Part shown: piece by piece, positions 1-64,000 of the stretch
Layout: each line of letters opens with the position of its first letter
Position numbering within the stretch: the first letter of the stretch is position 1
From: Sclerodactyla briareus
Taxonomy: Eukaryota; Echinodermata; Holothuroidea; Dendrochirotida; Sclerodactylidae
Assembly: GCA_026419785.1 (NCBI GenBank)
Contig: JAODTK010000821.1
Coordinates: forward strand, 248,001-312,000
Direction of reading: 5' to 3'
DNA: 64,000 nt
Position numbers and translations under genes: made by a program
Notes under the pieces: model-generated
What the model was told of the DNA's origin: nothing
The model's database searches: none
What the model saw: only the letters and a program-made list of their open reading frames with translations

Positions 1-110
1 AAAAAGTTGTTAAGTCATCAAGGTCCTTATGGGGAAAATTGGCCCGCATCTTGTGTACTAGATCTCTCTTGATAGGTAGACGCATTGGTGATGTTGACTG
101 CTCGCACCAT
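1..110 (-). CDS. Exon A of unidentified minus-strand gene (cut by window edge)
   Basis: On the minus strand a strong 3' splice site (T-rich tract ending TTTATATTTCAG) precedes position 110. Downstream the only sustained frame runs to the window edge and contains the stretches MRLPIKRDLVHKMRANF and PHKDLDDLTTF. The first base completes a codon begun by the two leftover bases of exon B (1414-1544), so the splice phases of A and B agree exactly, which is good support for a real intron between them. The exon continues beyond the window. I do not recognise the protein; the sequence is hydrophilic, basic and probably helical. No frameshift is seen in this exon. Confidence 0.6.
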
Positions 111-950
111 CTGAAATATAAATGAAAAAAAATGTAGCTTCCTGGCAGTATACACCCACTACATGTATCCAAAGAGACCTGCTGCATTGAACAACTGACC
201 TATAAACACTGCTAATACCATCGATCCGCAACCAGGCGAGACACTTATGGAGATTGCTTTGTGTAGCAAAAATGCAGAGAATTCACTGAATGCACTCAAA
301 CGAGACATTAAAATAAACAAATGAATCACTGATGTAATTTTATTATCAATATTTTATCAGTAATTTCTATTGCAATGAAAGACACTGGGTGTATAATTTG
401 TAGAGAATTTATTTGAACTCTCAGAACTATATTTGAGTAAGAGGAAATCAAAAACCATGCCTCATGGTGTCTGCTGTGGCTGATACCTAAACTTCACCCT
501 GCTCATTTTTTAACATGGAACACTGCAGATGGCAGTCTGTGGAACAGAAAACTGACAAAATCCTCCAAAATTGCTTCCTCCTATTATACTGTGCAAAAAT
601 TCTACATTATATCATTTATAGCAAACATGTGCCAGTGTCATTATATTCAGGTTACCCCATATGATATTTGTTATTGTGGAATGTAGGAACTCTGTGCATA
701 TGCAGTATTACCAGAGCCTATTGTTACTGTTCGATTCATATGAATACAAGGTCCCAACAGTGTATGTCTGTCAATGCTGTGACATGCATGTGTCTATGCA
801 GACAGATTGCACAATGCCTGTGATATAACTCAGATAAGATCAACCTGAAACAAAGGGTTACACCCACGTATTAGTTCAGATCTTTCCATGAACATCTTAG
901 GGTCAGTCAGCTGCCGAGTTAGTTCATAAAATTACTGACAGATGTATAAG
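111..950. other. Intron sequence without recognisable features
   Basis: AT-rich DNA between exon A and the hAT-like MITE at 951. No splice-bounded open frame or repeat structure was recognised on either strand. Confidence 0.4.
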
Positions 951-1346
951 TAGGACAAATGCGCGATTTTGAGACAAAAAAACGCATTGCACTTTGGAAA
1001 AAAACGCGATCCTAATCGCAAAAAAAAAAAAAACACCAATCGTATTTGTAAGAATTATCATGGCGAAACTGGCCGCCAATCAGGCCATTTGTTTGCTAAA
1101 CTATGTGATGAAACATGGAAGGAATAATACTCTTTTAAGTGTGTTCTATTTAGCAGAACAAATAATACCAACAACAATTACTGCTTTGAACTGGCCTATC
1201 CTTTGACTTATTCAACACCAATTTCGTTCGTTTGAGATTTTTTGGTTGTTGAAGAACCCAACCCCATTTACCAAAAAAATGCAATGATTCGCAAATAACG
1301 AAATTTGCGCCACAAGAACCGCGATCGCGCATTCGTCCGAGCCCTA
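951..1346. mobile_element. hAT-like MITE with 8-bp target duplication
   Basis: The ends are inverted repeats: the left begins TAGGAC then AAATGCGCG, the right (reverse complement) begins TAGGGCTCGGAC then GAATGCGCG. The element is flanked by TGTATAAG (943-950) and CGTATAAG (1347-1354), an 8-bp target site duplication with one mismatch. An 8-bp duplication and a TAGGG-type terminus are typical of hAT elements. At 396 bp with no open transposase frame it is non-autonomous. It sits in the intron between exons A and B of the minus-strand gene. Confidence 0.7.
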
Positions 1347-1413
1347 CGTATAAGACACTGGAGAAAATGTTCAGTCGGTTCCTGCAGCAAATGTCAGCTA
1401 TTTTCATTGCTAC

Positions 1414-1544
1414 CTTCGCTGCATCTGACCATTGATGGGAACATTTCTGCTCCATGAGCAAACAACTTCAAGCTTCCTGTACAGTCCACTGTCCATGTTG
1501 CCTGAATGTCTCTCAATTAGACCCATGAGGTACACAGTTAGTTC
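1414..1544 (-). CDS. Exon B of unidentified minus-strand gene
   Basis: A textbook acceptor (TTTCTCCTTCCTTTCAG) precedes 1544 and a donor (CGAAG|GTAGCA) follows 1414. The 131-nt exon is open in one frame: it opens ELTVYLMGLIERHSGN and closes with the residues WSRNVPINGQMQR plus two leftover bases. Those two bases plus the first base of exon A make an arginine codon, so the exons join in phase. The exon starts in phase 0. No homologue is recognised. It is one of the few exons in the window without a visible indel. The gene is inferred to run right to left, with candidate upstream exons at 3110-3295 and 5099-5243. Confidence 0.65.
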
Positions 1545-1613
1545 CTGAAAGGAAGGAGAAATATTATACTTGCACAAATGGCTGACATGCTCGAAGTGCT
1601 CTACAGATATTAA

Positions 1614-2183
1614 AGGACAACTGCAGGCTTTGATACAACATAGGTTATATCGTAGATAATGGAAAACAAGTATCTATAGGTCCGAACCCCTTTTCAATAC
1701 ACTGTTCCTATGTGGAGTCATTGGCCTTCGAAGTTTTGTCTATTATGCAGAGAAATTGGGGGAATCCCAATTGTGCAATAACTCATGACGTCACCAACAC
1801 TTGGCCAACCCCTGAAGTTATGGTCATGTATTTCATTTTGTTGAATAACTTAACATTCTGCAGGAGTTTTGTTATCTTTCTCTCATCAAAATAACCATCA
1901 ACACATACCAACCCCTACAGCAACCCTCTTCCCATAAGTACTAAAGATTTGCTTTTCGAAGTGAAAATAACGAGTGCAATTCCAATGGAAACAAAGATTT
2001 TTGCAGGGTTGTGGCAAGTATGACAACAATGTTAATGCATTGATGGGATTGCTTTTCGATCTTTGACTTCAAAAGACTGTAACTCCGTAACAGAGAGTCG
2101 TATGAACTTTCGGGTTTGGATTTCAGTTTTCATTCAGTTCTTCTAATATATTAGCCTCTTTATAATTCATCTGCAGTTGTCCT
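1614..2183. mobile_element. MITE with TTAA target sites
   Basis: Terminal inverted repeats AGGACAACTGCAG (left) and CTGCAGTTGTCCT (right) lie directly inside TTAA at 1610-1613 and TTAA at 2184-2187. TTAA duplications are characteristic of piggyBac and Kolobok superfamilies. The 570-bp interior has no transposase frame, so it is a non-autonomous element. Which superfamily supplied the transposase cannot be decided from these termini alone. Confidence 0.7.
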
Positions 2184-2187
2184 TTAA

Positions 2188-2528
2188 TACTCAGATATAA
2201 AGTGGGGCACAGCAGTGAAATGCACACAAAGGCATAAGTGGAGTTCATTACAGAAGAGAAGCTGCTCTGTTGGACAAATGGGGTGGCCATAAGCTATGAT
2301 AGTAAAACAATGCAGATCAATGACAAAATCAATCTATCTGTTTGGGTAACCACATCTTTCGTTTATTGGTTTCCAGTGATAGAGAGGACGATCATAGGGC
2401 AGGGAATGTATGACCATTGGTAGAGGAGGTGATTCTGAATGTGAATGGTCACATATGTGTACCCAGTAACCCCGCCTTTGTGTTGAATTCGGCAATAGGG
2501 CAATCAGGGTGGCCAGGAACTCTTAAAC
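2188..2528 (-). other. Coding-like stretch left of a MITE
   Basis: On the minus strand immediately beyond the MITE at 2529-3109 the reading EFLATLIALLPNS occurs (about 2485-2523), which could continue the open frame of exon C if the MITE had been inserted in an exon and one base were lost. The rest of the interval looks like unremarkable intron. The continuation is an inference and may be coincidence. Confidence 0.25.
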
Positions 2529-3109
2529 CCCCTTTACACTTGCACGAATTTGGGTCCTGCATTACCCCACAGTGGTGTGACAGTGCTTACCAGTATGAGC
2601 AACCAACAGGACCGCACTGTCACAAAATGGTTTCGCCATGTTCATGCACTATTCACAAACTATTCATGCACTGCCATGACATGTAGCCTACGGGTAGCCA
2701 CTTTGGTTTTTTCGACCACCCTTCTCATCTCAATCGCCATTGGGCATGAATAGTTCAAAACTTTTGCCATCAAAACCTGTGCGGGAACTAAGCGCAGCCG
2801 ATGTGGGAAGATTGTGCGACTTGTTGTAAACTATTCGTAAGGAAGTCCTGAAATTAGTCGTGAGCTGCATTCCACTGGGTCGATGGGTACGCACTGGCAC
2901 GAGCTGCCACAACTATTTTGTGTCACATCGGATTCTTGAATTTTTTTTGTTGTGACAAAATTTCAGACATTTTGGAAGTTTTGACAGACACTTCATGCAT
3001 GGCCCGCATTCCCCACACACTGCCACGAACACTCCCCGCATTGGCACAAACTGGTACGAATGAATGCGCAAACTATGAACGGACCTCAATGCGGGCAAGT
3101 GTTAAGGGG
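2529..3109. mobile_element. MITE with CCCCTTTACACTTGC ends
   Basis: The left end reads CCCCTTTACACTTGC and the right end, reverse-complemented, reads CCCCTTAACACTTGC: 14 of 15 bases agree. The 581-bp body has no transposase frame. Just inside the left terminus the bases ACACTTGCACGAATTTG closely resemble the terminus of the MITE at 7645-8159 (ACACTGGACGGAATTTG), so the two belong to related families. A clean target duplication was not found. It abuts the last coding-looking bases of exon C. Confidence 0.6.
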
Positions 3110-3295
3110 ACTCAGGACAATGTAGGGGATGTATTCTCCCAATAGGTCTTCCAGAGTGAGACTTAGTGGCATGACCTGTTCCAGTACCGTGTGTATTCCA
3201 ATGCCTGACTCGGAGCTGGAGGTCTGTGTAGGCCTCAAGTTGCTTCAGGCTGGAATACCGGAGAGTACATGGTGAACTGGTATCATCAGTGATCT
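3110..3295 (-). CDS. Exon C of unidentified minus-strand gene, frameshifted
   Basis: A strong acceptor (TTCTCCTGCAG) precedes 3295. The first part reads in one frame (ITDDTSSPCTLRYSSL, then KQLEAYTDL), and after a CC dinucleotide near 3220 the coding reading moves one frame on (SSESGIGIHTVLEQ, then MPLSLTLEDLLGEYIPYI). Dropping one C joins the two smoothly, so I read this as a one-base insertion in the assembly. No good donor was found before the MITE at 2529-3109 begins, so the exon either ends within the last bases shown or is interrupted by that element. The protein is not recognised. Confidence 0.55.
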
Positions 3296-5098
3296 CTGCA
3301 GGAGAATGAGAGAAACGTTACAAGCCTGAGCAAACTCAACAAGTCTCTGATATGATCTGAGCTGAGGAAATTCATTGTGACAGTTGAGTGCCTTTCAGGG
3401 TGGCAACTCACAGGAAATTTCTCATAACCTATTTCACATGAATCAGCGGTCCTTTTGCCACTATGTCATTTAAATCGGGAAATCATAAAAACGGACCTAA
3501 ATCTTTTTAAAAGTCTTCTTTTCATGGCACTATTGGAAATGGTTTATAAATTTTGTGCCAGAAATCATGCAAATAAACTTGTTTGCAGTTACGGAATCTA
3601 GATCGTGCAAATTGTTCATTTGGGCAATGTCCATAGAAGTAGGTTTTATCATAGGATTGTAAGCCCTAGTTGAATTGAACGTTAAAAAGATCGTGATGCC
3701 TATGTCTGAACAAACTGACTGCGGCAAATAATTGGAAATTTACCATGTAAACTATATGAAGCACTCTGAAAACATGATCAAGCCAGCGAAAAAAAAAAAA
3801 AAAAAAAGGTTTAAACATACCGTACAAAGGAAATTTTAACTACAGTGGATCACTCATTGAAAATATGCCTAACATTAACGATCGAGGAGATGCCTACATT
3901 CCTCGGCGGATAAGCTATTCATCACTACTGGAATTTCTTCTGACTAATTAGCATCACAAATACATATCCAGAAAGTAAAATGGTATATGGTTGTGCCTCC
4001 ATGTGAAGTAACAAGGTAAAGTTTCTCACAGTACACTATTGAGCCATCAAAATCATACTGTGGGGATCTAACTTTAGTTTGCAGCACAAGAAGTCAGTGT
4101 TGGAGGACAATGATGCATGCCCAAGCTATCTTCAAATTGGCTTATAAGCCCGCTTGGAGTTACAGTAATGATATGATAATGATATTGTGTTGAAGGTCCC
4201 AAAAAATAGGGGAATGACTGCATTGTTCGTTGAACGTACAGTGTGCAGAACGATCTTTTTGAATCTCCCCTGCTGAAATTACGAATCCGCAATCCAAACC
4301 TTTAACTATTCCCTTCCCCCCATAGTTATCATCAATAACATCCAAAAACATGGATTGAATTGGTTTGGTTACATCAACAGTGGTGACAGTTTAAAAATAA
4401 GCTGTAAATACTATTGCTAGGGGCGAATTGTCCGAATCTCGTCGTACCCCCCGAACCTTTCTGTGGTGAGCATGCCGACTTAGAACTACGAATTTTCATG
4501 AATCGTATCCTTCTAGAACCACTTCCCTCCATACACACTCTCCCAACTTCCCTCAAGGTGTGTAAACATCCTCCAAACTTTTTTCATGGTGTGGAAGCAC
4601 TACTGTGAAGTGAAAAAGCGTGCATGTCTGCTAACCTTGATAATATGTTATGTAGGGATACACTATTACTGTCAGCCTTGATATCCAGAATGATCAGCTT
4701 GATTCCTTCAGTAACAATGAATGTTAACATTGTTAAATGGCCTATGGTAGGTATGTGACAAGGATGACCCATCGGCCTTACTTAGCCTAAAATAGTGTGT
4801 GTATACCGCAATATCAATAGGAATACGGATGCACTCAGACTGTGATTCGACTCAAAATTCTGCTTTTTCAAAAGATACCATGGGCACTTCAAAAGAGTAA
4901 TCCTGATCAGCATACACATAAACAAACCCCCCCCCCCCTAAAAAAAAGAGAAAAAGAGAACAACCAAAACCAAACGAAAAGAACCTCAAAAGGATTAGAC
5001 CCACATGTATATTATTGAGAATGCAGATACTGTATTAACCCCCAGTCTTTCCGAAGAAAGATGTTGCATCCTCAGCTGAGCAAGATAGTTAACCCCAC
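3296..5098. other. Intron region; diverged dispersed repeat at 4074-4600
   Basis: Mostly AT-rich intron with a 19-base A run at 3789. The part from about 4074 to 4560 is a diverged copy of the sequence at 37490-37865 (shared stretches include ACAGTGGTGACAG-like and ATTGCTAGGGG segments in the same order). A short frame on the minus strand at 4640-4715 (GIKLIILDIKADSNSV) ends at a good donor AAG|GTTAGC and could be another exon, but its phase does not fit its neighbours and it was not called. Confidence 0.35.
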
Positions 5099-5243
5099 CC
5101 TCATCTCCTCAATTCTATTAATGAAGGAATCCAGGACATTCAGCTGAGTGTCTCCCAGATTTCTGTAAATGGATGGAAGAAGTATTATTTTGATCCCCTG
5201 ATTGTTATTCTTGTAATACCCAAGGAACCCAGTCTGGGATGTC
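5099..5243 (-). CDS. Exon D (candidate) of unidentified minus-strand gene
   Basis: Acceptor ACTGGATTCAG precedes 5243 and a weak donor GAGG|GTGGGG follows 5099. The exon is open in one frame for 48 codons after one carried-over base, with TSQTGFLGYYKNNNQGIK, then IILLPSIYRNLGDTQLN, then VLDSFINRIEEMR. The amphipathic, low-bias composition resembles an alpha-helical structural protein. The ending phase (0) does not match the start of exon C (which needs one leftover base), so an exon is missing between them or an indel disturbs the phase. Membership in the same gene as exons A-C is inferred from strand and proximity only. Confidence 0.5.
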
Positions 5244-5524
5244 CTGAATCCAGTTAAGATGGGTAAAGCAAGCATAATAAATTATTATTATTCTATCGGC
5301 TTCATCAGTGCATTTCAAACAACAATAGATCTCTTGGGTTTTCACTGTGACTGGTTGGATGGAACCGATATAACATTGGCCACAGTTTGCATTGCTTTAA
5401 GCATTTGTGAGGCTGAGCTCATAGCCACCCTGCCTCATCTGCATACACGACAACCAGTAAATTGTATTGCCTATGTTGCATAGTGGGCAACTATAGCAGA
5501 GAATATCACAAATGTTGCATGCAC

Positions 5525-5598
5525 TTTCCTCCTGACACATAGTTGTTGGTGAGATATGAAACTGCATGTCCTGCAACTGGAACTCATACCACAGCCAT
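5525..5598 (-). CDS. Exon E (candidate), minus-strand gene
   Basis: An excellent acceptor (AATACTGGTTTTTCAG) precedes 5598. One frame reads WLWYEFQLQDMQFHIS then PTTMCQEE before a possible donor GAAA|GTGCAT; another frame is also open (GCGMSSSCRTCSF). I prefer the first for its composition, but the choice, and therefore the donor, is uncertain. Product unknown. Confidence 0.35.
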
Positions 5599-5908
5599 CT
5601 GAAAAACCAGTATTTTTCAAAGATTAAATTTAAACTTTTTCCAGCCTGGTTCCATCTTGCATGAACAGACTCCAGCCACTGACTCTCTTCAATTCATTTC
5701 AGGCAAAAGTTCATGAATATCCTATTCAGGGAATGATTACAATTTGTTACAATATGTGTTTGGCGCCATGAGTTGCGAAAACTTTCATAACATGTTGGCA
5801 ATTGTACACTAAATTTTCATTCTCACAATTGGCCTTAGTACCATTCTCATCGAATCATCCATAGCTTGTCCTGTCCGGAATCAGGCTGGCTTTGGATTTA
5901 TTACATAC
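5599..5908. repeat. Fragment of a dispersed MITE-like repeat
   Basis: About 5755-5830 matches the reverse complement of the palindromic element at 62358-62497: TTTGGCGCC..ATGAG and GTACACTAAATTTTCAT..TCTCACA occur in the same order. The palindromic ends are not intact here, so this is a diverged or partial copy lying between candidate exons E and F. Confidence 0.5.
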
Positions 5909-6021
5909 CATGCACGGAACTGTGATCACTCCAGCGGACAAGAATCCTGAGCCATCTAACATATATGCCTCATCACTATATGAACAATCACATTTTAATG
6001 CCTTAATAGAACCTATACCTT
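5909..6021 (-). CDS. Exon F (candidate), minus-strand gene
   Basis: A strong donor (TGCATG|GTATGT) follows 5909. The open frame before it reads GIGSIKALKCDCSYSDEA, then YMLDGSGFLSAGVITVPCM. A plausible acceptor (AATGCTTAG) lies before 6021. The exon has three cysteines in 37 residues, but no domain is recognised. Its phase does not agree with exon E, so a missing exon or an indel must be assumed if they belong together. Confidence 0.45.
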
Positions 6022-6440
6022 CTAAGCATTGACTTCTTGCTCACTTATAGATCTCTCTGATAATATCCATACTGCTTGTAATTTCCATGATCTTCATCTC
6101 CTATGAACGATGAGGAGATATCATCTATTTAAGCCTCAAGCATCTATAGGACCACAAGGTCAAAAAAAAAAATATTTAATGAACAGATGGATGATAAACA
6201 GACCAGACCAAACAATATATAGACTACAGCACTGCGGATCATGATACAGTAGCTCACCAGTACGATATTTGAGGTACCAGAAAGCCAAAAAGCTTTAATA
6301 TTGATTCTTTAATTATTTCTCATGTACAACATTAAGCAAATTTTTCCTCTCACAAATTTCCCATTCTAACAAATTGCACATCTTGAAAAACATTGAAAGA
6401 GCTACAAACACTAAATATAAACTTGATCAGACCAGCATTC
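6022..6440. other. AT-rich DNA, nothing recognised
   Basis: No open frame with splice sites and no repeat structure seen. Possible upstream exons of the minus-strand gene could not be identified here. Confidence 0.3.
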
Positions 6441-7014
6441 TGACTTCTAGAGAATATCACAAGATTTCCCAACTTTTGAACTGTTACTTCGCTGACCCAA
6501 ACCAATAGCGCTCAGTACTCTCATTGGGGCCCTCATGCCAGTATGAAATTCACCCATCTCAGTTAATGGTAACATGCTAACCAAGTATGAACTCCATCCC
6601 TCCAGGCATGATTGAGTTATCAAATTTCGCACGGGCTAAAATTGGCGAAAATATCATTTTCAAATTTTTTAGAGAAGACCCCCGATCTACATCAAATAAC
6701 ACCTGATCTATAGGTTTTTTCATATTAAACTGTTCTGGACTCCACATTCTAGACTATCATGTTTACAAGGTTTTCAGACTTGACCTCAATGAACTCAGTG
6801 ACCCCAAAACAATGGGGTCCATCTTGGGAACATCCATGCCAGTATGAGATTCATCCTCCGGGGGCAAGTTATCATATTCAGGAGGCAAATTGGCCCAACT
6901 CTTGATTGTCACAACTCATTTTCAATTTGTACTGGAAATTAACCTGATCTAAGGTTTTCATATGAGCTTCATCCACCAGGTGGGATTGAGTCCTCATTTT
7001 CACAAGCCAGGCAT
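6441..7014 (-). repeat. Inverted, diverged copies of the ~300-bp dispersed repeat family
   Basis: Read on the minus strand, this stretch shows the same ordered landmarks as the satellite at 39370-41070: a GGATGGA-type start, CATACT..GGTATG, CCCCATTGTTTTGGGGTCA and GAGGTCAAGTCTGAAAA. Two partial units are visible (about 6470-6790 and 6790-7010). It carries no credible ORF. Confidence 0.55.
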
Positions 7015-7050
7015 CACACACAACACACACACACACACACACCACACACA

Positions 7051-7081
<31 letters not shown>

Positions 7082-7132
7082 CAACACACACACACACACA
7101 CCACACACACACACACACACACCACACACACA
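7015..7132. repeat. CA/TG microsatellite
   Basis: About 115 bp of near-perfect CA dinucleotides with a few CCA and AACA interruptions. The minus-strand ORF made of alternating Val and Cys is an artefact of the repeat. Confidence 0.97.
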
Positions 7133-7529
7133 TAAATCCCTAAATTCCTCAGGGCATCAGACAAACCCCCGGGAGTGATCAGTGGTCAAACTATCTCAGC
7201 TGTGACATTCCATTCCAACTTTCAGCACTGACCAAGAAATATTTTTGATATATAAAATGAATATGAAGTCAATACACACCATTGTCAGAGGGGTATTAAT
7301 CCTCTTCAAGAAGGCAGAAGAATGTGTTGAATGAGACTGCTTCATGATCTTGGCCTTCCATTTTCTATGTTAGACATCAACTTCTTCAAGGCTTCTGGAT
7401 CTCTATGTTTTTACTGTTATTCAAGGAAAGTCATAGTGAATATTCCAAAACCTATATGAATTCTGGTTATAGGAACTAGATCGTAAGTAGCTACTGTACG
7501 AGACGTGTTACATACAGTATTATTACCAG

Positions 7530-8250
7530 TCATGGTAGATAACTCAATCCGTAGAGGCGCGGACTGCTGATTATAGAGAGTTGGGAGTTTGATTCCCTAG
7601 TGGACCAAACTGATGTGCTCTTTGTGGCAGACATATCCTCTGTAAGCCCGCCTCACACTGGACGGAATTTGCTGACCGCAAGCTTACGACAGCTCATGGT
7701 CATACTCGCGGTCCCTGTGTTACCGTAAGGTGTGGGCAATGACCGCAACAACTTGGCCACTGCGAGCGGCCAGGTTGACCGCCGGCGTTGCGGCAAATGT
7801 TGATAGCCGTTCAAATTTTCGAAGTTTCCACAAGCCCACATAGTTTTGGGATGGCTAATAAATCAAAAGCAGGGCGATAGTAAGCGCAAAGAGCTCGACT
7901 GAAAGAAGTATCCTTTTATGCTATCATTGGACCAACCTCCTTCAATAGTTTTTCGGAGAACATATAAAAAGACTTTGAAATGATTTTTCTCCTGCTGTGA
8001 TTTCTCCAGTAAGCGTTCAAAACAATACAGTCACTGTCTGGGAATTGACCGCCGTGAATTCCACAAGGAGTCGCAAGGAGCTTACGGTCGCCGCTCGAGT
8101 CGCCGCAAGCTGCGACTGCAGCATTGCGGCGTTGAACTCAGTATAGTGTGAGGAAGGCTTAAGTGGTTAGACTGGAACTGTATTACCTGCCGCTGCCTAT
8201 ACTCTCTGAGATTGTCAGAGTGAATACCAGTTCTAATGATCAAGGTAATA
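7530..8250 (+). repeat. tRNA-derived SINE interrupted by a MITE
   Basis: The head (about 7530-7600) looks like a tRNA gene: AACTCAATCCGTAGAGGCG resembles an A box region, followed about 35 bp later by GGGAGTTTGATTCCC, a good B box (RNA polymerase III promoter). The body is split at 7643/8160 by a 515-bp MITE; sequence outside the MITE resumes with AGTGGTTAGACTGG. The 3' end is not clear. The anticodon-arm region is degenerate, so this is not a functional tRNA gene. Confidence 0.5.
7645..8159. mobile_element. MITE nested in a SINE
   Basis: Left end AGCCCGCCTCACACTGG, right end (reverse complement) AGCCTTCCTCACACTA. The element is flanked by TA on both sides (7643-7644 and 8160-8161); extending outward gives GTAA and TTAA, so a TTAA duplication with one change is also possible. 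The interior is rich in CpG and has no transposase frame. Its terminal region resembles that of the MITE at 2529-3109. Confidence 0.65.
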
Positions 8251-8299
8251 TATCATATATATAAATATGTTTTTTAATACATACGGTGTAAGAATAACC

Positions 8300-11200
8300 C
8301 TCCCTAACTGTATGTTCACACATATATTGAATCCACCGATGCTAAGAGGTCTGGCATTAACTAAGCACAATGGTGCTGAACGTGAAATCGCTCATATTGA
8401 AAAGTATTTCATTGCAGATGGTCAAAATGCAATGTCATTGCGGGCATTATGAGTGGTAGCAACTCTTGTTTCGCCGCCGGATGTACCACGCTGCCTATTG
8501 GGTGCCTTTAGTGATGTTCTATGCCGTTAGGCCCTCTTTGCCTGTAACATTTTTGCATCATTCCAATCTTCCGGGTCGTTTCCGTTCTTCTGAGGACCCT
8601 GGAAGGTCCTGTGTTTACCCCGGTTTCGCCTTGGATTACCATGCGGTTTTCTTTTTTCTTGGCATGAGGAATACAGGTGGAGTCGGTGCGCCGCAGGCCT
8701 GCCATCACCCCCCAGATAGTGCCTAGGCCCGACCCCGTGGTAGCGCCTGGGGAGGCTGCCTTTTCATATGGCGTAAAATCCCGAGCACCCTCCTCTGCTA
8801 GTTTGCGACTAGGTGTCACCCAGGTCGGTGTTTCAGGGTGCCCACTCGAGTCCGTGCTCTCCGAATTAGTTTTTGTTGGTGTCTTGTCGCTGCCGTGGGT
8901 TTTCCACTCGCCTACTTTGTCCTCCTTCTTTACTACCTTATCAGGTTATTTCAGTTTCTCATACGACACCTACTGCACCCCCTCACGTGACATCTGTTCT
9001 CTTTTTTCTTTCTCTTTCGCTAATATACGTGGTCTCCACCGCATCTCACCGTCCCACCACTCCTTATGGCTCAGCATTCTCATCTACTTTTTTAACCGAA
9101 ACACAGATTAAATCACCTCTTGAGTTAACACATCTCCAGTGTCCAACTATATTCTTCATTTGTTTTCAGTTCAAGCGGGAGTGTGCGCCTTTGTCACTCC
9201 AGCATCCTGTTACCCTCTTATCTGAATTTGATCTCTGTTGTGATGACTTTCCTTCTCTGCTCAAGTCTCTCTTCCTCGCCGGACTAAAGGTGTTCGATTG
9301 TGTTTACCGTTCGCCCAACTGTATCATCACGATGCTCTATTCTCGCATTCACCTCTGCTGTTGATTACTAATTCAACGCTATTAACGACTGTGAACTTGC
9401 TCGACTTGCTGATTTCAATGTGCTAATGCAGAATGGCTCATACACTCTGCGTGTGTCGAAGCTGAGTCTTTTTGCTATTACCAATGGTCCACCCAGCTCA
9501 TCAATTCTCCTACCCGTATCCCTGATCGGGCCTCGATCGTGCTAACTTGTTGGATCTTTTTTTTCTCACTACTCAGCCGCTTATTTACAGTCCAGCCACT
9601 GTCTCTGGCCCTATTGGCTCCTCTGACCCTTGCCTCATTACCCTGTCTCATCAATCCACTCCTTATCAAGCTCCCCACCAAAGGCAGAAACTTGGAACTA
9701 CTCCAAAGCTTACTGGTTTGGTCTTCGGGTTTTTTTTTCATCTTCCTGGGATGAAACTACCTTCTCAATGACCCCCTACTCTGCTTCTGCTATTTCGGAA
9801 AATATTCTTTTAGGAATGAACGCTTTTTTCCCTACACTTCAAGATCAGGCTCCTCTTCACAACCTTCATGGTTCAACCATCAATGTATTACTGCCGTCCA
9901 GGAGAAGAACTGACTTTATCGCGCCTTGGCTATCTTCTCCTTCACTGATTCCCGTCAAGCCATATGTTAACTGCTCCTTAATGTGTGCCTGAGACTCTCG
10001 ATGAGCAAAAATTCTTTCAATTTCACGATGGCTAATAAACTTTCATCCTGCCCTTCTGGTAGTCGTTCATCTTTGGTCGCTGGCCAATCTGTGTCCCAGA
10101 ACTTCTGTACTTCCAATCCTCCGCTGGTCAAACGCTGATGGCTCTTTTGGCTAGTGATTCCACCTCTAAAGCTGATACTTTTTGCCGAGCTATTCTCTTC
10201 TCATTCACTATGAACACAGATGCTCATCCTCCTCCGTCTTTTGCCAGCTTTCGTGAAACATTTGGATTGTTGTTTTCACTACTCGTATGGTCCGCCAAAC
10301 ACTCAATAGATTAGACATTAATAAAGCATTTGGTCCTGATGGCACTCCCCTTCGTCCTCCTGCAGTGTGCCCCCGAACTGCGCCTATCTTAGCAAGCTTT
10401 ACCGCCTTTGTTACTCTATGGGATGCTACCCTTCATGTGTGGAACATGCTCAGGTCTGCCCAGTCCCTAAAAGGGTGACAATCCACCCCTCCAATTACAG
10501 GCCAATCGCCATCACCTCGGTCTCTCCAAAGTATGGAAACTATAAACAGCATGGTTTTGGAACTTTCCTTGAGTTTCACTCTCTCATCCGGGACCACCAG
10601 TATGGTTTTCCGGCATGGCCGATCTACGGGCCCTACTATCTTTTGTCACAATCAGTGGGCCCAAGCCATTGAGTTTTCGGTGAAAGTAGGTCTATTGCCC
10701 TTGATATCTCTCAGGCCTTCGACCGTGTTGGCACGCCGTACTCCTTGCCAATTAACTTCATTTGGTTTCATCCCCCTTCTAACCTCTTGGACTGCCGTTT
10801 TCTCACCGCGCTCTATTCTTTGTTAGGGTTGATGGTGCCCTCTCCGAGACCTTCCCTATCAATACTGGTGTTCCTGAAGGTTGTGTTTTCTCTCCTACAC
10901 TCTTTCTCCTTTTTTATCAATGATCTCTTAGCTCACCTCCTATAGTATTCACCTTTTGCTGATGATTCTACCCTTCACCACTCCTGTGCTTTCCTCGGCC
11001 CGGAAGCTAACGTTTCGTCTCTTCAACCGTTCCCTAGTTGCCATCAGCTGAACAATGATCTGCAGTCTATTTTGAACTGGGGCACTGCTAATCTGGTTAC
11101 CTTCAACAATCTAAAACTCAGAACTTTCTGAGTTCTGGTCGTCCGTGTTTCTGATGCACGTCTCCTTTCATGGCTGACCAGATCCTCCTCAGTCTACTTC

Positions 11201-11885
11201 TCTTAAATATCCTTGGTATGGAAATCACCACAACCTTCCCTGGAACTCTGATATCAAGTCTATCGCTACAAATGCTTCTAGAAAGTTTGGGCTTCTTAAT
11301 CCGCACAAGTAATACTCACCCCAAACAGCTACTTCTGTCTTTACAAAGCCGCAAATTCGTCCTCTAATGGAATATGGTTTGCCATATTTGGGGTGGGGCT
11401 TCACAATCCTCTCAGTGTCCTTGATCTTTCCCGAGAAAGGCCATTCGTCTCATCACGATGATCTCTTACACTCCTCCTTCATCTCTATCCCATCGCAGAT
11501 CTGTATCCTCTCTCTGCCCTCCTTAACCGTTACTTTTATGGTCAATGTTCTTTCTTACTGGGGGATCTGTTCCTCCTTTACTCGAGGTTACCTGCCATAC
11601 TCTTCTTCGTCTTCCAGCCACCCGTTTCGGTGGCATCTTCCACGTCATCGCACAGACCTAGCTCGCTCCTTTTTTTCCCGCACTTCGTGGCTTGTAATAG
11701 GCTTCCTCGAAATGTATTTCCTCCTGTTTTTGACCTTCAGCGGTTCAAGATTAGACATCAACAAGCCTGGATTCTCTCCTCCTTTCTTTTAGTTTCCTTG
11801 TGCTGGGGTTGCCTTTTTGTTTAGGCAATTATGGGTTCGCCCTTCCTCAAGTCACGTTATTTAAAAAAAAACAAAAAAAAAACAT
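8300..11885 (+). mobile_element. Decayed non-LTR retrotransposon (Jockey/CR1-type LINE)
   Basis: A nearly full LINE in which the coding sequence jumps frames every 50-200 bp. In order: an AP-endonuclease-like part (ANIRGLH about 9016, LTETQI about 9092, DFNV about 9413, SGPIGSSD about 9605), then reverse transcriptase blocks (LDINKAFGPDGTP at 10311, HPSNYRPIAITSV at 10486, QYGFRHGRSTG-like at 10598, ALDIS-AFDRVW at 10697, GVP-GCVFSPTLF at 10869, catalytic FADDSTLH at 10953), and a C-terminal region to about 11790. It ends in TTATTT followed by an A-rich tail with one C (11861-11882). The 5' third (8460-8990) probably held ORF1 or the 5' UTR. No target duplication was confirmed. The element cannot make an intact protein as sequenced; some frame breaks may be assembly errors. 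Confidence 0.85.
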
Positions 11886-12684
11886 GTATTTCGAACCAGT
11901 GGTTAAACTATAGTACTGATTAGTAATCAGTAACAGTTTCCTTAACCCATGAAACTCAAGGTAACAGTTAAGAACTGCACAGCAATGTAAGTTGGCACAA
12001 GAGTGCCAATGGATTAAGCACAAAAAATGCACTCACTAAGCTGCTTACCAGCCTATTAAACATGGAACCTACTAACACCTGCTTGGTATTCAGTACATTG
12101 AAGGCACAGGAAACATCCTGACCTTTGGTAGCCTTCATACGGGGAGTAGAAAAACCTATTGTTTTAGATTGAGATCAGCTCATGTTTTTAGTACACATTG
12201 GAAATAGTATTACTTGGGGCCAGAAATCACCTGACTGTGAATGGTAGGCTATGAAGTGGTACGCGGTGTACGTATGAGGTTTGGGAAGAAGAGAAAACAA
12301 TAACAATGCTAACAGTAGGTTAATGGTCTGATGAACTCCACAGAATATAACCTCAAGGGCATGTTCTACTAACCACACTCGGTACACCCCTGAATAAACA
12401 ACTCTGCCATACACGAGAGCACCAATGGGTGCTGTTTCTCAACCACAGAAATGGTGGGATTGAGGTACAAGCCTAAGTTGAAGCCTTTATGCAACCAGTT
12501 TCAGTATGTCATGGGCAACTATTCGGGAGTCTGTGTAATCGAGGCAGTCTAACAGAAGCAAAGATCCGCAGCCTATTGGTTACGGCATTGAACTTGAAAC
12601 CAGAATTATGGTATCCATTCCCTGTAATATTCTTCTGGCAAGGGCCCCATTGACTCTACTTGCTCTCGGCACTCAGTGCCAATT
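11886..12684. other. Intergenic DNA, no gene seen
   Basis: No spliced or long open frame. At 12418 the string AGCACCAATGGGTGCTG matches the start of the composite repeat found at 18417 and 60140, here apparently as a short remnant. Confidence 0.35.
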
Positions 12685-13723
12685 GGGGACCTGTTCAGGT
12701 AATGGATTGGGGGTGACAGTCCGATGTTCATAAGGGTTTTTATTCATAAGGTCCTTTTGTCATAAGGCCCTTTTTATTCATAAGGCCCTTTTGTTTCATA
12801 AGGCCCGTTATTCATAATGGCAGAAAAGTTTCTTTATTCCATAAGGTCCATTTTTCATATCACGACATAAGGTCGGGGGGGGGGCGCTATTCATAATAGT
12901 AAAAACGGTCCTTTATTCATAACAGGAAGGGTCCGTTATTTCATAAAATAGGAAAAAAAGTTCCGTTATTCATAATAGGAAAAGGCGTTATCATAATGAG
13001 AAAGGTCCGATATTCATTGGGAAAAAAAGGTCCGTAATTAATAATAGAAAAAAGGTCCGATCTATAGGAAAAAAGGTCCGTTATTCATATAGTGAAAAGG
13101 TCCGATATTCATAATAGGAAAAAGGTTCCCTTATTCATAATAGGAAAACAAACACCGGTCGTGGATCTTCCAGGGGTCGCAGCTGACAAAAGGGCAGTTT
13201 TAGGGTTTTGGCATCCTTGCCGGCCTCGCATAGGTAGAATTATCTGTTCGGCAAGTATATACTTTGACAGAACACATTATGAATAACGGACGCTTTTTCC
13301 TATTATGAAATAACGACCTCTTTTGCTATTATGAATAACAGACCCTTTTCACTATTATGAATAACGGGCCTTTTCTGCGATTATGAATAACGGACCTCTT
13401 TTGCTATTCTGAATACGTCCCCTTCGCTTCTATGAATTCGGACCCTTTTCGCATTAATGAAATAGGACCTTTTTTACTATTATATAGCGGACTTCTGTGC
13501 TCTTTATGAATAACAGACCCCTTGTGATAATTATGAAAAAATGGGCCTTTGTTGGTCAGTATGAATATCGGACTTAGACAAAGACCCTTTTTTAGTAGGA
13601 ATATCGGACCTTTTTGGCATATGAATAACGGACCCTTTTTCCGAAAATTTGCACGTTATGATAACAGGCTATGAACAGGGGCTCTATGAAAAAAGCCTTA
13701 TGAACACCTTCGGGCAGGTCCCC
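12685..13723. mobile_element. TU-like foldback element with inverted tandem-repeat arms
   Basis: The left arm (about 12725-13145) is an array of roughly 20-25-bp units of the type TTATTCATAATAGGAAAAAGG + TCCG; the right arm (about 13275-13700) is the same unit in reverse complement (CGGACC..TTTTTCCTATTATGAATAA). The outer ends match in inverted orientation: GGGGACCTG at 12685 and CAGGTCCCC at 13715-13723, followed on both sides by GTTCATAAGG-type sequence. The arms flank a ~130-bp non-repetitive centre (13146-13275). This is the architecture of Drosophila FB and sea-urchin TU foldback transposons. No transposase frame is present. A target duplication was not found. Confidence 0.75.
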
Positions 13724-14080
13724 GGATGGGGACACATGGTGGGCTGTCAAAGTGGGTAGCTGTCATTGACGAATGTGGCACTTGAAGTACAGCATGTCTT
13801 TATCCAGGTTACCACTTGATCGGCGAGTAATGTAATGTGCACTAAAATCGCATTAAGCTACTGTACTACGAGATGGTGAATCAGTTAGAAGACAAAAGTT
13901 AATGAGACTCATCGGCCCACTCACCCATCTTTGATTAGGGTCGGAACATATGTTGATGGTCATGCGTCTTGTGTACTACCAGCATTTCCCCTCAGATCAG
14001 CACCATCAGTGCCTCCATCTTGCGGCCTACCGCGTCATCCTCGTCTTGTGTCCTGGACTCCACCATTGTCCTTGAGATAG
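13724..14080. other. Intergenic DNA, nothing recognised
   Basis: No repeat or spliced ORF seen. Confidence 0.3.
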
Positions 14081-14620
14081 TCGTTGTTTCGATCCATACC
14101 TCCTATGGCGGAGTTATTTTCTGCGACAGTTCTCCTGATCCTGCCTGTCACAATCTCCACTTGGTTTTCTGTAGCCATTATTCAGCAGCACATCGTTGTT
14201 ACGGACTATAGGTGGTACACTCTTCAAATCTTCGCTTTGGTTGACATTTATGAGCTTGATTTTTCCATTTTCAAATGATCTACCATGTCGACGGTCGTTG
14301 TTATGGAGTTTCGCCTCTGCCTGCTTCAAGAGTGGCCAAATGTTTCGTGTCTTCCTCACTTCAGCACTCTTCATTGGCTGTCGTCGTTTTGTGCTTTTGC
14401 GGATTTTTGGGGGGGGGGGGCCCTTTTGCCATGTCTGATGATGATGTCTTGTACATGCTGGTCTTAGCACTAGAAGAGTGTATACTCTGACCAGAGCTCG
14501 CCTGCTTTGTTGCGAGCACTGACTTGAGGCCGATTGGGGCACAACCTCCAGGTAGGCCGATGCCAGGTCCAGGAGCTCTTTGCGGTTCTATGATTGCCAA
14601 TATTCTTTTCATGACTATTC
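14050..14620 (-). pseudogene. Unidentified coding-like block with frame changes
   Basis: On the minus strand successive frames read like one protein: KELLDLASAYLEVVPQS (about 14580-14530), then a Ser/Lys-rich part ending MAKGPPPPK (to about 14410), then KRRQPMKSAEVRKTRN and WPLLKQAEAKLHNNDRR (to about 14290), then MATENQVEIVTGRIRR and TVAENNSAIGGMDRNN (about 14190-14090). One frame change coincides with a run of 12 Gs (14409-14420), an obvious site for a sequencing indel. No start, stop or splice site could be fixed and no family is recognised. It may be an exon of a host gene or an old transposon ORF. Confidence 0.4.
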
Positions 14621-16890
14621 TGGAGCCCGCCAGATTCTGTCCACTTCCATTCCTAACACGTTCGGTTGGTTGAAGTTTCTCAGTGTCAGTTGAATCAGTG
14701 ACATTGCAGTGCTTGGCGATGAGGTTTGGAGAACGGAATCAGTTACGGACGGGAAAAGCCTTTGTCAGTTGAATCATCTGCGACTCTCTCTCCCAGCAAG
14801 CCAGACTCCACTTCACTTAGAAGATTCTGGTAACATAACAAATTCAAGAGAAGGTTAGGCGGGAACAGTAAAGATGGTTCGTTTTTTTATGCAGAGGGGT
14901 GAAAGAAATGAAAGCATAATGCTTAACGTCTTTCTTTGTCTTATATAGGTCCTATCGTAGATTTTTTTTTATGTGAGTAGGGATTAGTCCACGAACGCTC
15001 CAAGAATTCTTTCTAGAAACATTATGAAATACAGACGAGACAGCAAACTGTTCCTACTAATCAACCCACCTTAATATATGGACTGCAAGAAACGGCTTTC
15101 ATATGGAAAATTCCAAATAAACCTCATGAGGGGAACAAAAAGACCGATTACACACTCAGAAGAATATGGTTAAAAAAAAATTTAGAAGGTAGATGGAACA
15201 GGAAAGAGTGCCTTGTGTGTTTGTTTTTATGCAGGGGGGTGAAAGAAATGGAGAATGCCCAAAGCATTGTCATATAGGCCTAATAGGTTATAGCAATGAT
15301 AAATTTCATGGAATAGGGATTACTTCCACAAACTCTCATAGAATTTTTCAGGAAACTGATATGATGAAACCCAGCGGACAGCGTCACAGCACACAGTCTT
15401 TACTGTTCTATCCACCAGTTGGTTCTGATCGGGGCTGCAAGGGACTGATGAAATTTCCTTATTAGAATCATTCTATAGACTCATTAATAAAGGGAACAAC
15501 CGCATGCATCAATACCTTTCTACTAGGCTTCGAGAGGTCTAAAGTGACTGAAATATTTCAAACGTACAAAATTTGCAACAACAAAAAAATTATGAAGAAT
15601 TGATATGGACACCAAAGTTGGACCAAAACATTTGCCATGATCTAAAAATGCATATATCTGGTATGAATTCCATGGAAAACAATTTGCTTAAAATCCAAGA
15701 TGGTTCAATCAAAGCCGGTCACGCCTGCCACGTTGTGTGATCTTTGGGAGACATTGTTTGCCGCAATGTTTTCGGTCATTTGGACATGTGGTGGAAAAGT
15801 TATTGTGATAGACAGAAAAAAACTTCTGTAAGCAGCCGCGAAGCCAAAATGATTATTATACCTGCACAGTAGATATAATGAGTTTTTTACTGGACACTGT
15901 CAACGTTATTCAAGAGCTAAGCAGCTACAGTTTGTGGATATGCCGCTCAATGGACCATGGACCTGAAGATCCGAAACACATGTACCATTCATAGTCAAGA
16001 ATAATACTGGAAAATTTTCATGTCATTTCAATATGGATGTAGGAGAAGCTGCTTTGGACCGTTCAACTGGCGAATGGTGCGAAATTGATATGTAGATGAC
16101 CGACAGCTCAAAACCATGGAAAACCTGGTAGTACATTCTCATGGTCCGCATGTAGAAGGTCGCCCATTGACTTATAAATGCTTAATATTGCAACATTCTA
16201 GCAGAATATAAGCATATTCATAGTTGAAAATCAATGAAATTATTCTTTCATTATTTTGTGAATAAATTTGTAAGGTTTCCATTACATCCCATGTTAGCTC
16301 TTTGTCACTAGGTTGGTAAACAAGACATGTTTTGGATTTGATTTGTTTAACACAGGGTCCCTGGTTATTCTTGTGAGTCGTGGACAGAACAGAACACATT
16401 GGGCATTAGCAGAATTATTTCCTTCTCACACGCGATCGCCTGAAATCTTCTGAGTTCAAGTTTCCTAAATATACATATATAAGCACCAAACTGCAGACGT
16501 CATGTTTACATGACTATTGTACTATAGGCATGTATGAATTTTCACCCCAGAGTCCCTGGATAAGAAATGATCTGTCTTGAGGGCTCTGGGTGCAGGTAGC
16601 ATTACATCCGGGACACCTGCGTCGGTGCTGCAATCTGGAAGTGTAAAAGAGAATTGGTGACACTTACTGACCTTACCTTTACAGCTTCTGTCTGTTCCCT
16701 ATTGCCTTTCAAGTCCCTGCTTCAATCCTCCAAGACCCCATCATCATAAGCCTGGGCAGGGACAGCAGTCTCTTCTCTCAGCACTTCCTGGGGGCAGGAC
16801 GGGGTATGGCATACGGCCGAAGAAGCTTGCCAAGCTCATGGATAGAGAGCAAATGCGGCAGTCTCCTGACTCTACGTAACTCTGCCATTC
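14621..16890. other. Intergenic DNA with a diverged direct duplication
   Basis: About 14869-15020 and 15190-15365 are diverged direct copies (shared TTTTTATGCAG.GGGGTGAAAGAAATG and later AGGGATTA.TCCAC.AAC). Nothing else is recognised up to 16890; no gene is supported. Confidence 0.4.
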
Positions 16891-16911
16891 CTTCAGAGCG
16901 ACAGGCTGATG

Positions 16912-17212
16912 ATGAAGGATCCAAATGTGTGATGCGACAGGCCATTACAATAGCTAACCCGCATTGGCAAGTGTCGTATCGCACTGATGGGAGTGATAGA
17001 GGCCGTTTGCAGCCAGGCGGAGGACTCGAGACGGAGGGCTATACAGACTCTTGACCGGGGCCTCGAAGTCCCTATCTTTGACATGGTTGCTTGTTTGAAG
17101 GATACTAATGTGTGATGAAGAGCATGCCATTAGCAATAGGGGCTAACATGCATGGGCCATGTGTTATATTGCACTGATAGAGGCAGTTTGCAGCCAAGGC
17201 TAAGACTCTTAC
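16912..17212. repeat. Tandem duplication, period ~184 bp
   Basis: The segment at 16912-17034 recurs, diverged, at 17096-17212. Shared blocks include AATGTGTGATG, GCATTGG-like, GTGT..TAT.GCACTGAT and GAGGC.GTTTGCAGCCA. No coding frame survives in both copies. Confidence 0.7.
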
Positions 17213-18416
17213 AGTCCCTGCTTGAGTCCCTATTTCACAAGACGTCTAAGGTTATACCAGTAATAATGGATCCCCCCTGGTCCCCCACCACCACACCGAC
17301 CCCTGGAAAGAATCAAGAATACCCACTTCCAAATTCTAGGAAAATTCAGACCGCATTACCATCCTGATAAAGAGGGAGTGAATCTAGAATAAAGAATTAG
17401 GTGAGTAGCTCGAACCAGACAAATATTCAATAGTGAAATCTTGGTTATGATGGGTTGGACTGTTGTGCATTGGTTACAGTTTTGCTACACAATGGTTCCT
17501 CTGTAATTAGTATTCGGTTCTTAAAAAAGTTAAAATAGGTGATCAGATGTATGTCATCAGATTCATCAAGGGACATAAGAGTAGCAACCAATTTGAATAA
17601 TGTGGACAGATCTAGATAGATACGTAAGTTGATAGAACATGCCAATGTACAATAGCTCACCCAGCCAAATGGCTGGTCAAGTACCTTGCTGAAGGTCAAT
17701 TTGAAAATTGTAATATGACGCATGTCTGGAATTTGAACTATTGGTACAAGATTAGATGAAATTCATATATTTCATGACTTTGACCTTTCACGACTTAGGA
17801 CCTCAAATGCTCTTACCTCTCAGTACATCCATGCTATTCAAAGGTACTTTGCTCCTAGGCTAAAAATGGTTGGTTTTAAGAGGATAGTATTGAGGGTGGC
17901 CGACCTTCAATGCCAACCCCTAATAACCTCCAACATCAGGAACCTCTCTTAGGAGGACAGGCTATTGCCCATGCAGCAAGCAAGATATCCCTCTCTCCTA
18001 CCAACCACCATGTCAGCGAGAGACAAGTGTCAATGCGGCCAGAGGTGGGTCAAGGGGCAATCGGTCCCTCGCGAGACCCACGGTCCGGAGTAATCAAGGT
18101 CAAGTACAGTACCTTGCTCAAGGGTATGAACGAAAAAATGTGATCTGTTTGCACATATGGACTTTGACTTGCAGTCATACAATATTGAGTTTCAAATTGT
18201 TACGACTGAGCTCTAGTCAACAGTATAATACCGATAGGGCACCATCGTCCTAGATGAGGACTAGTTGTTGACAGGGAATATTGAAAGTTGTCAAAAAGTA
18301 TCATCAATGACCACAGAAATGATCAGAGATGTGACATGCCAAAAACTCAACAGTTCCAAGAACAAACAGAAAATGTAATACATGTAAAAATACTGGCTGG
18401 AGTTACAAAGACAACT
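17213..18416. other. Intergenic DNA, no gene seen
   Basis: Contains two short AAGTACCTTGCT-type strings (about 17680 and 18100), a motif common in old repeats. No supported gene or intact element. Confidence 0.3.
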
Positions 18417-20900
18417 AGAGCACCAATGGTGCTGTAGCTCAAACCGCCTGAATGTACCAAGAACAAATGTAAAAATTTGTGACTAAATGTTCAACATCAT
18501 CAGGCCCAAAAAAGGAAATTACAAAATGGCCTATTGTGCTCCGGTCGACTTCGACTTTGATCTTCATAGGGCCGAAGATGTCTTAGCAGTCATTGAACTT
18601 GTTACTCAGTTAGGTCAAATCCATCAAAGAATGGTCAATTGAGAGGAAAAAAGGCAATTTCACACAGTGGCCTATTATTGTGCCTTTTTGACCTTGACCT
18701 TCATAAGGTCAAGATGTCCCAGTTCAGTGTGGAACATTTGTGTATGATTTCAATTTTCAGAATGATCGAAATGACCACTAGTTGAAACACCCTACATGTT
18801 TTCAATGGTCTAATGGTAATACTGAACAAAAATGATCATCCAATTTATACTAAGGAGAATAGGCCGCTGGGTCAGGATAAAAAAATAGTAGGAATGACTG
18901 GCAATGTAGTCTGTCTCTGTAAGATGTTTGCAAAGGGCCATCACAAAAATTGGCGAAATGATTAATAGAATAATAGTGGCAACCTGCGAATCATGTTGTC
19001 CCATTCTTGGAAGAAATGGAATGGAGGTGCACCTTACATGGAATGAAATAAGAAATAATTATGTATATGACTCAGCTTTAACTTGGATGGAGAGCAGGGA
19101 TGTGTTCAAATATTGAATGGTACAGATAACCACCATAGGCTGCCAGGTAGTTTCCAATCCCATGGCCCAGCCTACTGCCAGATAGTGTAGGTCCATTGAC
19201 TACCAAGACTACAGACCTAATGAACTCATCAAAACCAGTAACCTTTCAATAACCCCATTTCAATGCACTGTTGCATGAACCAAGCCTTTTATATGTACTC
19301 AATAATACAACTACCCTGGCTGACTAAGTGATGATAAATTTATGAACAGTCCAAGGTTGTCCCTCTCACCAACTTCCCTATTCCAAGAAAATTAGACAAT
19401 GGCGGCTATTCATTTATGTGTACACAGAGTGAACAGAAGCTCTTCTCTGCTTTAGAATGACCTACTAGACAATGGATTGACCAGAGAAGGGTGACAAACT
19501 TAAGCTAGAATAGAATACAAGTAGTTAGGCTGGGTTCGCAGGATTTAAGGAAATGGAATACAAGTCAATGAATCAATATTCAATACTGGGTAATGAAAAA
19601 AAGTGTGACATGCATGACAAATTCAAATAAGTTTATAAATATGGGTAGTTTGGGTACCAGTGACAGGCAACTGCAGGTTAAGTTTAATTCACCTGGCCAT
19701 CAAATGAAAACCAGCTTATCACATCTGGTCTATTTTGGTTGTAATAAATGCTGCATACAATGAAATTTCAATGTCAATTCATAATTTACGAAAATATGCA
19801 CTATTTTGGGGTGCAAATTATGACATTTTGAAATACCCTTTAATGACTTTCAACCTGAACCATCAGGTACCATCATTCTGTGATAACACTGATGGAGTTC
19901 ATTGTAATCCGACTAAATCTGTAGAGGGAGAAGAATTTTGCAGACTTTTGCAGTTTCCACATCATGATAGTTCATTAAGCACCTTTAACAACTTTTGACC
20001 AGAAAAGTCTGTAGTTATGGCTATTCCATCATTATGATCGAACATCAGCACTATGCACCAAAATTTGTTAGGATGAGAAGCTTTTTGCGTGATTGCACAG
20101 GATGAGCCCTCGGGCGCACACTGGACCTTGGGCCAGAAGTTTGCGAACACCACCGATGGACCACAACCCAAGGAGCATTGCAATTAAAAATCAATTGAAA
20201 GTTGTAGGAGGAGATGCATTTCAAGTACATTGTGTGTAATTTCATGATATGGACCCTCGGCCCGATGCATGACCCCTTCGGATGAAAAATTCCTGAAAAC
20301 CCAGAAGGTATGGCTGTTAGACCACCATTATGATAGTACTGATGAGCACCAAAATTCATAGAGAGGCATTTTGTGTAATTACACATGATGGGGTCCAGCG
20401 CCCACACTGGGCCTTGGGTCCTAAATACTTTTGGCACCCTGCAGGTACAACTATTGGACCATCATGATGACCAAACATCAGCACTGTTCAACAACATTTG
20501 TAGGAGATACAAGATTTTGCGGTATTTTCATTATGGGCCTAAAGGCCCCGGAATTCCCAAACAACCTATTAGCCCTCTACTCAAGAACCAGTACAGGTAA
20601 CTTTGAAGAAAATCAATTGAAGCTTGTGGGAGGAGATGCATTTCAAGTACCATTGTGTGAATTTCATGGAACGGGCCCTTGGACCCAAATGGGATCTTGG
20701 ACCAAAAATGCCTGAACACCTCTAAGATATAGCTGTTAGACCATCATTATGACCAAATGTCAGCACTGTGCACCAGAATTTGCAAGAGGAGAAGCATTTG
20801 CATTCAAATTCCACATAAAGGCTGACCCCAGGGCCCACTAAAGGACCGCTCAAAAAATCCTTGGCAAAAATCCTGAAAATTATGAGGAAGAATAATGCAA
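18417..20900. repeat. Composite dispersed repeat, copy 1
   Basis: Starts with GAGCACCAATGGTGCTG, a small hairpin, followed by TAGCTCAAACCGCC and TGTACCAAGAAC. About 18417-18740 aligns with 60140-60480, and 20000-20900 aligns with 60590-61870. The second part is a tandem array with ~150- and ~300-bp periodicity; each unit carries AGGAGATGCATTTCAAGTA, TGTGTGAAATTTCAT, GGGCCC-type and ATTATGACC.AA.ATCAGCACTGTGCAC segments. Roughly 1.2 kb (18750-19990) present here has no counterpart in copy 2. The many short ORFs in the array come from the repeat. Confidence 0.7.
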
Positions 20901-21249
20901 AATCTAACATTGATATTCAAAAACATAATGACAAACTGTGCTGTCTTTTTGGTCAATGTCCAAATTCGCCAATATGACTAAGCTGTGCCTGCTGGATGGC
21001 TATCAGCAAATGTGTCACTCATCACAGGAGAACATGCAGCACTTGCCCGGCACGGTCTGCAAATATGGTGGAAATTGTGATGATTTTGGAATGCATTTGA
21101 AAAATACTTTATGCCTAACTGCTGTCTGGAAAATTATTATGGTCTCCAAATAGTAGGTAGGCGGAGAGTCTACGTAGGGTTATATTGATTGTTTAGGTCA
21201 TTTATTCTGTTGTTTTGCAGTGTTACACATCTACAATGTGGTTCTCCAT
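20901..21249. other. Intergenic DNA, nothing recognised
   Basis: No repeat, spliced exon or element boundary identified. Confidence 0.3.
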
Positions 21250-21274
21250 TCTGATTGGGACTTCTCAGATTTTT

Positions 21275-21573
21275 TTTGTGATACCAATATATACAAGACT
21301 TGTATTTTTTCATTTATAAGTATGTTAATAATTCTGTTCCTAGTGTTTTTAGTGATATTGTTAATCCTGGGAAATCATTACCAATCGTAAATAATACAAG
21401 AAGTAGTTCACTATTAACTGTCACTAGACACAATAACAAACCCGGCAAACTCCTCATGAATAATTATGCTACAAAATCTGGAACCAACTTCCTAATGATA
21501 TTACCGCTTGCAAATCATATTCGTTTTTCAAGGATAAGTTGAAATCTCATCTAATTGCTAAGTACGCGGAATA
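21275..21573 (+). mobile_element. LINE 3' fragment (C-terminal part of ORF2)
   Basis: The frame reads YKYVNNSVPSVFSDI (21322), then NTRSSSLLTVTRHNNKPGK (about 21389-21445), and after a one-base shift FFKDKLKSHLIAKYAE followed by a stop at 21571. This is the C-terminal pattern of CR1/L2/Jockey-type reverse transcriptase proteins (Y..R....L..PR....GK......A...WN.LP......S...FK..LK..L). It is a 5'-truncated copy, as is common for LINEs. Confidence 0.65.
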
Positions 21574-21639
21574 GATCTTATTGTGTTTTGTTCTGTATAT
21601 ATGTTTAGGTCACTAGCTTTGATGAACATTATATGTTTT

Positions 21640-22312
21640 ATCTATTTTATCTTTGAACTTCAAAGAACATATTCATAACATGTGTCGCTGTGGCTGGTAT
21701 GGCGTTCATACTATTGGGAAACTACGTAAATTCTTGGATCAGAAAAATGCGGAGAAAGTTGCACATGCCTTTGTTACCTGCCACCTCGACTTTTTTAATG
21801 GCTTGCTTTTTGGTCTACCTCTTTCCGAGCTCAAAGCTCAGGCAATACAAAATGGCTGCTGGCCCGGATTGTCACCGTTGTAACGCCGGGCACATATTAC
21901 ACCTGTGCGGTCAAACCTCCACTGCTTCCTATTCAGGCCCGTATTTCCTTCAAGATATATTTGCTTATGTATAAGAAGTCACTGCGCAACGCCCCCGAGG
22001 TAACTATAGATCATTGACGCACGTATCAGCCTTCTCGCACATTACGGTTCATTTCACGTCATCTAACACCAAGGCCAGCGAAGGACAACAAAAAACGAAG
22101 AGCGCGAGTTCTCCTGGGCTGGACCTTCTTTGTTGGAAAATTGCCCTTCCCAAACGACATTTGCATGTCACCAAGTGTTGACTCCTTCAAGTCTCGGGTG
22201 AAATCCCACCGTCCTTTAATAATTTGCTTCCCTTCTTAGGATTTTTTTATCTTAGCGCTCAGAGGCTCTGCATTCAGCGCTATACAAATGCTGTATTATT
22301 ATTATTAGGTAC
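21640..22312 (+). mobile_element. CR1/L2-type LINE 3' end
   Basis: Coding remnants in order: FNFKEHIHNMCRCGW (21655), EKVAHAFVTCHLDFFNG (about 21755), a YQPSRTLRFISRHLT-like piece (about 22025) and DSFKSRVKSH (about 22182). The 3' end reads GCGCTATACAAATGCTG then TATTATTATTATTA at about 22278-22308, the typical tail of CR1/L2 LINEs (short tandem repeat instead of poly(A)). Frames are broken by indels. It directly follows another LINE fragment ending near 21573. Confidence 0.8.
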
Positions 22313-22930
22313 TGTTTATACTTCATTATGTATTATGTTTTATATGCAGAAGTATAGACGAAATAAATTGAATGAATGAAGAAAGAGTACATGGCCATTG
22401 CTACAGTATATATGAACTTTCTTGATGAGCATCCCGCTCTTGGACAGGAAGTTTGGAAACTTCAATATGAATTTCGCATTGGGCTGATTGTGAATTATTA
22501 TCATATACAGTCTCCGGGGATGCAAGCATCTAACTGCAATAATTGCGATTGAATCTCAATACTAGGCCCTAGGCCTAGGCTAGGGCCTAGCCTATTTATT
22601 TTTCCTAATGCCAAGTGTTAATGACTGGGAGTAGATTCGGGGACTCGGACAAAAGGACTCAGAGTCAGACTTGACTTGGATTTAGAGGACTCGTCTTGGA
22701 TCGGACTAGGCTTGCACTTGCTTCAACACTGTCAATGCCTATGAAGAGTTTCTACGTGAACTAATCCTACGCAGTTACGCGATTTCGCGGAATCACTACG
22801 TACGAATAAAAACCACTGAACGAAGCCTTATAACACCCTGGGCGACTCAAGACCGTGACGATCTGCGCTGGACAGCGTTCAGTTCTGGCATCAGCAAATG
22901 GTTCAACGAGCATGACAGTTGCAGGGACGG
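22313..22930. other. Intergenic DNA, nothing recognised
   Basis: Includes a short palindromic stretch CCTAGGCCTAGGCTAGGGCCTAG near 22566 but no gene. Confidence 0.3.
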
Positions 22931-22969
22931 GTTGAAAAAGCCAAAATACCTCCAAATCTGATCGATACA

Positions 22970-23013
22970 AAGAGTAAGGTAACAAGAGGCCTGGCCACCT
23001 TTCAAAAATTTCC
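22970..23013 (-). CDS. Possible first coding exon (weak)
   Basis: On the minus strand an ATG in good context (GGCAGAATGTTGG) near 23013 opens a frame MLEIFERWPGLLLPYS that reaches GAG|GTATTT, a possible donor, near 22945. The surrounding 22760-23110 is richer in CpG than its neighbours, as at a transcription start. The frame also stays open beyond the donor as a ~100-codon ORF. The boundaries are approximate and no family is recognised. Confidence 0.25.
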
Positions 23014-23114
23014 AACATTCTGCCGCTTCTGTAGTTCTGGAATGTTGCCACGCCAATTGACAATAGCGCCATCACTCAGTTTTCGACAACAATTTCAACT
23101 CCACAATAAATAAC

Positions 23115-24650
23115 ATGGAGCGCGGATGACCAGAAGAGTGCTTGTGAGGGAGGCTCTCACTTTAGTACAATGGGTCATGTTAACATAACTTCAGCTATTT
23201 TGGTTGTTTATATATAGTATATTTAGGGAACCAAATTCATGAAACAAAAAATAACGATCGGTGTGATGAAAAAGGAGACAATTCTGAAATCGCGCAATGT
23301 ACCCCGTGACGTCACCAGAGTAACCGGGACCCCTGTGTAATACAAAGCAATTCAAAACATGTATTTTCACCAACTTAGTGACATGAGAACTAACAATAGG
23401 ATCTGATTGAAAACTTACAAATTTATTCACAAGATATGAGAGAATAATTTTATCAATTTATTCATAGATTATCGATATTTCTTGCCTATGATGGTGCAAA
23501 ATATAATAATTTCTGTGTCAACATTGCATTGTTACTCCGGTGACGTCATCAGTTAGGGTGAAATTCATTCAAGTAAACAATTAAATAACTCAACAAGGGG
23601 ACATGCATAATCGCCAAATTTTGGTGGTTTGGATTTTGACATGTCCTCTTTTTCACTGTATCGGTGTAAAGACTATCTGTTTGCATGACCTTTGTATTTT
23701 AAAATGAGTGCACAAATTCCACTTCGATCTTTCATTGCCGTTGAATCATCGCCAGGCTCAGATGCCGTGGGTTACCTACGAAGTTTCATGAAACCTTTTT
23801 TAGGAGGATATTACTCCAACTTCCTCGCGTCTTCTAATTACCGGTAATGCATTTTTGTGCATACTCCGCACGTTTCTGATGCACAGGGGAGATGCGGCGA
23901 TGATTACTTGATCCCAAAGCCGTCTAAAAAATATTCCGACTTATGGCGTCCTATTGCTTATTGTACAAAATCCGCAAGCAAAATGTATGCGCAACACTCG
24001 TATTAACATAATATTTCCGACATGATTAGTTCAGAGCAAACAGTATTAAATTGTTAAGGTAAGACATATTAGCGAGAATAATTAGAACTGTTTTAGATAT
24101 CATCAGCTATTGCACAATGAGGAACATCTCCGACTTTTGAAAAATCGTTCGACAGATTCGATTGGGACTTTGTTAAAATACACTTGAATTCTTCAACTTG
24201 ATTCGGCACTGAGCTTATGCATTGATGGGTGGGAACTTTTCATCATACCTCTCTTCCTGCTCTCCTAAATAATGGTTTCCTGTCAGAATATTTTGCAGTT
24301 TTCTCGAATGGGCGAGACAAAGGCTGTCCCCTCAGCCCATACTTAATTTGTTATTTGCAAAGCGAGGTTTTTTATCACTATGAATAAACAGAATAAAATT
24401 TAACGGTACTACAATGTAGTCCAATTTTTGTTTGAAAAAATCTTCGGCGGTAACGCTGATGACGTGTATACGGAATGGCAAGTAAGATAGTGCCGAAGAA
24501 AGGAATCCGGGTATTAGGTGTAATCATGCCTACTTTTTGCGTCCATTGTTGGTTTATTATCTATTTACAGTACTGCCGAATCCGCCACTTGCATTTATGC
24601 AGATCCAAAGGAATGTTGCTACGATTTTTTATTTGTGAGCAGCAAACAGA
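23115..24650. other. Intergenic DNA, no gene seen
   Basis: No spliced exon, repeat array or element end recognised on either strand. Confidence 0.3.
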
Positions 24651-25149
24651 CAAAATAAAGCGTCAACCCTCCGCACAAACAAGCGGATTACGCAATGGTG
24701 GATTTGGATTCTTTTGCACCAATTAGGCCTGAAGACGAAATTGGGTTTGTATATCCAGATGATACCCCCTGAAGGCCATGGAAAGAACTCTGTGTGGACT
24801 ACTACTGAAAGGTATGACAGACATTTTTCGATGGTAAACCATACCTCGAAAAATGGCAGCAATATTCCTAACATCTTTATTAAGGGAAATCTGTCAATCC
24901 TGGGCCGGCTATAATTGTGACATATACCTCCGACAACTGAAAAAAAATGGTAATCATTATTCAACATGATATTGATATACAAAGTTTTTTTATAGGGACG
25001 TTATAGGGCTCGTTCATACCGGGGAGATATGTTTTCAATAATTTAGAAGGGAATTTTACGGCATGCCGGAGTATATTACTACCTATATCCAGCATCTTTC
25101 ATATCTGGGTTATTTCGGGATCATTTCGCTGCTATTCCAAGCCATTGTC

Positions 25150-25558
25150 GGGAAAATGAATTAGGTCTAGGTACCCGTAGCGTTGAGTCGAACGTAAAGG
25201 ACTCGGCCGAGGCGATAAATAAATGGGAGAAACGTTATCCAGATATAAATTGGATTGGGGAAAATCTTGTCGACCAATATATATGTCGGTTTCGGATGCA
25301 AAACCGCGTTATTTTCATTATCGATTTTCTGCATCGCATTCCCGGAGTGAATGAATACATGAATAAAATCGGAATAACAGTTGATCCATGTGCACATTGT
25401 ATATTTCATGGGAAACGATCACACATTTGTTCTGATTGTGAGGTATTATGTGCCAAAAAGTTTTTTTTGGTTTTTTTTCGGATGACATTGTCAAGAATTG
25501 CGTTACCGTATTGGAGGAGTTACGTTTTCAGAGAAAGAAATTAGTTTGGTTCTATTAA
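25150..25558 (+). mobile_element. LINE fragment with zf-RVT (reverse-transcriptase zinc-binding) C-terminus
   Basis: One frame from about 25170 reads EAINKWEKRYPDINWIGE, then FIIDFLHRIPGVNEYMNKIG, then CAHC..GKRSHICSDCEV, and after the run of Ts at 25459 a shifted frame SDDIVKNCVTVLEELRFQRK ends at a stop at 25558. The order 'LHRI...N..L.KIG...D..C..C.....E...H....C' is the zf-RVT domain found at the C-terminus of L1/Tx1-type and related LINE proteins. The part upstream (24650-25150) may belong to the same element but has no clear motif. Confidence 0.65.
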
Positions 25559-26395
25559 TGTGCGTTTATTTCAGTTTAGCCCGATCTGTAATGCTGAATA
25601 CTATAATGCACGTTCTAAGTGATGCAGAAGAAAATCTCCAACAGTAGGGGTTTTTCTCTGAAATTCCGTTTTCGTCTGTCAATAAAAAATCATAAGTTTT
25701 GAAGCTATGGAGGTTTCAAGTAAATAACTATTAGCAAAATATGGTTAACGGTTCAAATGTCCGCCTAGTAAAACTTACGCCTGTTGACTTGAAACAAGCG
25801 TTTGATTTTGTTCACCTCGCATCACCCTCGTTCACTAATATGCGAGATGATGGCGCTTTAACCAATCGGATGGAATATTAGACATGGTATATACTAAAGA
25901 GTGAGAGCCACCCCCCCGTGTTTTAGGAACAATACGGAACAAGCCATAGCTGTCGTGAAACTGATCCTTAACCCTTATCGAGGAAGAGAATTTCGAGAGA
26001 GAAACTGAGAAAGCAATCAGTCTGCAAAAGTATAACTTCTGTTGGTAGGGAACCTTTTTCATGTATTAGGACCCTACTCATACTGAAAGCTTGGTGGAAA
26101 TTTGGCTTTCCGAATATAGCGACGAAATGTCGATATGTGCCTAATTATGTATGCGCATATGCAAAATAGCCTCTTATCCATTTCGCCTTGTGAAAGTGAC
26201 TACAAAGTATTTTTTCAAGCCCGTGTGATTGGCATGTGAAGTAAGGTTGATCTTTCATTTCGGAGAAAAAAAAACCAATCAGAACGGTGGAACCTGCAAA
26301 ATTACGGTATTTTCCATGTTCGCTTCATGCCACATGCATAAGAGTTTTTATCTATGGACCCAATTGTAGGCAAGCATTGAAATTCGAGTTGCAAT
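25559..26395. other. Intergenic DNA, nothing recognised
   Basis: No spliced or conserved frame found. Confidence 0.3.
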
Positions 26396-28250
26396 GCCCA
26401 TAGAGGCCCCCAGCATAGTAGTACATCAGTTATTATCACTCAGGGAACGCACCTCTGATCTGGGGCATATCAGCGTCGAGCAAAATAGGAACAAAGGCGA
26501 AAAGCCCCCCCCACCGTGAAAAACAGCAGCCACTATCTACCTACGCACATAAACATAATTAGCGTTACTCCAAACACGGCCTATTCCCACTAAGTTTGAC
26601 CATCTAGAAGACCACCAGAAAAGCACTACTTTCCCAAATCTCCAATCAATAAGCCATCACGACAAGGGATTTGTGATGATGAAAATTGCAAAGAGAGGGG
26701 AAATATGTAATTATATATGCGCAACTAATAGCACTGTACAATGAGTTGCGTGCCAAGTTGGATACTCGAGAACGCCGGACAGCAGACCGTCACACTCTCA
26801 ATGAAGCATGATCAAGATAAGGTTGCCTGGTGAACAAGGTGAACACAAAGGAAGCAGGCTCATAATATGCACATAAGTAATTAGTACCTTATGGTGACCT
26901 AGATGACTGGTGACCTCTCATGAATCAAATTCCCGTTCGAGACTAGAAGCTGCTGGCATCAAGTGTGAAGGGAAAGGGTACATCAGAGAAGCTTTCGCAG
27001 TTGTAGCCCCCCCCCCCAAAAATACCAGTAGGACTGCTGTTATTTACCCTGATTTCTCTACGAAAGTCCCCAATTCGCCCTGGATGCAAACAAAAGCAAA
27101 TATCAGCCCAAACGAAGCTACAGCTGAGTGGCTCCTTGATCTCTGACCCGTGCTTTCCTGAATGAACAGAATAGAAGAAAATGAGAAGACAGTGATTTCC
27201 TTTTTTCTCTGTATCTTGCAAAATTGTTCTATTTAAATGGCCTAGGAGATACTATTACAAACTGTTGTGAGTAATATTTACAAGAGAACTTTCCGAAAAA
27301 ATATTTACAAAGAAGATCAATAATAATATTGTACAAATTAGAATAATACAACCGAGTATTTACAGTAGCAAATATGCAGATGATGAGCCCCAAAACGGCT
27401 TCACTAGAGCTACTGGTGAAAGAGACACAGCTAATATATAACTTATTATATAAAATATAGTATGAAAATATGTCTAGTTATAAATCATAAATTTGCAATT
27501 TTTATAAAATTTAGTCGAACCATGAAATCACCTACTTGTCGTTTTGACAAGGCCATATGAGTGTTTCCTGCGTAACTACAAGCAACAACAGGAAGATGAA
27601 ATTGACAAACAAGCAGTGACCAGACCGCGTGCTTAGTTGTAGACACGATGTCTGACCTCAAGGAGCATATAAGGGTCATAAAAATTCCAATGTCGATTCC
27701 ATTGACACAGCGGTGCAGCATCTCTGCATGGAACCGCAATAGAGGTGGAGTGAATCAAGATGTGCTGCGGCATCCCCAGCAATATGAACAAGTCTCTCAC
27801 CCAATCTGTCCATGAAGGAGACATAGTGCCGAAGAAAGATTGACATGGCAACACTGGAGTGTGGAAGGTGAATCACTGCCCTGCAAGTAGAGCGCTCTGG
27901 GGTCAGCTTCTGAATGGAGATAGCTTGAGCACCACCCATGATGGCCCCGCAGGTCCTCGTCACCAGTCTCACTACCTGGAAAGTGGCGCTTGCCACCACG
28001 AAAAACAGACTCGCTGTGACTCACGGCGGACGGGCCAACCACGGTGGCTGGAGCGGGATCGAGCAGGAAGCTGGAGGGGCGGCTTGGAATGGGAGGACGG
28101 CCTCCGCAGGGGCTGTCTTCAGGCACCGGGGGGGTCACGGGTTCCGGCCGGTCTTCAGTTGCCTCAATAGTCCTGGCCTGAATGATACAAGAAAATATAT
28201 ACGAGTATAAAAATATTGTATCTTAGTTGAAATGGAGAAGACAATACGAG
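26396..28250 (-). repeat. Tandem duplication copy 1 (1.8 kb), with candidate exon
   Basis: This unit is repeated at 28251-30045 in the same orientation, with many single-base indels between copies. On the minus strand both copies keep a splice acceptor (CTTGTATCATT.CAG) directly before GCCAGG at about 28178 here. After it, coding-like reading in changing frames follows: IEATEDRPEPVTPPVPE, then ASATFQVVRLVTRTCG, AVIHLPHSSVAMSIFLRH and SFMDRLGERLVHIAGDA, ending near 27650. A second conserved acceptor (TTTGCATCCAG) lies at about 27082. The product is not recognised. Confidence 0.6.
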
Positions 28251-30045
28251 GGCACAGCCATAGGGAGCTACATCAGTTATTATCAATCAGTGGTGATATT
28301 GGGGCCATATCAGGTGAAAAATAGGCAAAAACAGGGAAAACGGGTGCAAAACCGGCTAATTATATAGCACATACATATTAGGTCCTCAAATGGCGATTCT
28401 CACTAGTTTGATCCTAGAAGACCAGAAAGCATACTTTCAACGATCCATCAATAACCATCAAAGACCAGGATGTGATGATTGAAAATTGCAAAGAGAGAGG
28501 GAATATGCTACTTATATATGAGCATACATATTAGCACCTGTACAATTGTTGCTGTGCCCAAAGTTATTCCTCGAGGGAAAGCCGGAAAAGCAGACGTCAA
28601 ACTCTCCAATGAAGACATGATCAACAGATAAGTTTGCCTGTGAAAAGAGGGAAACACAACAGGAGCCGGCCTCTTATAATATGCGCCTAAGTGATAGTAC
28701 CTTAGTGGTGACCTTAGATGATGTATCTATGGATCAAATCCGTGCGAAGACTAGAAGCTGCTGGCATCAAGTGGTGAAGGCAAGGGTACATCAGTAAGAA
28801 GCTGTCGACAGTTGTAGCAAAGATTACCATAGACGCTGTTATTAATACCATGATTTTCTACAAGTCCCCAATTAGACCTGGATGACACAAACAATATTCA
28901 GCCCAACCAAGCTTCCAGCGGAGTCTGCTCCTCTGATCTGACCCTTGCCTTTCCTGAATGAACAGATAGACGGGAGAAAAATGAGAAGACAGTGATTTCC
29001 TTTTTTCTCTCTGTATCTTGCAAAATTGTTCGATTTACATGACTAGAGAAATACTATTTACAAAATGTGATTAATATATTTACAGAAGAATTTTCGAAAT
29101 ATTTACAAAGAATATCAATAAATAATATTTACAAATTATAGATTAATACAACCTATCTTACAGTACAAGATTCAGATGATGAGCCCAAAACGGCTTTCAC
29201 TAGCAGCTAATGGTGAAAGAGAACACAGCTAATATAGAAATTATTATTGAAATATAAGTAAGGAAAATATGTTCATATGTTATAAATATAAATTTGCAAT
29301 ATAATTTAGTCGAACCAAATGAAATCCCTACTTGTTTGTCGGTTTTTTTGACAAGCATAAGTTTTCCTGGTGTAATCTACAAGCAACAACGAAGCTGAAT
29401 ATTGACAACAAGCCGTGACTCAGACAGCGTGTCTCGTTCCGTAGACACACTGTCTGACCCTCAATGGGCATTAAAGGGTCCATAATTCCATTGTCGATTC
29501 CATTGACACAGCGTGCAGATTCTATGCATGGCCTGGCATCGATGTGTCAGTAAATCAAGATGTGCTTGCGGCATCCCCAGCAATATGAACAGTCTCACCC
29601 AATTCTGTCCATGAAGGAACATAGTTCCGAGAAAGATTGACATGGCCAACACTGGAGTGTGGAAGGTGAATCACTGCCCCTGCAAGTAGCGCCTCTGGGG
29701 CAGCTTCTGAAGGAGATCTTGAAGCACCACCCATGATGGACCCGCAGGTCCCGTCATCAGTCCTCACACCCTGGAAAGTGGCGCTATGCACACGAACAGC
29801 TCGGCCGTGACCACGGCGTTACGGGCCAACCACTGTGGTGGAGGGACGCGCAGGAAGTAGTGGGCGGGGCGGTGCTTGGAATGTGCAGGACGGGCCTCCG
29901 CAGCGGGCTGTTCTTCAGGCACCGTGGGGATCACGGGTTCCGGCAGGTCTTCAGTTGCCTCAATCGTCCCTGGCCTGAAATGATACAAGAATATACAATG
30001 AGTAAAAAATATTTGTATTCTTATTTGAAATGGAGAAGACAAATA
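28251..30045 (-). repeat. Tandem duplication copy 2 (1.8 kb), with candidate exon
   Basis: Second copy of the unit at 26396-28250. The acceptor CTTGTATCATTTCAG is at about 29978, followed by PGTIEATEDLPEPVIPTVPE and, in shifted frames, AVIHLPHSSV and LGE.VHIAGDA. Differences from copy 1 are dominated by one-base gains and losses scattered through coding and non-coding parts alike, which fits sequencing error better than neutral decay. Whether two copies exist in the genome or the assembly duplicated one haplotype cannot be told here. Confidence 0.6.
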
Positions 30046-30185
30046 GTACCCCATTGAATGATTGGGATAAAATACACGGCCGAGCAATTCGATTGGGCCT
30101 GCATCCATACTGGAAAACTGTAGGTTACACCGACAGTGGCAGAATATAGCCTACACAATGTAGGTATAGTTAATATAAGATCAGT

Positions 30186-30371
30186 CTATAATCTCTGACA
30201 ACGGCGTAAACAAGCTTTCCACTTAGGGCCAGCTTGCCACTTTCCAAAAACAATTCTCTCCCTGAAATGAACATTTTCGTGGTATTCGCCAGCACGCCAC
30301 GGGGACGGTTTTGCAGCAACCAAACCATCGAAGTCGGCAAGATTTAGTTGGAGGGTGGGGGGTTCATCCAT
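30186..30371 (-). CDS. Candidate N-terminal exon, unidentified gene
   Basis: An ATG at 30371 opens a 61-codon frame starting MDEPPTLQLNLADFDGLVAA and passing through KPSPWRAGEYHENVHF and RERIVFGKWQAGPKW to a stop at 30186. The composition is protein-like and the surrounding DNA is CpG-rich (promoter-like). It lies just upstream, on the same strand, of the candidate exons in the tandem duplication, so it may be exon 1 of that gene. No clear donor was found and no family is recognised. Confidence 0.35.
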   Translation of the reverse strand: MDEPPTLQLNLADFDGLVAAKPSPWRAGEYHENVHFRERIVFGKWQAGPKWKACLRRCQRL

Positions 30372-31127
30372 TAGAGCACGGGTGAGGTCGATGGCATGAC
30401 AGCAACACCGCTTTCGCTACGCCATGGCTACAACCCTCCCCCTCTCGATACAATTACATAATTTTCGGAAGGGGCCCACTGCAATTTCCTGCGCTGACCG
30501 AACTTCACATCACGTGATCGCCCACGAACAGTAGCCGCAAATCAGGCCACCGAACCTACCAATGCAGTTGGCAGAAGGGGCATGACCCGTGGATTCCCCC
30601 CCCCCCCACCCCCCCTCACAAAGAAATTCAAATTTGTGTAATGCATTTCCTTTCCTACGTCAAGTTTTTTGGGGTAATCGCAGTACAAGCACAGACCGTA
30701 GCGCATCCAGGCCAACCGACAACCCGCAACGCAGTTTGGCGGAAGGTGGCGACTCTGGAACCCCCACTTCTTCAAATGTTGCACAGGGGGGGGGTGGGGA
30801 AGTGGGGGGGGTGATGACAGAATGCTTGTTCATGAACTAAAAAAGGAGAAGGGGCCCGGATAAACTGGTATCCTACCTTTCTTCTCAAGCTTATCTATTC
30901 CCTTTCGAAATACCATCAAGGGTTCAAATTAAACAGAACACAAAATGGCTGTCGCTAGGCCCGATGCCTACCTAACCTCATACACATACTGTTGGTGAAA
31001 TAATCACCAATTAGGATCCAGGGCTCGGCTAGGCCAAGGGCGACATTCCGGCGGCGGGCTCGTAAGAAGCTTCTTCCTCGGGGTCAATACCCGCCCCCGC
31101 CGTCCCTGCTTCCTAAAGCCCGCTTAC

Positions 31128-31216
31128 TCTTCTTCGTCCGGGAATCTCCGACTTGGAGACCTCGTATTCATCGTCGAGTTGTTCGAGAAGGAGCTGATTT
31201 CCTCTTCGACTTCCAT
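31128..31216 (-). CDS. Candidate first coding exon, unidentified gene
   Basis: On the minus strand ATG in good context (ACAAACATGG) at 31216 opens MEVEEEISSFSNNST, then MNTRSPSRRFPDEE, ending at a strong donor GAAGA|GTAAGC after 31128 (two leftover bases). The acidic, Ser-rich start and the CpG-rich surroundings (30950-31450) suit a 5' exon next to a promoter. An upstream acceptor-like TTTCTAAATAG at about 31265 would instead make it an internal exon. The protein is not recognised. Confidence 0.4.
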
Positions 31217-31716
31217 GTTTGTTAGATGTAATAGAGCGTGAGATGTGAGGAATTCGGTGGCGCTATTTAGAAATATAGTAATAGAATGTGTGGCCTGCCA
31301 TTGAGCCAAAATGAACCGAAATCGGACATCGGGGGGGATGAAATTGATTGTTTTTCGATGGTGCCGGAAAAATGGGCCAAAAATCGCTAAAATTCGCGAT
31401 TTTTCGTCATATTTTCGCCACTAAATCCCGGACTCGTTCGTGAATAGGGCTGAGAGTTGGTAGTCACGTAAATAACGTATATAGGGATTTCAAAAACAAT
31501 TATGGCTCTATTCTTTCTTTTTTTGGCTGACAGGAATTTTTTGGGATCAAGCAAGTGGTCAACACCGGGTCAATGCGGTCCTTTCGAATGTAAAACAAAC
31601 AATTCATGTGCAAAAAGAAAAAACTTTCACTATAACCCCCCCTAATTTGGTATCAATGAAACGTCACTAAAAAAAAAATTTCTGTCCTCTTTCAAATAAG
31701 CAATTTCCAAGTGCGT

Positions 31717-31746
<30 letters not shown>
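31717..31746 (+). repeat. Run of 30 G
   Basis: Thirty consecutive guanines followed by TGGGGGTG. The length is doubtful because such runs are poorly called. The tract could form intramolecular quadruplexes. Shorter C or G runs (8-12 bases) recur at 4927, 14409, 27008, 30598, 32732, 33142, 33725, 44738, 52181, 52363, 56729 and 56803. Confidence 0.9.
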
Positions 31747-31747
<1 letters not shown>

Positions 31748-32229
31748 GGGGGTGTATACTTTTCGAGATATGAATTTTCAAAGTTGCTGACTACAAAATC
31801 ATACCGAATCGGTATGATTCCACAATTAAGGGTTAACTGTGTAGACGCACCAAGTCACTTTTGAACAAATCGACCTTCCATGCCTACCGAATTCATTTTT
31901 TTGTCTAGTTCACCGGCGTTATTTAAAGTTTTATTCAATCTTCTTTCTGTCGATATACATTTCGTCTGTAAAGCTTCCTGGGAAGTTACGGCAATGTTTC
32001 GTTGAAAAAAGGCAAACTGCTAATTTGTCAATGGAAAAAGATCCCAGAATCTCGAGATTTTGCCCGTATTCCCTCACTCAACTGCACTACTTTCTGGTTC
32101 CGCCGTCCTAAAAAGCTAGTTTCAAACGCGAACGAGACTAGTTATTCATCGTGTGGGGGCCAAAATTTACGTCAATTGCTTTTCGGAACATACGCCAATA
32201 GCATGAAAAGGCAAAATAGAGTTTTGGCA

Positions 32230-32426
32230 CCGCCCACACCCATATCTGGCGATGTGACTGTATTGCCAGCCCGCTTTCCCTGCAGCAGTCCCACTGCGGT
32301 CGCGTCTGTTGAAAGGTCCGCGGTAAATTGGCTGGCAGTAGGCATTGCGAACATGTGCTTTTCCGGGCTACGGGATTCGTTTTGTTCGCGTATGGCATGA
32401 CGCACAGAGCTAAGGAGGGCCCCCAT
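32230..32426 (-). CDS. Candidate first coding exon, unidentified gene
   Basis: Minus-strand ATG at 32426 opens MGALLSSVRHAIREQNESRS, then PEKHMFAMPTASQFTADLS, then TDATAVGLLQGKRAGNTV and a glycine-rich end. A possible donor (ATTGGC|GTATGT) lies near 32195. The start MGALLSS is compatible with N-myristoylation (Gly2, Ser6), an inference only. CpG content in 32000-32450 is high compared with neighbouring DNA, as expected for a transcription start. The opposite strand also has a long open frame here, but it lacks a splice context and starts with a non-ATG codon. Confidence 0.35.
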
Positions 32427-32942
32427 ACAATAACTAATGCATCACGTAAGTCCGTAAGAGGAGATATGAATGTCAGAGACATCCGCACTCCTCAGAATCA
32501 AACCGTACATTGTCGCGATCATGCTGCTACACTTCAATGTCATTCTGGTATGCACTGTGATGTAAGGTAAACCTCATATCGTCTCTTTTAAATAGCGGTC
32601 AGTAAATCTCGATGAGTTCGTAAGTGGGCATCACCTTGTCGGCTGCCCTCTACTTTCAAATTCCACTTGAAAATACGGAGTTTAGTCCGATAACAAACGA
32701 TCTTGTGCATGTATGGCCGATGGTCATTTGCCCCCCCCCCCCAAACTTTAGTCTTCCCTCCCAGTCCCCCGCCCCCCCCCCGTTTTGAGCTCTGAAGTCA
32801 CAACAATAGCGCTGGAGACGAAATTAATAACGACAATTTCAGAGAGAGAAACTAAAATGATCTGGGACCATTGCCTGAGAATAATCATAAACCCTTGTGA
32901 GGTTTTTTTTTTTTTGGGAATACTACACTGCACAAAAAATGC

Positions 32943-33196
32943 ATCATTTTAAAGGGATTCTAGGCCCCGGAAAGATCTGAACGCTTCACGGAGCTTCCGG
33001 GGGTCTTCGCCCCTGGACCCATCCAGGGTTGCCCCTGTACCCCCAAAGAGGCCTAAGGCGGGCCCCCGCGACCACGCCGTATGCGCGATCGCTTCGCGAT
33101 CGCGCCGATGGCCTACGGCCTCCAAAAAAATTGTTTGCACCCCCCCCCAAAACAATCGCTTGTCCCATGTTTGCCCCCCCCCCCAAGTTGATGACG
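32943..33196. mobile_element. GC-rich MITE remnant with hAT-like right end
   Basis: A GC-rich block with a perfect hairpin GCGATCGCTTCGCGATCGC at about 33086, ending CGGCGTCCAGCG-type sequence and GCCGCCACTG (33187-33196), the reverse complement of CAGTGGCGGC. CAGTGGCG termini are common on hAT-derived MITEs in invertebrates. The left end was not located. The 95-codon ORF inside is an artefact of high GC. Confidence 0.4.
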
Positions 33197-33351
33197 CTGG
33201 ACGCCGCCACTGAAGATTTCCACAAAAGCAGAACAAGTTTGTAAACGTAAGTTTATAGGACCTAAGCCACGCGAGGCAAAGAAAAGTGTCAAATCATTTT
33301 AGCCGAACTACCATCATTTTGCTGTTTTTTTCATCGCCGTATGTCAGCAGC

Positions 33352-33654
33352 CAGGGACGTACAGAGCGATTTTTTGTCATAGGGGGTGGGAGGGGAGGGG
33401 GGGTGGAGGTTTCAGGGACCATCGGAAAGTGTGCCCTCATTCGTAGTCTCACCCTCAGTATTGGAAATGACTGAACTTATGGGCCCCTGGCATATAGGCA
33501 CATGTGGTGCAACGTTTGATAAACAACACGCTGGTAAAAAACGGTGTCTATGAACTTAGTGAAAAGTTGTTTTTGGGGGTGCGAAAATGTATAGGTCACA
33601 AATATCGAGGGGGGAGTCTGACCCTCCAACCCCGCCCCTCTGCTTACGCCACTG
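33352..33654. mobile_element. hAT-like MITE
   Basis: Left end CAGGGACGTACAGAGCG, right end CTCTGCTTACGCCACTG, whose reverse complement begins CAGTGGCGTAAGCAGAG: imperfect inverted repeats. Flanking 8-mers TCAGCAGC and TCAATAGT agree at five positions, compatible with an old 8-bp target duplication. The interior contains GGGGGGTGGAGG and a CTGACCCTCC block typical of this MITE type. No transposase frame. Confidence 0.5.
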
Positions 33655-34699
33655 TCAATAGTAGATGGATAGATATCACAGAGTGGGGGACATTTATAAT
33701 TTGCCCTTTTTCAAAAATTGGGACTTATCCCTCTATCCCCCCCCCCCACTAGGACGCTCATTGAAAGGTCTCAGGGATGTTCAAGACGCCGTGCTTGTTC
33801 AGCGTAGAGCGTATCTGTTCATTTCACCAAAGGATCGTCCCCCAGTGGCCAAAAGTGAAGTAAAACATGGCGTATGACATGGGCGACTGGGGCGACCCCT
33901 CCCCCCAGTGAGACATGTGCAGGGGGGAGAAGCCACGTAGCCTACATTCCGGTCAACTCTTCGAGTCAAGAAAAACTTTCTCCTTCTCAATAAATGAAAA
34001 ACATCATCCGTCTTTCTGCATCATTTCTGAAGGATGAAAACCGGAAAAGACTCAAACCACCACCCCTCCCCCCCTTTCCCGCCCGAAATCGGGCTGGGCT
34101 CTGTGGCGTACGAGGGGTGTACTGAGGGGGCTCGGGGGAGAGGTGGGATTGGGCTATATATGTCCTATTTTCGTAGTTTAGAGCATATCTTCGAGGGAAG
34201 TAACTCTAGGCCTTCATCCCATTCGAGGGATTCAAGTGAGCTGCTGTTCCTCTCAGTATTCCACATTTGCCTTGGAGTCATTAGATCGGCTACAATGGTA
34301 ATAACTCAAGAGGTTATTGCGAACATGGGACGTGCTCGATTCAAAATTCTGGCTTCGTTGTTTTTTACGATTGACGTCTGACTGGACAGCTCCTCTAAGA
34401 CTTCCCAGACCTTCCAGAGTAGATCCCATCTAGCAAAAATGAAGTCTACCAAGATTTAGCAAGGTGAGCTGTCATTTACGCTCATTTTCACGTTTAGTTC
34501 CCACGCCAGCGTCCGAAAGTGATAACGTTACTTAGTTTATCACAGTGTATTACTAGCATATTGATACATAGGCCTATGCTCCTACTCCTAGGCTTATGAT
34601 CATATGCGCTTGCGCTCGCAGCCGTAGCACGTAGGAATACTTTAGGCCTAGACCTAGGCTGTATAGTCACGTAAACTATCAGAAGAAATTTTACTGTAG
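33655..34699. other. Upstream region of the plus-strand gene; C-rich tracts
   Basis: Contains several C-rich tracts and, near 34100, GTGGCGTACGAGGGG, a possible further hAT-like MITE end. No exon was called, though 5' exons of the gene at 34700 may lie here or further left. Confidence 0.3.
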
Positions 34700-34824
34700 C
34701 ACACTTCCCATTGAAGGTGACGAAATCCGCCACTCCTTGCCTCCAACTTCTCCCTCTGACTACTCAGCCCTCTATAACCTTCAAAACATCATTCAAGAAT
34801 TGAACATTCCAATCCACTTACAAG
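34700..34824 (+). CDS. Exon of unidentified plus-strand gene
   Basis: Acceptor AATTTTACTGTAG precedes 34700 and donor TTACAAG|GTAAAA follows 34824. After one carried-over base, 41 codons are open: TLPIEGDEIRHSLPPTS, then PSDYSALYNLQNIIQELNIP and IHLQ, with one leftover G. The leftover G plus the first two bases of the exon at 35488 make a glycine codon, so the two exons are in phase. No frameshift is seen. The protein is not recognised. Confidence 0.6.
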
Positions 34825-35487
34825 GTAAAATTTTCACTAGTAAAAAGTTGAATACTACAACTCCTCAATTTTAAATTTTGACATTTAATTGGGGAAACAT
34901 TACCACCTGTTTTTTCCCCAGCCTTTCTTGTTTTGAAACTAGTTCTGTAAAACCACAAGTGTTGTTGCCACTTCAGGCCACCTCAGTTGGCGATCCCTAT
35001 TAGGCTATTGGCACATCAATACTTACTATAGAGAATCGCATGAAATATTTATATCTTAGAGTTGCAACCGCACTGGTATTCCAAACCACAACTTGTGATC
35101 AAGTTATGCAATTAAAAGAGATTCGTTAAATATTTGGTATTCCCTCAACTGCCAAGACCAATAATCCTACATATGGGGGATGAATGAGTTTCTAAAAAAA
35201 CCCTTTCTTACTACAATTTGGTCTTTGGGGTAAATCAATGGGGGAGAATGCAAGTTTGTCAGAAACTGAAGTTGAACAGAAGGTAGCTTCTTAGCGCTAG
35301 CCTAAAACAGCCAGGACTCGAGTTGTGAAACGCATCCAGGCTTGAGTACAGGTACTAAAGGCTGTGAGGACAGGCTAGGCTATCCTTTTAACAGGAGAGT
35401 TGGACTTGTGTCTGGAAGTGACATACACACGCATGACGTACACTGGGTCCATGTAATGTAGCACGTAAACAGTGTATAGTATTATAG

Positions 35488-35550
35488 GTTGTCTCGTCTA
35501 TGCCGACATGCTCAATGATCACCTCCGCCACTATCACGATCTTGCGCAAG
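35488..35550 (+). CDS. Second exon of unidentified plus-strand gene
   Basis: Acceptor AGTATTATAG precedes 35488 and donor GCGCAAG|GTTTAA follows 35550. The 63-nt exon encodes CLVYADMLNDHLRHYHDLAQ with partial codons at both ends. Start phase fits the exon at 34700-34824, and the leftover G fits the candidate exon at 37215 (giving an alanine codon). The predicted peptide is helical with heptad-like spacing of hydrophobic residues. Confidence 0.6.
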
Positions 35551-37214
35551 GTTTAATTATTTGCTTCCTCAAACTGTTAATGTTGATGTCCTTGAATTGC
35601 GATCCTGATTTTTACGAGTCAAGGTTAGTCCGGGTCCTCCCGCCAACCTGGTTTGTAGTATGTCTCATGCTTCTCTCGAGAGCGATCTTCGCTGGAGCTT
35701 CTCCTTGGAGTCTCGCCACGTGACCAAACATATCAACGTCCCTGTGCTACTCGGAAGACCAAGGGAGGTTGGTTGGTCACCTCATAGATTTTCATCGGTT
35801 GGGGTATCCATTTTTATTTGGTCATCTGATTTAAACAGCGTCAGGTTCCTAATGATCTCCCCAAAAAATGGGGGGGGTTAAGGTCAGTGCCACCTGGTTC
35901 TGACTGAGCACTGATTCTGAACTTGCATTTGTTATGGTACAATGCATTATACGATGCCTGTCCCATTATCGTTTTTTTTCCTGGATACAAAACAGACAGA
36001 ATATAGGGTGCGAACACAAGTTGTTCCGTTTCATTGAATGGTTGACGATCGCCCCAAAACACCGAACTGACTCAGGAAGAACATGGTGCCTGAACAATCT
36101 ATGAATGAGAAAATTCAGGAGCAATTGCATCTCTGCTTTATGAGGGCACAAAGAATAATTGTGCCCCTCCGCCCCTCGTGCAGCAATGTTTTGGACTCGT
36201 CGTTTAGCTGTCGTCAGGAATATCAAACAACGAAAAATTCAATCACAATCAAAATCATAATGTGTGGATCATTCTCATATCTTGAAAATGGCAATCTGGG
36301 AGGAGGGGGTCACCCTACCTCCCCGGCTACGGATTCGGGAAGGGATACCGACCCCCAGAAGAGAACCCTGATGGGAACCGACCCTACTGTAGCTTTACAC
36401 GAAATAAAGTCGGGGGATTTTCCCCAAACTTCAACCTCAAAGCTTGTTCGGTAGATGCTTGAAGCCGATATTCCAGTATTTTCTGTTCCAACACATTTGC
36501 AAATCAGGGTGTTCTTTTACATGTTATCCCCGCATTGACCATTTTTGGGGGAAAAACCTGCCAGGTAAAAGTTCACTTCTGATGAACAACATATTGTAAC
36601 CAAAGAATGTGGTAAAAATTAAGACAACCCGCAAATTTTGTCATGACAATTTTACTAGGAGAGCTTTATTGTGGCATTTTGCCATTTTCCCATTCAAATT
36701 CTCCCATCCATGAAAAAAAAAGAATGAACCCCATTTTTATGACTTAATTTCTATTTATGTTGAAGATATCAGTAGAGCTACGTCGGAAACAATTTTGAAC
36801 TTCAAAGAACAGCTACAGTACTGTATTTTATACTGTTGGTAATGAGTTTTTGGCTATAGCAGTTAGGCTTGAATAACAATTAATTATTATGGTTGAGTAC
36901 CGCAACAACTTGACCTTGAAAACGGATACTGGCCAAACTCCATTGGGGAGCAAAAGACCAGTAAGGTTGGCAGCCAAACGAAGAAAGATGTTATTGATCC
37001 AGCTCATTGTTCTTAGCACTGTGCTGTGATAGCAGCCTATAATTCTTGATTTCCGATAAATGCAACATCAATGTGGTAAGCAGCAAATCTCAAATAGTGC
37101 CAAACACTTGTTGTAGCAATTTGGGGAACGAATTCAGAAAAACAGTTCGTATTCGGGTCTATAGTTCTGGTGACTCACTGACTGTTATGCACTTCCAAAA
37201 GTGTGTATCAATCT
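35551..37214. other. Intron of the plus-strand gene; nothing else recognised
   Basis: No repeat boundaries or further exons were identified. Confidence 0.3.
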
Positions 37215-37415
37215 AGCTCATTTGAGGAGCCATTTCGCCATGCTCCACCAGCTATATCAAACGTGTGGCAAGGCATTCCAATCATGGATAGTCCTGGACA
37301 AATGACAATAAGGGAATTAAATCCTGATGGTGGTGCATCGATTGATGCTGAACAGGCTGAAGAAGGTTCCCGATTGGTAGATAGGTGGCCAAAATCGCCT
37401 GCTTGGAAACAGTAA
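37215..37415 (+). CDS. Candidate terminal exon of unidentified plus-strand gene, frameshifted
   Basis: After a modest acceptor (TATCAATCTAG) the phase inherited from 35550 reads HLRSHFAMLHQLYQTCGK, then AFQSWIVLDK and a stop; at that point a one-base shift enters the frame MTIRELNPDGGASIDAEQ, then AEEGSRLVDRWPKSPAWKQ and TAA at 37413. I interpret this as one terminal exon with a one-base error near 37300. A rival reading keeps the second frame throughout (from about 37203). The product is unknown. Confidence 0.4.
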   Translation, partial: SSFEEPFRHAPPAISNVWQGIPIMDSPGQMTIRELNPDGGASIDAEQAEEGSRLVDRWPKSPAWKQ

Positions 37416-37479
37416 GGCGCCATATTTTTTTCCTATCAGCGAGAGGAGCAGAAGAATTAACAGTGGCTAACACTCAAGC

Positions 37480-37865
37480 GCACACCAGGAGTGTTTGGAA
37501 ATAAGGCCAGTTTCACGGTTCCAGTTAATGAGATTGATAATGATCTTGTGTCGGTCATAGGGAATGCCCGCAGTTCGACGTTGAACGAACAGTTGCCAAC
37601 AATCTTTCGAAACTCCTCTGCCGAAGTTTACGAATCCTGCCATCACCGAACTTTAACAGATTTCCCCCCATGCTTATAACAATAACATCCGAAACATCTG
37701 AGAATTGGTTGCATTTTCCGAGAGTGGTGACAGGTTTACAAAAAGCCGTAACGATATTGCTAGGGGAATCTGACCGAATCTGATCGTCTATTCCCCCGAC
37801 CTGATCTGTGGTGAAGCATGCACACTTAGAACTCCGAACTGGGCTTATTGTAATCATCTAATAGA
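37480..37865 (-). repeat. Dispersed repeat, second copy of 4074-4560
   Basis: Aligns with 4140-4560 over about 380 bp: shared blocks include GTTGAACG, CTGCCGAA/CTGCTGAA, AATAACATCC.A, GTGGTGACAG, TATTGCTAGGGG, CTGTGGTGA.GCATGC and CTTAGAACT. Minus-strand frames of both copies share a short peptide pattern (VRSSK/IRSSKSAC), so the repeat may derive from a protein-coding element, possibly the LINE just to its right. Confidence 0.6.
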
Positions 37866-38110
37866 AAGCACGCTTCCTCTTCTTTGAACAGACTCAAGTT
37901 GGTCAATATTCCTTTTAGTGTAAGGATCCCAAACAGTAGAGGAGTATTCAAGCATGGTGGAAAAGAGATCCATAGTCCTCAAGCGTTCGTTGACCACCTA
38001 CAAGAAGACAGGTTCTCCTAATAATCCTAAAGCACGAGTTGCCTCACCACAGATTGTTTGGATGTGAGTCATCCAATGCAACTCATTGGAAAAGCAACCC
38101 CAAGATATGG
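37866..38110 (-). mobile_element. Jockey-type LINE fragment, C-terminal to reverse transcriptase
   Basis: On the minus strand one frame reads HWMTHIQTICGEATRALGLL, then after one in-frame stop VVNERLRTMDLFSTMLEYSS, then TVWDPYTKRNIDQLESVQRR. This is the conserved region after the reverse transcriptase in Jockey/CR1-type LINEs (W..HI..I...A...LG.L....K...Y..LVRP.LEYAS.VWDP.....I..LE..QRRA). Only this segment is recognisable. Confidence 0.75.
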
Positions 38111-39369
38111 GTGTTGGTCAACAAAGAAGGGCCTCCCCACCCAGAGAATAATTGAAACTCCAAAGATTAGCATGAGAGAGCCACCCCTCAAAAACATAGT
38201 CATCATGAAAATATACATAATCATTTGGTCAGAATTAGATGACATACTGTAGAGTACTTCCCTGTGTCAATCATAACAATTTCAACATGGTATGAATTGT
38301 GATAAATATATTGAACCCTCTCAGGAGAAAAGAGGCTGGTCTTTTTACTACAAATGGACACTCATGTGGTGTGAGCACTTCCATTCGGAAAACTAGGATA
38401 TTGGAATTGTGATTACGTTATTGATTTGCATGTAGGTATCCAGCAGTTTTCCATCACAAAACCAATATAAAACAAAAGCCAGCTTCCTATCAGTTTTATA
38501 CCTTTTTGCAGTTAAAGGACAACATTCTTCTGATTTTAATATTCGCTATTTTTAGAGTATGGAAAATTGGCATTGTCAATGCTCCCGTACTCTGGATGCA
38601 AACACTAAGGTATGACATAATTTCTATAAGTCCTGGTTTTCATATGGACTACACAATAATTTATGTTTCAATCTCACATGATTTGTTAGTGTGAATGTTT
38701 TTTTCTACCACCCCAAATACCCAACTGCGTTTTGTTTACCCTTTTCTTTATACTATATTGATTCTTTCTCAGGGAACTTGGCTTGATTCGCACGAGAACT
38801 TTGGAAAACGGGAGCTGGAGGGTCCGAAGACAGTTCATGTAAACTTGTAATTGTTTCCCCTTTCCTTTCCTTCCATTTGTTTCGTAACAATTTAGCACCA
38901 AACTTTGCTGAATTTTTCAAAATGATATCGTGATTTAGTTTATTATTGATACTGATAATGAATCAATATTATGCTCCCAAAAAATGAATATGTGGACTTG
39001 TTCCGGATTGCCTAGCCCCACAAGAGGGCGACATAAATTGTGTGTGGACCATCAAAATGTTAGTGTCTGAATCAATCATTATGTCCTCTTTTCACAGGGA
39101 AACAATGACAATTCCCGAGGTCGTATGCAATTCAGAAACCATCAAATGACTCCTATATAATACCATTTTCAATTCAGAAAAGTCAGTAAACTGAAAATGC
39201 TTCTGATTCCTCAATTCATCTAGAAACTGCATGTCCAAGCTGATGGAACCCAGGTAAAAGCACAAAACTCTGGATGGGTGACACATTTTGTTTTTTGGGG
39301 TGGGGATGGGAAATGGACCCGTAAAGAATTGGTAATTCCTAATTGTTTTCTATTCCTTAATGGCTGGTC
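38111..39369. other. Intergenic DNA, nothing recognised
   Basis: AT-rich with no supported exon or repeat boundary. Confidence 0.3.
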
Positions 39370-41080
39370 CAGGATCTATGCGTCATGACGTGTGGCATGT
39401 CTGACGCCTGGGTTGTGGACACAATAACTCACAACGCCACCTTGATGGATGAATCTCATGCTTGGTATGTGGGTGTCCCCAGCAGTAAATTATCGCTATT
39501 GTTTTTGGGGTTCCAGGTCAGAGGTTTACTGAGATCATCAAAATCTTTGGCCACAATAATTCCCCGAATGCTTGGTTCGATCAGCTGAAAATTTTTGCAC
39601 ACTGCTTCCATGTGGACAATTGTGGAGTACAAGAACCTATTGTTTTTTGGTGAAGAGCCTGGGTCCTTTTGGTGAAAAACTGGAGAAATTGTGAAAAAAC
39701 TGAATTTTGGCCTAAAGTTAGCTTGTTGGACACAATTATTCAACCCCACGTGGGCGTGATTCCCCCATGTGAGTAATATCCCTATTGTTTTTTGGATCCG
39801 GTCAAAAGGTCAGCAGAGGTTGAAGTCTGTCAAACTCTGTGACAACGGCCATCCAGAACGCTTGGGTCCGATCAAGACTGAAATTGGCATACTGCCTCTC
39901 ATGGTGAGTACAAGAAGCATTGTTTTTGTGTGAGCACGGGTTAATTTTTGTTCAAATTTGAGGCATTGTGAAAAAAAAAAAAACTTAGCTTGTGTGCAAT
40001 CTCTTCACCCACCTGGAAGGATCAAGCTCGTACTTTGGTTTGGTGTGTTCCCCATTGTGAGTACATATCCCTATTGTTTTGGGTCGGGTCAAAGGTAAGC
40101 ATATGTCAGTTTAGAAACCTTGTTTTTTTTTGGACACGATATGTCCAGAAGGCCTGGTTCGATCAAGCTTGAAATTTGGCATACTGCTTACCATACAAAG
40201 GTACAATACCCTATTGTTTTTTGGTGCGAAGTATGGGTCATTTTGGTTGTGGAAAATGGGGAAATTCAGAAATTGTGAACAACTGATATTTCGTCCAATT
40301 TGATCTTGTGGGGTACAATTAACTTGACCCCCCCGGATGGATCAATCCCATACTTCGTGGGTTCCCCCCTGGTGAGTACATATCCTATGGTTTTGGGTTG
40401 GGTCACAGTTCAGCAGATGTCAGTTTAGAAACCTTGTGGACAACGATTGTCCAAAGTCAATGGTTCGATCAAGCTGAAATTTGGCATACTGCTTCCTACA
40501 AAGGTACCAAACCTTTTTTGGTTTTGGTAGAGGGGTCATTTTTGGTGGCAATGTGGAAATTCGAAATTGTGAAAAACTCTATTTCTGCCATTTGAGCTGT
40601 GGGTACATAACTACCCCAAACCGGGTGGATCAAGCTCATACTTTTTTGGTGGGTTCCCCATGTGAGACATTCCCTATTGTTTTGGTCGGGTCAAAGGTCA
40701 GCAGATGTCAGTTTAGAAACCTTGTGGACACGTATGTCCAGAATGCATGGTTCGATCAAGCTGAAATTTGGCAGCCTGCTTCCATACAAAAGTACAAGAA
40801 CCCTATTGTTTTTGGTGTGAAGTAGCCCTGGGTCATTTTTGGTGGAAAATGGGGAAATTCAGAAATTGTGAAAAACTGATATTTCGGCCAATTTGAGCTT
40901 GTGGGTACATTAACTTGACCCCACCGGGATGGATCAAGCTCATACTTGGTATGTGGGTTCCCCATGATGAGTTCATGATCCCTATTGTTTTTGAGTCAGG
41001 TCGAGGTCGTCTGGGGTCAGCAGAGGTCACAGTTTGAAAACCTTGTGTACACAGAACTCTTGGTCCTATCATAATGGAGT
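39370..41080 (+). repeat. Satellite-like array, ~300-bp unit
   Basis: About six units, each carrying in order TGGTTCGATCAAGCTGAAAT, TTGGCATACTGCTTCC, CCTATTGTTTTTTGGTG, GGGTCATTTTTGGTGGAAAA, GAAATTGTGAAAAACTGATA, TGGATCAAGCTCATACTTGG, GTTCCCCATG.TGAGTACAT and GGTCAGCAGATGTCAGTTTA. Marks of unit starts fall near 39540, 39850, 40150, 40445, 40745 and 41045. Units differ mainly by small indels. Single diverged units occur at 43600-43800 and 51340-51740, and inverted ones at 6441-7014. The short ORFs inside are not genes. Confidence 0.85.
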
Positions 41081-41239
41081 TTTGTGTTTACCATCCTCGA
41101 TCCCATTTGTTCTTTATCTGGTCATAGGTTATTAGTAATGAATCAATGAATAACTAAGCCTTTTGGCTTTCTGGTTTAAGAGCTCTGGGTCTATTTGAAG
41201 AATTGACTGGTCTCCAAACTGGCTTTTCCTTGAACTTCC

Positions 41240-41860
41240 ATGGGCTTACTTATAAAATAATAATAAAGTTTTAAAATAGACTTTAGAACGCTGTTTCCAG
41301 AAGCATCACAGCGTGGACAAAAGCAAAATCAATACAGATGGGTTTTTTGAGCAAGCCCTCATAAAAATTGACAGTGATGCCGCGGAACGCACATCACAAG
41401 GAAGCTTATTCCACTCGTTGACAGAGTAGTAGTTAGATCGCCTATCGCCGAGAGCATATCTACTACGGTTGGAATCACCAAACGGTTACGATCATGCGAT
41501 GACCTTAAAGTACGCCCTGGGACGTAGCTTTGCAGATGGCAACTTGAGTGAGAGGGCGCTAGATTGTTTAGATACTGGTATACAAAAACCAGATTCTTAA
41601 AAAAATACGCTTGGGAATCGACAACCAGTGAAGTCATTAATACGGGGGGTTGCACTCACTCGCCGGCTTGCTTTAAAAATAACGCGGGCAGCGCTATTAT
41701 GAAGACGATGTAGAAAGGCCTGGTATTTTAAAGACAGATACGAAAACAGGGCGTACACTAATTTTCCGAAGCCGAGGAGTAACTAAGGCGCGAACTCTTA
41801 GCATGGTGACAAGTGTGAATCCATATATATGCGGATCGCCATATGTTTCTAATTTGGAAG
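41240..41860 (-). mobile_element. CR1/Jockey-type LINE 3' fragment
   Basis: Minus-strand remnants in order: MLRVRALVTPRLRK (about 41800), QAFLHRLHNSAARVIFKASR (about 41740-41680), FFKNLVFVYQYLNNLAPSH (about 41600-41545), SYVPGRTLRSSHDRNRL (about 41530-41480) and, one frame on, a YYSVNEWNKLPCDVRSA-like piece (about 41430-41385). These are standard C-terminal landmarks of LINE ORF2 proteins (N.AAR.I, Y..LN.LAP, Y.P.R.LRSS, WN.LP). The 3' end near 41250 is T/A-rich with a TTATTATTATT stretch. Confidence 0.75.
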
Positions 41861-42582
41861 TTAACAGATTGTCTTAGATGAGTGATGTTGTTATGGTCAC
41901 TAAATGACAAGAAGAGTTAAAGGAGATAGATGCATTTTTCGTCCGGCCTGAACAAGTTGAGGAAAGAGAATGCGCGATTACTCTATAATGTCTGTTGTGT
42001 GTGTGCCACGTTTGTTCGTCAGCAGGATTTCTCAAATGCTTATAGGACTGCTTGTGGAGAGAAACAAATTGCATACAGTACAGGCTAGCACAAGTCAAGG
42101 AAAGCAATAAGCCTTTTGGCTTTCTGGTTTTACTCAAGCACCAAATTCCCTTGAAATTGGGAGTAGAATCCCAATTAATGGTGAAAGGGGTCATGCAGGA
42201 TGGGTGATTAGAGGGGAGAAACAATCTATGGAATTGCCAATTTCTTGCCCTATATTTCTGGCTCTTATTTTTCCTAACATTTCTTTGTATGTTATGCGAA
42301 TTCCTGTTTGTTAATTGTTTAACCATTGTCATGAATGCGTATGGTTTGTATGTTTTTTATATCCAAATTTTATTAGTGTGAATGAATTGGTAACCATGTT
42401 ATTCAGGGGTTGGTTATGGTTTCACTCCTTTTGGTCTCCACATTGATGCATCAGTTGCATTTAATACCCATTCGTGGGTGAATTTAAGTTATCAAATCAA
42501 ATTAAGGCTCCACCATTATGAAACCCTACTAGAACATTTTATAATGAACGGGCATCTCTTTTCGTTTTGGTCTGCCGTGTAG
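41861..42582. other. Region upstream of the first recognised ERI2 exon
   Basis: Includes a second occurrence of the AAGCCTTTTGGCTTTCTGG motif (42109). The ERI2 start codon exon is expected somewhere to the left but was not identified. The long minus-strand ORF here (41874-42332) has no recognised similarity. Confidence 0.3.
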
Positions 42583-42655
42583 CTAACATTTTCCTACTGA
42601 TCGTGATTGACTTGAATCACTGCTGGAGGATAAGAGAATCCCAGCCAAGAGATAA
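42583..42655 (+). CDS. ERI2: ERI2 exon with Exo I (DFE) motif, frameshifted
   Basis: ERI2 is a DEDDh 3'-5' exonuclease related to ERI1, the histone-mRNA and siRNA exonuclease. Here, after the acceptor TGCCGTGTAG, the sequence reads FLLIVIDL..CW (42592-42626), which corresponds to the family motif LIVIDFE.TCW that supplies the first two metal-binding acids. The DNA TTGAATCACTGCTGG is shorter than a codon-for-codon version by three bases, so the DFE glutamate is lost in the literal translation; several small deletions are the likely cause. The exon ends with SQEI and one base before the donor ATAA|GTATGT; that base plus TT of the next exon gives Ile, matching the family string QEIIEFPA. The N-terminal exon was not found. 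Confidence 0.7.
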
Positions 42656-43083
42656 GTATGTCTTTGTGTGTTTGCATGTCTTGGATAGAACATATTTCCG
42701 TGGTGCGAGGCCTGCTGGTTAGTTCCTCAAGCTTACAAAAGGTTATAAAAATCCGGGAATTGACTGAGTGATTTTGCTTCCTAATATGACGTCATACCGG
42801 TTTTAAATTGGGAAACGAAGGCCTCATAATATGTGACATCAGACTTGTCTTAATAGAAAACAAATGTATGAGTAGCCTGTTTAGTATTCCCATTCTGAAT
42901 ATTCAATGATAATTAATACCATGGAGTGGATGAGGTTGGGGTTATGGTTGCCAGATGCACTGCTCTTGGTTTCTCCAAATTATAGGTAGGAAACTTACGC
43001 TTTTTAAGAGCTTGTCCGGTTCAAATTTTTCTGTCGGATGCAAATTTGCCCTAAATAGGCTAACATTTTCATTTTCCTAATAG
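42656..43083. other. ERI2 intron
   Basis: No additional feature recognised. Confidence 0.5.
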
Positions 43084-43210
43084 TTGAGTTTCCTGCAGTT
43101 TTGTTGAACACATCGACTGGGTCTATAGAGGATGAGTTCCACACCTTAGTGCAGCCCGAGGAATATCTACCCTCAGTGCCTTATGCACAGAACTAACAGG
43201 GCATCACCAG
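43084..43210 (+). CDS. ERI2: ERI2 exon, exonuclease core, one-base deletion
   Basis: A strong acceptor (TTTTCATTTTCCTAATAG) and donor (CACCAG|GTAGGA) bound 127 nt. The reading EFPAVLLNTSTGSIEDEF, then HTLVQPEEY, is almost the family consensus; EFPAVLLNTSTG is typical of ERI2 as opposed to ERI1 or ERI3. The literal frame then hits a stop, but one frame over the sequence continues TLSALCTELTGHHQ, matching the expected LS.FC.ELTGI.Q. Adding one C after TAT restores both the frame and the splice phase, so this is best read as a homopolymer deletion in the assembly. Confidence 0.9.
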
Positions 43211-43589
43211 GTAGGAATTACCATACAGTACTGACACTAGCGAAAGGTGCCTCTCTAACTACAGTAAACATGACCCAATTAGGCCCCTTCTACATGGGCA
43301 ACATCCTTTGATCAGACACTGAACTATTAACAATCAAAACAGGTGTCAGTGGATATGTTCTAATCAGAGTTCAGTCAAATGTAATTCTACTGTTCCTAAT
43401 TTGAATGCATTCACTGCACAGTCAGAGTAGTGGAGAATAGGCATGACTTTCATTGATTTTTTGACAGGGTCGTAGGATATATAGGAAGAGGAAAGGAAAA
43501 CAGTCCGAATAGTCTTCCGGTCACTATATCAGGGAATAATGAACAGAACGAGGAGCCTTTGTTGCAGATTAAACCCAGGATGACGTCAT

Positions 43590-43835
43590 AAAATGTTTCT
43601 CATGATTAGACCCATTATTCACTATTGTTTAGGCGCCAATTCAAAGGTCATCGGGGTCTGCAGAAGCAAGTCTAAATACTGTACATTGTGGACCAATAAT
43701 TCCAGAAATCTTGGTTACGTCAAAGTGGATCTGGTGTTTATCATCCCATTATCCCATTTATTCTTGTATCTTAAATTGTCGTAGATTATAGCACGAAGTA
43801 AAGGAATAACTAAGCCTTTGGCTTCTGGTTTTCCT
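43590..43835 (+). repeat. Diverged single unit of the ~300-bp repeat, in ERI2 intron
   Basis: Shares with the end of the satellite array (41040-41170) the order CCAGAA..CTTGGTT, GTGTTTA.CATC, CCCATTT.TTCTT and AATAACTAAGCCTTTGGCTTCTGG. Lies in the intron between the exons at 43084 and 44340. Confidence 0.5.
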
Positions 43836-44339
43836 AATTGGAATATACGATTACAGGTAATTTTGTTCCTTGTAAAATCTAGACCCTGAGGATTGTCCAT
43901 TTGCATGCATTCATATTCGTTTAGCTGGCTGGTGTTTTAGGGACATTGAGATTTTGGATACTCCTGATGGGTATAGGACTGATAGATACATTGTGTATAT
44001 TGTCCTGTAGATGGGCTATTTGAAGATACTGGTTTGAATGCTCCGAGTAGGAACAGAGATTTGTCATGGGAGGGGGGCGGGGGGTTTGAGGTGCGGAACC
44101 CAAGGGAAAGTGGCCCCTAATAAATGGATCAACCCTTCTTATTGGCAAAATAAGTACTTAAATTTATAGGCCTCTAGACATGTGCTATAATATATGATAA
44201 ATAACAGCTGTAAAAGCTCTACTGAACTGCAAAAACTTGTGTTTTAAAAAAATGTATTGATCACTTGGGTCATGGGGGGGGGTTTGACCCCCTCTCCCTC
44301 CTGTGATACGCCACTGAGATGACTCTGATTTCATCCCAG

Positions 44340-44485
44340 GGACAAGTGGAGAGTGGTGATTCCATTATTCCTCTGTATGAAGAATTTCTCCGGTGGCTAA
44401 AGCAGGTCGAGGCAGACAAGGGTATTTCCTACAACTTTGGCAGTGGCAGCTATTCCAGGATGATGTACATTCGTGACATGGTCAG
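44340..44485 (+). CDS. ERI2: ERI2 exon leading into Exo II motif, frameshifted near its end
   Basis: Acceptor GATTTCATCCCAG and donor GGTCAG|GTAAGA bound 146 nt. It starts in phase with the previous exon (ELTGHHQ|GQVESG) and reads IIPLYEEFLRWLKQVEADKG, then ISYNFGSGSYSRMMY. The last 16 bases make sense one frame over as FVTWS plus one base, which with AT of the next exon gives FVTWSDWDL, the DEDDh Exo II signature. One extra A in TACATTC would explain the shift. The acceptor lies directly behind a hAT-like MITE end (ATACGCCACTG at 44307-44317). Confidence 0.88.
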
Positions 44486-46027
44486 GTAAGAGTTGTGAGT
44501 TATATTATCACCCGAACTTTCCAAGCGTGGAAAATGTTGAACCAAGGTGATCATACAAGTTGGAAAGGTTGGACAGCATATCTGTGAAACTCACAAATTA
44601 ACTGCCAATTTAACTCTTCTCTCTGCACAAGAAGAGGATGACAATGACACAGTATAGTGTATGTTTTCATGTTTGTTTTCCAGTAAATGTGGGTTACCCA
44701 TGGTGGGGGGGGAGGGGGCTGCTTCCACGGGCATCGTGGGGGGGGGGGGGAAAGTTTGTGGAAAGCAAATGACGCAGGGTCATATTCATGATTACAGTTA
44801 AGGAGATGAAAATGATATTGTAATGGTCACAAGGAGTACACTGCCGTTGAGGTTGTTCCGAACGTTGCAAAACCACTCTTTGAATTTTGTTTTTTATCTA
44901 CTAGAGGAAACTTTTACAAATGTTTCTTCTTTCTTCACATAGCATAGTAAGACATGAGATGAAATCTTAGTTTTTGAGGCGGGTGACCGTTTGAAAATAT
45001 GCCCTATTTGATAGAGTACGGGGAGTTCTCATGATAAACCCAATAGCTGTATAGTAGTGAGCATGTGCACTTACGACCATGAAAAGGCTTTTTTAACTAG
45101 TAAGATGGCATGGATGGAGTGGATGCCCTTCCTGACAGTCTTCTCAAAAAAGATCATTCGAGCCGAAAAGACTCTGGAGAACTGACGGGCAGCCATCACT
45201 CAACATACCAAGCAACAGAAGAAGAAATGTACTTGAAGGAACTAAATATAGTTCTGTTGAAGAGAATGAGAATGAGCAATGTGGTTATACATTTCACCCC
45301 ATTTAGGAATAATGTTGAAAGTTGCAGTATAAAAAGATTTTGAGCAATAATGGCAGTTTAAAATATTGCATATTTACATATTAATTATTGGATATACCAG
45401 TAGGCCCTATATCATTAAACAGCAACAGCTGTAATCAACAATACGATTATCAGCGTCTGACACGTGCTTATGGCGAGAACGACACTTCGGGGAGATTGCT
45501 GTCATCTGGGCTAAGAGGATGCGAATGCTTTACCTTACATGAGCAATGATATTTAAAAAGAGAGTTAAACAGCAAAATTCACCAAATGGGCTGATAAAGG
45601 GAGAGGAGGATGGACAATGAAATTACGTGGATGTGAAATTAGCGGCGATCGGGGGGGAACTATTAATGATGCAACCCTTTATAGATCGGCTTATGCACCG
45701 ATGAAACACATTTGGAAAGGCAATTGGCAGCCTTTAAAAAGACCTAGATCACACAATCCCACATGCGAAAAACAATGTTACAGTGGATTATCAAGACGAT
45801 TTATTTTTATTATCAAAACCGGATGAATAAATCAAAAGAGCCCCATTAGGATGATTAAAAGAACATTTGAAGTGTTTTCAAGAAATTGTAGTCTAACTGA
45901 ATGACAGACGACGTAATTAAACAATTATAAGCTTAGCCAAATCATAGTAAGGATGTATGAGAATCCATAAACTCCTGAATAGTCAATCCAGAAAACAGTC
46001 ATTTGCCCTAATATGTCCCCTTTTCAG
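44486..46027. other. ERI2 intron with low-complexity tracts
   Basis: Includes G-rich runs near 44704 and 44738 and a repeat-like string GGCATGGATGGAGTGGATGCC near 45106. No further exon was recognised. Confidence 0.4.
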
Positions 46028-46129
46028 ATTGGGATCTTGGAGTCTGTCTACACATACGAGTGCCAACGGAAAAACAGCTGCTGAAACCAGACCTCTGAAA
46101 TGTTGGACGATTTGAGAGCCACATACCGG
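46028..46129 (+). CDS. ERI2: ERI2 exon carrying Exo II (SDWDL), three indels
   Basis: Acceptor GTCCCCTTTTCAG precedes AT-TGG-GAT-CTT, giving the aspartate of Exo II with the base carried over from the previous exon. The reading then follows the family pattern DWDLGVCLHYECQRKQLLKP and TDLRATYR, but only if an extra A is dropped in CACATACG and in GGAAAAACAG and a G is added in ACGATT. All three are homopolymer or near-homopolymer positions. The donor is CCGG|GTAGGT. The agreement with vertebrate ERI2 is so close that the identity is secure despite the broken frame. Confidence 0.9.
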
Positions 46130-47400
46130 GTAGGTGAATTAGAAGCACTGACAATTCTCACCTTGCAGCTTGCCTAGCAGTTCAGCAGCTGTCGGTCTTC
46201 CATTTTAGAGTGATTTTTCATTTATGCAGACTTCATAAGCAATTGCAAGGCAGAAAAGACAGGCAGCCCAGATTCTTCGGCAAATATAACGAGATCCACT
46301 TTAACCAGTAGAACCACAAATCGCTAGTCATATTCAAATGATGATCACAAGAGGATCAGGTTACAATGCACATATATGCAGTCAGACAGTATTGTATGTA
46401 AGTATGTACTCGCTGGGACTCATTATCGAGTACCTGCGTAACAGAGGTAAAATATCATTTGCACAATGAATTGTCAGAACCCCCTAGTATGGCAATTATA
46501 AGAATTTACCGTACCTTTTACCACTGCCCGCCTTTCTCCAACGGGTATACAAACTTGACCACAAGAGTTTTCAGAAGCAGAGATTGCAAATTCTGCCAGT
46601 CGACCTTGGCACTGGGCAGATTGGATTTGAGATGATCTCCAGCCATCTCAGTAGTATAGCCAAAGCTTCCAATACTGTCACCTAACTCAGAGGGTTGGGA
46701 TCACTGCATGAAATGAGATCTCCATTTGGAACCTTGCTTATAACAGCTGCTCTGCACACCTTTTACCCTCTACTCATTTCCGTTCGTCTGCTATGACAGA
46801 ATAATGGCAGTAGTGGCTAGCACCTAGCAAAAAGAATATGCCAGATCCTAGCGGCTAGGAGGTGGGTTAACTGCGGAAGTAAGTGGTAAAAGGTAAGTAC
46901 ATGCTTATAAATGCCATAACAGGGGGTCTGGACATTATGGACATAATAGTTGGTTATTGCCCAAGATGACTGATGGTACATACTTTCAGGCAGGCAGCAG
47001 TTATGGTCAAAGGTCAATAGGGGTCAGTTGGGCCACTTGAGTTCCACGAAAGCTGATGGGAAAGAAGAGGCAGCTCCTCAGCATTCATACCTGTTGAATA
47101 ACTTGGATGCAGCATACTGGGAACGAGAAACGTGAATCCAGCAGAAAGTGATGAAAAAATCAGGTGGTAAAGTTTGTTAGTACAACTGACTTGCAGTTGT
47201 CATGTTCTACGAGGGGGGCATCGATTCACATTTCCGTTACAACATGATGCTTTCTCGGCACTTAAAGGAGCAAATTTTGTTTCGCCCATATGGTGAATAT
47301 TACAAATTAGGAGTTTCAATCTCGGGACTTTCCTACTCTATTGTACCTACTTTGAAGTTTCACTGTTGAAGTCATGGGTTTACTCTCTTATCGGTTTCAG
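46130..47400. other. ERI2 intron
   Basis: No additional exon or intact element recognised; TGGTCAAAGGTCA-type strings shared with other introns occur near 47005. Confidence 0.4.
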
Positions 47401-47486
47401 AAGTTCTATCAGCGAGTACATAATGGCCTTGAAGGGGCCTTCTAAAGATCTGGTATACAGTTCGAGGGACGCCAGCACTCTGGGAG
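47401..47486 (+). CDS. ERI2: ERI2 exon ending in Exo III histidine region
   Basis: Acceptor CTTATCGGTTTCAG and donor TGGGAG|GTGGTT bound 86 nt. It reads KFYQRVHNGLEGAF, then with two compensating single-base changes KDLGIQFEGRQHSG. The family pattern is FY.R.P.GL.GAL...GI.F.GR.HSGLDD, so the histidine of the DEDDh active site is the H of QHSG. In the literal frame a stop (TAA at 47447) interrupts the exon; removal of one T and addition of one G repairs it. Confidence 0.88.
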
Positions 47487-49391
47487 GTGGTTATCAGCTT
47501 AATTCGGTAAACTGGAGTGAAGTAACGATAGTGATGATGTACGAATATCTGTCTATCTTGGGCAAGGTTACGAAAATGGAATGATGAGGGTAACAGGTTC
47601 TGCTTGGTGGTCAAAGGTCATCTAATGGCAAGCACTGGAAATGTGCCAAATAGTAAATCTCCTGGAAGTGTTGAGTGAGGGATTTCTTTGATGTGGTCAG
47701 TATAATGGCAGAACACCATATGTGGATTTTTCTCAAGGTCGTTTCGCCTAAATTTGAGTTTAAAGATGGATTCGTCAAATAAAATATAAAATCTTGTAAA
47801 CAACTACTGGCCACCAGCTTTTAGAAAATAGAAACCATATGCGATATTTCAGGCATAGTTCCGTCCAAATTAAAATTGATTTAATAAATTGAAAGCATGT
47901 GATTTTTTTTTTTTTTCGATACACCGGTTGTGCTGCACATTACGAATTGGTGGGACCGTCATGCAAAATTCGCCGTAGCTTGTTCGCTGGACGATCTAGC
48001 AGACGACAAGCATCTTTAACAAGGTAAAGTAGAATGTAGTTCTACGGACTGACTTGATTGACAATCATAATGTTGGTCACTAGTTTGTTCAAGTGATGTT
48101 GTTATGGTTGCCGGACCACTCCCACCCCGACAATTCCCACCCAAAACGTGCCCTAACTATCGAACCCTAAACCCGAAGTCGACATAAAAAACATTCAGTT
48201 GAGGGGAATGTCCAGGTGGAGGAAAGTGTTCTGGGTGGAATTGTCCGGTAACGGTTTGTTATAAATAAGTAATTTGTGGAAAACACAACAAAAACATCTC
48301 TTCCTTCTCAGGTCAGGTTGAACCTTGATTAGAGTGTGTTGTGACCTGTTGTACTTAATGTAGTATCCTGGGGGTTCATGTCAGTGTCATCTTGGGGTCA
48401 CTTCATCCCCAAACAATATCAAAGGGAATAAAATGGTCAGGGAATGCTCCTCTTTCATTACGGACAGAATTGGTGTTACAAGTCCATGCAGTCAATTAGT
48501 TATGGAAAAAGGATCTATGCAAAATGTTCCCTTCATAGGTGTACATTTTTCCAGTAAAATGCTCCATTCACTTCTGTGGTATATTAATTCAACAATGCTG
48601 CCAACAATCCGTTTCTGCGCCAAAAAACTCTTCCATGATAAACAAGATACGGTCATTATCACCGATGAGCCTCTGTGATTGGCTGATAAATTATGCGTGC
48701 TTGCTGCATTTTTTGCAGGCGGCACAGTGCGGCTCACAATGCAGCGTCCATGGTGGAGGGTCGGTGATATTTCATTCCATGTTGTAATTTGTTCGGCCCG
48801 GGGCTGCAGCATGTCTTGTCAGCCAGAGAGAGGGCTAGTGTGAAGCAGCAGCATGTCCTTTGAAGTCGGAAAGACATTGCCAAAAAAAAAAAAGGGGAGG
48901 TACATTAGCATCCCTAAATTTATGTGGTCGAAGCATGGAGGGTGGGGGATAAGCCTTGACCAGTCAGCTTAAAGGAACTTTGAAAATGAGACGTTCTGTC
49001 TTTGTGGAATGGTATCCTTTTGTGCTGAGATCAGGGAAACCGGGGTTGCATAGCTTATGACTGTTGAGTGATGGCAGTACACACCCCTATACACAGGACA
49101 GGACGGATGGGGTATTGGATTTTGTAAATTGACCAAACCTCAGTGTCATGGATGACTTACAATCCTTGAAAATGACCCACCCAGTACACAAGTTTTCCAT
49201 ATCAATATTATACACAATCCAGGTTAAATGACAAATCCCAGAGGCAGCTTTGTGACTGATCATTCAGGGGAAGTGACGGACATGTGAGTTACATGACCCG
49301 ACCATGCGCTGGGTATTGTGGGTGCTCTGCATGCAATTGACGAAGTGCATACAGCCCAGTTGAAAACTACTGTCTCCATTTTGCATTACAG
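47487..49391. other. ERI2 intron
   Basis: Long intron with a GTCAAAGGTCATCTAATGG string (47609) that recurs at 54128 and 54756. No other exon was recognised; a polyA tract lies at 48881. Confidence 0.4.
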
Positions 49392-49485
49392 GTTTGGATT
49401 GATGCAAAGAAACACCGCCATCTCGCCTGGAGGGATGATCTGCGGGACGGCTGGCCAGATGAGAATACAAAGACATCTCATCTTG
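49392..49485 (+). CDS. ERI2: ERI2 exon with Exo III (LDDARN), frameshifted
   Basis: Acceptor TTTTGCATTACAG precedes TTGGAT. The literal frame reads LD then a stop, but the intended peptide LDDARNTAILAWRMICDG is evident after removing one T and repairing three homopolymer positions (ATCTCGCC, GGAGGG, GCGGGACGG). The second D is the last catalytic acid of the DEDDh set. The exon runs through CQMRITKTS to a likely donor TCTTG|GTGGGT. Together with the previous exon it completes the nuclease domain. Confidence 0.88.
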
Positions 49486-49670
49486 GTGGGTTCATCTCGG
49501 GCTTATTAGCTTCTTATCGGTGAACCCTAATTTCAACGCTGGGTTTCTCTCTGTCTTATCAGCTCAATAAGTGAACCTAATCTCATTGGGGTGTTCCTCT
49601 CCAGTTTAGATCTCATCAGTAACCAAGTTTCACACTGGGTTCCTTTGATCTTATTAGCCCATTAGGCCTG
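49486..49670. repeat. Short minisatellite, ~60-bp unit
   Basis: Three to four degenerate repeats of a unit with GTGAACCTAAT, TC..CTGGGTT.CTCT and CTTATCAGC/TTATTAGC, starting right at the ERI2 donor site. Confidence 0.6.
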
Positions 49671-49857
49671 AGGATTCCCTGCCTCTGGGCAGAATTGCCA
49701 GTCACATGAAGCACCACCACTACCCGGATGAGGTGAATCAATGTGGTTCGTACCGACGTGTCATAATCAACTGGACTGAGTAGGTCTTTTTTTGGTCCAC
49801 TGCAGGGGAAAAGGAGTGGGATATTATGATTAAGAGGGTGGTAACTAAAATGAGGAT

Positions 49858-50740
49858 ATGGATTACAGTTGGTCATGGGACCTAGCATCAGTTACAATCT
49901 CTGCTAGGAGGTGATTCATGTTATACAGGCTGGGTATGTGACTAGCATCAGTTACAGCGCCTATGCTAGAGGTGGTCATGTATTACAGGCTGTGTTCCTG
50001 TGACCTAGCATCAAGTTACAATCACTCTGCCGACGAAGGTGATCAGGTTATACCGAGGGTCATGTACCTAGATCAGCTACAGATCCTATGCTACGAGGTG
50101 CACATGGTAATACAGGGCTGGGTCATGAACCTAGCACAGTTACCTATCCTCTGCTAGGAAGAGATCAGTGTGATACGGCTGGGTCATGGGACCTAGCATC
50201 AGTCACACATATCCCCTGCTAGGAAGTGAGTGATATGGTATTTTATACAGGATGGGTCTGTGACCTCGCATCAGGTACCATCCTCTGCTAGGAGGTGATC
50301 ATTTTATACAGGCTGGGTCATGTGACCGAGCATCAGTTAAATATGAACAGTGATAAGGCTGGGTTCATGTAACATAGCATCAGTACCTATCCTCTGCGAG
50401 AGGTGACATGTTATACAGGCCTGGGTCATGTGACCTATCATCAGTTACACATATCCCCTGCTAGGAAGTGATCGTTTGTATACAGGATGTGTATGGACCT
50501 AGGCATAAGTTACAATCTCTGCTGAGAAGGTGACCATGTTTAAACAGCTGGGTCATGTGACTAGCATCCGTTACATATCCTCTGGCTATGATGGTGACCT
50601 GTAAAACGGCGGGTCATTGACCATCATCAGTTACCACATATCCACTGATAGGTGATCACTATGTAAAACAGGCTGGGTCCTGTGACCTAGCATCAGTGTA
50701 AATATTTTCTGCTAGGAGGTGATCATTTTCAGGCTGTGGG
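49858..50740. repeat. 64-bp minisatellite in ERI2 intron
   Basis: About 14 tandem copies of a unit reading TGGGTCATGTGACCTAGCAT, CAGTTAC, ATATCCTCTGCTAGGAGGTG and ATCATGTTATACAGGC. Copies differ largely by one-base gains and losses, so the unit length wobbles between about 58 and 68 bp. The CTGCTAGGAG core and GTCATGTGAC core are small inverted repeats. Confidence 0.9.
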
Positions 50741-50744
50741 TTCA

Positions 50745-50900
50745 TAGTATGTATGTTTCCGCGGAAGTGAAGTCTCATGTCTGCTATATACAATCTTGCG
50801 ACAATTGCCAAGAACCATTGAGAAGCCACCATCCGGCGCACAGCCTGCTCCAGGGTCTACATCCAATTCGAAGCGGACTTCATAGAGTGGAGGAAGTGTA
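50745..50900 (+). mobile_element. Possible Ty3/gypsy integrase zinc-finger remnant
   Basis: The frame SAEVKSHVCYIQSCDNCQEP followed by LRSHHPA and, one frame on, SRVYIQFEADFIEW resembles the integrase H2C2 region of Ty3/gypsy elements (....I..YI..C..CQ......EPL.SH..P..PW..V..D). Only the C..C half is clear; no flanking LTRs or other domains are seen. A weak call. Confidence 0.35.
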
Positions 50901-50999
50901 TCTCAAATTGAATAGCCAAGAGGAAATGTACCTCATTGCAAACATTGCATTGGAAAAAGGCCTGAAGGAAAGCAGTCATTTCAGACCGAGACATCAAGT

Positions 51000-51335
51000 A
51001 AGGTCAATAACTTGACTGTATCTGGAACGGGCTGGAAGCAAGTATTGTTGGTTATTGCTATGGATGAGAACTCCATCTCACACTCTACTCCTTGACGTTC
51101 ACCAACATGATTACAACAAATGGACAAATTCCCAAGAATCTGGGAACATACACCCTGTTGTGAAGTGATCAATACAATCATATACAACGACATGCAATTA
51201 CAAAGTCAAGCCGATTTGGGTATTGCTCAGTATGAGAACACATGAAACAGGCATGTTACTGACATGTTTTGAATTCCTTGACAAAGTCTGGGGGAATTTG
51301 CAGTCATGGACAGTGTGTGTGTATGTATGTGACGC
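51000..51335. other. ERI2 intron, nothing recognised
   Basis: No exon or repeat boundary seen. Confidence 0.3.
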
Positions 51336-51745
51336 CTGACTTGTAACTCGATCCCCACCTGGATGGATGAACTCATAATTGGTATGTGTGTTCCTCATGA
51401 TGAGTACATGAACCCTATTGTTTTGGGGTCAGGTTCAGAGGTCATCTGAGATCACCGGAGGTCGAAGTCTGAAAACCTAGTAACACGTTAAAACAAGTCC
51501 GGAATGGTTGGTTCTGATTAGCTTTATTATGGGAGTACAAGACCCTATGGTTTGTGGTTTGGTTTAGGTTGGGGTGTGTTTCCTATGATGAGTACATGAA
51601 CCAACCCTATTGTTTGGGGGTCAGGTCAGAGGTCAAAGTTGAGACCTTGTTAACATGATAGGTCAAGACTGGTTGGTCCAATTCAAAGGATTGAGTACAT
51701 GCCCTATTGTTTTTTGGTTTAGGTCGGGTTAATTTTTGGTAAACC
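51336..51745 (+). repeat. Diverged units of the ~300-bp repeat family
   Basis: Two partial units with GGATGGATGAACTCATAATT, TTCCTCATGATGAGTACATG, AACCCTATTGTTTTGGGGTC and AGGTCGAAGTCTGAAAAC, as in the 39370-41080 array. Confidence 0.7.
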
Positions 51746-52610
51746 AAGAGTGCCATGGCACAGTAGCTCACTCTGCAAAGATATTCAACTGATAGTATGC
51801 TGTTACAAGTAACATGTGTGTTTCTGATTGGTCATTCAATGTGCATCAGAACTGATTTTATATTGGACGTGTATACTTCCTTGAATCATCATAGTTAAAA
51901 AAAAAAATCCTAATAGACTGTTCTGGGTCCCACACCTCTGTTATATTCATGTAAGAAGAAACAAGGCGACCGCCACAAAGGGTCTCGCATGGTTGCGCGA
52001 TAAGGGGTTCGATTATTCACTACATAACCATATAAAAACAAACTAGTTCTGAGAACATCGTCATGTCAAACGAACACACATACTTTCAAACATATACACA
52101 CATAAAAATTCCTAAAATAAACTGACCAATAAGTGAATCTTATTACAAAAGTTCTTCGAATTCTTGTTTCTTCCTCGTCCCCCCCCCCCCCCCCACTCTC
52201 GCCCTCCATAATAACCCAAATGTGAATAAAGTTTATCGCTTAAGTCAACTCCTGCTTTGACCCAAAATCCAACGTGAAAATGTTCTAAAATCCCCGTAGC
52301 AGCCTGGCTTCTTTATTCATTATTCATGCTGTTCATGTTTCCAAGCAGCCAGGACATGCCATCCCCCCCCCCCCTTGCCAGGGCAGCAAACCCCTCCCCC
52401 GCCCCCCCCCACACACCAACAAACTATCCCCACGCAGCAGTCAAAGGAGTTGTCCAAAAATATAATCTTTAGGAGACCTCCACATTTGTCCCCAGTCCCA
52501 GGCGGGAAGAGGGGGAAGGAGAAAGGGTTAAGTATGGTTTGGATGTCTAATCAACCTTAACAAATTGGTTGGGTAAGAGAGGGTTTGGCTTGGGACGCTT
52601 ATACAGCACA
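51746..52610. other. ERI2 intron with C-rich tracts
   Basis: C runs at 52181, 52363 and 52393. A proline-rich ORF here is produced by the C runs. Confidence 0.4.
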
Positions 52611-52611
52611 A

Positions 52612-53033
52612 TTGTCACAGGGCTATGGTTTACTCGTTTCAGGCTTTATTATAACAGAAACTATTATATGATGGAATTCAATCAAATTCATGAACATCAA
52701 ACACCATCAGAGTCAGAGAATGGTAACGGACCATACCTACTGAGTTTTGGCGAACTTCTTACCAAGTTGGAAAATTTGAATAATTATGCAAAATGAGGCA
52801 CATACAATGACTTATAACAGCAGTAGGTTAAAAATTGTCACAGGAGCTAATGTTTTAATCGTTCCTCAGTGCTTTATTCTAACAGAAGCGATTATATGAT
52901 GGAATTCAAAATTCCTGAAACATCAGACACATCGATCCGAAAATTGTTAACGCGACCAACCTACTGGTTGGCGAGAATCTTACCAAGTTGGAAATTGGAA
53001 TAGATTATGCAAATTAGGCACATACAATGACCT
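52612..53033. repeat. Direct duplication, ~217-bp period
   Basis: 52618-52811 and 52840-53031 share CAGGCTTTATTATAACAGAA-like, TATATGATGGAATTCAA, TCTTACCAAGTTGGAAA and ATTATGCAAA.TAGGCACATA blocks in order. Confidence 0.8.
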
Positions 53034-53730
53034 TCTCCGAACCCAGGGTGTACATTAAATGATCTGGATCAGAGGTGGATCACATCTCCAGGTTTTGTGG
53101 AAATCCAACAAATTTTCAAAAAAAAATGCATAAAAATGCATATTTAGACACATTAAATGGACCTCCAGTGAATCTGACTTCATGTGAAACCAGGGGAGAC
53201 CACATCCAACCAAGTTTCGTGAAAATATGACAAACTTGGGAAAATTTGCATAAAATGCAAATAGACCACTTAATTAGCTGAGTTCACGCTGAAAATCCAA
53301 TCAGTTCATCTACCTGTCATCCCAGGGGCTATAGCCAAAATGACCCCCAGATGGCCTTTGACTAACTTCCTGCGAACCATCATGCACCATTGGTCAATGA
53401 TAAAATGGGACCAACTATCATGAACATGCAATATTGAACCCACGGTCATTGATAACACGATTAATAAACTTTACATAGCTTCAATTTTGTAGAGGTAAGA
53501 AGCCACTGGACCATTCAAATGGCCAAAATGATTGAAAAAACTATCAGATCTATTTCTGTAGAGTCAAAGCTGCTGTGAACTATTCAAGCAAAATTACTGA
53601 AATTCACCTCTAGACCACCTGTGACCTCAAATTCAAAAGAATACCCCATATATATCATTGGTCAATGGTAATACTGACTAAACTATGAGTAATACTGTAT
53701 CAGTAATACATCCAAGTCATTCTATGGGAA
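53034..53730. repeat. Old dispersed repeat, related to 63890-64000
   Basis: Contains GTGGAAATCCAACAAATTTT, AAATTTGCATAAAATGC and CATTGGTCAATG strings. The last 110 bases of the window (TTTCATGGGAATCCAACAAA, ATTTGCATGAAT) appear to be another copy. Confidence 0.45.
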
Positions 53731-53799
53731 AAGAAGCATTTGTTAACAGACCCTCAATTATCATCTGCAAAAAGGAACCTTTGATGAACCTCGACCTCG

Positions 53800-53888
53800 A
53801 ATCCTGAACACCCCTATGTAGCATTGGCCCCTGACCTTTGACCAAATCCTGAACACCCATGTAGCATTGGCCCCTGACCTTTGACCAA
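53800..53888. repeat. 43-bp perfect-unit direct duplication
   Basis: AATCCTGAACACCC then ATGTAGCATTGGCCCCTGA and CCTTTGACCA occur twice back to back; the first copy has two additional bases. Confidence 0.9.
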
Positions 53889-54004
53889 GCCAGATGCTGG
53901 TTGAGTTGTGGTAATCTGCCACTGTAAAGCCCATCCATCCTATCCATCAAATCCAATCCAGTCTGTGAAATTTTGCCTGTCGACCAAAATCCAAGGTCCA
54001 CCAA

Positions 54005-55300
54005 AGATAATTTTTAAAGGGGGCATAATGGGCCATTAGATGGAAAAATGTGAAAAATGCTTACTTACAGATTAGGTGAATAAGCATCATACTCAGTGTA
54101 TTATGGCTAGTGGGACCCCTATGGGATTTATGGTCAAAGGTCATTATATGTAAACAATGTTTGAGCTTGATTTTACGGGTTCATGAAGTAAGTAAGGCTC
54201 AATCTACTAGACTAGGAAACCTGGCCGGGATTTGATCAAGGAGGCACTGGCGATAACTGCCTTGCTAATATGCTAAGATCATCTAGGGCAGGGGTGTTAC
54301 CATTCCCAATCTGCTCTGGTACTGCCATTCATGTCCCTCTCAAAAAGACGAAACAGTGGACTCTTCCACTTCTCTGAACCTGAAGGAGTGAAAGTTCCTG
54401 TACAACGTGATGCTCCAATCTGACTGACAAGACCTCTTATCCTGAACAACAAACATCAGAAACCGTTACAGCGGAACCATGGACAGGAGACCAAAACTCC
54501 CTTTCGCAACGACAAGTACAGCCACATAGCGGAAAAACGTAGGGTGACTGTTGGAATTCGAATTGGAATGTTTGCTTGCAAAGCAACAATGACACTGCAA
54601 TTGTGGATTACCACCTTATCAAGGACTAGGGATTGAAAGTCATAAACGGTTTGTACATAATATGTACCGTATGGAGTATTCCCACAGATTGGATTACCAC
54701 ACACTTGGTCAGTGTTTATGATTGGAACCAGTGATACCTACGATTGTTGAGGATCAAAGGTCATTTAAGGGCGATGATTGGTAATGGTAATAAATTGCGT
54801 TGGGATAACTGTATGAGTCAGTGGACTAGGGTAAGCAACGTGAACCAAACTGCGGGTACCATGATAATGACAGTTTGGTCATTAAGGGACAAAATCATTG
54901 TGTGAAGGGCATGATTTGAAGCCATCGTGAGAAGAAAGTGTGATCACCTGTCCGTCTAGTGAATATTCTTACCCAAAGTGTTTTGGGGAGTCACAAATGT
55001 TTCTCTGCAGCTTGGAGGTCGCGGATGATCACAAATTGTGGTTATTGTCCATCAGTGTCCATGGTGAGTGTTCAAAGAATTGGGAGTCGGTGACTGTCAG
55101 GTCGGAAAGGTCATTTTACCGGGAATGAAATAATCACTTTGTTATGGGTTGGCTACAGCCCTATTGGTGCTCTTCACCCAGATGAGTTGAGGTATGCTCC
55201 ATTGATAGCCCTCCTGCGAACAGAGGAGAACCGTCTTGATTCACCGGCCTACAGTCAAACACAGTATCAAAAACAATAATGCATTCTCTTCTCTTTTCAG
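54005..55300. other. ERI2 intron before the last exon
   Basis: Contains the recurring GGTCAAAGGTCATTA-type string twice (54128, 54756). Additional ERI2 exons for the disordered middle of the protein could be hidden here but none was supported. Confidence 0.35.
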
Positions 55301-56071
55301 GGTTCTAAGGTTCATCAGCAGCTCCAGACAGGAGGAGGCAGGGAACCAGTAGCGTAACTGTCAACCGAACCAAGTAATCAAACCTTCGCTGCCAGTTCTC
55401 CAACAAGAGGAAAGCTTCCAGTTCCGCAGTTGCCAGTGTACTCAGCTCGAATGCATAACCAGACCTGCCTTCAGATGTGGAGGTTCAGGATCATACATCT
55501 AAAGCCTGCAAGATCTGTCGATAGCCAGAACAAGAACAAAGGAAAGGAGCCAACAAGAGCCATAAACCAACAGTAACTCGGGATCCCTGGCTAAAACTCC
55601 ACGCAGAATTATTAAAAATCCATCCCTAATGCAGTAAAATGTTCCTGTGACAAGGACGGGGGCCACAGTTCAAAACGCAGGGAGGCATGGCAAGTCAGTA
55701 CTGTCACAAGGGGTTTGCCCAAATTTTTCCGCATCAAGGAACCTGTCATGTCATCGGAAGTCACACAGTGTTGACACGCCCACAGAGCCAAGAAGCAACT
55801 ATAGGACACCAGACCCCAAAGAACAGCTGGAAAGATAACTCCACCCTTAGTCACTGCGGGGGGAGGAAACGGTCCAGAAGGAGAAGGTGTTTTCCCCGGG
55901 ACCAAACCAGGGTCGGACGTTCTACTCCTGCTGCGGCAGACGCCGGGGTAAGCTGCAGGATGTCTCCAACTTTACGGGCGGCTGTTCTGTAATAACTTTT
56001 TCAAGGGGGAGTCTGCCCTACTTCAAAGGGTTGAGGACTTTCCCTCCTGGAAGAGGGAGTTTAAGATCTAA
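55301..56071 (+). CDS. ERI2: ERI2 last exon with C-terminal GRF zinc finger, several frameshifts
   Basis: A strong acceptor (TCTTCTCTTTTCAG) precedes 55301. The first ~500 nt read, with frame changes, as a Ser/Pro/Gln-rich linker (LSTEPSNQTFAASSPTRGK, then LPVPQLPVYSARM). At about 55845-55935 comes HCGGRKRSRRRR followed one frame on by VFSPGPNQGRTFYSC, the signature of a GRF zinc finger (C.CG......V...GPN.GR.FY.C). After another shift, FCNNFFKGESALLQRVED and FPSWKREFKI lead to TAA at 56069-56071. ERI2 proteins in animals end in such a GRF finger, which binds single-stranded nucleic acid in other proteins. An AATAAA signal lies at 56158-56163. Confidence 0.85.
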
Positions 56072-56157
56072 ATTGAAAAAAATGATCACTTCTTTGCAAG
56101 AGGCTGGTGTATAGGATAAGATTAGATTCAGATTTAACTTTGGTATGGTCATCCTTC

Positions 56158-56163
56158 AATAAA
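56158..56163 (+). terminator. Polyadenylation signal AATAAA of ERI2
   Basis: Canonical hexamer 87 bases after the proposed ERI2 stop codon, on the same strand. Cleavage would fall near 56180. Confidence 0.6.
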
Positions 56164-56183
56164 GGAAAATCAGAGGATGTTCC

Positions 56184-57000
56184 AGTGCTCCGCAGGAGGG
56201 CTGGTGTATAGAAAGAGACATATATGAATCCAGGATTCACCAGAGGAGAGAGGAGCTACATGACCACATGATCGAGGACAGAGCAATAGACAACAAGGTC
56301 GGAAGGGAAAATGGAAGAGGCCTTAAGGGTTAATGTAGAGCATGGTGGGCAAGTTGGTTGAATGTACACATACATTCTGGGGTTTTGTATTATAGAAGAA
56401 TGTTTAGATGTACAATAACTTGTATCCTCCGTTGATTACAGCTAATAAAAACGGTAAACAATTCAATATACTACTAACAGAATATGTGAAACTGTAACCA
56501 TGGATAGCTCATTCAACTGATTGAGGTTGTGGTGAGAAATCAATTATCATTTGGCAAACTGGTGCACTGCAGGTCATGCAAATCTGTGTGCAGCATGAAG
56601 CTGTAGAGTGCCATGGTTAGTCTCTGACCAGCGAGATGGTCTGATATAGGTGTGTGCACCTAGTAGTATCCCAAGCTGTGGACCTGGTGCTCCTATGTGC
56701 TAGAGGCTGGAAGGTGCCCTGGCCCTGTGGGGGGGGGGGGGGTTAGATAACCTATGCCAGGGTGCGGCAGGTTGTTGGAAATAAACTATAACTATTGCCA
56801 GCCCCCCCCCCCCACCACGTGTAGACTCTTGCAAAATACCCCAATTTACTGGTTGAAAATAAGTACATAACGCAGCACTGGACATCGTGGCAAGGTGGCC
56901 CATATTACCTGTTACAGTCCTAGGGACATAGGTAGGTCCATTTCAGCTTGATTACAGTTTTATTTATAGCCATACGTAATCTGAAAATTATAAATGTGGA
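56184..57000. other. Intergenic DNA with G and C runs
   Basis: G run at 56729 and C run at 56803; these produce the minus-strand Pro-rich ORF. No gene seen. Confidence 0.4.
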
Positions 57001-57198
57001 TTGTCGGTTCGTCAAACGGCAGTGAGGCTAGCGAAAGCTATTATTGAACGGTTTAATGAGGACAGAGAGGCACTGTGTACCATCATGCCTCAGCATGTAT
57101 CAGACTTGATGAAAATCTTGGAATGTGCTCAGTACCTTATCTGGGCATTGCAAACAATAAATAAATGGGTTTCTTTTACCGAGTGGCTGTTGGGATGA
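57001..57198 (+). other. Open frame with protein-like composition, unassigned
   Basis: One frame reads SVRQTAVRLAKAIIERFNED, then REALCTIMPQHVSDLMKIL and ECAQYLIWALQTINKW before a stop. The predicted helices resemble a HEAT-type repeat, but no acceptor precedes the frame and no family is recognised. It may be an exon of an unknown gene, part of an old element, or chance. Confidence 0.25.
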
Positions 57199-57649
57199 TT
57201 CATGACATGTTATATTGTTTGGATTACATCAGGAAAATATTGCTTGATGACTAGAAGCCTAATTCAGGCGCGTTCCAGCACTGGTATTAATATAGTGATG
57301 TACTTGGCAGTAAAAGTCAGGACTGGTCTTGGCTACAATACCAGATTACTCAGCTGTCAGGAATGGTCAGGCAGCACTAGCCTATCAAGTCTGTCATGCT
57401 GATGCTCGTGACTCAGCTAATTTTTATAAGCGCGCCTGAGGAAATACCACAGGAGAAATTCTGAAACAATGGCCCATGAGACTGGTTTAATGCACTCAGT
57501 TGTCCACTGCATGACACACCCCAGTAACCCTGGGATTGCTCAGTCAGAGTGGGTCATGTCAAACCAAATTGTGTGTCATAAGCCACTATAGGGTGCTTGT
57601 GTCATTGTATAGGATTGGTATATTAACATTTTTAAATTTGTTTGTGTAC

Positions 57650-57912
57650 TTTTACATTTTTATTAGGCTCTCCAACACAATGCAGTTCAAAGCGCTTTAC
57701 AGATAATTAACCCGGTTTATCGGAACTCAGTCACGCACTCGTCAATCCCGAGAGAGTATATGGAAGCGCTAACTCGGCGCCTGGGCTTATGTTCTCACGT
57801 ACCATCTAAACCTGAGCCGAGTAGTAGGCCACCACTGTTGTGGGGCTGAACCCAACGATCTTTTGGATCGAAATCCGAGCCTACGCCTAAGCTACCACGT
57901 CCTCATATAGAT
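57650..57912 (-). repeat. tRNA-derived SINE
   Basis: On the minus strand an A box TAGCTTAGGCG (57894-57884) fits the consensus TRGYNNANNNG and a B box GGTTCAGCCCC (57852-57842) follows about 31 bases on: the internal RNA polymerase III promoter layout. The body runs through ACAACAGTGGTGGCC and ends with GTAAAGCGCTTTGAACTGC and TTGTGTTGGAGAGCCTAATA, then AAAAATG. The tail with AAAGCGCTTT resembles LINE 3' ends, which is how such SINEs borrow a LINE's machinery. No tRNA cloverleaf with intact stems was evident. Confidence 0.65.
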
Positions 57913-58380
57913 GAGAGGTACTTCACTGTACAAGAATTCTAAATCCACCCTCAACAAGGTCCAAGGTATAAGCGGGGCGTTTGTAACAAGTGCAATTAAA
58001 CCAGCATCGGCCACCATTGTCCCAGGAATAATGGACTCACTATTATGTAGAGTATGCATCACACGCCCGAAATAAAGTATTTGGTAACAAAAAATACAGG
58101 TATACAAGACAATCAGTTTCTCTGAGCACCTTATTTTCACCATTCTGTGAGAAGATGTTTCACACAAACCACATGGTTGACCCTAAAGTTCGTTACCCCT
58201 ATGAACATTCAATGTTCACATGGCTTCTGTGAGCAGTGATAGTTGGAAGTAAAATTGATTGTTCATGGCATCAATAACAAGTCTTATCAGGAGAGTAAAT
58301 TACTGTGAGACACGTACATGCTAAATATCCTCAGCAATCAGATGCAGCGATGAGCCCAAGCCAAAAACATACCAGCAGCT
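57913..58380. other. Intergenic DNA, nothing recognised
   Basis: No element boundary or exon seen. Confidence 0.3.
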
Positions 58381-58384
58381 AAAA

Positions 58385-58830
58385 GCAGTGGCAACTACAT
58401 GAGAGCAAAGCAAGTCCAGTCTCTATAAAAGGAAGCTCCAACATTTAGTTAAATCTGGTTTAACCAGCAGGTGCATTTGTTTCTCAGATGCATTGCATGT
58501 TTTGCAGTCATTTCAACTAATTCTGTGAGAAAAGTGTCATTTAGGGGTTATTGGTTACAGAAGCAACAGTGTTGCAACATGCACTAGTCCAAGCCTTGAG
58601 AGTTGAAAAGAAGGGGGGTAGGGGGGAGCTAACACAATGGGAACTACATGAGACCAAAGCCATGTGTATCTCCTGTGGAGGGAGCTTGACATTTAGTTAC
58701 ATATGGTTGGACCAGGCGGTCATTTGTTGTCAGATGAATGTGCATGTTTTGCATCATTTCGACTCATTCTGTAAGAATAGGATCATTTAGGGGTTATTGG
58801 TTACAGAAGCAACAGTGTTGCAACCTGCAC
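58385..58830. repeat. Direct duplication, ~248-bp period
   Basis: Two diverged copies; the clearest shared block is TTAGGGGTTATTGGTTACAG then AAGCAACAGTGTTGCAAC at 58541 and 58788. The latter contains the hairpin GCAACA.GTGTTGC. Confidence 0.85.
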
Positions 58831-59766
58831 ATTCAGTAGTGGGTTTGAAATAAAGCCTACCAAAGGTTGCCCAGTAAGTCAACATAGAGCAGAGCAGGCG
58901 ACACCCTACTCTCAATGGAATTGAAATGAGTGACCCATTGAAACTTGTTATCAATAATACATAGTAGGAAAGAATCTCCATCAGAAATAATCAAACTACC
59001 CATCAGGCTTCAGCATGTGAATGCCAACATGTCTGGCACGTTCAAATATTTATCTCAGTGGCTAATACCAGCTCAGGAATAGAGAAGGATACCTAATATT
59101 TTAAATATACAATTATTGCAAAACTAGATAACAGTCGTTTATCTCAACAGCGGAATGATGCCAGACATGAGTTGGAACATATTCATGTGAAGCTTTGAAA
59201 GACTACCTCACATTTAGGTTGTATTCAATTAAACTTTTCTAAATACATATTCTAGAATATACTTTCTCCCGAAAACTAGTTGCAATTGGGAACTTTACAA
59301 AGTATACATAGTCTCGCAGTCAAAGTGCAACTCATTTAGGAATATCTATAATGTTTTTATACCAGCAAGTACGAATGAAATATACAGATCATGATTTGCT
59401 ACAAAATGAAAATTTATACACAGGATTCGTTGGAAGCTAGCTTATCCTTCGTTCAAATCAGGGCCCCGAGTCCTGGGCGATGCGGCATGAGTGGACAAAA
59501 CATTGCTATGTTCAAGAAACCTAAACAATCCCAGCTGTTATGTCATGAAAAACCAAGTCTTAACAGGATTCACAAGGAAAATAATATTGTCACATTTCGT
59601 TGAACACTGCAACATGCCACTGTTTCAGAGTGTTTTGAAGTGAAAACAGTAACAAAGCCTGTGTTCATTTGAACGTAAATGTCAAACACCACCCTTCTGT
59701 ACTGTCAAAAGCAAATCCCATCACCGTCTGGTTGCATGTATGATGAGAACAATTGACCCTGTCAAG
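58831..59766. other. Intergenic DNA downstream of WASHC2, probably including its 3' UTR
   Basis: No gene or element recognised. A minus-strand polyadenylation signal could not be chosen with confidence. Confidence 0.3.
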
Positions 59767-59991
59767 TCATTTTGGTACAAATGAAGAAATATAATAGTAT
59801 GTGGATAGTGTGTCAACTGGCATAAACAGAACCCAGGTGGTGTTATTATTCAGTCTGGTAGCATTCAAGGGATCGTCAATATGCTGGGGGCCACTGGAAT
59901 CGAAGAAGAGTCTGGCCGCTTGTTTTGTCTTCTTCTTTGCTTTTTCTTGTCTTGGACGGTGTACTGCTGCCGCTCGATGAGAAGATGTCAT
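59767..59991 (-). CDS. WASHC2: WASHC2 (FAM21) terminal exon, frameshifted
   Basis: WASHC2 is the long, mostly disordered subunit of the WASH complex, which promotes Arp2/3 actin assembly on endosomes and uses repeated LFa (L-F plus acidic) motifs to bind retromer VPS35. Here, after acceptor TTTGTCTTCCTCTCAG, the reading DDIFSSSGSSTPSKTRK moves after an A5 run into AKKKTKQAARLFFDSSGP, and after a C5/TT error pair into SIFDDPLNA, which is the highly conserved WASHC2 C-terminus (IFDDPLNAF.. in vertebrates). Three homopolymer errors explain all shifts. The true stop is either TAA at 59848-59846 (after one more indel) or the one at 59767. The last LFa-type motif, SIFDDPL, is included. Confidence 0.85.
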   Translation of the reverse strand: MTSSHRAAAVHRPRQEKAKKKTKQAARLFFDSSGPQHIDDPLNATRLNNNTTWVLFMPVDTLSTYYYISSFVPK

Positions 59992-60139
59992 CTGAGAGGA
60001 AGACAAAGCATTTATGGTTGTGGTGTGGTGTCTCACTTTGGAACCATCCATTTATCAAACTGATCATTCATTCATGGATCTACTCATCAAGGGTGATTTA
60101 GCTGGAAAAGTTTAGTTGGAAAAACGTACAATTTAACAA
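59992..60139. other. WASHC2 intron
   Basis: Intron start left of the composite repeat. Confidence 0.4.
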
Positions 60140-61905
60140 AAGCACCAATGGTACAGCAGCTCGAACCGCACAAAATGTACCAAGACGAATGTAACAAATT
60201 ATGTCACAGATATGAGGCCAAGAAGGGAGCAAGGGCCTATTGTGCCCCTGTAACAACCTGTGACCAATGATCTTCATATGTCCAAACAGGTCTTATCAGT
60301 CAATGAACATTGTTACTCACTTCAGTTAACATCCATCGAAGAATGCCCAATGAGAAAGAGGCAATTGCACCACAATGGCTATGGACCTCTGACCTAGACC
60401 TTCACAAGTCACAAAAGTCAATGGATATTGGGTCCAAGTTTGTTTCAAACATTGGAAACAATGTGTGTTCAAGTTTTTCAACATCCATCAATGAATGACT
60501 GTTTTGCTTCTTTTCATCAGATGTTACTGTTCAATTCTAACAACACTATATGATGTTGCATTCAAAATCTGCAAACCCTAGGGCACAATGGGCTTCAGCA
60601 GAAGTTCGCAAACACCCCGATGGATCACAAACCGAGAAGCATTACATGTAACTTTGAAGAGAAGGAATCAATGGTACTTTTGGAAGGAGATGCATTTCAA
60701 GTACCATTGTGTGAAATTTCATAGATAGTGGGATCTTGGATTGAAAATTCCTGAACCCCCGCAATGGTACGATGTTAGACCATCATTATGACCGAATGTC
60801 AGTAACTGTGTACCACAAAACTTGTAAGAGGAGAAGCATTTTGCATAATTCACACATAGGGCCTTGGGTCCAAATCCCTGGGCACCCTGAAGGTTACAGC
60901 TATTAGACCATCAATGTGACCGAACATCAGCATGGTTTGCAACTCAGATGTGTAGGAGATACAATATGTAGAGGATATTATAATGGCCCAAACTGGGCCA
61001 AAATTCTTGAACAACCCCATGGCCCATCGGCCCAAGGACCATACATGTAAACTGTGAAGGAAATCAATTGAAGCTTGTGGAGGAGGAGAGAATTCAAGGT
61101 TGTGTGAAATATCATAAATGAGCCCTCGGATCCAAGTCAGACCTTGGAACAAAAAATCCTGAACACCCCGAAGGTTTGTCTATTAGACATCATTATGACT
61201 GAACATCAGCACTGTGCAACGCTCTAAATTTAGGAGATGACAAGATATTGCTGGTTATTTCAACATAAGGGGCCCTCGGCCCATATTGGGCCTCGGGCCA
61301 AAAATTCCTGAAACACCCCCAATGGCCCTCTACCCAGGACCATTACATGTAACTTTGAAGAAAACTAATTGAAGCTGTGGGAGGAGATGCATTTCAAGTA
61401 CGATTGTGTGAAATTTCATAAAATGGGCCCTCTGGCCCAAGTGGGACCTTGGATTAAAAAAAATCCTGAACACCCCGAAGGTTTGTCTATTAGACCATCA
61501 GAATGACCGAACATCAGCACGTGCAAACTAAATGGTAGGAGATATAAGATATTGCGGTATTTCACATAATGGGCCCTTCGGCCCAAACTTGGCCCCGGGC
61601 CCAAAATTCCTGAACCCCCCAATGGGCCCTCTACAAGGACATTACATGTAACTTTGAAGAGAATCAATTGGTACTTTTGGAAGGAGATGCATTTCAAGTA
61701 CGATTGTGTGAAATTTCATAAAATGGGCCCTCTGGCCCAAGTGGGACCTTGGATTAAAAAAAATCCTGAAAACTCCGAAGGTACGGCTCATAGACCATCA
61801 TTATGACTGAACATCAGCACTGTGCACCAAAATTGTAGGAGAAGTAGCGTTTTGCAGTTTTCCACTTATTGGCCCATGTGCCCTTCTAATGCCATTTGAC
61901 AGTGA
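60140..61905. repeat. Composite dispersed repeat, copy 2, in WASHC2 intron
   Basis: Starts AGCACCAATGGTACAGCAGC and GAACCGCACAAAATGTACCA like copy 1 at 18417. From 60590 it is a tandem array of about six units with AGGAGATGCATTTCAAGTAC, TTGTGTGAAATTTCATA, GGGCCC.CGGCCCAA and AATTCCTGAACACCCC. A 150-bp block at 61400-61490 recurs almost unchanged at 61700-61790 (shared GATTAAAAAAAATCCTGAA), showing a ~300-bp higher-order period. Lies in the intron between the two recognised WASHC2 exons. Confidence 0.75.
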
Positions 61906-62357
61906 ACCTTAGGTGGTTCAAAGATGACCCATCAGTCAATGAAACCGGATAGATGGATAGATAGATGACATGGGCATCACAATAGCAAACCAGATAGCTG
62001 GTTTGAGCTATAAAAAAAAAAAAAAAAATTTTTTTTCATGTTCTCACAAAATGATCCTGTTCCATGCTCATTAAAATCACCCCTGCTACTCAACCACCTT
62101 CCTCCATCCATTGAACCATTCACTGCAGTGTTTCCTTGTAGTCCCAGCAAATCATGGTTTAACCCCAACTGATGCAATGAAAGGTTTTTTGCACAATGCA
62201 ATCTGTACACTTCAAAAATGACATACTAAAAGTCTGAGCGAATCCGAAGTGTGGAAATATAATGATCCAAGACGGCTGCCATCCCGATGAATATATTCAC
62301 CAATATCTCAGAAACTGAATCTTGTAGAAGCACGATGTTAATGTTTTCTTTCACCTG
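61906..62357. other. WASHC2 intron; fragment of a palindromic MITE
   Basis: GATAGATGGATAGATAGATG microsatellite at 61948, an A16T8 palindrome at 62013, and at 62040-62087 a single terminus TTCTCACAAAATG..CCTGTTCCATG with TTAAAATCACCCCTGC that matches the end of the MITE at 62358-62497. Confidence 0.5.
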
Positions 62358-62497
62358 GGGTGATTTTAGTGAGAATGGAACCAGGCTCCATTTTGTGAGA
62401 ATATGAAAATTTAGTGTACAATTTTTTGCAGCTCAAAGGCGGTGCCAAATCGCTGCTCATGGGCGCCAAACAGAGCCTGGCTCAGCTAAAATCACCC
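62358..62497. mobile_element. Palindromic MITE, 140 bp
   Basis: Left end GGGTGATTTTAGTGAGAATG and GAACCAGGCTC, right end GAGCCTGGCTCAGCTAAAAT with CACCC: long inverted repeats of about 28 bp. The centre carries GTGTACAATTTTTTGCAGC and GGGCGCCAAACAGAG. Partial copies are at 62040-62087 and, inverted, at 5755-5830. No target duplication could be defined. Confidence 0.65.
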
Positions 62498-63039
62498 TTG
62501 GTTTAAACCCATGTTATAGGAGGCTACAAGTAAAATCAACCATGTCGTAACATCACTTGATCAATGATTTTTGACAAATTTGCATAAATCCAAAATGTTT
62601 GATTCTTCATCATTATCTTGACAATTGACTATATTATTTTAATATCTATATCCATTTTGGAGGAGTAATGATCACTGCCTGATTTGCATACATCTGAGAT
62701 TCCATGAGAGTAGAAAATTGATAGCATGATTCTTACATCTGTACTGGCGAGATTTTGAATTTATGCAAAATAGGATATTTCCACAGCTCTTTACTGCTTG
62801 GGAGAATTGCTTTGTGCAGAATAACCTTCGATTGTAATTAGTTGTTATCTTTCCTGGACTATTAGCAGTGGGTTAAATCACCATTATTTGTGACTTTTGA
62901 GTCAATTCCCGCAGTCCACTTGGTTTGAAACCTTGAACCCCATTTTTTCAATGTCCTGTTCTGGATGTCAGTACACTGAAATGCATCATAATTATGGATA
63001 TAGAAGGTACAATGATTCACTGAACCTTCCGTCCATGTA
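62498..63039. other. WASHC2 intron, nothing recognised
   Basis: AT-rich; no supported exon. Confidence 0.35.
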
Positions 63040-63300
63040 TAAATCCATTCCTCCATTTGTCTATTCATTCACGGAGCCATTCATCCAATGATCTCCATCA
63101 AATGATCCATTCAATGACTTGTTCATTCATTTATCCATCCATTCAATCACTCATCTGTCTGTCCATTTATAAGTAACCCATCCATTTGTCCATTCATTGA
63201 TCTATCCACTGATCTGTCTATTCATTTATCCACACAACCACTCTTTTTATCCACATATTAATTGGCCCATTCTTCCACCTATTTATCCATTCATCCCTTA
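63040..63300. repeat. Degenerate CATT/ATCC tetranucleotide repeat
   Basis: A 260-bp tract built from CATT, ATCC, TCTG and TGTC tetranucleotides (for example CATCCATTTGTCCATTCATT). An old, interrupted microsatellite. Confidence 0.85.
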
Positions 63301-63564
63301 TAGTCCCTAATAGTATCTCAGATATGATATTGACCTGACCAGTGATTGACCTTGTGCTTCTTCCCAGCAAGTCCGATGCCCTACCCACTTGACCATATCA
63401 TTTGTTTGACAGTATTCAGGACAATTGGCGCTTGTTCCAGAAAACTGAACTCGTTCGATGGTTCAGAGAAAACAACTCTGCCTCCATTCAAAGATTTTGG
63501 CACTTAATAACTATTGATCTATCTGTGCCCGAGTTAACCATCTATATCTGTTGTAAATCTTCAC
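63301..63564. other. WASHC2 intron
   Basis: No feature recognised. Confidence 0.4.
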
Positions 63565-63740
63565 TTCTGCTGTGCTCTTGAAGATATCTTTCTCTTTCTT
63601 GGTTTCTTTCCCTTCGGTTTACTGGCCGGTACATCAGCGAAGATGTCAGTGCTGTCAGCAAACAGATCAGAGTCTGGCTTCACTTTCTTTCCCTTGCCTT
63701 TCTTCTTGGGTTTCTCAGCAAACAAATCGTCATCATCATC
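63565..63740 (-). CDS. WASHC2: WASHC2 (FAM21) penultimate-region exon, one-base deletion
   Basis: Acceptor CGCAATTCTTCTCCAG precedes 63740; a fair donor GCAGAA|GTGAAG follows 63565. The reading is DDDDDLFAEKPKKKGKGKK, then VKPDSDLFADSTDIFADVPA and SKPKGKK, the acidic LF/IF motif repeats with Lys-rich spacers typical of the WASHC2 tail. The literal frame then becomes PRKRKISSRAQQK and a stop; one frame over it is KKEKDIFKSTAE. Adding one A to GAAACC restores this and makes the exon 177 nt, exactly 59 codons in phase 0. The next recognised exon needs one carried-over base, so a small exon may be missing between them. Upstream exons lie beyond the right edge. Confidence 0.88.
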
Positions 63741-64000
63741 CTGGAGAAGAATTGCGGAGGAATCAATGAGGGCATGTGCCTTAAACAAAAGAAGGCGAGT
63801 CCGAGTATCTCGCTGATTGCGCGATCAGTGTTCCCGTCTATTAGTCACCCTGCAAAAACAATTTCCAAGGCATCCATGTGTTGCTTCAAGATTCCATTGA
63901 CCCATTTTCTCACTCAACATATCTCTGGTCCAATGGGGACCCCACTTATACCATTTCATGGGAATCCAACAAACTTGAAACATTTGCATGAATGGAGCAT
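63741..64000. other. WASHC2 intron and old repeat at the window edge
   Basis: Intron upstream of the exon; the last ~110 bases match the repeat at 53034-53300. Confidence 0.4.

What the first reader, a model, noticed from the sequence alone, without database searches (positions are those of the whole stretch)
12685..13723. Foldback transposon with tandem-repeat arms like sea-urchin TU elements
Two arrays of a 20-25-bp unit face each other around a unique 130-bp centre, and the outermost bases (GGGGACCTG/CAGGTCCCC) are matching inverted repeats. This modular structure is rare and known mainly from Drosophila FB and echinoderm TU elements. Transcribed or single-stranded, the element would form a hairpin of roughly 400 bp per arm. 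The repeated AATAGGAAAAAGGTCCG unit could hold binding sites.
Basis: partly seen in the sequence, partly recalled or inferred. Interest (0 to 1): 0.75.

Follow-up and report, generated by a model that had tools for sequence, protein, structure and literature searches.

The report
Foldback transposon family with tandem-repeat arms
This is one of many copies of a small jumping-DNA element whose two ends are long mirror-image stacks of a short repeat; it carries no gene of its own and was almost certainly moved by an enzyme made elsewhere, so it is a well-supported new example of a known but uncommon kind of transposon.

Summary
Real, and a genuine transposon. The window holds a 1,012-bp element at 12712-13723: an array of 16-18-bp then ~25-bp units, a 127-bp centre, and the array inverted. 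The arms align far above chance (score 266; best of 300 random window pairs 46). In its 319-Mb genome the exact 17-bp unit occurs 41 times (reversed control 0) and the 17-bp end motif 78+78 times with at most one mismatch (control 0+0). TSDs are 8 bp: 9 of 24 copies match at 7-8 of 8 bases, against 4 of 552 swapped flanks. Of seven empty-site comparisons, one overlaps by exactly 8 bp and two by 7. A 5.3-kb form keeps the arms around a different, apparently non-coding 4.4-kb middle. No partner transposase was found: MULE 0 matches; one Merlin-type match, no such ends within the 2.3 kb seen; hAT and P searches unanswered. Kinship to sea-urchin TU is untested.

The parts
12704..12711 (+). left copy of the 8-bp target-site duplication, GGATTGGG
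   Evidence: 7 of 8 match to 13724-13731; 8 bp is the length at which the excess over swapped flanks is largest in 24 copies (1.70 bases; 1.65 at 9)
12712..13723 (+). non-autonomous foldback transposon, 1,012 bp
   Evidence: end-to-end (1-1012) matches to seven other places among the 40 scored, best G000:C2643:49813-50839 at 84%; boundaries
12712..12735 (+). left terminal sequence GGTGACAGTCCGATGTTCATAAGG
   Evidence: family consensus GGTGACAGCCCGATGTTCATAAGG
12727..13148 (+). left tandem array: outer 16-18-bp units (TTCATAAGGCCCTTTTA type), inner ~25-bp units (TTCATAATAGGAAAAAGGTCCGTTA type)
13149..13275 (+). unique centre (short-form middle segment)
   Evidence: matched at 70-88% identity in 23 of the 26 other fetched loci; first ~35 bp shared with the long form, the rest not
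13276..13706 (-). right tandem array, same units inverted
13696..13723 (-). right terminal sequence (reverse complement GGGGACCTGCCCGAAGGTGTTCATAAGG)
   Evidence: family consensus GGGGACCGCCCGATGTTCATAAGG
13724..13731 (+). right copy of the 8-bp target-site duplication, GGATGGGG
12685..12693 (+).
   Evidence: other copies do not extend to it; no target-site duplication there
40650..41060 (-). element-free paralog of the repeat into which the L061 copy is inserted (empty site; not part of the window's own element)
   Evidence: the two L061 flanks overlap on it by exactly 8 bp, ATACCAAG

Best explanation
It is a non-autonomous cut-and-paste DNA transposon of the foldback type, one copy of a dispersed family. 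SHOWN: the family has near-identical ends (consensus GGKGACMGCCCGATGTTCATAAGG), arms built of tandem 16-25-bp units in mirror orientation, alternative middles (about 127 bp, or 4.4 kb), and 8-bp target-site duplications; element-free paralogous sites exist. INFERRED: a transposase encoded elsewhere binds the ends, and probably several of the repeat units inside the arms, brings the two ends together, cuts the element out and inserts it at a staggered 8-bp target. The many units act as a cluster of secondary binding sites that gives the two ends specificity, while slippage and unequal exchange change unit number and turn the arms over. As one strand, or as RNA, the element would fold into an imperfect hairpin with arms of about 400 bp.
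For: Exact unit AATAGGAAAAAGGTCCG 41 times in 26 contigs, reversed control 0. Of 27 loci examined, 24 show the forward array followed by the reverse array; 3 (L050, L064, L067) show only one array at that threshold. End motif 78+78 at up to 1 mismatch, control 0+0. Seven other full-length (1-1012) matches at 76-84% to the window copy among 40 scored candidates. Shared ends and consensus of 16 copies. TSD: at least 7 of 8 in 9 of 24 copies, against 4 of 552 swapped flanks; excess largest at 8. Empty sites: joined flanks of 3 of 29 insertions matched an uninterrupted paralog among the fetched loci; L061 overlaps by exactly 8 bp on window 40650-41060 and 7 on 51330-51480, L057 by 7 on L056. The long form transposes as a unit: L073 flanks GCTTCTGA/GCTTCGGA, read by eye. 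Tandem repeats as secondary transposase sites: shown for Galileo (passages of PMC3688188).
Against: No transposase was tied to these ends. 15 of 24 copies show fewer than 7 of 8 matching TSD bases (L055 had a wrong left boundary there because of an insertion). Of seven empty-site comparisons (chosen from 17 flagged matches), four did not give 7-8 bp: 5, 1, -1 and one misplacement. That the units bind transposase is untested. The copies are noisy (507 one-base indels against 823 substitutions in 16 copies), so ages and reading frames cannot be trusted.
Confidence: 0.9

Rival explanations
1. An inverted minisatellite or satellite block that arose locally by slippage and inversion, not a mobile element.
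For: The arms are simple tandem arrays; at C884:211493-213338 arm sequence is amplified in tandem, satellite-like (match coordinates only).
Against: Dispersed copies with the same ends, centre and order, TSDs and empty sites.
Confidence: 0.02
2. An assembly artefact: two opposite reads joined at the centre.
For: The assembly looks noisy in one-base indels.
Against: Arms are only about 73-77% alike in the longest BLAST pieces, flanks are not inverted (score 23 against a random maximum of 31), and the same structure with the same centre occurs at many other loci.
Confidence: 0.01
3. A Helitron-type non-autonomous element carrying tandem repeats.
For: Such elements spread short tandem arrays in the Pacific oyster (title and start of abstract of PMC7492417 in the listing).
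Against: Helitron-type elements have no long inverted arrays and make no TSD (recalled); here the arrays are inverted, the ends are inverted repeats, and TSDs are 8 bp.
Confidence: 0.02
4. Same foldback element, but the repeat arms matter mainly as a hairpin: transcribed inverted repeats feed small-RNA silencing or provoke hairpin-mediated rearrangement, and the units are not transposase sites.
For: Strong predicted folding; unit number differs between arms and copies.
Against: No transcription data were available. The sharp conservation of the unit core is also what binding sites would give. Neither is tested.
Confidence: 0.25

Closest known systems
Sea-urchin TU elements (Strongylocentrotus purpuratus)
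   Same: Named as a foldback element in passages of PMC4079207. Recalled, not checked: tandem repeats in the outer inverted arms, variable middle segments, 8-bp TSDs.
   Different: Recalled unit length ~15 bp against 16-25 bp here; no TU sequence was available to compare (one search found no paper holding its three terms); host unnamed. Kinship untested.
Drosophila FB (foldback) elements and Tetris of D. virilis
   Same: Tetris: long inverted arms with tandem repeats, middle of variable composition, no coding capacity; its arm repeats also make longer satellite-like arrays (passages of PMC4079207).
   Different: Tetris units are ~220 bp, TSDs 8-10 bp and there is a flanking domain of up to 866 bp; here units are 16-25 bp, TSD 8 bp, and the repeats run almost to the end.
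Galileo (P superfamily)
   Same: Long internally repetitive arms; repeats hold secondary transposase-binding sites (PMC3688188 passages); first copies known were arms only (PMC3573991 passages).
   Different: 7-bp TSDs; arms over 1 kb; tandem repeats of ~210 bp in subfamily F. Whether a P-type transposase exists here is unknown (search not answered).
Tm1 Mutator/Foldback elements of root-knot nematodes
   Same: Composite arms of short tandem units (13-15 bp) in variable number, asymmetric outermost bases, and several internal types from MITE-like to transposase-coding (PMC3169594 passages).
   Different: Mostly 9-bp TSDs and a Mutator-type transposase in Tm1; here 8 bp and no MULE domain found in the genome.

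Membership tests
Foldback (FB-like) DNA transposons as a structural class | long terminal inverted repeats built of tandem repeats around a middle segment | tested here: met
Foldback (FB-like) DNA transposons as a structural class | dispersed copies with common ends | tested here: met
Foldback (FB-like) DNA transposons as a structural class | target-site duplication of fixed length and element-free sites | tested here: met
   8 bp: (9 of 24 copies at 7-8 of 8; 3 of 7 empty-site comparisons at 7-8 bp)
Sea-urchin TU | sequence similarity to TU arms | not testable with these tools
   no TU sequence held; TU paper search empty, a wider search listed none on TU among the 10 titles shown of 23
Sea-urchin TU | 8-bp TSD (recalled) | tested here: met
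Sea-urchin TU | same arms with different middle segments (recalled) | tested here: met
   127-bp centre against 4.4-kb middle
Mutator-like elements (incl. Phantom, Rehavkus, Tm1) | 8-11-bp TSD, arms commonly hundreds of bp (PMC6446971 passages) | tested here: met
   8 bp, arms 411 and 462 bp in the consensus
Mutator-like elements (incl. Phantom, Rehavkus, Tm1) | MULE transposase in the same genome or between these ends | tested here: not met
   PF10551: 0 matches, 4 candidates scored, control rings in 3 of 14 genomes; frameshift noise and incompleteness limit this
Merlin / IS1595-like | transposase between these ends | tested here: inconclusive
hAT | hAT transposase between these ends | not tested
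   PF05699 search not answered
P / Galileo | P-type transposase between these ends | not tested
   PF21787 search not answered
P / Galileo | 7-bp TSD (Galileo) | tested here: not met
   excess over swapped flanks is largest at 8 (1.70 bases, against 1.51 at 7)

The most novel reading that the evidence does not exclude
A TU-like foldback lineage in which the repeat arms alone are the transposable module: the same arms and ends mobilise unrelated middles (127 bp and a non-coding 4.4 kb), are served by a transposase outside the MULE superfamily, and feed tandem arm expansion into satellites (C884). If the transposase proves to be of an undescribed or unexpected superfamily, this would explain the orphan foldback elements of invertebrates such as TU.
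Probability: 0.15. Interest if true: 0.6.

Novelty: new member of a known kind. Interest (0 to 1): 0.38.

Why it matters
Foldback transposons with short tandem-repeat arms are uncommon, and several are known from few copies. This family gives dozens of dispersed copies with defined ends, a measured 8-bp TSD, element-free sites, two alternative middles on the same arms and at least one locus where arm sequence appears expanded in tandem. That makes two questions testable in one genome: whether the repeat units are transposase-binding arrays, and how foldback arms turn into satellites.

Tried and rejected
Rejected: assembly join and local minisatellite (see rivals). The 5.3-kb form as autonomous element: L049 and L073 are collinear over 5.3 kb and further near-full-length middles exist, but no long reading frame is conserved between the two; the 4-copy consensus has no ORF above 121 aa, and 10 of its 17 ORFs of 60 aa or more gave no Pfam match below E 0.028. 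9 of the 16 L049 ORFs listed and one L071 ORF gave nothing below E 0.0088, all under the Pfam cut-offs. L072, L071, L058 and L055 as long forms: best read as 1-kb copies split by nested insertions. Strict mirror copying of the arms: the collinear alignment of the consensus arms beats shuffled units (4 of 2000 shuffles reach it), but not when only the long units are shuffled (602 of 2000); in the window copy itself no unit register stands out. Led nowhere: a 16-base unit pattern in viral and prokaryote collections (15 and 22 stretches with one match each; I read these as chance, untested); plasmid blastn; Rfam, tRNA; Pfam on 10 of the window's ORFs and on 10 of 55 ORFs of 130 aa or more (list); six unit strings in the paper library, 0 papers. 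The RT-fragment protein search did not tell the host.

Rows dropped: the TSD test used 24 of the 29 end sets (left out: L049, L060, L067, L069 and the second L056 copy, for missing or unclear ends). The consensus used 16 of the 29. One search scored 40 of 391 candidates; one search listed 100 of 156 matches; one search scored 40 of 3,014 candidates. One search examined 7 comparisons out of 17 flagged; L070's joined flank matched L053 in two pieces about 76 bp apart and was not counted as spanning.

Full report
WHAT IS THERE. Window 12712-13723 (1,012 bp) is a modular inverted repeat. Going inward from the left end: GGTGACAGTCCGATG, units of 16-18 bp of the type TTCATAAGGCCCTTTTA, units of about 25 bp of the type TTCATAATAGGAAAAAGGTCCGTTA, a 127-bp centre (13149-13275), then the same series inverted. 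The local alignment of the left arm with the reverse-complemented right arm scores 266; 300 random pairs from the window have mean 27 and maximum 46, and the same arms in direct orientation score 48. Folded alone, 12780-13700 is far below 20 shuffles as DNA (z -11.7) and as RNA (z -8.7). Nothing else in the window matches it at E 0.001.

IT IS A DISPERSED FAMILY. The exact unit AATAGGAAAAAGGTCCG occurs 41 times in 26 contigs; the pattern read backwards occurs 0 times. I fetched 26 loci around these. Of 27 loci including the window, 24 show a forward array followed by a reverse array; three (L050, L064, L067) show one array at that threshold. The window's centre matches 23 of the 26 other loci (none in L049, L054, L067). 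A search with the whole element gave 391 first-look candidates, of which 40 were scored; seven others match 1-1012 end to end, at 76-84%. The end motif GCCCGATGTTCATAAGG occurs 78 times forward and 78 times reverse with at most one mismatch, control 0 and 0. The unscored candidates are not confirmed copies, so I claim dozens and suspect hundreds.

TRUE ENDS. Copies in both orientations define the ends. The consensus of 16 of the 29 copies gives left GGTGACAGCCCGATGTTCATAAGG and right GGGGACCGCCCGATGTTCATAAGG, identical at 22 of 24 positions (counted by eye). Its left GGGGACCTG (12685) is in the flank, 27 bp outside.

TARGET-SITE DUPLICATION AND EMPTY SITES. With boundaries fixed by the ends (a slide of up to 4 bases allowed, in the control too), the best 8-bp flank match reaches 7 or 8 of 8 in 9 of 24 copies (three perfect: L048, L061, L063) and in 4 of 552 swapped-flank pairs; the excess over swapped flanks is largest at 8 bp among lengths 5-10, though 9 is close (1.70 against 1.65 bases). 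The window copy has GGATTGGG/GGATGGGG. Joined flanks of 29 insertions were compared with the fetched loci; three (L053, L057, L061) match an uninterrupted paralog. In seven comparisons, chosen from 17 flagged, the two flanks overlap on the empty site by 8, 7, 7, 5, 1 and -1 bp, and one comparison misplaced a flank. The clearest is L061, whose target repeat is present without the element in this very window (40650-41060, minus strand): ATACCAAG is there once, and on both sides of the element in L061.

TWO MIDDLES. L073 (C959, 5.3 kb between ends) and L049 (C1035) are collinear from arm to arm at 77%. Their flanks, printed and compared by eye, give TSDs of 7 of 8 (L073) and 6 of 8 (L049) bases. 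A search with 3.7 kb of the L073 middle finds ten matches covering 93% or more of it, L073 itself included; the other nine are 77-80% identical, and there are partial ones; some sub-parts are commoner repeats. Apart from L073 and L049, I did not see the ends of these copies; the list holds an end motif 0.7-0.9 kb beyond the middle at C2768, C2900, C394 and (a partial copy) C2193, as expected. Long and short forms share the arms and the first ~35 bp of the centre and then differ; the short centre is not found in the long middle. The long middle has no long frame conserved between two copies, and a 4-copy consensus has no ORF above 121 aa and no Pfam domain in the 10 of 17 ORFs tested, so the long form also looks non-autonomous. 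L072, L071, L058 and L055 are best read as short forms split by nested insertions.

HOW IT PROBABLY WORKS. Shown: fixed ends, 8-bp TSD, element-free sites, no coding capacity seen. This is the signature of cut-and-paste movement by a transposase supplied in trans (established knowledge of class II elements). Inferred: the tandem units are secondary binding sites. The precedent is Galileo, whose transposase THAP domain binds sites within the tandem repeats of its long arms (passages of PMC3688188). Also inferred: arms turn over by slippage and unequal exchange. Unit numbers differ between arms and copies, arm order in the consensus is better than shuffled, but not when only the long units are shuffled, and C884 carries tandemly repeated arm matches, as Tetris arm repeats form satellite-like arrays in D. 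virilis (PMC4079207 passages).

WHICH TRANSPOSASE. [quoted passage not shown] MULE TSDs are 8-11 bp (PMC6446971 passages). The MULE domain PF10551 has 0 matches in this genome (4 candidates scored; control genomes ring in 3 of 14). The Merlin-type domain PF12762 has one match, C2120:481981-482274; the 2.3 kb I could see around it lacks the ends and the unit. hAT and P searches did not complete. The superfamily stays open. Frameshift noise in this assembly (507 one-base indels against 823 substitutions, transitions/transversions 370/453 in 16 copies) makes negative domain searches weak.

COMPARISON. It works like, and by structure is, a foldback transposon. TU elements of sea urchin are the closest analogue in layout (recalled: short tandem units in the outer arms, 8-bp TSD, variable middles), but no TU sequence or paper could be consulted, so kinship is untested. 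Tm1, Tetris and Galileo share the layout but differ in unit length or TSD (passages).

VERDICT. A well-supported new member of a known kind.

Noticed in passing
window 8500-11890 (+): Frameshifted remains of what looks like a non-LTR retrotransposon ending in an A-rich tract; window 10340-10669 translates to a reverse-transcriptase fragment (8 relatives, 7 of them with Pfam PF00078). It ends about 0.8 kb left of the foldback element.
   Followed up: partly
window 26583-28244 and 28396-30042: A 1.7-kb direct duplication, 81% identical, with a ~150-bp gap.
   Followed up: no
window 49871-50728: 63-bp minisatellite, about 7 copies by TRF, with related sequence beyond it.
   Followed up: no
window 20000-20817 and 60599-61875: Two places sharing related sequence; the second holds a ~300-bp tandem repeat of about 3 copies.
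   Followed up: no
window 39413-41052 and 51344-51635: Internally repeated sequence that is also the target of the L061 insertion elsewhere in the genome.
   Followed up: partly
G000:C884:211493-213338: Foldback arm matches repeated in tandem (match starts 208 or 156 bp apart), as if a satellite were growing out of the element; the stretch itself was not fetched.
   Followed up: no
16 of the fetched copies (L047-L070 and the window): One-base indels are unusually frequent against substitutions (507 against 823), which suggests uncorrected sequencing error in this assembly.
   Followed up: partly
G000:C2120:481981-482274 (in L078): The only IS1595/Merlin-type transposase domain found in the genome, one stop inside; no foldback ends within the 2.3 kb seen.
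   Followed up: partly
L056, two copies at 1776-2718 and 4946-5657: Two foldback copies about 2.2 kb apart; sequence beside them is an element-free paralog of the L057 target.
   Followed up: partly
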